Shown: one piece after another, positions 1-34,624 of the stretch
Position numbering within the stretch: position 1 is the stretch's first letter
How the letters are laid out: each line of letters opens with the position of its first letter
Virus record (IMG/VR): IMGVR_UViG_3300031578_000185
Span: 1-34,624 of that record
Length of the DNA stretch: 34,624 nucleotides
DNA from: a virus
Strand: one strand, 5' to 3'
Made by a program: the position numbers and the translations under genes
Notes under the pieces: model-generated
What the model saw: the letters and a program-made list of their open reading frames with translations, nothing else
The model's database searches: none
Told to the model about the DNA's origin: nothing

Positions 1-507
1 GGCATTGAAACCGGCAAGTATGTTGATGATTTAGCCGGCGTTGGCACGCTGGCTCACGCTATGGTTTTCGCCCATCTAAACAACTCGAAATTAAATACTG
101 ACGACTACTCTAAAAATGATATTGATCGTGCGGAAAATGCGATGATTTCTTTTTTAGAGTGGGCTAAAGATAAAAAAATTAAAGTAATTTTATCGGAAAC
201 TCCATTGGTTAGCGAAGTAAATCAGTTTGGCGGCACGCCTGACTTATACTGCGAGATAAACGGCGAAAAACTTTTGATAGATTTTAAGACCGGCAAGGCA
301 ATTTACGATGAGCATTTTTTACAAGTATCGGCCTATAAAATGTTATTGGAAGAAAACGGACATAAAGTTGATAAAGCAATCATTGTGAGAATTGGCCGTG
401 ATGAAACAGAGGGTTTTGAGACACGGATGATAACTAATTTCAAAACTCACGAGGATATTTTCAAACATCTATTAGCAATATATCAACTTAAAAAGGAGGC
501 GAGATGA
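1..507 (+). CDS. PD-(D/E)XK nuclease, RecB/Cas4-like exonuclease (5' truncated by window edge)
   Basis: The reading frame is open from base 1, so the true start lies outside the window; the first ATG (61) is internal. Visible RecB-family motifs in order: GTLAHAMV near the N-terminal end of the visible part, SETPL, GGTPDLYC (catalytic Asp), LLIDFKTGK (D-x-K active site) and QVSAYK (the Q-x-x-x-Y motif). This family makes metal-dependent exonucleases; in phages such proteins usually act in recombination or DNA processing beside an ssDNA-binding protein. Its stop overlaps the next gene start (ATGA), so the two are probably translationally coupled. The fold is well supported; the exact role is inferred. 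Confidence 0.85.
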   Translation, partial: GIETGKYVDDLAGVGTLAHAMVFAHLNNSKLNTDDYSKNDIDRAENAMISFLEWAKDKKIKVILSETPLVSEVNQFGGTPDLYCEINGEKLLIDFKTGKAIYDEHFLQVSAYKMLLEENGHKVDKAIIVRIGRDETEGFETRMITNFKTHEDIFKHLLAIYQLKKEAR

Positions 508-1037
508 CTTACAAAGCGACTAATGTAACTAAATTAAAAGACCGACAATCCGATTATGGCCCAATGATTGACTATATGCTCGTCTTTGAAAGTGGTGAGG
601 CGGCTCAACTATCGCAGAAAGCTACCACACCCGCCCCAAAAGTAGGCGATGTTTTAGAGGGGACTATTGAGCAGTCTAATTTTGGTCCAAAGTTTAAGAA
701 AGCAAAACCTGCCTTTGGCGGTAATGGCAAACAAGACCCCGAAACTTCTAAACAAATTATCCGCCAAAACTCTCTTACTAATGCCGTCAATTATTGCACC
801 GCCAAAGCAAATTTAATGGATAAAAAAGAAGCCCTTAAATTCTTAACCGGTAAGGAAATTATCCAAGTAGCAACCTACTTTGCTAAGTATTCTGAAGGCC
901 ATATTACGGTAGTTACAGAAAGTAAACAAACGGCCGTCAAACAAGTAGAAACTGATGACGAAGACCCATCTGATCCGAATAGCGACCCAACTGATAAAGA
1001 AATAGATATGAATGAGGTTTTTCCGCCGGAAGAATAA
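504..1037 (+). CDS. Putative OB-fold single-stranded DNA-binding protein
   Basis: 177 aa. The N-terminal half (about residues 1-65) looks like a small beta-barrel, with KVGDVLEGTIEQSNFGPKFKKAKP resembling the OB strands of phage ssDNA-binding proteins. A middle helix-rich part (DPETSKQIIRQNSLTNAVNY, about 80-100) resembles the segment found in phage SSB-like proteins. The C-terminal tail (about 145-177) is strongly acidic and ends EVFPPEE, as in SSB tails that recruit partners. It overlaps the upstream nuclease gene by 4 bases, and nuclease plus SSB is a common phage recombination pair. No diagnostic catalytic motif exists, so the assignment rests on composition, pattern and context. Confidence 0.55.
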   Translation: MTYKATNVTKLKDRQSDYGPMIDYMLVFESGEAAQLSQKATTPAPKVGDVLEGTIEQSNFGPKFKKAKPAFGGNGKQDPETSKQIIRQNSLTNAVNYCTAKANLMDKKEALKFLTGKEIIQVATYFAKYSEGHITVVTESKQTAVKQVETDDEDPSDPNSDPTDKEIDMNEVFPPEE

Positions 1038-1056
1038 TAACTAAAAAGGAGTGGGG

Positions 1057-1299
1057 ATGAACCAAAAACAACGCATACTCAAACTTCTAAACGATGGCAA
1101 CTGGCACTCAACTATCGAGCTACAAAAAATATGTTGGAGATATTCAGCAAGACTTTGGGATTTGCGTGAAGATGGTTATGTCTTTGATAAAAGACCAGCT
1201 ACCGGCTACGAAGGGCAAATAGAAGAGTGGAAGTTAGTTGATGTCGTGCCAAATAATAAATCACAAGAATTTGGCGAAGTGATAACCGCTAATAATTAA
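1057..1299 (+). CDS. Small winged-helix/HTH protein
   Basis: 80 aa from ATG 1057. A GTG six bases earlier (1051) is possible, but the Shine-Dalgarno AAGGAG at 1046-1051 is correctly spaced only for 1057. The pattern QRILKLLNDGNWHSTIELQ-(x)n-SARLWDLREDGY matches the HTH domain seen in many phage proteins (HTH_39-like, where a recognition helix is followed by RxxDLRxxGY). It probably binds DNA; whether as regulator or replication accessory cannot be told. It sits between the SSB-like gene and a second winged-helix gene. Confidence 0.65.
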   Translation: MNQKQRILKLLNDGNWHSTIELQKICWRYSARLWDLREDGYVFDKRPATGYEGQIEEWKLVDVVPNNKSQEFGEVITANN

Positions 1300-1374
1300 G
1301 TTGTTTGCTTGGGTGGGGAGAGTTTGGACCAACTCCTTCTCTCTCCACCTGAGCAAGTAAAAAAGGAGTTGGTG

Positions 1375-1698
1375 ATGAACAACACCTGGATAAAAAGTTA
1401 CCGGAAGACACTTGACAACGAAATTTACAAACACAATCCGACAGCTTGGCGTGTATTCTTTCACTTACTATTACTTGTCAATAGAAAAACTGGCAAGCGA
1501 GATATTGGCCGATTCCAATTAGCACGTGAGTTAGGAATTAAACCAACAACAGCATACTACTCTCTACTGAAATTAAAAAAAGCCCAAATGATTGACATCA
1601 AAAGTAACAACAGATTTAGCACGATTTATATCTGTAACTGGCATAAATACCAATCTAATAATAACACCCCCATTGACAACAAACTGACAACAAACTGA
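1375..1698 (+). CDS. Winged-helix protein, likely N-terminal part of a phage replication initiator; ends at an in-frame TGA inside a tandem repeat
   Basis: 107 aa from ATG 1375, chosen because AAGGAG at 1363-1368 is well spaced; a TTG at 1309 has no comparable site. WRVFFHLLLLVNRKTG, RFQLARELGIKPTTAYYSLLKLKKAQMI and the beta-wing NRFSTIYICNWHKYQ form a winged helix like the N-terminal domain of phage replication proteins (DnaD/RepN type). The Asn/Thr/Gln-rich linker that follows is typical of those proteins, but here it meets a TGA at 1696-1698 inside three copies of an 11-bp repeat. The same frame stays open for 49 more codons (to 1848) and reads as a charged helical continuation. The gene may therefore be interrupted, or the product may truly end here. 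Confidence 0.7.
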   Translation: MNNTWIKSYRKTLDNEIYKHNPTAWRVFFHLLLLVNRKTGKRDIGRFQLARELGIKPTTAYYSLLKLKKAQMIDIKSNNRFSTIYICNWHKYQSNNNTPIDNKLTTN

Positions 1699-1708
1699 CA
1701 ACAAACTG
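1676..1708 (+). repeat. Three tandem copies of an 11-bp repeat (ACAACAAACTG)
   Basis: Perfect copies lie at 1676-1686, 1687-1697 and 1698-1708, with a partial fourth beginning at 1709. Because 11 is not a multiple of 3, each copy is read in a different frame, and the junction of copies 2 and 3 creates the in-frame TGA. Such a tract is prone to replication slippage and can also be collapsed or expanded during assembly. Confidence 0.9.
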
Positions 1709-1848
1709 ACACTAAACAAGAATTAAGAATTAAGAATAAAGAAGAAGAGTATATATCTTTAGTTGGTTCTGAAAAGCAAGAGCGCCTTAAAAAGTTAGAA
1801 AAAGAGAAAAATAAACTAATAAAGGAGAAACAATGGAAATCCCCTTAA
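1699..1848 (+). other. Open in-frame continuation after the TGA of the winged-helix gene
   Basis: In the frame of the preceding gene, 49 codons without a stop encode a Gln/Lys/Glu-rich, probably coiled-coil segment and end at TAA 1846-1848. It overlaps the next start (1833) by 16 bases, as functional neighbouring genes here often do. There is no good start codon or separate ribosome site for it. It could be the 3' part of a broken gene, a readthrough extension, or untranslated leader of the next gene. Confidence 0.45.
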
Positions 1849-2144
1849 TGCACGACGGCACACCTCTTTATAGGTTGGTTGAGGTAAATGGAAGAAAGTA
1901 TTGTGACCACCGCGTCTTTGGCTTAATAGATGGTCAATGGTTAAACGATCACGGAGTAAAGGCCAGCGATGACTCTATCCCATCTAAAACTATAACGAAT
2001 GATAAAGGTCGGACAAAGGCAGTTCCAAATGATCAATTTATGGAAGGCGAAAGGAAATATCGTGATAGAAATAATCCCTATTATCAGCAGGACAAAGAAG
2101 CTATGGATGCTTTAGTGGGGAGTGTAAAAGAAATTGGGATATAA
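1833..2144 (+). CDS. Hypothetical protein
   Basis: 103 aa, preceded by AAAGGAG about 8 bases before ATG 1833. Not recognised. The N-terminal part has a repeated strand pattern (PLYRLVEVNGRKYCDHRVFG, GQWLNDHGV), and the C-terminal half is rich in Asp, Lys and Tyr. No membrane segment. It lies between a replication-type gene and a small HNH gene, so a DNA-metabolism accessory role is possible but unsupported. Confidence 0.6.
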   Translation: MEIPLMHDGTPLYRLVEVNGRKYCDHRVFGLIDGQWLNDHGVKASDDSIPSKTITNDKGRTKAVPNDQFMEGERKYRDRNNPYYQQDKEAMDALVGSVKEIGI

Positions 2145-2169
2145 AAGATAAATATAAGTTAGGAGGGAA

Positions 2170-2490
2170 ATGACCGATAAAGAGTGGCGATTAGAAGTCT
2201 TAGGTGGAGGGTGGAGTTGCGAGATATGCGGAGTATCTTCCACTGGAGCATATTTTCATCCCCATCACTACATCCACAAATCCCAGAGTAAAGAGTTGAG
2301 AATGAACATCCGTAATGGCGTGAGGTTATGTAGATTGTGCCACGATAAAGTCCATCAAGCAAGCAAGAAAGATGAAAATAGTAAGTTGATCGCTGGTAAA
2401 GAATGGTTTGCCAATGAGTTTCAGAGAATCAGACCAGGGGATAAAAGCGTGTGTGATGAAATTTTGCAAAAAGAAAGAGAAATTAAATGA
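2170..2490 (+). CDS. Small HNH-superfamily protein
   Basis: 106 aa, with AGGAGG at 2161-2166 giving a strong ribosome site. C17-x-x-C20, H32-H33 followed by KSQS, N49 and LCRLCHDKVH (C54, C57, H58, H62) form the HNH pattern: two zinc CxxC knuckles around the catalytic His and an Asn. It lacks the NUMOD3 repeats of the homing-type HNH genes elsewhere in the window and sits in the replication region. It is more likely a resident phage nuclease (NinG-like or packaging/recombination HNH) than a mobile gene. Confidence 0.7.
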   Translation: MTDKEWRLEVLGGGWSCEICGVSSTGAYFHPHHYIHKSQSKELRMNIRNGVRLCRLCHDKVHQASKKDENSKLIAGKEWFANEFQRIRPGDKSVCDEILQKEREIK

Positions 2491-2618
2491 ACGGCAAAAA
2501 GGCTCGCAAATTACGCAGTATGTCCAAGAGTCGTAAAGAATACCGCCAATTAAAAAAGAAATATAGGCAAGACCCGAAGTTTAGGAGGGAATTATGGGAT
2601 TCTGGCAAACAATCATAG
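2487..2618 (+). CDS. Very small basic protein
   Basis: 43 aa, ATG overlapping the stop of the HNH gene (ATGA). About 40% of residues are Lys or Arg (MNGKKARKLRSMSKSRKEYRQ...), suggesting nucleic-acid binding. The Shine-Dalgarno of the next gene (AGGAGG, 2583-2588) lies inside it. No family recognised. Confidence 0.5.
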   Translation: MNGKKARKLRSMSKSRKEYRQLKKKYRQDPKFRRELWDSGKQS

Positions 2619-2665
2619 TCACAGCAATAGTTTTAGGGATAGTATATTTAACGAAAGGAATGTAA
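2594..2665 (+). CDS. Single-span membrane micropeptide
   Basis: 23 aa starting at ATG 2594 with AGGAGG six bases upstream. The sequence MGFWQTIIVTAIVLGIVYLTKGM is almost one transmembrane helix with a short Lys-containing tail. It overlaps the preceding basic ORF by 25 bases and its TAA shares one base with the next ATG (2665). Size and context fit a phage membrane micropeptide; function unknown. Confidence 0.5.
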   Translation: MGFWQTIIVTAIVLGIVYLTKGM

Positions 2666-3054
2666 TGATTCAAAAATTAGACCTTTTAGAAAAAGACGGC
2701 GAAGATAAGGGGATGGCAAAGTGTTATGGAGAGATTTGGAATAAAGTCCAAGAGTTAATAGACTGGGCGAATAAAGATGACTCAAGACTTAAGGAAATGG
2801 TAAAAGTCGTTGGAAATCATATTTTGATTAATCCCGAAGAAGAATCTCAAAAGGAATTTAAAGTGCCTACTGAAGGTTATTATGAAGTCTGTCGTGATGG
2901 TAAATGTGAAATTAAATTAAGAAAAATTACTGATGTTGATAATGTCTCACCCGAAGAAGTGGCGGAGGAGATATGGACAAAGTATGGAAGATATGGTTTA
3001 AGAGAGGCTATTTCTAAAGTCCTTAAAAACTATAAGATTGGGAGGAAGGAATGA
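2665..3054 (+). CDS. Hypothetical protein A1, paralogue of the gene at 3830
   Basis: 129 aa. Segments shared with the 105-aa protein at 3830: LIDWAN (31-36), PEEESQKE (57-64) and the C-terminal block VSPEEVAEEI-x-x-KY...VLKNYxIxRK (94-128). DNA identity runs to more than 20 bases in the middle block, so the duplication is recent. A middle insert (GYYEVCRDGKCEIKL) is absent from the paralogue. The C-terminal block looks like two helices. It is the first gene of a duplicated small-gene cassette. Confidence 0.6.
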   Translation: MIQKLDLLEKDGEDKGMAKCYGEIWNKVQELIDWANKDDSRLKEMVKVVGNHILINPEEESQKEFKVPTEGYYEVCRDGKCEIKLRKITDVDNVSPEEVAEEIWTKYGRYGLREAISKVLKNYKIGRKE

Positions 3055-3272
3055 AAAAGATAAAATGGGAAACAAAAGGTTGGGCTATAATAAATTGGGA
3101 AAAATCGGCGATTATTAATGATGGTGAAGGACAGAAACAGATTTATAGGACAAAGGAATTTGCCGAAGACAGAGCCAAAGAACTTGGATATGGAACAAGT
3201 ATTATTAAGGTAAAAATCGTTTCAGATGGAGAAAACAATGAAAAACATCTCAAGTATTATGGGGGAGTCTAA
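3051..3272 (+). CDS. Hypothetical small protein
   Basis: 73 aa, ATGA overlap with the preceding gene and GGAGG just upstream. Contains two WxxINW-like strands (GWAIINWEKSAIIN) and a helix EFAEDRAKELGYG followed by a strand IIKVKIV, a pattern common in tiny phage proteins that read as a compact alpha/beta fold. Its 3' end overlaps the next gene by 35 bases. Confidence 0.55.
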   Translation: MKKIKWETKGWAIINWEKSAIINDGEGQKQIYRTKEFAEDRAKELGYGTSIIKVKIVSDGENNEKHLKYYGGV

Positions 3273-3513
3273 TGAGAAATTTGGCCCTTTTGGCGTAACA
3301 ACATTTAAAGGAACTTTCGAAAATAAACATTTCCAATCCTTCCTTCGCCACGCCATAGAACAAGCGTTCAAGGAGACGAGAATAGAAGAAGGTGATTATA
3401 AAGCATCTCTTAAAAATAAAAATTTACTGGGGGTTGCTTTTACCGATGGTTGGAATCAGGCGAAAAAGAAACAGGAAGCCAACCAAAGAGCTTTCTTGAA
3501 GGAGGAGGAGTGA
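3238..3513 (+). CDS. Hypothetical protein B1, paralogue of the gene at 4566
   Basis: 91 aa from ATG 3238. A start at 3226 is possible, but the paralogue at 4566 begins at the equivalent Met (MKNISSIM) and GGAG about 6 bases upstream supports 3238. Shared blocks: MKNISSIM (1-8), SFLRHAIEQAFKET and ANQRAFLK near the C-terminus. The second half (GWNQAKKKQEANQRAFL) is helical. Not recognised beyond the pair. Confidence 0.6.
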   Translation: MKNISSIMGESNEKFGPFGVTTFKGTFENKHFQSFLRHAIEQAFKETRIEEGDYKASLKNKNLLGVAFTDGWNQAKKKQEANQRAFLKEEE

Positions 3514-3698
3514 GTAAGAATTTAAAAGAAGTTTATAAGTTTCAATGTCAAATTAGCGGATGTAAAAAAGATGCTACTTGGATAACTAAAGATAATTTTG
3601 ATATTAGGTGCTGTTGTGATGGACATAAAGAAGAATTAGAAAAAGAAATAGAAAAAGAATCCTCCCCCACCTCAAGCACGGAAGGACAAAATGATTAA
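3510..3698 (+). CDS. Small Cys-rich protein (probable zinc ribbon)
   Basis: 62 aa from GTG 3510, overlapping the upstream stop (GTGA) with GGAGGAGG directly before it; an ATG at 3450 lacks a ribosome site. C-x-x-x-x-x-C (QCQISGCKKDATW) and RCCCDGH look like one zinc site. The last residues SPTSSTEGQND are encoded by the 25-bp repeat that recurs at 5090, where the same tail ends another ORF. Confidence 0.55.
   Translation: MSKNLKEVYKFQCQISGCKKDATWITKDNFDIRCCCDGHKEELEKEIEKESSPTSSTEGQND
3662..3686 (+). repeat. 25-bp direct repeat, copy 1
   Basis: Identical to 5090-5114 (begins CTCCCCCACCTCAAG, ends CGGAAGGA). Both copies end an ORF with the peptide SPTSSTEG in the same frame and provide the GGAAGGA Shine-Dalgarno of the next gene. 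They mark the ends of the two copies of the duplicated cassette. Confidence 0.9.
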
Positions 3699-3849
3699 AC
3701 TACAATTCAAAAATCATAAATTAGCAAACCTTTTCGAGCATCTTTCACCTATCTTACACAAATTACACATCGGGTGTATCAGAACCGCTTATAAAGATAT
3801 TTATTATTATGGATTTTATTGGAGGATAAATGATTATAAAATTATCTAA
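3691..3849 (+). CDS. Hypothetical very small protein
   Basis: 52 aa, ATG 3691 with GGAAGGA about 4 bases upstream. Aromatic- and His-rich (FEHLSPILHKLHIG, DIYYYGFYW), no clear membrane helix. It overlaps the previous gene by 8 bases and the next by 20, so it fits the tiling of this region. Not recognised. Confidence 0.4.
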   Translation: MIKLQFKNHKLANLFEHLSPILHKLHIGCIRTAYKDIYYYGFYWRINDYKII

Positions 3850-4147
3850 CGACAGGGGCGTAGAATTAAGTTCAATAAGAAGTGGTCAACGAGAACTTTT
3901 AAGGGAATATCGTAATAAACTCAATGAACTGATTGACTGGGCGAATAATCATCAAGTAGAATTTGAAGAAACCTTTAATCCCATCCCCGAAGAAGAATCT
4001 CAAAAGGAAGACCATATTCGTGATGTCAAGGAAATGGTCTCCCCCGAACAAGTGGCGGAGGAGATACAAGGAAAATACCGTGATTATACAACGGTCAAGG
4101 CAACTGCTTTAGAAGTCCTTAAAAACTATGAGATTAGGCGTAAATAA
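3830..4147 (+). CDS. Hypothetical protein A2, paralogue of the gene at 2665
   Basis: 105 aa, GGAGG 6-7 bases before ATG 3830. Shares LIDWANN (34-40), PEEESQKE (53-60) and VSPEQVAEEI...VLKNYEIRRK (70-105) with A1, but has a different N-terminus and lacks the Cys-containing insert. Part of the second copy of the duplicated cassette. Function unknown. Confidence 0.6.
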   Translation: MIIKLSNDRGVELSSIRSGQRELLREYRNKLNELIDWANNHQVEFEETFNPIPEEESQKEDHIRDVKEMVSPEQVAEEIQGKYRDYTTVKATALEVLKNYEIRRK

Positions 4148-4150
4148 CAA

Positions 4151-4253
4151 TTACTGCCTCTATTGGTGGAGATGTAGGAGTGGTTAGCGAAACTCGCAAA
4201 GACCACAATACAAAAATGGGTTTCGTCCTGTCTCCACCAATTAGGGGCGGTAA
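4151..4253 (+). ncRNA. Candidate structured RNA: 22-bp long-range stem enclosing smaller hairpins
   Basis: 4151-4172 pairs with 4231-4253 over 22 base pairs, counting a few G-U pairs and one bulged base. The inner 11 bp (ATTGGTGGAGA with TCTCCACCAAT) are perfect. The 58-base interior has a bulged hairpin: GTGGT 4180-4184 with ACCAC 4202-4206, inside it GCGA 4187-4190 with TCGC 4194-4197, plus AGGA/TCCT at 4176-4179 and 4226-4229. It fills the gap between two small genes with no convincing ORF. There is no T-run, so it is not a simple terminator. It may be a small RNA, an mRNA processing site or a leader of the 4268 gene. Confidence 0.55.
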
Positions 4254-4267
4254 ATAGAAAGGAAGAG

Positions 4268-4546
4268 ATGAAAATAATAATAGAGAATATAGCAATACCG
4301 ATTGGAGAAATTGACCAGAAAAAATTTGAAGCACCTGATTTACTGTCTGCTTTTGATTATTATCCATTTTTCCTTAGACATTCCAAAATTAAGATTAGTC
4401 CCGCACAATACTTAGAAGAAATTTTATCAATAGTTGGAAGTGACGGAGCAACAAGAACAGAGTTATTAAATAAATTCGCCCATTATATAGAGAATTTTCC
4501 AGCAAGATTGGAAGATTATTACAAATTATTTTTAGCCACTAAATAA
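4268..4546 (+). CDS. Hypothetical protein
   Basis: 92 aa, AGGAAGAG upstream of ATG 4268. The sequence is a strand-rich start (MKIIIENIAIPIGEI) followed by helices (LSAFDYYPFFLRHSKI, YLEEILSIVGSDGATRTELLNKFAHYIENF). It lies directly after the structured element. No family recognised. Confidence 0.55.
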   Translation: MKIIIENIAIPIGEIDQKKFEAPDLLSAFDYYPFFLRHSKIKISPAQYLEEILSIVGSDGATRTELLNKFAHYIENFPARLEDYYKLFLATK

Positions 4547-4565
4547 AAGACTTAGAAAGGAAGAG

Positions 4566-4823
4566 ATGAAAAACATTTCAAGTATTATGAGAGAGTTTGA
4601 TGAAAGGTGGAAAAGTGTTTTATACCACGATGAATTAGGAAATCAAATTTTTCAAGGATGTTTTGCGAAAGACCTTAAATCCTTCCTCCGCTACGCCATA
4701 GAACAGAGTTTCAAGGAGACAATGCCGAAATATAGAAAAGGTTATTGGGCATACGATTTTAGAGAAGCAATTAAGCAACTCAAAGCCAACCAAAGAGCTT
4801 TCTTGAAAGGAAAGAATGAGTGA
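4566..4823 (+). CDS. Hypothetical protein B2, paralogue of the gene at 3238
   Basis: 85 aa with AGGAAGAG before ATG 4566. MKNISSIM, SFLRYAIEQSFKET and ANQRAFLK match B1, and the first 24 bases of the two genes differ at one position. The centre has diverged (WKSVLYHDELGNQIFQGCF). Second copy of the duplicated cassette. Confidence 0.6.
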   Translation: MKNISSIMREFDERWKSVLYHDELGNQIFQGCFAKDLKSFLRYAIEQSFKETMPKYRKGYWAYDFREAIKQLKANQRAFLKGKNE

Positions 4824-4983
4824 TACAATTACAAGACAATGTGATGATTGCGGTAAGGACTATGATTTTTTGCCAGATGCCAGTGATTCTAAATTATGTG
4901 AAGAATGCCGAGAAGAACAACATCAGCAATATCCTTTAGGTGATGGAGTAACTGAACCTTATGAGATAGAGGAGGAGAAGTGA
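4816..4983 (+). CDS. Small zinc-ribbon protein
   Basis: 55 aa, overlapping the preceding stop by 8 bases, with AAAGGAAAG upstream. Cys pairs CDDC (9, 12) and CEEC (28, 31) make a classic four-Cys zinc ribbon, followed by an acidic tail (EPYEIEEEK). Likely a protein- or nucleic-acid-binding knuckle. Occupies the same cassette position as the Cys-rich gene at 3510. Confidence 0.55.
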   Translation: MSDTITRQCDDCGKDYDFLPDASDSKLCEECREEQHQQYPLGDGVTEPYEIEEEK

Positions 4984-5123
4984 ATTATATGATTTGGGAT
5001 TGGGATTATATGAAAATAAATTATATGAGTTGTTCTGCCCATACTTGTTTAACTCTTGGTATCTATGGAACAGTTAGTATTTGGTTTGACTCCCCCACCT
5101 CAAGCACGGAAGGAGAGAAATGA
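4980..5123 (+). CDS. Very small ORF ending in the duplicated SPTSSTEG tail
   Basis: 47 aa from GTG 4980, overlapping the upstream stop with GGAGGAG just before it; ATG 4989 is an alternative start. Trp/Tyr/Met-rich N-terminus (NYMIWDWDYMKINYM), then SCSAHTC and a tail SPTSSTEGEK encoded by the 25-bp repeat. The shared tail suggests the 3' end was carried with the cassette duplication. Coding status is plausible from the overlaps but not proven. Confidence 0.4.
   Translation: MNYMIWDWDYMKINYMSCSAHTCLTLGIYGTVSIWFDSPTSSTEGEK
5090..5114 (+). repeat. 25-bp direct repeat, copy 2
   Basis: Identical to 3662-3686. It ends the 4980 ORF and supplies the ribosome site for the 5120 gene. Confidence 0.9.
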
Positions 5124-5398
5124 AAACATTACAAGATTATAAAAAAGAATTTACGATTTTCGCTACTGAAGAACATCTTTTACATACAGGCAAACTTGGT
5201 AAAGCCAGAGACTATCATCTAAAAAAGATTACGGAAGCCCAACTATCACTTTTAGAAGAAATGCCGATAGAGAAAACAGGGACTAAATTTTTTCCTCACG
5301 AATTAACTGGTGAAATGGGACAATGGATAGAGGGTTTTAACAAAGCGAAAGATAAAGTTCAAGAGTGGAAGAATAATAAAATTAAGGAACTTAAATGA
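5120..5398 (+). CDS. Hypothetical helical protein
   Basis: 92 aa, GGAAGGAGA upstream of ATG 5120. Almost all helix by composition, with KITEAQLSLLEEM and a C-terminal GFNKAKDKVQEWKNNKIKEL reminiscent of the GWNQAKKKQ end of B1, so it may be a distant member of that group. Its stop overlaps the next gene (ATGA). Confidence 0.55.
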   Translation: MKTLQDYKKEFTIFATEEHLLHTGKLGKARDYHLKKITEAQLSLLEEMPIEKTGTKFFPHELTGEMGQWIEGFNKAKDKVQEWKNNKIKELK

Positions 5399-5673
5399 AC
5401 ATAAAAAAAGAATTAGAGATCTTACAAAGCGACGATAAACTTATGCCTAAAATGTATAGTTTTACAGAAGTACAAAAATTATTAAAGTATCAGGAAGAAG
5501 GTTTCCAATCTCTCCTCACCGCCTCACAGATGGAGATGTTGGAAGAAATAGAAAATTATATGAAAATCAAAAAAGGTAGTCGTATTGATATGAAAGCAGG
5601 TAATGATTTGATTATTATTCCTGCTGAATTTATTGAATCTAAGCAATCACAATTAAAAGAAAGGGAGGAGTAA
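5395..5673 (+). CDS. Hypothetical helical protein
   Basis: 92 aa, ATGA overlap with the preceding gene. FTEVQKLLKYQEEGFQSLLTASQMEMLEEIENYMKI is a long helical stretch, and LTASQMEMLEE resembles TEAQLSLLEEM of the neighbour. C-terminal part IDMKAGNDLIIIPAEFIESKQSQ is more strand-like. Not recognised. Confidence 0.55.
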   Translation: MNIKKELEILQSDDKLMPKMYSFTEVQKLLKYQEEGFQSLLTASQMEMLEEIENYMKIKKGSRIDMKAGNDLIIIPAEFIESKQSQLKEREE

Positions 5674-5931
5674 GTGAACTATTGGAAAATGTGGAACAAA
5701 TTAGAAAAAGAAAGTAAAGAATGGAAGAAAGGAAGCGATAGGCGTTTATTGTGGGATTTTCTTTTATTGATTAGCGAAATCTTAATTCAGCAATTAGAGA
5801 CATCTTCTAATCTTGAAACTTTACTTGTCAAAAAAATGGCGAAACCTAAAAGAAAATTATCGCCTGAACAATTAAGAAAGATGCAAGAAGGTTTAAGAAA
5901 TTATTGGATGGTTAAAGGAGAGATTAAATAA
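5674..5931 (+). CDS. Hypothetical protein with basic C-terminal motif
   Basis: 85 aa from GTG 5674, with GGGAGGAG at 5664-5671. Helical N-terminal two thirds; the end KPKRKLSPEQLRKMQEGLRNYW is a basic helix of a kind often seen at the ends of small phage proteins and may bind nucleic acid. One base separates its first codon from the preceding stop. Confidence 0.55.
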   Translation: MNYWKMWNKLEKESKEWKKGSDRRLLWDFLLLISEILIQQLETSSNLETLLVKKMAKPKRKLSPEQLRKMQEGLRNYWMVKGEIK

Positions 5932-5956
5932 CCCCCAGCCAAATAGAAAGTAGCAA

Positions 5957-6130
5957 ATGAAGAAAAATTATAGAAGTATAAACATAGTGGAGTATTTCAA
6001 GAAAATTGACGGCAAAGTTTATTGGTATTGGAAATTTCAACACGATAAAAAGTGGAATAGACGATTGACGCCTTTTGATGAAATTCCTTATGTAGAAGTT
6101 AATTTTACCCCCATAGAAAAGGAGTATTGA
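5957..6130 (+). CDS. Hypothetical very small protein
   Basis: 57 aa, ATG 5957. Ribosome site weak (GAAAG at 5946-5950). Aromatic-rich strands (VYWYWKFQHDKKWNRRLTPF) suggest a small beta fold. Its last codons carry the first copy of a 20-base repeat that includes the next start codon. Confidence 0.45.
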   Translation: MKKNYRSINIVEYFKKIDGKVYWYWKFQHDKKWNRRLTPFDEIPYVEVNFTPIEKEY

Positions 6131-6141
6131 GATGAAAGTAA
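6122..6141 (+). repeat. 20-bp direct repeat across a gene start, copy 1
   Basis: GAGTATTGAGATGAAAGTAA occurs here and at 6304-6323, each time spanning the start codon of a small gene. Shorter versions (GATGAAAGTAA or ATGAAAGTAA) occur at the starts of the 6542 and 6763 genes. Confidence 0.85.
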
Positions 6142-6284
6142 TTAAAAGGTTCTTTTGCAAGATTGGTTGGCATAGTATTTTTGTTGGATTTACACAAACT
6201 GGATTTGATGGGTGTAGCAGACACGCTAAATGTAAATGGTGTGGTTTTGAAGGTTTGATTGATAGTCAGGGTAATTTATTTTAG
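6132..6284 (+). CDS. Small zinc-ribbon-like protein
   Basis: 50 aa. FFCKIGWHSIFVGF...GCSRHAKCKWCGFEG has Cys/His ligands (C9, H14, C34, C37) spaced as in the short one-knuckle proteins common in phages (CxxGH...CxxCG). Starts with the shared ATGAAAGTAA sequence. Likely a zinc-binding adaptor; target unknown. Confidence 0.5.
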   Translation: MKVIKRFFCKIGWHSIFVGFTQTGFDGCSRHAKCKWCGFEGLIDSQGNLF

Positions 6285-6303
6285 CCCCAACATATTAATA
6301 AGA

Positions 6304-6323
6304 GAGTATTGAGATGAAAGTAA
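6304..6323 (+). repeat. 20-bp direct repeat across a gene start, copy 2
   Basis: Identical to 6122-6141; contains the start codon of the 6314 gene. Confidence 0.85.
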
Positions 6324-6517
6324 ATTATTTAGATAAAAATGGCACACCGATTTATTTTATCGCCTATTATCACAATGAAAAAATATATGCTGTTTGGAAA
6401 TTTGTTGAAAATGGCAATGATTTAATAGAAACTTTTGAAAGTATGAAGGAAGCTGAAAAGTTTATCAAAGGTAAATTAGGAGTTATTCGGCCCAGTTGTT
6501 ATTTTAAGAAATCTTAA
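6314..6517 (+). CDS. Hypothetical small protein
   Basis: 67 aa. Strands KVNYLDKNGTPIYFIAYYHNEKIYAVWKFV followed by helix SMKEAEKFIKGKLG: a compact beta-beta-beta-alpha pattern. One of four neighbouring genes that begin ATGAAAGTAA. Function unknown. Confidence 0.55.
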   Translation: MKVNYLDKNGTPIYFIAYYHNEKIYAVWKFVENGNDLIETFESMKEAEKFIKGKLGVIRPSCYFKKS

Positions 6518-6541
6518 CAACTAATCCTTAGGAGGAATGAG

Positions 6542-6766
6542 ATGAAAGTAAAAGAATATAAAAATACAAAACATTATTGTATCACCGAGGATAGATTATC
6601 TTGTTATGTGGATATTGAATCTGGTTTTAACAGAGTTAATTTTCATTTTCCTCACTTGGTTAAAGGCGTAATGTATGGTACAGAATACAGTAAACAAATG
6701 ATAATCAAATTCGCAAATATATTAAATAAAATAGTTGAATTGATACCAGAAGAAGAGAAAAAATGA
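6542..6766 (+). CDS. Hypothetical small protein
   Basis: 74 aa, AGGAGG at 6530-6535 before ATG 6542. CITEDRLSCYVDIESGFNRVNFHF then helix SKQMIIKFANILNKIVELIPEEEKK. Overlaps the next gene by 4 bases. Not recognised. Confidence 0.55.
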   Translation: MKVKEYKNTKHYCITEDRLSCYVDIESGFNRVNFHFPHLVKGVMYGTEYSKQMIIKFANILNKIVELIPEEEKK

Positions 6767-6960
6767 AAGTAAAAGTAATCGCTAAAAGTAAAAAATATGC
6801 TTCTTATGCCAAAATGATTGAAAAAGTAATGAATAGCGATAAAGAATTAACAATGACTACCGAAATTGCGAGTGATATTGCGTTGAAGTTAATTATTTGG
6901 GAAATGTTGATGGGTAAAAAAGCGTTGATTGATATTTTAAAAGAGTATTACAAATCTTAA
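6763..6960 (+). CDS. Hypothetical small helical protein
   Basis: 65 aa, ATGA overlap with the preceding gene. KVKVIAKSKKYASYAKMIEKVMNSDKELTMTTEIASDIALKLIIWEMLMGKKALIDILKEYYKS reads as one strand and three helices, with no long membrane span. Last gene before the structured RNA candidate. Confidence 0.55.
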   Translation: MKVKVIAKSKKYASYAKMIEKVMNSDKELTMTTEIASDIALKLIIWEMLMGKKALIDILKEYYKS

Positions 6961-6981
6961 CATTTAATCCTGCTTGGTTTA

Positions 6982-7286
6982 GAGCGGGACTTGCGGACGA
7001 GTGGGAAGTAACCGAAAGGTTTACTGTTTGCAAACCGTTCACAAGTTTCGCTTCAAGCCAGGCAGAATGACTGGTTTGAGTTGGTCGGGGAGTAACTATC
7101 CGAGTAGAACACTTGTCTATGTCGGATGATAATAGCTTCCCGCCCATCTCAAGCCAGGCAGAATATATCTTGACGGAGTGGCTGATAATAGCCAAAGTCA
7201 GTAGGCATTGCCTGCCTAAGCAGTGACGAAATCGGGGAGAATTATCTCAAGAGCCGTGACCAACTCTGCCTCCGTCAAAGATGTAT
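6982..7286 (+). ncRNA. Candidate structured non-coding RNA, about 305 nt
   Basis: The 347-base gap between genes has no credible ORF but many nested stems. (1) 6982-6993 with 7042-7053, 12 bp, enclosing a GAAA-tetraloop hairpin at about 7007-7026. (2) 7052-7061 with 7071-7080, 10 bp, competing with stem 1 for 7052-7053. (3) CGGGGAG 7086-7092 with 7136-7142, enclosing ATCCGA/TCGGAT 7098-7103 and 7122-7127. (4) 7163-7178 with 7270-7286, 16 bp with one bulge, enclosing (5) TGGCT/AGCCA 7179-7183 and 7190-7194, (6) TAGGCA/TGCCTA 7202-7207 and 7213-7218 with GTCA/TGAC outside it, and (7) GAGA/TCTC near 7237-7248. It resembles no RNA class I can name; group I and II intron cores, RNase P and tmRNA signatures were not seen. 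Confidence 0.65.
7053..7164 (+). repeat. 16-bp direct repeat within the structured RNA region
   Basis: TCAAGCCAGGCAGAAT occurs at 7053-7068 and 7149-7164. In the first copy TCAAGCCAG is the 5' arm of a hairpin; in the second the region leads into the 16-bp closing stem. A second repeat, TGATAATAGC, lies at 7127-7136 and 7183-7192. The repeats suggest two related subdomains or alternative pairings. Confidence 0.8.
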
Positions 7287-7307
7287 TTTAGCCAATAGAA
7301 AGGAAAT

Positions 7308-7514
7308 ATGTTTCAATGTAATATTTGCAAAAAAAAAGTCCCTGACAAAGGTATGAAGTTATTTATCAGTTATAGAATAATTACGGCAATGTGTATGGAC
7401 AAGAAAAAACATCGAAAAGATTGGGTAATTGATGGAACTGTCACTCGACAGATAAGACTCTGCGAAAAATGTCGCCAGTTGAATGATTTGGATTTAGATT
7501 TAGAGAATTTTTAG
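7308..7514 (+). CDS. Small zinc-ribbon protein
   Basis: 68 aa, AAAGGAAA upstream of ATG 7308. Two Cys pairs, CNIC (4, 7) and CEKC near the C-terminus (RLCEKCRQL), separated by basic strands, make a four-Cys zinc ribbon. It lies between the structured RNA candidate and groES. Function unknown. Confidence 0.6.
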   Translation: MFQCNICKKKVPDKGMKLFISYRIITAMCMDKKKHRKDWVIDGTVTRQIRLCEKCRQLNDLDLDLENF

Positions 7515-7545
7515 CCCGTCAATAATATATTTTAGAAAGGAGAAT

Positions 7546-7809
7546 ATGATTATACCCATCGGTGATAGAATTTTGGTTAAACCTAAAGCGCCGGACGAAA
7601 AAACTAAGAGTGGTATTTTATTGACTCAGAAAGAAGACGAAAAGCAGGACCAAGGAATTGTTATTGCAGTCGGTGATGGCGAGGAGATGAAACGATTTAA
7701 AAAGGGCGAAAAAATTATTTATCAACGTTTTGGCCCGGCTAACATTGAAATTGAAAAAGAAAAATTTGTAATTGTCCATTTGGACGAGATTTTAGGAGTA
7801 ATAAAATGA
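7546..7809 (+). CDS. groES: Co-chaperonin GroES
   Basis: 87 aa, slightly shorter than cellular GroES (about 95). AGAAAGGAG lies upstream of ATG 7546. Family hallmarks: IPIGDRILVKP at the N-terminus, then the mobile loop region EKTKSGILLTQ (GIxL contacts GroEL), GIVIAVGDGEE, KGEKIIYQRFGPANIEIE and the C-terminal strand FVIVHLDEILGVIK. It caps the GroEL ring with ATP to enclose a folding substrate in the cytoplasm. Its last bases overlap an HNH gene (ATGA), which separates it from groEL, so the three are likely one transcript. Confidence 0.95.
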   Translation: MIIPIGDRILVKPKAPDEKTKSGILLTQKEDEKQDQGIVIAVGDGEEMKRFKKGEKIIYQRFGPANIEIEKEKFVIVHLDEILGVIK

Positions 7810-8369
7810 AACCAGCATGGAATAAAAGTAATAATTTTATCACTTGTAGGATATGTAAAAAGATATTTCATTCTGCACCATCTAACCATCGTAAGTATTG
7901 TTCTAAATTATGTACTAACATAGGGCAGACTGGACAGAAAAATCATTTAGGATATAAACATTCAGAAAAGACAAAATTAAAAATGAGTTTGATAAAAAAA
8001 GGTAAAGTTTGTAGTTTGGAACATAGAATAAAAACAAGCAACGCATTAAAGGGACATAAAGCACCCGGATGGAAGGGTGGGGTTTGCCATATTAACGCCT
8101 TGATAAGAAGCAGTATAGAATTTAGATTATGGAGAGAGGCCGTGTTTGCTCGCGATAATTGGATTTGTCAAAAGACAGGGATCAAAGGTGGGGCGTTGAG
8201 ACCTCATCATATTAAAAACTTCGCTCAACATCCAGAATTGAGATTTGCGATAGATAATGGGATAACTTTATCAGATAAATCACATAAAGAATTTCACAAA
8301 AAATATGGGATTAAAAATAATAACCAAGAACAATTAGAAGAATTTTTAGAAGGAGAAACTAATGAGTAA
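7806..8369 (+). CDS. HNH homing-type endonuclease with NUMOD3 repeats, between groES and groEL
   Basis: 187 aa. An N-terminal zinc finger (C14-x-x-C17, C32/C36), then NUMOD3 DNA-binding repeats (GYKHSEKTKLKMS, VCSLEHRIKTSNA, about 49-81), a GWKGG linker and a C-terminal HNH domain with H134-H135, N151, H160 and H164. The usual zinc Cys pairs are altered: CQKTG in place of CxxCG and LSDKSH in place of LCxxCH, unlike the relative at 20299. Such proteins nick or cut specific DNA to promote spread of their own gene. It overlaps groES by 4 and groEL by 8 bases, and its last codons (TTAGAAGGAG) contain the groEL ribosome site. Confidence 0.88.
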   Translation: MKPAWNKSNNFITCRICKKIFHSAPSNHRKYCSKLCTNIGQTGQKNHLGYKHSEKTKLKMSLIKKGKVCSLEHRIKTSNALKGHKAPGWKGGVCHINALIRSSIEFRLWREAVFARDNWICQKTGIKGGALRPHHIKNFAQHPELRFAIDNGITLSDKSHKEFHKKYGIKNNNQEQLEEFLEGETNE

Positions 8370-10008
8370 AAGTGTTATTTTTGGAGACGAAGCACGGACT
8401 AAATTATTAGAAGGTATCAATCTTGTAGCAAAGAGTGTTGGCGCAACCCTGGGCCCAAAAGGTAGAAATGCTATTCTTTCAATGAATACAGCACCACCGA
8501 TAATTACTAATGATGGTGTATCAATAGCATCTTTTTTCAATCTTGTAAAAGACCCATATATAAATACTGGTTGTCAAATGATTAAAGAGGTGGCTACAAA
8601 ACAAAATGAACCCGGCGATGGCACGACGACTGCTACAATATTAGCATCTGCATTGGCGAATGAGGGAATTAAATATATTATTTCTGGAAGAGATCCAATC
8701 GAAATTAAAGAAGGAATTGAAAGAGCATCAAAAGAAACGATTGAATCATTAAAAAAGATTGCTAAACAAGTTAAAACCACAGAGGAATTAATCCAAGTGG
8801 CTACAATCGCGGTTGAAGATGAGAAGACAGGAAAACTCATTGGCGAGATGATGCACGAAGTTGGTAAAGACGGGGCAATTACAGTTGAGACTTCTAAAGA
8901 TATTAAATTAGAAAAAGATGTCGCCAAAGGTATTAAGTTTGAGCAAGGATTTGCAACACCCTATTTTATGACTAATCCATTTCGGCAAGAAGCGGTTTAT
9001 GAGGATGTGCCAATTTTAGTGACAGATCATACCTTTTCAATCAATGAAGAATTATCACCTATTGCAGATGGACTGGCAGAAAAAGGTATTAAGGGATTAG
9101 TGATAATTTGCGATGATATGAAAAATGAGGCTCTTACAACATCGGTTACTAACACAATTAAAGGGATATTTCATTTTCTGGTGATACGACTTCCCGGGCT
9201 TGACGAAGAGAGGACAAAACAAGGCGAGGATATTGCGGTGGCTTGCGGAGCAAGATTCATTTCAAAAGACATTGATAAATTAGAGAATATAACATTAAAG
9301 GATTTAGGCGAGGCCGAGCGAGTGATTTCAAAAAATGATAATACGATTATTGTTAAGGGAGGTGGAAGTGATAAGAAAATTAAAGATAGAATTAAAATTC
9401 TAAAAGAAGGATATAAAGAGGCTATTTCTGATTTTGATAGAGATAAAATAAAAGAACGGATCGCCAGATTATCGGGTGGGATTGGTGTTATAAGAATTGG
9501 CGCGGCTACCGAACAGGAGTTAAATTACAAAAAACATAAAATAGAAGATGCTTTGGCGGCCACACGAGCCGCGGTCGAGGAAGGCATCGTGCCGGGGGGT
9601 GGGGTTGCTTTATTAAGATTGACAGAAAAAGAAGTGTTACTACCGACTAAAGATGAGGAATTTAATAAAGAGAATGTTTACCCGATGTATCACTTCATGA
9701 CAAATATAGGCGAGCAGATATTTTACGAAGCGATTAAATCTCCGATTAGAAAGATAGTTGAAAACGCTGGTAAAAATCCCGAAACAATAATTGAAAAGAT
9801 TTTAGAGAATGAAAATCCAAACTGGGGATGGGACGCTAAAAATAACGAGTTTAAGGATATGATAAAATATGGTATAATAGACCCGATTAAAATTGTCAGA
9901 AAAGCGATAGAGAATGCGGTGAGTATGGCTATTATGCTTTTAAGTTCGGAGAGTTTAATTGTTGATATACCTGAAGATAAAAAAGAAGAACCGAGGAGGC
10001 CGAGATGA
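8362..10008 (+). CDS. groEL: Chaperonin GroEL (Hsp60)
   Basis: 548 aa, full family length. ATG 8362 with AAGGAG inside the preceding gene. Equatorial ATP site: TLGPKGRNA (29-37), TNDGV with D51, GDGTTTAT (85-92, including the conserved Asp-Gly-Thr-Thr-Thr), and IEDALAATRAAVEEG with D396, equivalent to the E. coli catalytic D398. Apical domain about 190-370, with GFATPYFMTNP and the hydrophobic helices that bind substrate and GroES. The C-terminal region has the usual IIDPxKxxRxAxxNA pattern, but the tail ends EDKKEEPRRPR instead of the Gly-Gly-Met repeat. All key residues are present, so an active folding ring is expected. It is clearly phage-borne here, five genes upstream of terminase large subunit. 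Confidence 0.97.
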   Translation: MSKSVIFGDEARTKLLEGINLVAKSVGATLGPKGRNAILSMNTAPPIITNDGVSIASFFNLVKDPYINTGCQMIKEVATKQNEPGDGTTTATILASALANEGIKYIISGRDPIEIKEGIERASKETIESLKKIAKQVKTTEELIQVATIAVEDEKTGKLIGEMMHEVGKDGAITVETSKDIKLEKDVAKGIKFEQGFATPYFMTNPFRQEAVYEDVPILVTDHTFSINEELSPIADGLAEKGIKGLVIICDDMKNEALTTSVTNTIKGIFHFLVIRLPGLDEERTKQGEDIAVACGARFISKDIDKLENITLKDLGEAERVISKNDNTIIVKGGGSDKKIKDRIKILKEGYKEAISDFDRDKIKERIARLSGGIGVIRIGAATEQELNYKKHKIEDALAATRAAVEEGIVPGGGVALLRLTEKEVLLPTKDEEFNKENVYPMYHFMTNIGEQIFYEAIKSPIRKIVENAGKNPETIIEKILENENPNWGWDAKNNEFKDMIKYGIIDPIKIVRKAIENAVSMAIMLLSSESLIVDIPEDKKEEPRRPR

Positions 10009-10184
10009 TAGGTATAGAGATTACCTGCTGGGAACAACTTTGTCCGGAGGACTTAAAACTAATTGAAATGATTAGGGCGATTAAGTTCGGAGAGATTACA
10101 ATTAAATTAAGAAATAGCAAACCAGTCATTATCGAAAAAGGTATAATGACGATTAAATTAGAGCATGATGAAAGGATGAGATGA
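10005..10184 (+). CDS. Small YezD/DUF2292-like protein
   Basis: 59 aa, ATGA overlap with groEL and GAGGAGG upstream. LKLIEMIRAIKFGEITIKLRNSKPVIIEKGIMTIKLE matches the pattern of the short YezD/DUF2292 family (helix, then xIxxGxxxIxxxxGxxxxIEK), whose function is unknown. Followed by another overlapping gene. Confidence 0.5.
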   Translation: MIGIEITCWEQLCPEDLKLIEMIRAIKFGEITIKLRNSKPVIIEKGIMTIKLEHDERMR

Positions 10185-10372
10185 GCATTTTAAAAAAACT
10201 AAATGGGGAATTAAGTCCCAAAGATAGAACGATAAAAGTAAATGAAGAGTTAAATGTAATTTTAGGAAAGTATAATTGTATTTTGGAAGTTGGGCATAGA
10301 ATAACGATTGTCCCATTAGAGATGAAGAAAACCGAAAAAGAGCAAGAGCAAGAAAATTACAATAAAGCATAA
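10181..10372 (+). CDS. Hypothetical small protein
   Basis: 63 aa, AAGGATGAG upstream and ATGA overlap. LNVILGKYNCILEVGHRITIVPLEMKK is strand-rich and the end is Glu/Gln-rich helix. Last gene of the chaperonin operon before a hairpin control element. Not recognised. Confidence 0.5.
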   Translation: MSILKKLNGELSPKDRTIKVNEELNVILGKYNCILEVGHRITIVPLEMKKTEKEQEQENYNKA

Positions 10373-10388
10373 TTAAATAAAACTCAAA

Positions 10389-10426
10389 GGGAAGAACCCA
10401 GAGATAATAATTCTTTGGGTTTTTTG
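10389..10426 (+). terminator. Hairpin plus T-run (control element A), upstream of terminase
   Basis: AACCCAGAG 10395-10403 pairs with CTTTGGGTT 10413-10421 (one G-U), loop of 9, followed by a T-run. It is preceded by GGGAAGAACC, as in four similar elements later in the window. A weak -10-like CATAAT lies at 10368-10373. It can terminate the chaperonin operon and/or attenuate entry into the terminase operon. Confidence 0.75.
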
Positions 10427-10437
10427 TTAAGGAAAAT

Positions 10438-10914
10438 ATGGCGACGATAAAACAAAAAAAGGCAGTTAAGAAAATAATTGAAAACAATGGAAACGTAAGT
10501 CAATCAATGATTGAAGTTGGATATAGTCCAGAGACTGCCAAAAATCCACAACAATTAACTGAATCTAAAGGTTTTCAAGAATTGGTTGAGAAATATCTAC
10601 CAGATGATAAATTACTTAAAAAACATGACGAGGCACTTGAGGCTAATAAAGTAATCTCGGCTAATGTGTTTCCTGGAGGTAAGGACGGCAAGCCAGTCAA
10701 CGATTTTATTGATGTTCCTGATTATCAAACGAGATTAAAAGCGGTTGAATTAGGATATAAAGTCAAAAAGCATCTGGTTGATAAAGTAGAACATTCTGGA
10801 GAAATTAGAACTATTAAAACAGAGGAGGAATTAGATGCCATTATCTCTAAGTTTAGAGGAGAAGCGGAAATACGCCGAAGTTCTGATGGAAAAAGCAGTT
10901 CTAAAGGCAAGTAA
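10438..10914 (+). CDS. terS: Terminase small subunit
   Basis: 158 aa, AAGGAAA upstream. N-terminal helix-turn-helix (IKQKKAVKKIIENNGNVSQSMIEVGYSPETAKNPQQLTESKGFQEL, about 4-50) followed by YLPDDKLLKKHDEAL and TRLKAVELGYKVKKHLVDK, the layout of many TerS proteins that recognise the packaging site and stimulate the large subunit. It overlaps terL by 80 bases, a tight coupling. Its C-terminal 27 residues, Ser/Lys-rich, are encoded in the overlap. Confidence 0.85.
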   Translation: MATIKQKKAVKKIIENNGNVSQSMIEVGYSPETAKNPQQLTESKGFQELVEKYLPDDKLLKKHDEALEANKVISANVFPGGKDGKPVNDFIDVPDYQTRLKAVELGYKVKKHLVDKVEHSGEIRTIKTEEELDAIISKFRGEAEIRRSSDGKSSSKGK

Positions 10915-12406
10915 AGACCCGATTTATTTTATCAATAATTTTTTATGGACTTTCAATCCTAAATTAGAGCCGTATCATTTTGAGTTTAAATTATTTCCTT
11001 TTCAATATGATTTAGTTTATGAAATTAAAGACGCGATTGAAAAAGGAAATGACTTATTTATCGAAAAGTGTCGAGAGATGGGGGCAACTTATACTGTCTT
11101 GGCAGTGTTCTTTTGGTTCTGGAGGTTTGTAGAGGGTTCTAACTTCCTTGTTGGGTCTCGTAAAGAAGATTTTGTTGATAATACTAAAGGCGACTCGGAG
11201 GAACTCTCTAACAAAGAAGAATCTCTATTTGGGAAATTAGAGTATTTTATTAATCATCTCGACCCGATTGCTTTGCCAGTCGGATTTAACCAAACCAAAC
11301 ATCTAAATTATATGTCCTTAATGAATCCTAATAATGGTAACTCAATATCGGGTGAATCCTCAAACCCTAATTTCTCAAGAGGTGGCAGAATGAAAGCTAT
11401 TATGTTAGACGAATTTGCTTTTTGGCCTGATGGTGGAGCTGTGTGGGGGGCGACAGCAGATACCACCAGTTGTAGAATAGTTTTGACAACGCCGGGAAGC
11501 GCGCCCTCTAAAGCCAAGAGATTACGATTTGGTAAAGACGGGGAGATTATTAAGGTTATTACTCTCAATCACGAATTAGACCCTCGTAAGACCGAGGAGT
11601 GGCTACAAAGAGAACGAGAGCGCCGTTCGGCCGAGGACTTTGCCCGCGAGATTATGATTAACTGGGAGGGTTCGATTGAGGGAAGAGTCTATCCTGAAAT
11701 TAAGCAAGCAGAATATGGAACTTTCCCTTACGATTCCGCTTGGGGACTTTATTTTAGTTGGGACTATGGGTTGGATGGGACAGGTATAGGAGTATGGCAA
11801 TTGAATCCTTTAAATGCCAAATTGCGATTAGTAGATTCTTATGAGAATAATAATGTTCCGATTCAATTTTATTTTCCATTATTGAAACAACCAATAGATT
11901 CAATGTTTGATTATACTGATAAGGACTTAGAGGCGATTGAGGCGTTTAAGGATTTTAAAAAAGCTATTCATCATGGCGATCCAGATGTTGCTAAAAGAAG
12001 TTTCCAAAGCAAAGACGCAAAGTCAACTCGTCGAGCTTTAAGCGAGATTGGAGTATATGTCCAGACCAAACCTGAATCAAATGATTTTGCTACCAGAAGA
12101 GAAAAAACTAAAGTCTGGCTTCAAAGGGGGATTGAAATCAATAACACACCCAGAAATGAGCAATGGATAGAATGTATTAAAAATGCCCGCTATCCTCAAC
12201 GAGATGAGAACTCACAAGCAACAGGGCCAATCACTTTGCCAATTCACGACTTCACTTCTCATCATCGAACAGCCTTAGAGTATCTTTGCGTCAATTTAGA
12301 TATGCCGAAGCAATTAGTCAAAATTCCGATGACAATGCAGGAGAAGGTGATGGCAAAGATAAATGAGACTTCTGAGGATAGGAGTGGCGACGGGATTTTA
12401 GAATAA
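10835..12406 (+). CDS. terL: Terminase large subunit (packaging ATPase/nuclease)
   Basis: 523 aa. ATPase domain: Walker A-like KCREMGATYT (78-87), Walker B KAIMLDE (187-193), coupling motif region LTTPGS (217-222). RNase H-fold nuclease domain: FSWDYG (Asp 310) and HHGDPDVA (Asp 382/384), which supply metal-binding residues. It pumps DNA into the prohead and cuts it. ATG 10835 follows AGAGGAGG inside terS, so the 80-base overlap is well supported. Normal length for the family. Confidence 0.93.
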   Translation: MPLSLSLEEKRKYAEVLMEKAVLKASKDPIYFINNFLWTFNPKLEPYHFEFKLFPFQYDLVYEIKDAIEKGNDLFIEKCREMGATYTVLAVFFWFWRFVEGSNFLVGSRKEDFVDNTKGDSEELSNKEESLFGKLEYFINHLDPIALPVGFNQTKHLNYMSLMNPNNGNSISGESSNPNFSRGGRMKAIMLDEFAFWPDGGAVWGATADTTSCRIVLTTPGSAPSKAKRLRFGKDGEIIKVITLNHELDPRKTEEWLQRERERRSAEDFAREIMINWEGSIEGRVYPEIKQAEYGTFPYDSAWGLYFSWDYGLDGTGIGVWQLNPLNAKLRLVDSYENNNVPIQFYFPLLKQPIDSMFDYTDKDLEAIEAFKDFKKAIHHGDPDVAKRSFQSKDAKSTRRALSEIGVYVQTKPESNDFATRREKTKVWLQRGIEINNTPRNEQWIECIKNARYPQRDENSQATGPITLPIHDFTSHHRTALEYLCVNLDMPKQLVKIPMTMQEKVMAKINETSEDRSGDGILE

Positions 12407-12414
12407 CTTTTAAA

Positions 12415-12425
12415 TGTGGTATAAT
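12415..12425 (+). promoter_or_regulatory. Extended -10 promoter
   Basis: TGTGGTATAAT: a perfect TATAAT with TG one base upstream, so a strong -35 is not needed (only TTTAGA at a suitable distance). The same TGTGRTATAAT sequence recurs at 15596 and 32671, and TATGGTATAAT at 26524. Confidence 0.65.
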
Positions 12426-12482
12426 GTTAGTGTGATGAGGCAAAGTTTGGTAAAAAAATAGGGGATGTTTAATTCCCAATTC

Positions 12483-12530
12483 GCCGGCCATCGACCAAAT
12501 ATGCCAAAATCACTTTAATATATGGCCGGC
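12483..12530. repeat. Inverted repeat with 9-bp GC-rich arms
   Basis: GCCGGCCAT at 12483-12491 and ATGGCCGGC at 12522-12530, separated by 30 bases. Each arm also contains the 8-base palindrome-like core GCCGGC, striking in A+T-rich DNA. It could be a protein-binding site, for example for packaging or an operator, or an RNA hairpin downstream of the 12415 promoter. Confidence 0.7.
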
Positions 12531-12560
12531 CAATAAATTAGTATAAATTATAGACCTACG

Positions 12561-12592
12561 GAAGAACCGAAGTCAAACGCTTCGGCTTTTTT
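12561..12592 (+). terminator. Hairpin plus T-run (control element B)
   Basis: GAAGAACC leader, stem CCGAAG 12567-12572 with CTTCGG 12580-12585, loop TCAAACG, then C and six T. It lies downstream of a -10-like TATAAA (12542-12547) and just upstream of the 12609 ribosome site, so it can act as an attenuator as well as a terminator. Confidence 0.8.
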
Positions 12593-12608
12593 GTATTGAA
12601 AGGAGAAT

Positions 12609-12845
12609 ATGACATTAGCAATCGTAATCGCATTTCTTTTGTTTATTGGATTTCGTGAATGGATGACTAATGAACGAATCAAAGATTTAGAACTCAAAGC
12701 ATTAACAAAAACTCCCCAAGAGTATGCTCAAATGAAAAATATTGAGAAAGTGGCCAAAGTAAATAAACCGAAAGAAGAAGATGAACTTGTTGACCCTCTT
12801 GAGGTTGATGTAAACGAGGCCCTGAAAGGAATAAACCGTGAGTGA
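12609..12845 (+). CDS. Small membrane-anchored protein
   Basis: 78 aa, AAAGGAG before ATG 12609. Residues 3-17 (LAIVIAFLLFIGF) form an N-terminal membrane helix, followed by a charged helical region (ERIKDLELKALTKTPQEYAQMKN) and an acidic tail. Small one-span proteins often sit between terminase and portal in such phages; role unknown. Ends 8 bases inside the portal gene. Confidence 0.65.
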   Translation: MTLAIVIAFLLFIGFREWMTNERIKDLELKALTKTPQEYAQMKNIEKVAKVNKPKEEDELVDPLEVDVNEALKGINRE

Positions 12846-14856
12846 GTATAAAGGCATAGACTCAACTGATGACGCATTAAAGGGCGATGACACCAAGTTT
12901 TTAGGTGTTCTCAACTCTTGGTTTGAAGCGGCTAAAAAGAATCGCCAACAGAAGGATTGGGAGTGGTATCTCTATGACAATTATTATCGAGGTAATCATT
13001 ATATTCAATTTAACAAAAAAACTTTTCAGATAGTTACTCCTCCTCGGCCAAAAGGTCAGATTAGATTAACTGTCAACTATATTTTCCCGATTGTTAGAGC
13101 AATCAGAAACTTTGCGACTTCCTACCGGCCCAAATGGGAAGTGGGAGCGAACTCGACAACCGAAGATGAGGTCAATAATAATCGTAAATCTGCCGAGACT
13201 TTGGATAACTATTTCGATCATCTCGAAATGCCTAAAAAGATTAAACAGGCGGCCAATCATGTTATTCAAAAAGGTTTAGGGTTTTTCCAGTATGCTTGGG
13301 ATGACGAAGGAACTGGGTTTGACAATCAAAAAGGTGAAGTGGATGTCTGGGTCAGAGACCCCTTCGATGTTTATATGGACCCAGCAGGAATGGAGACAGG
13401 AGATATTCAGAACTGTCGTTTTGTTGATATTGCCATCTCTAAACCAATTCAAGATATTATTAACAATCCAAACTACAAGTTCGACAAAGAGGAAGACAAA
13501 GACAATATCTCCGGCGACACAGTTCGCGCGGCTTCGGAGTTTAAACAGATTTTGATTAGAAATCAATATGCTGATAACTTCTCCAGCAACAAAGAACTCA
13601 AAACTAAAATCTTACACGAAACTTTATACAAAAAGAAAGTTGGAGATAAAACCGAGGTTTGGGTCGCCTCTTGGTTTGAGGGACACCTATTGAGAAATGA
13701 AAAAACCGAGTTTGAGAAATATAATCTTATCCCGATTGTGTCTGATGATAACCCGAATGAGATTGGTGGTGAGGGATATATTAAGAACTTAGTGCCAATT
13801 AACAAGGCTCTTAACAGGTTGGAATCACAAATATTAGAGTATAACAACCTAGTCAATCGTGGCAGACTTATTGCTGATAAGAATTCAGGAGTGTCCAAGA
13901 TTACTAATGAAACAGGCGAGATTATTGAGAAGAACCCTGGCGCTGATGTTAAAGAAATGACTCATCCAGGACTTTCTCCCGATATTCACGCACAAGTATC
14001 TCGTTTGGTAGATTACATTAAATATATTTCAGGCGTGGTTGACGCTTTTGTAGGTAAGGCCCCGGCAGGTGTTACAGCAGGGGTGGCTCTTGAATCTCTA
14101 AAAGCCCAAACAGCCAATAATCTTCAGGATATAAAAGACAATTTAGAAACATCTTTGGCTCAACTTGGAGAGGGTATTTTGGAACTTATAGCAAACAAAG
14201 TGATAGCCCCGAGGCAAATCAAAACTGCTGGTCAAGATGGCAAACCTTCTCACTTTAAGATAAAAGGCCAGGTCGGAGTTAAACCCAAAGAGCAACTTCC
14301 TAAAGATACCTATGTTATCGGTAATCAAAATCAAGTTAAAGTGATAATCGGATCGGGATTGGCCTACACAAGAGAAGGTAGAATTGCAAGACTTGATAAA
14401 ATGTTAGAGCAAAAAGTAATCGCTCCGGCAACCTATCTTAAAGCAATCGAGTTTGGCGATATAGAGGAAGCGATTAAAGAATCTACTCAATCGCAATTCA
14501 ATGATGCAATGATGCAAAATATTACGAAAAATGGTATGCCGGGTCAGATGCCACCAGGGGGTATGCCCGCACAAGGTCAGATGCCGGCAGAACAACCTCC
14601 AACGGGTCAGCCAGCACCTCAAGAGCAAGGACCTGATTCTTGGACCAAGTTAGCCGAGGATGAGAATAAAGCAATGCTCACTGGTAAAATTATTCCACCG
14701 ACTGAGGGAGCTCCAAAAGAACATACAGCAATTCATATTGCATTTAGCCAGAGCGATGAGGCACAAGAAAATGAACACTTATTAAAGGCAATATATGAGC
14801 ATATTCGTGGGGAAGAAAGTCAACAGGGTATGCCAGAGACAGGAAAGAGTGAATAA
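12838..14856 (+). CDS. Portal protein
   Basis: 672 aa from GTG 12838, with AAAGGA about 8 bases upstream; no ATG offers a better start. Position after terminase, size and features fit a portal: N-terminal DWEWYLYDNYYRGNHY and LTVNYIFPIVRAIRNF, typical of P22/SPP1-like portals; central VWVRDPFDVYMDPAG; long helical region LVPINKALNRLESQILEYNNLVNRG; VVDAFVGKAPAGVTAGVALESLKAQ. A Met/Gly/Pro/Gln-rich segment (about 560-600) precedes the C-terminus. It forms the ring at the head vertex through which DNA passes. Followed with 1-base overlap by an HNH gene. Confidence 0.88.
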   Translation: MSEYKGIDSTDDALKGDDTKFLGVLNSWFEAAKKNRQQKDWEWYLYDNYYRGNHYIQFNKKTFQIVTPPRPKGQIRLTVNYIFPIVRAIRNFATSYRPKWEVGANSTTEDEVNNNRKSAETLDNYFDHLEMPKKIKQAANHVIQKGLGFFQYAWDDEGTGFDNQKGEVDVWVRDPFDVYMDPAGMETGDIQNCRFVDIAISKPIQDIINNPNYKFDKEEDKDNISGDTVRAASEFKQILIRNQYADNFSSNKELKTKILHETLYKKKVGDKTEVWVASWFEGHLLRNEKTEFEKYNLIPIVSDDNPNEIGGEGYIKNLVPINKALNRLESQILEYNNLVNRGRLIADKNSGVSKITNETGEIIEKNPGADVKEMTHPGLSPDIHAQVSRLVDYIKYISGVVDAFVGKAPAGVTAGVALESLKAQTANNLQDIKDNLETSLAQLGEGILELIANKVIAPRQIKTAGQDGKPSHFKIKGQVGVKPKEQLPKDTYVIGNQNQVKVIIGSGLAYTREGRIARLDKMLEQKVIAPATYLKAIEFGDIEEAIKESTQSQFNDAMMQNITKNGMPGQMPPGGMPAQGQMPAEQPPTGQPAPQEQGPDSWTKLAEDENKAMLTGKIIPPTEGAPKEHTAIHIAFSQSDEAQENEHLLKAIYEHIRGEESQQGMPETGKSE

Positions 14857-15416
14857 TGAAAAAAGTGTTGTCCGAGGAACATATAAATAAAATAAGGAAA
14901 GCGATGGAGGGAAATAAACACTTTTTAGGCAAAAAACATTCCGAAGAAAGCAGGGCAAAAATTAGATTATCATTATTGGGAATCAAACATCCTGAAGAAA
15001 GAATAATAAAAAATAGAGAGTCTCATAAAGGTATTAGACATTCAGAGGAAACAAAGGCAAAGATGAGAAAAAGTAGTGTTCATTATTGGCAAGGGATACC
15101 CTCAGAACTACAACCAAATTGGAAAGGTGGATTATCCTTTGAACCATATAGTAAAGATTTTAGTAAGCAACTTAAACAAAAAGTTAGAGCAAGAGACAAT
15201 TATACTTGTCAAGAGTGTAAATATTCAGAAAAACAACTTGGGTATAATTTAACAGTTCATCATATAGATTATGATAAGAAAAATAATATATTAAGCAATC
15301 TTATATCCTTATGTCGGAGTTGTAATTCTAAAGTTAATTGGAATAGAGATAATTGGAAGAATTATTTTCAACAAGGATTAAATTTAGAAGGAGTTGAAAA
15401 TGCCGAAGGCGTTTGA
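14856..15416 (+). CDS. HNH homing-type endonuclease with NUMOD3 repeats
   Basis: 186 aa, ATG sharing one base with the portal stop. NUMOD3 repeats (FLGKKHSEESRAKIRLS, GIKHPEERIIKNRES, GIRHSEETKAKMRKS, about 23-73), NWKGGLSFEPY linker and HNH domain with zinc pairs C118/C121 and C153/C156, H135-H136 and N148. Closely related in its C-terminal half to the 17722 protein (HHIDYDK, NLISLCRSC). Its 3' end contains TTTAGAAGGAG, the ribosome site of the 15400 gene, which it overlaps by 17 bases. Confidence 0.88.
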   Translation: MKKVLSEEHINKIRKAMEGNKHFLGKKHSEESRAKIRLSLLGIKHPEERIIKNRESHKGIRHSEETKAKMRKSSVHYWQGIPSELQPNWKGGLSFEPYSKDFSKQLKQKVRARDNYTCQECKYSEKQLGYNLTVHHIDYDKKNNILSNLISLCRSCNSKVNWNRDNWKNYFQQGLNLEGVENAEGV

Positions 15417-15585
15417 TGATTGTCGAGCAAATGGTGGTAAAATTAGAACAAAAACTCTTAGTGGCGGAAAGTATATGCATATCTGCATATTGAATGGCAA
15501 AAGTGTTGGTGGTGAGGTAAAAACTGCTAAGTCAAAAGGCAAAACTACAAAGGGTGCGTTTGAGCGTGCCGCTAAAAAAGCATAA
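15400..15585 (+). CDS. Small conserved-looking phage protein
   Basis: 61 aa from ATG 15400, with AAGGAG at 15388-15393 inside the HNH gene; a TTG at 15394 is less likely. MPKAFDDCRANGGKIRTKTLSGGKYMHICILNGKSVGGEVK is a small beta-rich domain with two Cys, followed by a Lys-rich tail. I have seen this CRANGGKIRT...YMxIC pattern in short phage proteins near head genes, but no function is known to me. Probably originally next to the portal gene. Confidence 0.6.
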   Translation: MPKAFDDCRANGGKIRTKTLSGGKYMHICILNGKSVGGEVKTAKSKGKTTKGAFERAAKKA

Positions 15586-15595
15586 ATTTAAAATT

Positions 15596-15606
15596 TGTGG
15601 TATAAT
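15596..15606 (+). promoter_or_regulatory. Extended -10 promoter for the scaffold/capsid operon
   Basis: TGTGGTATAAT, identical over 11 bases to 12415-12425, followed by ATATAG. No good -35 is visible. It lies 11 bases after the stop of the preceding gene and upstream of hairpin element C. Confidence 0.65.
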
Positions 15607-15630
15607 ATAGTTGACAAAATATAGCTGAAT

Positions 15631-15667
15631 GGAAGAACCATAGGCAAATAACCTGTGGTTTTTTTGT
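15631..15667 (+). terminator. Hairpin plus T-run (control element C)
   Basis: GGAAGAACC leader; AACCATAGG 15636-15644 pairs with CCTGTGGTT 15652-15660 (one G-U), loop CAAATAA, then a T-run. It lies about 25 bases downstream of the probable start point of the 15596 promoter and 70 bases before the scaffold gene. Confidence 0.8.
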
Positions 15668-15738
15668 AATTTAAATAATTGACCAACCCTTTGAGATAGT
15701 CGCAAGACGAACCTTAGAGGAAGTCAGAAAGGAACAAC

Positions 15739-16413
15739 ATGGCAGACGAAACACCAGACGACAAAGGTGGAGTCAAAGACCCTGCGGATGCAGGGGACGA
15801 TCAAAAAGTAACTATCGGGGATGTTGAGATGACACCCGATGAGGCGAAAGAATTGGTCGAGAGTGGGAAGAATTTTAAAGAATTAAAAGAGCAGTATCCG
15901 GACATTGACTTTAAAGAACTTCCCAAGAGCTTTACCCAGACACGGCAGGAATTGGCAGAATTAAAAAAGCCAAAAGCACCTGAAAAAAAACTTGAGCCAG
16001 ATGAGGAGGCACGGATTAAGCAGATTGATGATTTCTTTGCTGATCCTCATGTGCAGAAAAGGTTTAAAGAATTACAACAGGGACAAGACAAACAATTAAG
16101 AGAAGATTTAGAATTCCAAAAGGTTATGGAAAACCTTACGGCGGAATTCGACGGCTCTGACGGCAGACCAAAGTTTATCGCAAAGGCAGTTTTGGAATAT
16201 GGTCAGAAGAATCAAATTTTCAATCCTCGCACAGCTTATAAAGAAATGAATGAAAAAGAATTAGAAGAGTGGACAATCAAACAAGCCAACGAGAAGAAAA
16301 GACCAACCACTTTCTTTGAGAAAAAGGGTGGGACTGGTGCAAAACAACCCGATGCCAAAACGCCAACAACTTTTAAGGAAGCCAGAGAAGCCGCTGAAGC
16401 AGAATTAGAATAA
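15739..16413 (+). CDS. Probable head scaffolding protein
   Basis: 224 aa, AGAAAGGA upstream. Acidic N-terminus (MADETPDDKGGVKDPADAGDD), then VTIGDVEMTPDEAKELVESGKNFKEL, long charged helices (QTRQELAELKKPKAPEKKLEPDEEARIKQIDDFF, QKRFKELQQGQDKQLREDLEF) and a C-terminal helix. Composition and position directly before the major capsid gene are those of a scaffold, which guides prohead assembly and leaves before DNA packaging. No protease motif was seen. Confidence 0.8.
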   Translation: MADETPDDKGGVKDPADAGDDQKVTIGDVEMTPDEAKELVESGKNFKELKEQYPDIDFKELPKSFTQTRQELAELKKPKAPEKKLEPDEEARIKQIDDFFADPHVQKRFKELQQGQDKQLREDLEFQKVMENLTAEFDGSDGRPKFIAKAVLEYGQKNQIFNPRTAYKEMNEKELEEWTIKQANEKKRPTTFFEKKGGTGAKQPDAKTPTTFKEAREAAEAELE

Positions 16414-16429
16414 TTTAGAAAGGCTTAAA

Positions 16430-17701
16430 ATGGCAACTGATTTAACAGGACAGCAAGTAGGTGCAGCTGGTACTTACTTTGATGATGCTTTACGCATCCA
16501 CTACCAACCAGCGATTCGGGCGCAATTCCCGCAGAAATCAGTCTTATTGCAGAACCTTGAACGAGGAGATGCAAAAAAGATTGATACTTCTGGACAATTT
16601 GCAAGAATTACCCTTCAAAAAGCTTTACATCCTTCAGTTGGTGCTAAACCAGAAGGAAAACCATTACCAAACAAATCTTACACTCGATTGGAAACAACCG
16701 ATGTGTATATAAAACAGAATTATGGCCGTATTGAAATCACTGGTAATGTTATGCGAGCTTCCCGCGACAATCGTGGTGCGGCTATGAAAGCTTTAGAAGT
16801 TGAAACAGAAGCAGTTACGAAGGCTTTAAGAAATGACATTAACCGACAATTAGCGTGTGGAAATGGAACAGGCGTATTGGCTCTTGACAATGGTGGCTCA
16901 CAAACGACCACTTGGACACTTGATTCAGTATTGGGTATTGGATTCACGACTCCTTCCTCAATCGGTTCAGAAGTCGCTCCTACCAAATACTTTGTAGCTG
17001 GTATGGAAATTGACTGTGGTGATGCTACCACCTACACGACTATTGATGTTACTGCTGCGACTGTTACGACAGTCAACTCAGCAACTGCTATCACTGGTTC
17101 AACAATCAGTGGTTGCGATGACAATGGTTACTTTTTGCGACACGATGCCGCCGCATCAGAAATGATGGGTCTTCGTGGAATCATTGATGACTCAGGTCAT
17201 CTTGACGCTCTACAAGCTATCACCCGTTCAACTTCAGGCAACGCTTACTGGAAATCTTCAGTCGTTGACTACGGCTCAGCCGCCGCTCCTGCGACTTTGA
17301 CAGAAGCTTATATGCAAGAAGCATCAACTTTGAGCGAGAAAAACGATGGAGAAACTTCCTTCGTGCTTACGACTTTTGGACTTCGAGATTCCTATGTCTC
17401 AATCCTTCAGTCCGACAAAAGGTTTGTTAATACCACCGAATTAAAAGGTGGTTTCAAATCTATTGACTTCAACGGGACACCACTTACCCCCGACAAAGAT
17501 TGCACGCCTTACACGATGTATTTCGTTGACAAGAGCACCTTGGAACTTTACGAGGCTTCCCCAATTTCGTGGGCTGATGAAGATGGCTCGGTTCTTTCAC
17601 GAGTTGCAAACTACGACGCTTACGAGGCATTTCTTTACTACTACGCCAATCTTGGGGCAAATAACTGTGTAAAAAATGCGTGTCTTTCATATGTGCAGTA
17701 A
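16430..17701 (+). CDS. Major capsid protein (HK97-type fold)
   Basis: 423 aa, AGAAAGG upstream. N-terminal region ATDLTGQQVGAAGTYFDDALRIHYQPAIRAQFPQKSVLLQNLERGD followed by GQFARITLQKALHPSVG, YTRLETTDVYIKQNYGRIEITGNVMRASRDN and a long helix ALEVETEAVTKALRNDINRQLACGNGTG, the order seen in HK97-like capsid proteins that start with an N-arm and long E-loop. A Thr/Ala-rich inserted beta domain (about 150-240) follows. More G+C and codon-biased than its neighbours, as expected for high expression. It is a plausible client of the phage GroEL/GroES. Confidence 0.9.
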   Translation: MATDLTGQQVGAAGTYFDDALRIHYQPAIRAQFPQKSVLLQNLERGDAKKIDTSGQFARITLQKALHPSVGAKPEGKPLPNKSYTRLETTDVYIKQNYGRIEITGNVMRASRDNRGAAMKALEVETEAVTKALRNDINRQLACGNGTGVLALDNGGSQTTTWTLDSVLGIGFTTPSSIGSEVAPTKYFVAGMEIDCGDATTYTTIDVTAATVTTVNSATAITGSTISGCDDNGYFLRHDAAASEMMGLRGIIDDSGHLDALQAITRSTSGNAYWKSSVVDYGSAAAPATLTEAYMQEASTLSEKNDGETSFVLTTFGLRDSYVSILQSDKRFVNTTELKGGFKSIDFNGTPLTPDKDCTPYTMYFVDKSTLELYEASPISWADEDGSVLSRVANYDAYEAFLYYYANLGANNCVKNACLSYVQ

Positions 17702-17721
17702 AGAATAGAGAACCTTAAAAA

Positions 17722-18261
17722 ATGACAGAAAAACATAAGCGAAAATTGAGCGAATCCCATAAGGGTAGCAAAAACCCAATGTTTGGCAAAAAACTTTCAG
17801 AAGAACATAAGAGAAAGATTAGTCAGAATAATGGTAAGTATTGGTTGGGAAAGAAAAGAGATAAACCAACAATAGAAAAATTGAGTAAAGCCAGATTGGG
17901 TAAGGCTCGACCAGGTAATCCAGAAAATTGGAAACATTCTGCCGAAACTAAAAAGAAAATTGGTGATATGGAACGAGGAGACAAATGTCATTTTTGGCGA
18001 GGCGGGATTTCATATGACCCCTATCCTGAAGACTGGACGGATGTGTTGAGGGAGTCGATCAGAATCAGGGATGGGTATATATGTCAATTATGTGGAATAC
18101 ATCAGGACGAATTGCAGGACAGATTTAAAAAATTGGATTGTCATCACATAGATTATGACAAAACCAACTGCAATCCTGATAACCTAATAAGTTTATGTAG
18201 AAGTTGTCATCAAAAGACAAATTTTGATAGAGAATACTGGATAAAAAGATTAGTCCAATAA
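17722..18261 (+). CDS. HNH homing-type endonuclease with NUMOD3 repeats
   Basis: 179 aa, 20 bases after the capsid gene. NUMOD3 repeats MTEKHKRKLSESHKG, MFGKKLSEEHKRKIS, KHSAETKKKIG (about 1-80), linker FWRGGISYDPYPEDW, and HNH with C121/C124, H141-H142, N154 and C159/C162. Clear paralogue of the 14856 protein. Ribosome site weak (GAGAACC), so low expression is likely. Followed by a 163-base gap with folded RNA. Confidence 0.88.
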   Translation: MTEKHKRKLSESHKGSKNPMFGKKLSEEHKRKISQNNGKYWLGKKRDKPTIEKLSKARLGKARPGNPENWKHSAETKKKIGDMERGDKCHFWRGGISYDPYPEDWTDVLRESIRIRDGYICQLCGIHQDELQDRFKKLDCHHIDYDKTNCNPDNLISLCRSCHQKTNFDREYWIKRLVQ

Positions 18262-18287
18262 TTCCTCCATAAAGGGTTAATGGGGAT

Positions 18288-18401
18288 GTTTGGCGGGATC
18301 ATCCATAAACAAACCGCCCAAATAAAAATTAAAGTATCTTGGGGTGTCTAAACGGAGATAGGTTTTCCCCTCCTTACCTATCTCTCTCCAGACACCTCAA
18401 G
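18288..18401 (+). promoter_or_regulatory. Structured leader upstream of the beta-helix gene
   Basis: Two elements between genes. A bulged hairpin, TTTGGCGG with CCGCCCAAA (about 18289-18320). Then a strong nested structure: CTTGGGGTGTCT 18338-18349 with AGACACCTCAAG 18390-18401 (12 bp, one G-U), enclosing GAGATAGG 18355-18362 with CCTATCTC 18377-18384 (8 bp perfect). No T-run follows. The gene's Shine-Dalgarno (AGGAG 18413-18417) is outside the stem. It may separate capsid and downstream expression, act as an RNase processing site, or bind a regulator. Confidence 0.6.
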
Positions 18402-18424
18402 GGTAAACTATTTAGGAGACAAAA

Positions 18425-19387
18425 ATGATTAAGAATAGAAACATTGCGATAGATGCTGCGATCGACCCAAGTAAAATAGTAAATCTTGGGATGGGTGAGG
18501 TCTTTTATGTGGCAGAACGAGGATCGGCTGCTCATCAATGGTTAGATAAAAGAGTTCCGAGTGATCACCTATTTGACCATGTTTCCACATCAAGTGCAGT
18601 TACTGTAAATGGTCTTAAAAATGCAGTAGCGGCTTGTTCAAGTGGTAGAAACGATTATGTGGTAGTAATGCCATCAACCAGCACTTATTACATCGATGAA
18701 TTACTCTCACTAAGTAAGGTTGGTATGCACTTAATTGGTGCATCAAATAATGCTACGGATTATGGTTCAAAAAATAATATTCGTATTCAACAGATTGGTT
18801 CTGCACTGGCTATTATGGAAATAACCGCTGGCGGTATAGAGGTAGCTGGACTTTATCTAAAAAATATATCCACCTATGCTCATATTACAGTGCCAACGAC
18901 AAGTACAGTTTCCGCTTGGGGGTTGAATATACACCATAATACTTTTGTGAGTAGAAGTTCAACGACTTCTCTGCCAATGTTGGACTGCAACGGAGACGGA
19001 GCAGCTTATAGTGAAATTAGTTATAACTGGTTTCAATCACAAGTTACGGGCGGTAGTTTTACTGCTGGTGTAATTGATGTAGAAGCCGCTGCTGCAAAGA
19101 CGACTGTTGCACATAATCTTATTCAGGCTGCGGATAATACTTATGCTTATGGGATAAGAAACAAATCTGCACATAGTTTGGTCGCATATAACGTTATAAC
19201 AGAAGATTTAGGGACGGTTGAAGTTGCTATTAGTGTTGCTGCAGGTTGTTCAATCATTGGGAACAGGTGTGCTGTGGCAACAGATCATTTTTCTGATGGC
19301 AGTGCAACAACTGGAGTTGGGTATGCGGATAATATGGATGGTGTAACTGAAGGTACTGGTGGTATAACGGCTCAATTAGAAACTTAA
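18425..19387 (+). CDS. Beta-helix virion protein (candidate decoration or fibre protein)
   Basis: 320 aa, TTTAGGAG upstream. Repeated short strand-turn units with N, G and D at turns (LIGASNNATDYGSKNNIRIQQIG, GLNIHHNTFVSRS, EISYNWFQSQ, VAHNLIQAADNTYAYGIRNKSAHSLVAYNVIT, SIIGNRCAV) are characteristic of a right-handed parallel beta-helix of the pectate-lyase type. No catalytic Asp/Arg cluster is evident, so a structural role is likelier than an enzyme. The N-terminus (NIAIDAAIDPSKIVNLGMGEVFYV) resembles a capsid-binding start. Position after the capsid gene suggests an exterior head protein. Confidence 0.65.
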   Translation: MIKNRNIAIDAAIDPSKIVNLGMGEVFYVAERGSAAHQWLDKRVPSDHLFDHVSTSSAVTVNGLKNAVAACSSGRNDYVVVMPSTSTYYIDELLSLSKVGMHLIGASNNATDYGSKNNIRIQQIGSALAIMEITAGGIEVAGLYLKNISTYAHITVPTTSTVSAWGLNIHHNTFVSRSSTTSLPMLDCNGDGAAYSEISYNWFQSQVTGGSFTAGVIDVEAAAAKTTVAHNLIQAADNTYAYGIRNKSAHSLVAYNVITEDLGTVEVAISVAAGCSIIGNRCAVATDHFSDGSATTGVGYADNMDGVTEGTGGITAQLET

Positions 19388-19413
19388 TTTTAGTATTATA
19401 TTGAGGTGATTGT

Positions 19414-19638
19414 ATGAGCGATATAAACATGTATGTTAAGTGTTTAACTTGTGATGGTTCAGGAAAAATCATGACACATGAAGAAATTCCTACTGAAATG
19501 GATTGTCCAACCTGTAATGGTTTAGGCAAGGCTTTGCGTAGCACAATAGATACTACAGATATAATGAATGAGTTAGATTGGATAAAAAAGAAAATAAAAA
19601 AGATTCTTCAAAAATTAGATATTCCTGAAGAAGAATAA
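19414..19638 (+). CDS. Small DnaJ-type zinc-finger protein
   Basis: 74 aa, with a strong GAGGTGAT site at 19402-19409. Two CxxCxGxG motifs, CLTCDGSGK and CPTCNGLGK, are spaced as in one zinc-binding half of the DnaJ/Hsp40 Cys-rich domain. A C-terminal helix (DIMNELDWIKKKIKKILQKLD) follows. There is no J-domain, so it cannot stimulate Hsp70 by itself. It may bind unfolded protein or only use the knuckle structurally. Sits among head-tail genes. Confidence 0.7.
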   Translation: MSDINMYVKCLTCDGSGKIMTHEEIPTEMDCPTCNGLGKALRSTIDTTDIMNELDWIKKKIKKILQKLDIPEEE

Positions 19639-19649
19639 GAAAGGATAAA

Positions 19650-19958
19650 ATGGAACAATTAGAAGTCCAAAACACAACAGAGGATGAAGTTCAGGTTATG
19701 TGGGACGGACAACAGATTTACTTCAAACCAGGGCAGAAAAAGGCTTTTACCGAAGGCGTGGCAAGAGGTATCGCCAATGAAGCAAAAGGTTTAGAACTGG
19801 TTGGAGAAAAAGAGGTATCAGAACCCGTCGAAGTAGCAGAAAGTCCCGCAGAGGCGATTGTAGAGGATAATTTTACAGAGACAGTTACCAAAAAGGGATC
19901 AGTTCAGTATCGCAAAAATGGCAAGATGATTTCTAAAGCAGACTATGAGACCAGATAA
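19650..19958 (+). CDS. Hypothetical virion-region protein
   Basis: 102 aa, AGAAAGGA upstream. An N-terminal beta-rich part (VQNTTEDEVQVMWDGQQIYFKPGQKKAFTEGVARGIANE) resembles small phage neck/tail accessory proteins, with an acidic middle (EVSEPVEVAESPAEAIVEDN). Its stop directly abuts the next ATG. Not firmly recognised. Confidence 0.55.
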   Translation: MEQLEVQNTTEDEVQVMWDGQQIYFKPGQKKAFTEGVARGIANEAKGLELVGEKEVSEPVEVAESPAEAIVEDNFTETVTKKGSVQYRKNGKMISKADYETR

Positions 19959-20291
19959 ATGGTAAATTCTATATTCTTAAATCAAATGTTTCGGCTTGAC
20001 AAAACTTTATTCTTGAAGTTAGACAAGTTGAAACAGCGATTTATAGTTTATAGGAAGGATAGACAGAACCTCCCTCGTGAAATCCTTGTTATCGAGGACA
20101 ATCGGGGGGAGTTCTGCTATCCATCGTATGAGCATATTGTTCAATTATACAAGGCCGACCTTTGGCAGAATCCTAATCTAATAAAAGAAATGGACGAATG
20201 GAACGAAAACCTTGATAAAGAATCGGATGAGAAAATACACAGAATTTCAGACGAAGTAAGTAAAATTGCCACGAGATCGGCCTGGTACTGA
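19959..20291 (+). CDS. Hypothetical protein
   Basis: 110 aa, ATG immediately after the preceding TAA, so probably translated by reinitiation. Mixed alpha/beta, strongly charged (LDKLKQRFIVYRKDRQNLPREILVIEDNRGEFCYPSYEHIVQLYKADLW). No family recognised. Its 3' neighbour is a homing-type endonuclease gene. Confidence 0.55.
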   Translation: MVNSIFLNQMFRLDKTLFLKLDKLKQRFIVYRKDRQNLPREILVIEDNRGEFCYPSYEHIVQLYKADLWQNPNLIKEMDEWNENLDKESDEKIHRISDEVSKIATRSAWY

Positions 20292-20298
20292 GGTTAAA

Positions 20299-20892
20299 AT
20301 GCCAAGAGGAACATACCCAAATGGTAATAAAGGATTATTTACAAGCGAAAGACTTAAAGGTAAAATGCCTAAAAATATTGGTTATCTTCATTCTTTACCC
20401 GCAGATATAGAGAAAAAAAGATTAGAAAATATATCAAAAGCATTGACTGGTAAAAAACTATCTAAAGAACATAAAGAAAATATAGTTAAAAAAAATAAAG
20501 GTAATAAATACGCTTTAGGTCATCACTGGAAACACACAGAAAAAACCAAAAAGAAAATGAGTATTAGTCAAAAAAATAGACAACCTTTTTCAGAAGAGAC
20601 CAAAAAAAAGATGAGTATATCTCACGGCGGGAACGGAACTTCAGATAGAACATTAAAAAGATATTATCATACGATAGGTACAGAATATAAAGAATGGCGA
20701 AGTAGTGTTTTTCAACGAGATAACTGGATTTGCCAAACTTGCGGAATAAAAAGCAGCGAAGGAAATAAAGTTTATTTAGAAGCCCATCATATTAAAGGAT
20801 GGACAAAATATCCAGAATTAAGATATTTGCTGGATAATGGCGTAACTCTCTGTCGGGAGTGCCATAAATTAACATTAAAAAATAGAATGTAG
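20299..20892 (+). CDS. HNH homing-type endonuclease with NUMOD3 repeats
   Basis: 197 aa from ATG 20299 (GAGG about 5 bases upstream); a TTG at 20266 would overlap the preceding gene. NUMOD3 repeats TGKKLSKEHKENIVKKN, GHHWKHTEKTKKKMSIS and PFSEETKKKMSIS (about 50-108), then HNH with C145/C148, H163-H164, N180 and C185/C188. Closest relative in the window is the 7806 protein (WRSSVFQRDNWICQ / PELRYLLDNGVTL), but this one keeps all zinc Cys residues. The following gene begins only 7 bases later with a non-ATG codon. Confidence 0.88.
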   Translation: MPRGTYPNGNKGLFTSERLKGKMPKNIGYLHSLPADIEKKRLENISKALTGKKLSKEHKENIVKKNKGNKYALGHHWKHTEKTKKKMSISQKNRQPFSEETKKKMSISHGGNGTSDRTLKRYYHTIGTEYKEWRSSVFQRDNWICQTCGIKSSEGNKVYLEAHHIKGWTKYPELRYLLDNGVTLCRECHKLTLKNRM

Positions 20893-20898
20893 GTCATT

Positions 20899-21393
20899 TT
20901 GATTAAACAAATTCCCTCATTAGATGGTTACGAAGTAGCAGTTTCCGTTCCGGCCGCTTTCACTGGTGCAACTACGGCAACAAGAGGCGACAAGGATACT
21001 GCCAGCGGATTATGGACTCTTTTTCAGGTAAATGGTGATGTTATAGTCAGAATCTTCGGAGTGTCCACTTTAACACCCGTAGGGGCTTCTGGGACACTTG
21101 AAGTGGGGATTGTAGGTAACACAGCAGGTTTAATTGCTCAAACTACCGCAACAACTATTGTTACTAACTATTTATGGAGCGATTCTACTCCGTCGTATGG
21201 ATTAGACCTATTATCTACCGTTCTTGGACCCTATGTATTAGTTAATGGTCAAGATATTATCGAAACCACCAAAACAACCGATTTAACAGCTGGGAATATT
21301 TACTATGTCTGTCTTTACAAACCACTAACTCCAGGATCGTCAGTTAAAGCAGTTCCTATAACTGGTGGAGCTTCGGTCAGGTTTGATAGTTAA
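20899..21393 (+). CDS. Hypothetical virion structural protein with TTG start
   Basis: 164 aa. The in-frame stop at 20890-20892 leaves only ATT 20896 or TTG 20899 as starts; TTG with AGG at 20891 is the better choice. The sequence is Ala/Thr/Gly-rich and beta-strand-like (VPAAFTGATTATRGDKDTASGLWTLFQVNGDVIVRIFGVSTLTPVGASGTLEVGIVGNTAGLI), typical of small phage head or tail surface proteins. The non-ATG start next to an endonuclease gene suggests the insertion replaced its original start region. Confidence 0.6.
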   Translation: MIKQIPSLDGYEVAVSVPAAFTGATTATRGDKDTASGLWTLFQVNGDVIVRIFGVSTLTPVGASGTLEVGIVGNTAGLIAQTTATTIVTNYLWSDSTPSYGLDLLSTVLGPYVLVNGQDIIETTKTTDLTAGNIYYVCLYKPLTPGSSVKAVPITGGASVRFDS

Positions 21394-21401
21394 AATGTAG
21401 T

Positions 21402-21430
21402 TTGACAATATGTTTCCACAAGAGTATCAT
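21402..21430 (+). promoter_or_regulatory. Sigma70-like promoter for the HNH-AP2 endonuclease gene
   Basis: TTGACA (21402-21407), 17-base spacer, TATCAT (21425-21430): a perfect -35 and a 5/6 match -10. Expected start of transcription is about 21437, one base before ATG 21438, so the mRNA would be essentially leaderless. It is the best -35/-10 pair on the + strand that I saw. Confidence 0.6.
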
Positions 21431-21445
21431 AGTAAGTATGATACT
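21423..21445. repeat. Inverted repeat overlapping -10 box and start codon
   Basis: AGTATCAT (21423-21430) and ATGATACT (21438-21445), 8-bp perfect arms, 7-base spacer. One arm contains the -10 hexamer, the other the ATG. It looks like an operator; as RNA (from upstream transcripts) it would also hide the start codon. Confidence 0.7.
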
Positions 21446-21899
21446 TAAATTACAAAAAGGAATTAAATCTTATATAGACAAAGAAGATTGGGATAAAATA
21501 TCCAAATTACATTGGTGGTTTGAGGGTAGATATGTTGCCAATTTCAAAAGTTATAGAGATGGAAAATTGAAGAGAACAAAAAAAATACTATTACACCGTT
21601 TTATTTTAGGACTGGATAAAGATAATAAATCTGTAGTAGACCACATAGACCGCAATCCCCTGAACAATCGTAAAAACAATTTACGAATTTGCACCCAAGT
21701 AGAAAATCAACAAAACAGAATAAGGGTTCAGAGCAACAACACATCGGGGTATAGAGGAGTATCTTGGTTTAAACCCGCTAAACTATGGTTCGTGCAAGGA
21801 CATTTTAGAGGGAAAAGGGTTTGGACTAAATATTATAAAACTTTTGATGAAGCGGTAGTTGGTAGGAAAGAATTTGAAAAGAAATATTTTATTAAATAA
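21438..21899 (+). CDS. HNH endonuclease with AP2 DNA-binding domain
   Basis: 153 aa from ATG 21438; the same frame is open from TTG 21402, but that codon is part of the -35 box. HNH region LLHRFILGL...VDHIDRNPLNNRKNNLRICTQVENQQN (H53, D68-H69, N77/N81), then an AP2 domain SGYRGVSWFKPAKLWFVQGHF...KYYKTFDEAVVGRKEFEKKYF (about 104-150). This HNH-AP2 arrangement is a known mobile phage endonuclease type, distinct from the NUMOD3 genes here. No good Shine-Dalgarno precedes the ATG. Low expression or leaderless translation is likely. Confidence 0.88.
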   Translation: MILKLQKGIKSYIDKEDWDKISKLHWWFEGRYVANFKSYRDGKLKRTKKILLHRFILGLDKDNKSVVDHIDRNPLNNRKNNLRICTQVENQQNRIRVQSNNTSGYRGVSWFKPAKLWFVQGHFRGKRVWTKYYKTFDEAVVGRKEFEKKYFIK

Positions 21900-21912
21900 T
21901 CAGGGGTATTAA

Positions 21913-22173
21913 ATGCCTTCTATTAAAGTAGATAAAGCTAAAATATCTTTTAATAACAAAAAAACTTCTATTTCAAGTGAAAAAGCAGGAGCGAACAGCA
22001 CTGGAGCAAAACAATTATATGATAGTGGATTATTATATGACTCGGGTCTTTACTACGATGATTACAATGGCAGTCCAGTTTATGGAGAGAAAGCGAACAT
22101 ACAAACTTCATATAAAAGGTCAAAAGTTTCAATAACAGATGATAGAGCAAAAATAAGTCTAAGAAAGGATTAA
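21913..22173 (+). CDS. Hypothetical virion-region protein
   Basis: 86 aa; GGGG at 21903-21906 is a weak ribosome site. Ser/Lys/Tyr-rich with short repeats (KAKISFNNKKTSISSEKAGA, RSKVSITDDRAKISLRKD; LYDSGLLYDSGLYYDD). The pattern of alternating polar residues suggests beta-structure. Its stop abuts the next gene start. Not recognised. Confidence 0.5.
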   Translation: MPSIKVDKAKISFNNKKTSISSEKAGANSTGAKQLYDSGLLYDSGLYYDDYNGSPVYGEKANIQTSYKRSKVSITDDRAKISLRKD

Positions 22174-23049
22174 ATGGCAGAATTTCCAACCACCGTATCC
22201 AATCTTAAAAATGACTACGATGAAGATGATGAGATAGCATCAGGTATTCCTAATGCTCAAGCTGTTGAGATAAATGCTATTGCTACTAAAGTTGGAGCTG
22301 ATAGTTCTGCGGTTACAACCACCCACGATTATAAATTATCTGGTGTTACTGGAACTGACAAAGCAGTTTCAAAAACAGGAACAGAGACTTTGACTAATAA
22401 GACTTTAACTTCACCAATAATTACAGCGCCAACACTGAAAGGAACTTTAGATGGTTGGATTTTAGCTAATGAAACCTGGACTTATGCTTCGGCCACAACT
22501 ATCACCGTTCCCTCTGGTGCGGCTTCAAAGTATTCGGTTGGAGATAAAATTAAACTGACGCAAACAACGGTTAAGTATTTCTATATTACAGGCGTAGCAG
22601 ATGAACTTTTAACTATTACTGGAGGTACAAGTTATACTCTTGTTGATGCCGCCATAACTCTAAACTACTACTCCAAAGTCACCAGTCCAGTCGGATTTCC
22701 ACAGTGGTTTGCTTATACGTCAACTTTAAGTGGTTGGTCAGGAACACCGACTCAAGGATGTTCTTTCACCATAAATGGCAATACAGCCATTGTCCATATT
22801 TCAATAGCTGGCACAAGTGATAATGCGACAACGACTTTCACGCTTCCAACAGCATCGGAATCAAGTGTGGGTCAAGCTGGCATGACTGCCGTAGCAGATA
22901 ATGGTGCTGCTCAATCTTATCCTGGCAGAGTTGATATAACAGCGGGTTCAAATGTAGCGACTGCTACTAAGACACTTACTAGTGCAGCTTTTACTGCCGG
23001 AAACGCGAAGAACATATACGGAAAAATTATTTATCAAATTAATATTTAA
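22174..23049 (+). CDS. Tail-fibre-like protein
   Basis: 291 aa, AAAGGA upstream. N-terminal FPTTVSNLKNDYDEDDEIASGIPNAQAVEINAIATKVGADSS followed by TETLTNKTLTSPIITAPTLKGTL is the recurring leader of many phage fibre proteins (NEINAIE...TLTNKTLTSP). The rest is Thr/Ser/Ala-rich beta structure ending in a C-terminal domain (WSGTPTQGCSFTINGNTAIVHISIAG...) like a receptor- or sugar-binding tip. Likely a fibre or head-fibre attached near the neck. Confidence 0.7.
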   Translation: MAEFPTTVSNLKNDYDEDDEIASGIPNAQAVEINAIATKVGADSSAVTTTHDYKLSGVTGTDKAVSKTGTETLTNKTLTSPIITAPTLKGTLDGWILANETWTYASATTITVPSGAASKYSVGDKIKLTQTTVKYFYITGVADELLTITGGTSYTLVDAAITLNYYSKVTSPVGFPQWFAYTSTLSGWSGTPTQGCSFTINGNTAIVHISIAGTSDNATTTFTLPTASESSVGQAGMTAVADNGAAQSYPGRVDITAGSNVATATKTLTSAAFTAGNAKNIYGKIIYQINI

Positions 23050-23077
23050 TTACGAAGCAGCTTAAAGAAAGGATAAT

Positions 23078-24400
23078 ATGACAATTAAAGCCCCAAATCC
23101 GACGATTTCAGAACCTAAAACATATTTAACAGCAAGTGTTGCCGCCGCAGGGACTGCTTTAACTGTCGCGAGCAATGAGGGATTTGTCGCTAATGATTAT
23201 ATTGTTATTGGAAAACAGGGGCAAGAAGGAGCAGAACTTCATAAAATATCTACGGTTGCAACTACTGTAACTATAAATATCGCTGGCGATGCTATGAGTG
23301 CCGCCGCTTCTGAAAATACTTGGGTTACTTTTATTAAGTATAATCAAGTCAAGTTCTATTTAGGGGACTGGTCGGCAAGATATTATACAGGCACAGTCGC
23401 AATTAACAAGGACTCAGCGACTTTAACAGGCACAGGAACGACCTGGACTGCTCTTACTACCGCCTACGCACTCCTGTTAAATGGAAAATGGTATGATATT
23501 TTAAGTGTTGACTCGGCGACTCAAATTACTTTAACTGAAAATTATACCGATGAAGATACAAGTTTAAATTCGTATGCTTTGGTCTTATTTACTTCTCAAA
23601 AAACTTCCGATATTGCTATCACCCAAGAAGAAACCCTCTGGGATGACACAGACGCTCTCGCAGAGGATTATTACCGCACAGAATACTACAATGAGACCTC
23701 TACTGCTGTTTCGACTAAATCTTCTATCATCTCTGCCGGCGAAGAAGAAGGATTTAGTGAATTTGCTTTGAGGAGTTTAGAAGATCAGGTTTTATCTGAC
23801 CTGAAAGACCCCGAAGCTAAAAGACGAACCCGACCAGAGGTTGACAGGGATATAAACGATGCTATTAGAGAATTTGTCAATGCGATTGTATCTGATGTTC
23901 AAGAGGATTACTTAAATACCTACGATACAATAAATTTTAATGCCAACAGAGGCGAATATCCTCTATTTGATGATTTCAGAAAACTGACAACAATTTGGAT
24001 TTCTTACGATGGATCGGATTATGACAAGGCAACTCCAATGAGAATTGGCGATGATCTTCCCGACGCTGATTACTCTGAGAGTGATCCGAGATACTATCTA
24101 AGAGACAATGTTTTAGGGGTTAAACCTATTCCAGACGCCGCTGTAACCACGGGAGCGAAGGTCTGGTATGAACGAAGAATACCCTCTTTGAAATATGAAG
24201 GCGATGAATTACCTTACTTATTAAAGGATTTTAAGAGTTATATTGTGGACTATGCGGTTGCGAAAGGAACTGATGATAAAAATGAGTCAATAAAACGCCT
24301 TACTATGTATGAAAATGGCAAAAGGATAATGGTTAAAACACTTAAAGATCGTGATCTTGACGCTGTCAGGTCAATAGAAGATGTGCAGGAGTATTACTAA
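23078..24400 (+). CDS. Putative head-tail adaptor (P22 gp4-like) with N-terminal beta domains
   Basis: 440 aa, AGAAAGGA upstream. Residues 1-220 are beta-rich (YLTASVAAAGTALTVASNEGFVANDYIVIGKQGQEGAELHKIS...GTGTTWTALTTAYALLLNGKWYDILSVDSATQITLTENY), two strand modules seen in phage tail proteins. The C-terminal half begins RPEVDRDINDAIREFVNAIVSDVQEDYL and ends with helices (LLKDFKSYIVDYAVAKGTDDKNESIKRLTMYENGKRIM), the pattern of adaptor proteins under the portal ring. Stop/start overlap with the next gene matches the gp4-gp10 order of P22-like short-tailed phages. Confidence 0.6.
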   Translation: MTIKAPNPTISEPKTYLTASVAAAGTALTVASNEGFVANDYIVIGKQGQEGAELHKISTVATTVTINIAGDAMSAAASENTWVTFIKYNQVKFYLGDWSARYYTGTVAINKDSATLTGTGTTWTALTTAYALLLNGKWYDILSVDSATQITLTENYTDEDTSLNSYALVLFTSQKTSDIAITQEETLWDDTDALAEDYYRTEYYNETSTAVSTKSSIISAGEEEGFSEFALRSLEDQVLSDLKDPEAKRRTRPEVDRDINDAIREFVNAIVSDVQEDYLNTYDTINFNANRGEYPLFDDFRKLTTIWISYDGSDYDKATPMRIGDDLPDADYSESDPRYYLRDNVLGVKPIPDAAVTTGAKVWYERRIPSLKYEGDELPYLLKDFKSYIVDYAVAKGTDDKNESIKRLTMYENGKRIMVKTLKDRDLDAVRSIEDVQEYY

Positions 24401-25791
24401 TGCAAATTTTATTTAAAAATTTTTCTTTGACTGAGGGATTGAATCTTGGCGTCTCTCAATATCTAAATAAGCCCGGCGAATGTCGGGAAGCTTTAAATTG
24501 TGATTTTAATATTATAGGCGAATTAGCCAGATTTCCTGGATTTACAACTTATGGAGATAAAATATCTACCTCTGCTATTTTAGGGTTATATGGATTTGAC
24601 AGCATATCGGGCGGAACAACTGTTTGGTTAGCCGTTAATGGGACTGTAATTTATCGGGATGAGTCGGGGACTTGGACTTCTTCAGGGACTGGACTGACAA
24701 CAGGCAAAGAAGCAAGTTTCGCCACTCATCTTGACACGGCAATTATGGTTAATGGGACAAATGCGGCTCAAAAATCAACCGATGGTATTACTTGGACTGC
24801 TTTAAGTGGGTCTCCACCTGTGGCTAAATATTGTATCACTTTTGACAATAAAATTTATTTTTTGAATTTAAGTGGATACCCTTCGAGAATTAGGTGGGCT
24901 GATGATGGCACGATTGAAACTTGGACGGCGACTAACTTTCAAGATATTGCAATAAGTGAGTCTGGTGGGGGATTAAATGACGAGATAACAGGTGGAATTG
25001 TTAATAATAATACTTTATTAATATTCAAAAATTACTCAACTTGGAAATGGGACACTTATGAATCAAGAACTTTAAGCACTTCTGCCGGTTGCCGCGCGCC
25101 TAAATCTATTGCTACGATAGACGATTGGACTTTCTGGCTTTCTCATAAAGGTGTGATGGCTTCTAACGGAGGCAAACCTTTCAGAATTTCTAAACCAGTT
25201 AAAGTGTTTATTGATGGAATGTCGGATATTACCGCACCAGTAGGTTGGGCGGAGGATAATTTTTATTATCTTTACATCGGAACTTCTAACGGAGTTACTA
25301 ATTGTCTTTTAATTTATGATTTTGACAATAATGTTTGGTCTTACAAACCAATGCCCGATGTAATTAAAATGGCGGCGATACTTACAACCTCAGCTAATGT
25401 CCGTTCGGCTTACTTCGGAGATGATGCAGGACAGGTTTATAAATTCAAAACGGGGCTTACTGATAACACTGCCGCGATACCTTTCAAATGGGTCGGTGCG
25501 CCGCAGATGTCGGGATATCCGCACTTACAAAAAGATTATCAATACTTTTATGTCTTTTTAGACAGAACTGCCAAATCAGGAATTGATGTTTTGTATTCAA
25601 TAGATTTTGAGGATTTCAAACCTTTAGGAACGGCCTACAATGTCGTTTCGGAGCTTCCTTTTCCTCCGGGGACTTCGGGGCATAATATCAGAATACAATA
25701 TTCAACAACGACCACAGCTGACCAGCAAAAAATACTTGGACACTTGTGTCAAGGCGAGATTTTGCCAGGGAGATTAGGAGATGTCGAATGA
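24400..25791 (+). CDS. Putative tail nozzle/stabilisation protein (P22 gp10-like beta-propeller)
   Basis: 463 aa. N-terminus LTEGLNLGVSQYLNKPGECREALNCDFNIIGELARFPGFTTYGD is the typical opening of gp10-like tail proteins. The body shows repeated four-strand units with W/F and DG turns (YRDESGTWTS, NKIYFLNLSGYPSRIRWADDGTIETW, KNYSTWKWDTYE, DNNVWSYKPMPD), as in a beta-propeller. It would close the tail tube after DNA packaging. Shares one base with the preceding stop. Confidence 0.65.
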   Translation: MQILFKNFSLTEGLNLGVSQYLNKPGECREALNCDFNIIGELARFPGFTTYGDKISTSAILGLYGFDSISGGTTVWLAVNGTVIYRDESGTWTSSGTGLTTGKEASFATHLDTAIMVNGTNAAQKSTDGITWTALSGSPPVAKYCITFDNKIYFLNLSGYPSRIRWADDGTIETWTATNFQDIAISESGGGLNDEITGGIVNNNTLLIFKNYSTWKWDTYESRTLSTSAGCRAPKSIATIDDWTFWLSHKGVMASNGGKPFRISKPVKVFIDGMSDITAPVGWAEDNFYYLYIGTSNGVTNCLLIYDFDNNVWSYKPMPDVIKMAAILTTSANVRSAYFGDDAGQVYKFKTGLTDNTAAIPFKWVGAPQMSGYPHLQKDYQYFYVFLDRTAKSGIDVLYSIDFEDFKPLGTAYNVVSELPFPPGTSGHNIRIQYSTTTTADQQKILGHLCQGEILPGRLGDVE

Positions 25792-26510
25792 AAACACTTT
25801 TAGACGATACATATGAGGATTTGGGATATGATCCATTTCTAAATAGAAGCATACAAAGTTCAGATCCGAATTATCAGACAGGTGAAGAATTCAATTTAAT
25901 GACAGAAGATTCCGTAATTAATTCATCTAAAATTAAGGGAGATCTTTTAATCAAAAAAATGGTGGTGAATGATGGTACGCAAGATGTGGTAATTTTAGGT
26001 AAATTAACTGCTGATACTTATGGAATAACTGTCGTAGGTGGCACAATTACTGGAGCTACTGTAACTGGTGGAACTTTCCAGACAGCCACTTCCGGTGCAA
26101 GAGTAGTAATAGATAATGATGCTGGTTTTCAACACTTTGGAACAGGTGGATTGCGTCTTGCGGTAGATGCTGGTGGATTATATTTTTATGATACTGTCGG
26201 GAATAGCACAGGAGCTTTTATTGGTGGCACTACAAGAGTTACCTTTTCTGGGAGTGATTTATATTTTGGTGGTGTTAGTGGTATTGATCTTATACCAGTA
26301 ACTGATAATACAGGTAGATTAGGCACGGAAACTAATAGATGGAATTTAATTAGGGGCACAACTATTACACCAGGTGATTTAGGATTTGAAGAAAAAACTT
26401 GTTATAAATGTCATAAAAAATGGAAAATTGGCGATGAATTAAAATTGATAGTCAAAAGTATAAATAAAGATGGAGAACCTTTGACCGTTCCGATTCATTC
26501 AGATTGTTAA
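25788..26510 (+). CDS. Fibre-like tail protein with a C-terminal zinc-ribbon-like end
   Basis: 240 aa from ATG 25788 (TAGGAG 25775-25780); a GTG at 25746 lies within the preceding gene. Residues about 35-195 have the fibre pattern (SVINSSKIKGDLLIKK, ADTYGITVVGGTITGATVTGGTFQTATSGARVVIDNDAGFQHF, GRLGTETNRWNLIRGTTI) of repeated beta-turns ending in a base before the chaperone-type tip. Unusually it ends CYKCHKKWKIGDELKL...VPIHSDC, with CxxCH and HxxC that could bind one metal ion. Likely host-recognition fibre or spike. Confidence 0.65.
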   Translation: MKTLLDDTYEDLGYDPFLNRSIQSSDPNYQTGEEFNLMTEDSVINSSKIKGDLLIKKMVVNDGTQDVVILGKLTADTYGITVVGGTITGATVTGGTFQTATSGARVVIDNDAGFQHFGTGGLRLAVDAGGLYFYDTVGNSTGAFIGGTTRVTFSGSDLYFGGVSGIDLIPVTDNTGRLGTETNRWNLIRGTTITPGDLGFEEKTCYKCHKKWKIGDELKLIVKSINKDGEPLTVPIHSDC

Positions 26511-26523
26511 GATAATCAAAATT

Positions 26524-26534
26524 TATGGTATAAT
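26524..26534 (+). promoter_or_regulatory. Extended -10 promoter for the ejection-protein operon
   Basis: TATGGTATAAT with TG one base before a perfect TATAAT (26529-26534), followed by ATAGCC. Same family as 12415 and 15596. No convincing -35. Confidence 0.65.
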
Positions 26535-26543
26535 ATAGCCGAA

Positions 26544-26578
26544 GAGAAGAACTCAAGGCCAAAGTCTTGGGTTTTTTT
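26544..26578 (+). terminator. Hairpin plus T-run (control element D)
   Basis: GAGAAGAAC leader; AACTCAAG 26550-26557 pairs with CTTGGGTT 26566-26573 (one G-U), loop of 8 with CCAAAG, then seven T. It lies immediately before the AAAGGA ribosome site of the next gene, about 10 bases after the likely transcription start of the 26524 promoter. Confidence 0.8.
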
Positions 26579-26591
26579 GAAAGGAAAAATA

Positions 26592-27278
26592 ATGACACGT
26601 CAAGAACTAGAAAATCTATACAGAACACACCTCAAACGAGAGTTAGGTGCTGGAGACATTCAGGCTCTCGGTGGAGAAAGTGGTCCTTGGCAAGGTATGT
26701 CGCAGGAAGATTTTCTACAGAATACCATTATGCCCTCCGAAGAATATACTTTCGGACCTTATCGAAAGTTATTAAGTGAATGGTATGGTATGAAACCAGC
26801 AACACCAGCGACTTTCAAATATACTCCCGAAGAAGAAGCGGCGGCTAAACTTTCAGTTGGTCAAGAATTTCGCCCTTTTTATCAAGAACAGGCAACTCAA
26901 TCAGGTCAAGATTTTAAAACAGCTCTTACAAATGCCAGAGAAGGATTTTCTCGTCGGGGACTTTGGGGGGCAGCAGGTGGCACAGAACAGAAAATAGATC
27001 CCGCAACTGGTTTGGCTTATACAACCGGAACTCAACCGACGACCACTGGAGGTCCACAATCTGGATTAAGACAAGTTGGTGAACAGAGATTAGGTGAATT
27101 ACAAGAAAGACAAAGCACCGCTTTTGGCAGGGCTTATACTGAAGCGGTAGCCGGAGGAACTCAGGGTCGTCAAGCAGAAGCACAGGATATTTATGAGAAA
27201 ACTATCCGTCAGCCGTATGCTGACCAATATCAAGCGTGGTTAGCTCAACTTAATGCCTTACAAGCAGGATTAAAATAG
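26592..27278 (+). CDS. Hypothetical internal/ejection protein candidate
   Basis: 228 aa from ATG 26592 (AAAGGAA upstream); TTG 26577 is unlikely. N-terminal helix MTRQELENLYRTHLKRELG and central QATQSGQDFKTALTNAREGFSRRGLWGAAGG; the rest is Gln/Ala/Gly/Thr-rich, with a helical end (YADQYQAWLAQLNALQAGLK). Composition and position (start of a late operon, followed by larger Ala/Gln-rich proteins) fit virion proteins injected with DNA. No domain recognised. Confidence 0.55.
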   Translation: MTRQELENLYRTHLKRELGAGDIQALGGESGPWQGMSQEDFLQNTIMPSEEYTFGPYRKLLSEWYGMKPATPATFKYTPEEEAAAKLSVGQEFRPFYQEQATQSGQDFKTALTNAREGFSRRGLWGAAGGTEQKIDPATGLAYTTGTQPTTTGGPQSGLRQVGEQRLGELQERQSTAFGRAYTEAVAGGTQGRQAEAQDIYEKTIRQPYADQYQAWLAQLNALQAGLK

Positions 27279-27287
27279 GAGACTAAA

Positions 27288-28010
27288 ATGGCAAACACTC
27301 AAGAGTTAGAGCAACGATTAGAACAACAGCAAAAAAATTATCTTTCTCGGCTCGAAAGTGCGGGGCAACTTCCTTCTGTTGTATCTCAAGAATGGCAAAA
27401 GGCCGGTGGAGCTGAAACCACTAAATTAAGAGGCGAAGAAGCCCAACTTTTGACCGATTATGTCTCTGCCGGTGCTCGTGGCAGAGAAAAATACAAGGAT
27501 GTTTGGGACCCATTTGCCAGAGAGCGACTTGCTACTTCCGCTACTGCACTGGAATACAAACCTATCGCTGATATTAGAAGTGAACTCGCTATGCGCGCGG
27601 AAGCGTTAGGAGTAGCAACTCAAAGCGCAACAGCAATGTATGGAGCAGGAACTCAAAGAGCCGAGACTAATTTAGGATTTACTCAATCTGCTTATGAGAG
27701 AGCTTTACAAAGAGAGCAGGAAGAAACCCGACAGAGAGAGAGAACAGAGGAAATGGCATTAGCGGCGGCTAAGGGTGGTGGTGGAGGAGGAGGTGGTGGT
27801 GGGACTCAAAGCAAAACAAGTATTGCCTCCGATCTTAAAGACGATATTCAACAAGGCATTTCAGATATTGTTGCCGCAGGACTACCTCAATGGTCAACAG
27901 AAGCTCTTATCAAACAACTACAACAGGCATATCCAGAAATAGCATCTCTTGAAATTGAAAAACAAGTTTATGATTACAGAAGACCACTTGAAGAACAATA
28001 TCAGTTTTAA
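27288..28010 (+). CDS. Coiled-coil internal/ejection protein candidate with a ten-Gly linker
   Basis: 240 aa. Long coiled-coil helices (TQELEQRLEQQQKNYLSRLES, SAYERALQREQEETRQRERTEEMALAAAKG), then ten consecutive Gly residues (about 165-174), then a smaller helical domain (DLKDDIQQGISDIVAAGLPQWSTEALIKQLQQAYPEI). The Gly tract is encoded by GGN repeats, so slippage would change its length in frame. Likely a virion protein. Confidence 0.55.
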   Translation: MANTQELEQRLEQQQKNYLSRLESAGQLPSVVSQEWQKAGGAETTKLRGEEAQLLTDYVSAGARGREKYKDVWDPFARERLATSATALEYKPIADIRSELAMRAEALGVATQSATAMYGAGTQRAETNLGFTQSAYERALQREQEETRQRERTEEMALAAAKGGGGGGGGGGTQSKTSIASDLKDDIQQGISDIVAAGLPQWSTEALIKQLQQAYPEIASLEIEKQVYDYRRPLEEQYQF

Positions 28011-28024
28011 TAGATTGGATAATA

Positions 28025-29698
28025 ATGGGTAGATTATATGGTAATGCACAATCTAATGTGAGTTCTGGTTCAAGATATAAAAGAATGAAACCTGATTGGT
28101 TGAAGGAATATAAACCTCCTGAAGAACCTCAACCAGTTCAACCCACTCCTCAACCGAAACTCTCCTTTTTACAGAGGATGATTCAGCCGGTAAAAAAGTA
28201 TTTTGCACCTACCGAAAATGTCAGGGCAAGAGATGTAGTTAGAGAAATTGCGACTGGCCCTTTTTCTTATGTTGGTTCATCAAAATATATGGCGAAACAA
28301 GCGGAATATGCTCGTCAACATCCAAAAGAGGCGGCGACAAAAGTAACGAGAGAAATTGTAGAGCCAGCGGCACAATCTGCTTTGTCTTTATATGAAATAC
28401 CGGGAGTTGTAAAACGAGGTGGTAAAACTACTCAAAGAGAATACGATATTTTGGGTATTCCCGCATTAGGTAAAACTAAAAGCCATCTTTCTAATTTTGA
28501 AAATGTCGCTAATGATGTGATAGAAGGAAAAAGACCTCTCTGGCACGCTTTGGGGCCTCCCGCAATGGCCGTTGGGGGCGTATTGGATGTCTATGCAGTC
28601 GGAGCAGTGGGAAGAGCAGGAATAAAAAGTATATTAACCAAACCAGTCAAGAATTTGACAGATAATGAAGCTGGTAGTATTTTGAAACTTCTTAGTAAAG
28701 AGGGCAAAACCACACCAGCAGATAAATTAGCACTCGATAAATTGGTAGATATTAAAGTAACAACAGGCATAAAAGGGCAAGCACCCAAAATCGGTAGAAA
28801 GGGTGTAGAGGTTGAGGTAAAAAGAGGAGTAATACCAGAGGTTAAACCTATCGCCAAAGCCCCACTTCCAGAAGTAGTTGCTCCTAAAGCCACCCAAGGA
28901 GCAGGGGGAGTAGGGGGAATAGCCGAAAAACAAGCACAAATAGATAAAATGAAAAAAGAAATCTTTGATATGCAACACTGGAACACTCCTCGAGGAATAG
29001 AACCAAAAAGAACAATAGGGCAATCTCAAAGAATTGCGGTGAATGTTAGAAATAATAAAATACAAACTTTACAAAATGAAATTGATAAAATCTCTGGTGG
29101 GGGAGTAGGGGGAGAGGTTAAAGTAGTTGCGCCGAAAGTAACACCAAAACCTATCATACCAGAACCGACCCCTAAAGGAATAAGTAAGTTAGGTAAAGAT
29201 GTTGAAGCAAGAGCAGTAGAAAAAAAACTTACTAAAGGATTTGAAGGCACTGCGGAATTTGAAAAAGTAACATTTAAAGAACAGGCGACCAGAGCTACTG
29301 AATTGGTGAATAAAGATATAGAAAAAGCTAAAAGAATAATGGCAGGTCAAGAAGCAGTGCCGAGTAATTTAAGAGCAAGGTCTGTTGCGACTGCATTAGA
29401 AGAGTATGCTATTAAAAATGGTGATAATGAACTTATAAAGGATTTGGCAAAATCACCCCTTGCCTCTGAGACCAGTATCCACGCTCAAGAATTAACTTTA
29501 GGCAGAGCCGCTAACCCCAATTCACCTGTAACTAAAATAAAAGAGTTATCAGATGTACGATTAAAAGCGGCAGGTGGAGAGAAGAAAATAAAAAATATAG
29601 TAAGTAAAGAAAAAGAAACATTAAAGAGTCTGGCGAAATCAGAAACAATAAAAGGTAGTACACAATGGTCAAATTTAATGGAAAGTCTAAGGTGTTAA
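28025..29698 (+). CDS. Large internal/ejection protein candidate
   Basis: 557 aa, ATG 28025 (GGATAA upstream). Pro-rich start (PPEEPQPVQPTPQPK), a central hydrophobic Ala/Gly segment (HALGPPAMAVGGVLDVYAVGAVGRAGI, about 175-205) that could insert in a membrane, then a repeat-like middle with two Pro/Val-rich linkers (GVIPEVKPIAKAPLPEV, EVKVVAPKVTPKPIIPEPTP) flanking a coiled-coil. The C-terminal third is helical. One base separates it from the next gene. Family not recognised. Confidence 0.55.
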   Translation: MGRLYGNAQSNVSSGSRYKRMKPDWLKEYKPPEEPQPVQPTPQPKLSFLQRMIQPVKKYFAPTENVRARDVVREIATGPFSYVGSSKYMAKQAEYARQHPKEAATKVTREIVEPAAQSALSLYEIPGVVKRGGKTTQREYDILGIPALGKTKSHLSNFENVANDVIEGKRPLWHALGPPAMAVGGVLDVYAVGAVGRAGIKSILTKPVKNLTDNEAGSILKLLSKEGKTTPADKLALDKLVDIKVTTGIKGQAPKIGRKGVEVEVKRGVIPEVKPIAKAPLPEVVAPKATQGAGGVGGIAEKQAQIDKMKKEIFDMQHWNTPRGIEPKRTIGQSQRIAVNVRNNKIQTLQNEIDKISGGGVGGEVKVVAPKVTPKPIIPEPTPKGISKLGKDVEARAVEKKLTKGFEGTAEFEKVTFKEQATRATELVNKDIEKAKRIMAGQEAVPSNLRARSVATALEEYAIKNGDNELIKDLAKSPLASETSIHAQELTLGRAANPNSPVTKIKELSDVRLKAAGGEKKIKNIVSKEKETLKSLAKSETIKGSTQWSNLMESLRC

Positions 29699-29699
29699 A

Positions 29700-31760
29700 A
29701 TGGCAGTATCTTGTCTGATTCCTAAAGTAATAGACAACTTAAAAGACGCATTTAAAACTGGGAAAATAGACCCAGATAAATTAATGTCTATGTCTTCTGC
29801 TGAAAGAAGGCAACTCTTAACTGATGTCATCGGTAAAGAAACAGCACACGATGTTAATGTTTTAATTGAAGGTAAATTACTACTTAAAAACCAAAAACAA
29901 GGGATTGTGAATGCTATCAAAAAAATGGTTGGTATCCCAGAAAAAGATAAATCAGAACTTATTGCACTAAAAGCTAATCGTCTCAATGAGTATCTTGATC
30001 CTAATAAAATGGATAAATATTTAGAAGATTTGGCTCAAGATAAGGTTGGTAGACAATACAAAATAATACCAACAACTGAAGAAACTAATAAGATAATGGA
30101 ATTAAGCAGAAAAATAGAGGGAGCGAGCCGAGATGTAGGCAAAGACGAGATCAGCAATTTTGGCAGAGCAACTTTTGAATTAAATAAATATGTTGGTGAC
30201 TTAACTCCAGGCGAGAAAGGCGTGAGTGGAACTTTAGCTAATATCTCGTCAATTCAAAGAGCTGTTCAAACTGGTTTAGATGTTTCGGCTATTGGAAGAC
30301 AGGGTGGTTCATATTTTGGGCGTAAAGAGTGGTTTGGTGCAACTAAAAGAGTGGCAGGATATATAAAAAGCGAAAAGAATATGGATAAACTGGCGATGAA
30401 AATGTATTCTGATCCGAAATGGGAAATTATATCCAAATACAAAGAGGACTTAGGGTTGACCAATCTCGGTGCGAAAATGACGCAACGAGAAGAAGTATTT
30501 GCGTCTAAATTAATTAAAAAAGTTCCCGGACTAAATATGTCAGAACGAGCTTATACGGGGTTTTTAAGCGATTTAAGATTCAACAGATTCAAAAATACAA
30601 TTAATGCTTTAGAAAAAAGAGGTTTCAAATTAGGAGACGAAGAACTAAAAGCGCTGGCACAAGAAATTGGAGTTGGTACTGGTAGAGGATATCTTCCAGG
30701 ATCACTAAAAATGGCGGGAAATGCACTGTCTACTGCTTTATTCTCTCCGAGATGGTTTGCTTCTAAAATTGAATTAGTAACCGATCCATTTAGAAAAGGG
30801 ATACCCAAGGTGGCAAGAATCGAAGCCACTAAAAATCTTGCAACCGTAGCAGGTATTGCAACTGGTTCAATTTTAGCATTAAAAGCAAGTGGATTAAATG
30901 TTGAAATTGACCCAAGAAGTTCAGATTTTGGAAAACTAAAAGTAGGAAACACAAGAATAGATTTAACTTTTGGACAAGGACAATATATAAGAATGATGGC
31001 TCAGATTGCCTCAGGGACTACAAAAAGTACCAGAACCGGAGAATTTAAAAAACTTAGTACGGGTGAATTTGGAACAAGAACAAGATTAGATGTCGTGACT
31101 GATTTCATAGAAGGGAAAGCCGCCCCAAATATTTCTTTAATTTTGGACTTTTTAGAAGGTCAAGATTGGGAAGGAACTAAACTTGGTGTCGATTTTAAAA
31201 ACATCAAGAGTGAGAAGAATACTGATGCACTTGCCAGAGTTCTAAATATGTTTATTCCACTAACAGCAAGTGATGCAATAGAAACTTTTTATGATGCTTC
31301 TGGGAATACTAAAGAGGGTCTTAGGAACGCATTGTGGGTTGGAGCGCTTGCACAGATTGGTGTCGGTGTTCAGACATATGGTGATAGACAAAAAGTTACT
31401 GAAAATTTGGGTATTGATCAACGAAACATTATAGAGAGAACATTAAAGTTACCAGCAAAACCACCAACTGAATTTAAATCTTTAATAGATAAAATGGTTA
31501 AAGAAGGAATAAGTGTATCAGTCCCTGGAACAAAAACCACTATTAAACCCAGAGGTGCAAAAGAAAGTCGTCCAATGACTGATAAGGAATTAGAAATATA
31601 CCAGACGATATATCGAAGAAATTTAAAATCAAATTTATTAAAAAAAACTAACTTTATCTTACGACTTACAGGTAACAAACTTGATAAAGAGATTAATAAA
31701 ATAAAGACAAAAACTACTGAAAAATCAAAAATAGAACTTTTAAAACAAATGGGATTTTAA
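29700..31760 (+). CDS. Large virion protein with a polyvalent-protein-type domain
   Basis: 686 aa. After a helical N-terminus there is a motif series known from large phage and prophage polyvalent or ejected proteins: DVSAIGRQGG (about 197-206), TQREEVFASKLIKKVPGLNMSERAYTGFLSDLRFNRF, GVGTGRGYLPG and ALFSPRWFASKIEL (about 345-358). Hydrophobic stretch LATVAGIATGSILALKASG (about 378-396) may cross a membrane. It matches the LPD-type associated domain by memory, not by search. Last gene of the late operon; ends 4 bases before convergent minus-strand genes. Confidence 0.65.
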   Translation: MAVSCLIPKVIDNLKDAFKTGKIDPDKLMSMSSAERRQLLTDVIGKETAHDVNVLIEGKLLLKNQKQGIVNAIKKMVGIPEKDKSELIALKANRLNEYLDPNKMDKYLEDLAQDKVGRQYKIIPTTEETNKIMELSRKIEGASRDVGKDEISNFGRATFELNKYVGDLTPGEKGVSGTLANISSIQRAVQTGLDVSAIGRQGGSYFGRKEWFGATKRVAGYIKSEKNMDKLAMKMYSDPKWEIISKYKEDLGLTNLGAKMTQREEVFASKLIKKVPGLNMSERAYTGFLSDLRFNRFKNTINALEKRGFKLGDEELKALAQEIGVGTGRGYLPGSLKMAGNALSTALFSPRWFASKIELVTDPFRKGIPKVARIEATKNLATVAGIATGSILALKASGLNVEIDPRSSDFGKLKVGNTRIDLTFGQGQYIRMMAQIASGTTKSTRTGEFKKLSTGEFGTRTRLDVVTDFIEGKAAPNISLILDFLEGQDWEGTKLGVDFKNIKSEKNTDALARVLNMFIPLTASDAIETFYDASGNTKEGLRNALWVGALAQIGVGVQTYGDRQKVTENLGIDQRNIIERTLKLPAKPPTEFKSLIDKMVKEGISVSVPGTKTTIKPRGAKESRPMTDKELEIYQTIYRRNLKSNLLKKTNFILRLTGNKLDKEINKIKTKTTEKSKIELLKQMGF

Positions 31761-31764
31761 AAAA

Positions 31765-31962
31765 TTATTGTGTGTTTCTACCAAACCATATAACTGCGAT
31801 GACGATTAAAACAAAAAATACTATTGCTTGTTCACTTCTACTATCGAAGATAAGAGTTACTAATCTGTATGTGATAAATATACCAAAAATATAAAGAACA
31901 AATTTAAAAAATTTATTTATATTTTCTTCCAAATTAGGATACTTTTCAGTAATTTTTTTCAT
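31765..31962 (-). CDS. Small two-span membrane protein
   Basis: 65 aa on the minus strand from ATG at 31962 (an upstream TTG at 31971 overlaps the previous gene). Two hydrophobic helices, FFKFVLYIFGIFITYRLVTLIF and AIVFFVLIVIAVIWFG, with a short charged turn. Holin-like in size, but no antiholin or endolysin is nearby. It starts 2 bases after the stop of the exported-protein gene, so co-transcription is clear. Confidence 0.65.
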   Translation of the reverse strand: MKKITEKYPNLEENINKFFKFVLYIFGIFITYRLVTLIFDSRSEQAIVFFVLIVIAVIWFGRNTQ

Positions 31963-31964
31963 AA

Positions 31965-32525
31965 TTAACAATTAATACTTTTTAAATCTAAACTAAGCAT
32001 TGCGTCTAAGTATAATTTATCAGCATTATAATCCATATTTGCTAATTCTCTCGCACCATCCAATGTCCGCCCCGCCATTTCCATAATAGTTTTTCTGCAT
32101 TGACCTCTGGCTTCAGGGTCCCAAATCACCCCACAAGTCTGATCAATCGAATTAACTTCATTATTATAAACAATTAGAGCCTCATCCCATTTCTTATTTT
32201 TTACTGCCAATATTCTCGCTATATCTGAATTATATTGATTCGTAAGGGCTACCTTGCGAGATTCATCACAAACTGGTCTATTATCAGGCTTTATCACTGG
32301 AGTAGGAGTAGATGTATCTTTCACGGGTTTCGTAGTATTAATAGGTTCGGGAGTAGGGTTTGGGATACTTGGTATAATAGAAGTTGGCGAATTTACCGGA
32401 GTATTAATAATTTTATCCTCAACACCAGAAACTTGTCCTTTATGAGTTATTTTCCAATAAAATCCACCACCAACCAACCCCAGTAGAGCAAAAGATATAA
32501 TCGTAATAAGAATTGCTTTCTTCAT
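31965..32525 (-). CDS. Exported or membrane-anchored protein with Pro/Thr-rich stalk
   Basis: 186 aa on the minus strand. Residues 3-26 (AILITIISFALLGLVGGGFYW) are a signal-anchor helix, then a Pro/Thr/Ser-rich stalk (about 42-80, TPVNSPTS...TSTPTPVIKP), then a domain with Cys residues (VCDESRK, QTCGVIW, GQCRKTIM, SINC) that may pair as disulfides outside the cell. The stalk type is common in surface proteins of Gram-positive and candidate-phylum bacteria. Possible roles are superinfection exclusion or cell-surface change; not proven. Confidence 0.65.
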   Translation of the reverse strand: MKKAILITIISFALLGLVGGGFYWKITHKGQVSGVEDKIINTPVNSPTSIIPSIPNPTPEPINTTKPVKDTSTPTPVIKPDNRPVCDESRKVALTNQYNSDIARILAVKNKKWDEALIVYNNEVNSIDQTCGVIWDPEARGQCRKTIMEMAGRTLDGARELANMDYNADKLYLDAMLSLDLKSINC

Positions 32526-32605
32526 AAAAACACCCCTATTATAGCCCCGATTATTAAAAGGGCAAGTGAATAAAGGATAAATAAAGTAATTTTAGTTTTT
32601 TTCAT
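32522..32605 (-). CDS. Single-span membrane micropeptide
   Basis: 27 aa on the minus strand (MKKTKITLFILYSLALLIIGAIIGVFL), a Lys-rich start then one hydrophobic helix. Its TGA overlaps the ATG of the next gene (ATGA), and it is the first ORF after the minus-strand promoter. Could be a signal-like or regulatory leader peptide for the operon. Confidence 0.5.
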   Translation of the reverse strand: MKKTKITLFILYSLALLIIGAIIGVFL

Positions 32606-32640
32606 GGGTTATTCCCTATGCGAGTGTATGTTCTGTTTAA

Positions 32641-32668
32641 AGTATAACCTATCAGCAAATTTTGTCAA
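32641..32668 (-). promoter_or_regulatory. Sigma70 promoter of the minus-strand operon
   Basis: On the minus strand TTGACA (complement of 32663-32668), 16-base spacer, TATACT (complement of 32641-32646): full -35 consensus and 5/6 -10. It reads into the 32605 ORF with a leader of about 30 bases. The best -35/-10 pair in the window. It overlaps the divergent + strand promoter. Confidence 0.75.
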
Positions 32669-32670
32669 GT

Positions 32671-32681
32671 TGTGATATAAT
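32671..32681 (+). promoter_or_regulatory. Extended -10 promoter, divergent from the minus-strand operon
   Basis: TGTGATATAAT with TG one base before TATAAT (32676-32681). Its -35 position (about 32653-32658) lies inside the minus-strand promoter, so the two may compete for RNA polymerase. Confidence 0.65.
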
Positions 32682-32707
32682 ATAAGCAATAAAATTAGTG
32701 CTCTGAT

Positions 32708-32741
32708 GGAAGAACCACAGGCGAATACCTGCGGTTTTTTG
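32708..32741 (+). terminator. Hairpin plus T-run (control element E)
   Basis: GGAAGAACC leader; AACCACAGG 32713-32721 pairs with CCTGCGGTT 32728-32736 (one A-C mismatch), loop CGAATA, T-run after. Lies between the 32671 promoter and the ribosome site of the 32758 gene. Confidence 0.8.
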
Positions 32742-32757
32742 TAATAGAAAGGAAAAA

Positions 32758-33087
32758 ATGGATTTAGCACAAAGTGTCGTCCCAAAAGTCGAAAAGGAAA
32801 ACCCCTCAACTTTGGAAATTTCAGAACACTTAGTTCCGGCGATCAAAGATTGGGAAGTTGGAAAATCTTATATGGTTAAACTATCAGTCGAAATGGTCTC
32901 AATCAATCAGGGCAATATGTATAATCCCAACCAATCAAAAGAAGTTAGGGCATCTTTCAATGTTTTGGGTGGGGAAGCGATAGAAATGGATGGTAAAAGT
33001 CACGGTAATGAAGAGATGAAAGAGAAAGTAAATGGCAAGCAAGCATTTATCCGTGCAGTGGTAAGAGCGGCTGATGAATATATGTAA
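32758..33087 (+). CDS. Hypothetical protein
   Basis: 109 aa, AGAAAGGA upstream. VGKSYMVKLSVEMVSINQG...EVRASFNVLGGEAIEM gives beta strands and the end KEKVNGKQAFIRAVVRAADEYM is helical. First gene of a new operon after element E; could be a virion or fibre-associated protein. Not recognised. Confidence 0.6.
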   Translation: MDLAQSVVPKVEKENPSTLEISEHLVPAIKDWEVGKSYMVKLSVEMVSINQGNMYNPNQSKEVRASFNVLGGEAIEMDGKSHGNEEMKEKVNGKQAFIRAVVRAADEYM

Positions 33088-33098
33088 AGGAGGATTAA

Positions 33099-33386
33099 AT
33101 GGGCTTGAGATTTAATCACGGCGCTAACGGAGATGTAGATACAACCGCCGAGCAGTTAATTACTACCAGCGTTGCTCCGAGTATTGGTATTATCGTTAAA
33201 GCCTCTAATGCTAACACAGGAATAATTTATATTGGGAATTCTAATGTAACGGCTGGGACTAATGATGCCACTGATGGTTTTGAATTAAACGCCGGGGAAT
33301 CCTTGATGGTCGAGGCTCGTGATGCCGATGAAATATATGTAATAGCTTCGGCAGTAAATCAGCGTGTGTCTTTTCTTGTGGTTTAA
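33099..33386 (+). CDS. Small beta-rich virion protein
   Basis: 95 aa, AAAGGAGG upstream. GDVDTTAEQLITTSVAPSIGIIVKASNANTGIIYIGNSNVTAGTNDATDGFELNAGESLMVEARDADEIYVIASAVNQRVSFLVV is a single beta-sandwich, with the TGxxxIGNSNVT / GFELxAGES pattern frequent in small phage structural proteins next to fibre genes. Likely on the virion surface; exact place unknown. Confidence 0.65.
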   Translation: MGLRFNHGANGDVDTTAEQLITTSVAPSIGIIVKASNANTGIIYIGNSNVTAGTNDATDGFELNAGESLMVEARDADEIYVIASAVNQRVSFLVV

Positions 33387-33395
33387 GGAGATATT

Positions 33396-34624
33396 ATGCC
33401 CAGACATCAGATAGGAAAAACTGACATTTCGGGTCTTTGCCCCTACACAGGAGCTACGACTGATTTGGATTTAGGGGCCCATGCTCTACTTATGAACGGT
33501 GGCAATGTTGAATTTCACGGAGGTTCTAATTTTAGTTTTTATGATGATGAAGAAGTGTTGACTACTACCATCGAGTCTCAAACCGCCGACCAACTTAAAA
33601 TCCAAAATGCCGAGCAAAGTGGTATTGCAGTATTGGATTTAGGCAGTTTAACTGCTGAACGAACCTTCACCTTCCCCGACAAAGACGGCACTTTTGCGAT
33701 GACTTCTGATTTGGTTTCTTATGAACCAGCATTGGGAAATCCCGCCTCTGATGGTTATGTTCTGTCCTCTACCGCTTTAGGAGTAAGAAGTTGGGTGGCT
33801 CAAGGTGGTGGATATACTAACCTTACTTCGTTTGTTGACCAGACTGCTTGGAGATTATTTTATTCAAATACGAGTGGTGATGTTATTGAATATGCATTTG
33901 GAACTATTGGTAAAGTCTTAACATCTGGTGGTGCAAGTGCTGCTCCTACTTGGGAAACACCTTCTGCTGGACTTGCTGACGGCGACTATGGCGATATTAC
34001 AGTCGGCGGCACTGGAACGACAATGACAATAGACGCTGGGGTTGTTACTCTCGCCAAAATGGCGAATATGGCGACTGCTTCGTTGATCTACAGAAAAACT
34101 GCAGAGGCGGGTGTTCCAGAAGTAAATACTCTTGCCACTCTAAAAACTGATTTAGGTCTAACTGGTACTAACTCTGGCGACCAGACTATCGCTTCATTGG
34201 GAATGGACGCTGACATAACTACTTTTGCCCTCCCCGCCAATACAACGATTAGTGCTTTTGGAGCTTCTATTATAGATGATGCCGCCGCCGCTAATGTAAT
34301 TGCTACTCTCGGCTTAGATGCCGACCTTGCGACTTTATCTCTACCCGCCTCAACAACCATCACCGCCGCCGCCCAAACTATTTTAGATGACGCTTCAGTG
34401 GGAGATATTAGAACTACTTTAGGAGTGGGGACGGGAGATAGTCCGACTTTTGCAGGAGTGACCTTATCTGGCAATTTAGGATTTAGTAACAATTCAGGAG
34501 CCTATATTTCCGAAACAGGAACGGGTTTTATTGCAATAACAAGTAGCGGATCGTATGTTTATCTGCAGTCGGCGGTTAATAATCATATGTATTTTGATGC
34601 TGGTGGATATTTCTATTTTAGAGA
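33396..34624 (+). CDS. Tail-fibre protein (3' truncated by window edge)
   Basis: At least 409 aa, AAGGAG before ATG 33396, open to the last base. N-terminus MPRHQIGKTDISGLCPYTGATTDLDLGAHALLMNGGNVEFHG, then FPDKDGTFAMTSDL, GKVLTSGGASAAPTWETPSAG and repeats of the type TLKTDLGLTG / ITTFALPANTTISAFGASIIDDAAAANVIATLGLDADLATLSLPASTTI, then SPTFAGVTLSGNLGF. These are standard repeats of trimeric phage fibres. The receptor-binding tip would lie beyond the window. Confidence 0.85.
   Translation, partial: MPRHQIGKTDISGLCPYTGATTDLDLGAHALLMNGGNVEFHGGSNFSFYDDEEVLTTTIESQTADQLKIQNAEQSGIAVLDLGSLTAERTFTFPDKDGTFAMTSDLVSYEPALGNPASDGYVLSSTALGVRSWVAQGGGYTNLTSFVDQTAWRLFYSNTSGDVIEYAFGTIGKVLTSGGASAAPTWETPSAGLADGDYGDITVGGTGTTMTIDAGVVTLAKMANMATASLIYRKTAEAGVPEVNTLATLKTDLGLTGTNSGDQTIASLGMDADITTFALPANTTISAFGASIIDDAAAANVIATLGLDADLATLSLPASTTITAAAQTILDDASVGDIRTTLGVGTGDSPTFAGVTLSGNLGFSNNSGAYISETGTGFIAITSSGSYVYLQSAVNNHMYFDAGGYFYFR

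Follow-up and report, generated by a model that had tools for sequence, protein, structure and literature searches.

A strand-specific, three-domain folded RNA in an intergenic gap of an uncultured phage, tentatively read as cis-acting message punctuation

What kind of molecule is the elaborately folded RNA that fills a gap between two small genes of an uncultured bacterial virus: an RNA gene in its own right, or a section of the message in which it lies? The question is posed by the virus record IMGVR_UViG_3300031578_000185, which was analyzed whole (34,624 bases; hereafter the window, whose numbering is used for all feature positions). The window derives from a tailed phage; its genes encode a P22-like portal, a PHROG 14242 capsid protein, GroES, GroEL, and several HNH homing endonucleases. 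The RNA is preceded by a series of very small genes and followed by an ORF 7308–GroES–HNH–GroEL group, beyond which lie the packaging and structural genes. It provides a clear example of a strongly folded, strand-specific RNA without a catalogued family in an uncultured phage. Its immediate neighbors are:

6763..6960, + strand: upstream small gene, 65 aa, no family found
7308..7514, + strand: downstream small gene, 68 aa with two CxxC pairs, no family found
7546..7809, + strand: co-chaperonin GroES
8362..10008, + strand: chaperonin GroEL (the query that led to the sister phage)

The folding of this RNA of about 324 bases is genuine and strand-specific. The + strand of the gap (6961–7307, 347 bases) has an MFE of −145.1 kcal/mol, compared with −94.7 ± 5.3 for 600 dinucleotide shuffles, none of which is as low (lowest −112.5; z −9.6); a slightly different stretch of the gap gave z −8.2 with 100 shuffles, and the gap is the strongest + strand folding region in whole-window scans. 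The minus strand reaches only −117.6, and the strand difference of −27.5 lies outside all 600 shuffles (mean −8.9, extreme −23.2). This asymmetry arises because G–U pairs are numerous (17 of 117 in the RNA fold), and, exceeding that of the shuffles, it points to the + strand RNA, and not a DNA palindrome, as the selected molecule. A low folding energy is by itself no proof of a noncoding RNA gene, since a segment within a conserved protein gene of the same window (19960–20300) reaches z −7.0. As the earlier note on this DNA had stated, no open frame crosses the gap on the + strand, every + frame containing stops; on the minus strand, a 100-aa TTG frame (6893–7195) was rejected as a protein gene, being unsupported and overlapping the upstream gene. 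A scan for + strand promoters and terminators inside the gap found none, as expected for part of a longer message.

How is the RNA built? Pair probabilities (P) from the fold of the gap resolve a unit of three domains, 6970–7293:

6970..7065, + strand: D1, imperfect hairpin (main stems P 0.97–0.99; alone z −6.7), with stems 6970–6980:7055–7065 (11-bp closing), 6982–6993:7042–7053 (12 bp, P 0.99), and 6995–6999:7036–7040 (5 bp)
7012–7019, + strand: GAAA-capped apical hairpin of D1
7053..7068, + strand: copy 1 of a 16-nt direct repeat, TCAAGCCAGGCAGAAT, forming the 3′ strand of the D1 closing stem and a linker
7071..7157, + strand: D2, imperfect hairpin of stacked stems (alone z −5.8)
7072–7084:7144–7156, + strand: outer closing stem of D2
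7086–7093 / 7097–7103 / 7104–7108 with 7116–7142, + strand: three-level stem of D2 (P 0.89–0.99)
7149..7164, + strand: copy 2 of the repeat, identical, forming the 3′ strand of the D2 closing stem and the linker into D3
7157..7293, + strand: D3, closing helix round a multibranch loop (alone z −5.0)
7157–7178:7270–7293, + strand: 22-bp closing helix of D3 (P 0.88–1.0)
7179–7194 and 7201–7215, + strand: inner hairpins of D3
7220–7269, + strand: irregular, weaker arm of D3, weakly determined (P 0.43–0.80)

The earlier note, which had described a structured unit of about 305 nt at 6982–7286, was right about its stems: the 12-bp stem of D1, the three-level stem, and the pairing of 7163–7178 with 7270–7286 are all predicted at high P, the last of them as part of the longer D3 helix. 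The GAAA tetraloop hairpin and the 16-base repeat in two subdomains are likewise real. Its limits were too narrow, since the outer closing stems of D1 and D2 had been missed. Duplex lengths come to 11+12+5 bp for D1 and 22 bp for the D3 closing helix; in D2 they are 10+3+8 bp, with an apical stem of 12 bp in addition. The D1 and D2 closing stems are alike: the repeat furnishes both 3′ strands, the 5′ strands (UUGGUUUAGAG and CUGGUUUGAG) also match, and one G–U wobble is retained in both. From this likeness, D1 and D2 appear to be copies that arose by duplication of a single hairpin module. A 9-nt complement between 7078–7086 and 7258–7266 was considered as a switch and rejected; by estimate, chance alone would yield about 0.2 such matches in a sequence of this length, and the pairing would break D2.

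Both edges of the unit resemble gene junctions. The upstream edge, AAATCTTAACATTTAATCCT, copies the terminal bases of an earlier small gene together with the spacer after it (6509–6528): the last bases of gene 6763..6960 and the following TTAATCCT are the same as the end of gene 6314–6517, and the RNA therefore begins where the ribosome site of a next gene would be. The downstream edge, TATTTTAGCC, is similar to the end of another gene (6274–6288). Thus, the RNA occupies a gene-sized slot. Such a cassette invites the view that it is a discrete trans-acting or structural phage RNA, separately transcribed or excised, in which D1–D3 form one folded particle; if true, this would be a new class, and one small enough to solve. 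The size, the three linked domains, the extreme z, the GAAA tetraloop, and the gene-junction-like flanks all speak for this view, as does the outcome of the family searches. Rfam 15 covariance models gave no match above the gathering threshold in the window, in keeping with the earlier note, which had recognized no known class, and at E ≤ 10 returned only chance-level matches to miRNA, SL1, and IRES models, far below threshold. ARAGORN found no tRNA genes in the 34.6 kb, and blastn of the RNA region against phage and plasmid DNA gave no match.

Comparison with known large RNAs yields partial likenesses. Like GOLLD and ROOL, this is an ornate phage-encoded RNA; many GOLLD members are longer than 800 nt, and tRNA islands are often found near RNAs of both classes (PMC12286853). 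Unlike them, the RNA here matches no Rfam model and has no tRNA gene in the 34.6 kb, a neighbor that is frequent there though not strictly defining. Like group I introns and HEARO RNAs, it is structured, and it comes from a phage in which HNH homing endonucleases abound. A group I intron was rejected, no catalytic core being recognized by the Rfam intron models (E ≤ 10), and so was a HEARO/IscB guide RNA, for which there is no Rfam match and no adjacent IscB-like gene, the neighbors being the 68-aa protein and GroES. At least four HNH-type endonuclease genes are scattered among the core genes of the window (7806–8369, 14856–15416, 17722–18261, and 20266–20892); the one closest to the RNA, NUMOD3-type and 187 aa long, lies 500 nt downstream, past GroES.

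Does the RNA recur in other phages? GroEL, portal, and capsid searches yielded three relatives (n = 3), of which the portal-based search (a two-row alignment with poor patterns) found only the first:

G001, IMGVR_UViG_3300032046_000073: 41 kb, capsid 89%
G003, IMGVR_UViG_3300035701_000091: 41 kb, capsid 83%, largely collinear
G002, IMGVR_UViG_3300031227_004498: 11.7-kb fragment, capsid 85%

The whole RNA is absent from the corresponding place in all three. The sister phage G001 carries a D2-type hairpin on the minus strand (L134:1514–1567), in a gap bordered by a 52-aa gene and a gene identified by eye as lysozyme-like; its flanking genes differ from those in the window, and neither D1 nor D3 accompanies it. 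One D2 arm is the same at 17 of 18 bases, and the window-derived D2 arms match G001 at 32 of 35 positions, where 100 G001 shuffles never exceed 25; in G003 and the fragment G002, the best values (22/35 and 21/35) amount to no match. The D2 core common to the two phages, CUGGUUUGA..UGGUCGG / CCGCCCAUCnCAAGCCAG, keeps a U–C mismatch and a G–U wobble, and the inner D2 stem shows two compensatory pairs between them, along with a single one-sided change. Covariation between two sequences is weak and no more than suggestive here: its score was equalled by 130 of 500 shuffles. Separately, both contig ends of G001 (L134 1–250 and L122 1–160) lead into a TTCGGTCnGGG repeat array common to the two, which would fit a circular or permuted genome opened inside a repeat-rich gene.

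Wider searches gave no homologue of the complete D1–D3 unit across the viral contigs, genome contigs, and related loci searched. A model of the D2 hairpin (R1), built from the window and G001 and hence including both by construction, found only these two among 55 related loci (0.96 Mb), beyond one chance-level match at E 3.6. Several further candidates were rejected: the 14-base repeat core occurs in at least 119 stretches of the viral contigs, in line with the chance expectation for that length; a paired-repeat scan gave nine stretches, none with further likeness; the D2 right arm gave G001 and two chance matches in the viral contigs, and 67 matches in the genome contigs, where the 19 strongest or otherwise notable had no D2-like left arm; and a left-arm-plus-core scan gave G001 and three unrelated matches.

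These results bear directly on the suggestion of a new phage RNA class, which is as yet unsupported: in the collections searched, only D2 was found to have a relative, in a single sister phage, where the hairpin is nonorthologous in position and lacks D1 and D3. With no whole-unit homologue in the collections searched, with D2 standing alone in the relative, and with no promoter or terminator of its own, a discrete RNA is possible but unlikely. Its more specific form, in which the locus is the first member of a new class, a gene-sized three-domain cassette acting in trans or as a scaffold and assembled from a duplicated hairpin module common to related phages, strikes us as rather improbable. 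Because only one domain recurs in a relative, an element of local mRNA control or processing is more likely than a proven new RNA class. The patchy distribution could also reflect a mobile or recombinational hairpin insertion of little function, such as a REP element or a hairpin MITE-like element, given that the unit is present in one phage and missing from that place in its relatives, that D1 resembles D2 and a family member lies elsewhere in the sister, and that the flanks look like gene junctions. We regard an insertion as very improbable, however, for strand-specific wobble pairs and the compensatory changes of inner D2 point to selection on RNA, and the genome contigs scan showed no repeated copies in bacterial genomes.

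We tentatively favor, at somewhat less than even confidence, a composite cis-acting intergenic RNA that punctuates or processes an early or middle polycistronic transcript. The three hairpin domains would fill a gene-sized intergenic slot of the phage message, and their long imperfect duplexes would serve as punctuation, probably cut or bound by a host RNase III-type double-strand ribonuclease, such that the upstream small-gene messages would be separated from, and protected against, the ORF 7308–GroES–GroEL message, while the ribosome site of 7308, immediately 3′ of D3, would remain accessible. The closing hairpin common to D1 and D2 would be a module, duplicated here and placed at another intergenic site in the sister phage. 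Transcription, cleavage, and the effect on the messages are inferred. Punctuation is preferred because no + strand promoter or terminator was found in the gap, the fold fills it, and the AAGGA ribosome site (about 7300–7304) is unpaired in the predicted structure. Messages of T7, T3, and lambda contain hairpins processed by RNase III, with a duplex minimum of about 22 nt (PMC5371410), and processing of this type is probable here since D1, D2, and the D3 closing helix each provide an intergenic duplex of at least about that length, with small mismatches. The resemblance to the T7, T3, and lambda sites thus extends to long imperfect intergenic hairpins in a polycistronic mRNA with duplexes above the minimum, whereas three domains in one gap, one of them multibranched, set the present case apart. 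Counting against punctuation, the multibranched D3 is more elaborate than processing would require, and a length of 324 nt seems great for an element that does nothing but punctuate. To our knowledge, RNase III-type sites have no testable sequence signature. A processing element, if true, would show this lineage dividing its messages by RNA hairpins.

Could the RNA instead regulate the genes that follow it? Its 3′ end lies about 7 nt ahead of the 7308 ribosome site and upstream of the chaperonin genes, a position suited to a cis regulatory leader of ORF 7308–GroES–GroEL: an attenuator, a protein-binding leader, or a put-like RNA polymerase modifier giving read-through. The HK022 put RNAs, which bind RNA polymerase, are about 70 nt long and near the early promoters of a lambdoid phage, and the two-hairpin putL and putR are mutually similar (PMC9378689); the tandem related hairpins here, with a related one in the sister's early region, recall them. 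The likeness, a loose one of architecture alone, comprises recurring similar hairpins, early phage regions, tandem stem-loops, and possible cis action, but no promoter was found nearby and the RNA measures about 324 nt. Moreover, the ribosome site is not sequestered, no terminator alternative was seen, and the sister's hairpin precedes an unrelated gene. A regulatory leader is on these grounds unlikely.

The cis-acting punctuation that we prefer can also be viewed against the intergenic hairpins of the lineage at large, for which 90-base windows were scored on the gene strand, with mechanical ORFs as gene limits and with some of the hairpins being terminators. Six of the ten strongest hairpins in the window fall wholly or mostly within the noncoding 9% (1276–1365, 4156–4245, 6976–7065, 7066–7155, 15631–15720, and 18316–18405), and another, 12451–12540, ranks just below the top set; the corresponding fractions are 4/5 in G003 and 4/6 in G001, and noncoding DNA makes up 6–11% of these genomes. 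With so many of the strongest hairpins intergenic, the RNA studied here is the largest of a set, and since such hairpins are habitual in the lineage, an independent RNA gene is no likelier than a cis-acting element. One such hairpin follows the capsid gene, in a spacer that is conserved apart from it: the hairpin is long in the window and in G003, retained there although the base pairs differ, and short in G001 and G002. The conserved element at 18262–18424 (+), which lies beyond the capsid gene in all four phages, consists of a GTTTGGCGG..CCGCC hairpin, AAGTATC, a variable-length hairpin, and GGGTAAACTAT; in the window only, among the four, HNH gene 17722–18261 splits it from the capsid gene. 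Another hairpin, 20057–20122 (+; GGATAG.CAGAAC / GTTCTG.CTATCC), lies inside a conserved 110-aa gene (19959–20291) and is kept in three phages; the gene as a whole reaches z −7.0.

Comparison of the four genomes further reveals that the lineage carries several conserved, uncatalogued RNA leaders. A late-gene leader is repeated in the window at 10391, 12561, 15632, 26546, and 32709 (+). It has a 5-nt AAGAA loop closed by at least three complementary bases that change between copies (GGG/CCC, CGG/CCG, TGG/CCA, and GAG/CTC, with CAG/CTG in relatives), and its 3′ arm doubles as the 5′ arm of an intrinsic terminator that ends in a T run; a ribosome site comes next, and then a gene. The cassette is also present in G001, G003, and G002 and never on the opposite strand; about 77 more distant capsid relatives hold no convincing copy. 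The loop size recalls boxB of lambdoid phages, and the arrangement suggests attenuation or antitermination of late operons; these leaders may be a better lead than the gap RNA. Promoter-like TGnTATAAT boxes (e.g., TTGTGGTATAATATAG) stand at 12417, 15598, 26526, and 32673 (+), preceding four of the leaders by 20 to 145 bases, and similar boxes precede several copies in relatives. A further leader, 15679–15738 (+), just before gene 15739 and adjoining its ribosome site, is alike in four phages, with the order TTGACgAAaCTTT–stem–AGTCGCAAGACgAAC–stem–GGAAGTCA and an apical loop that varies among GCAA, GGAA, and UUAG.
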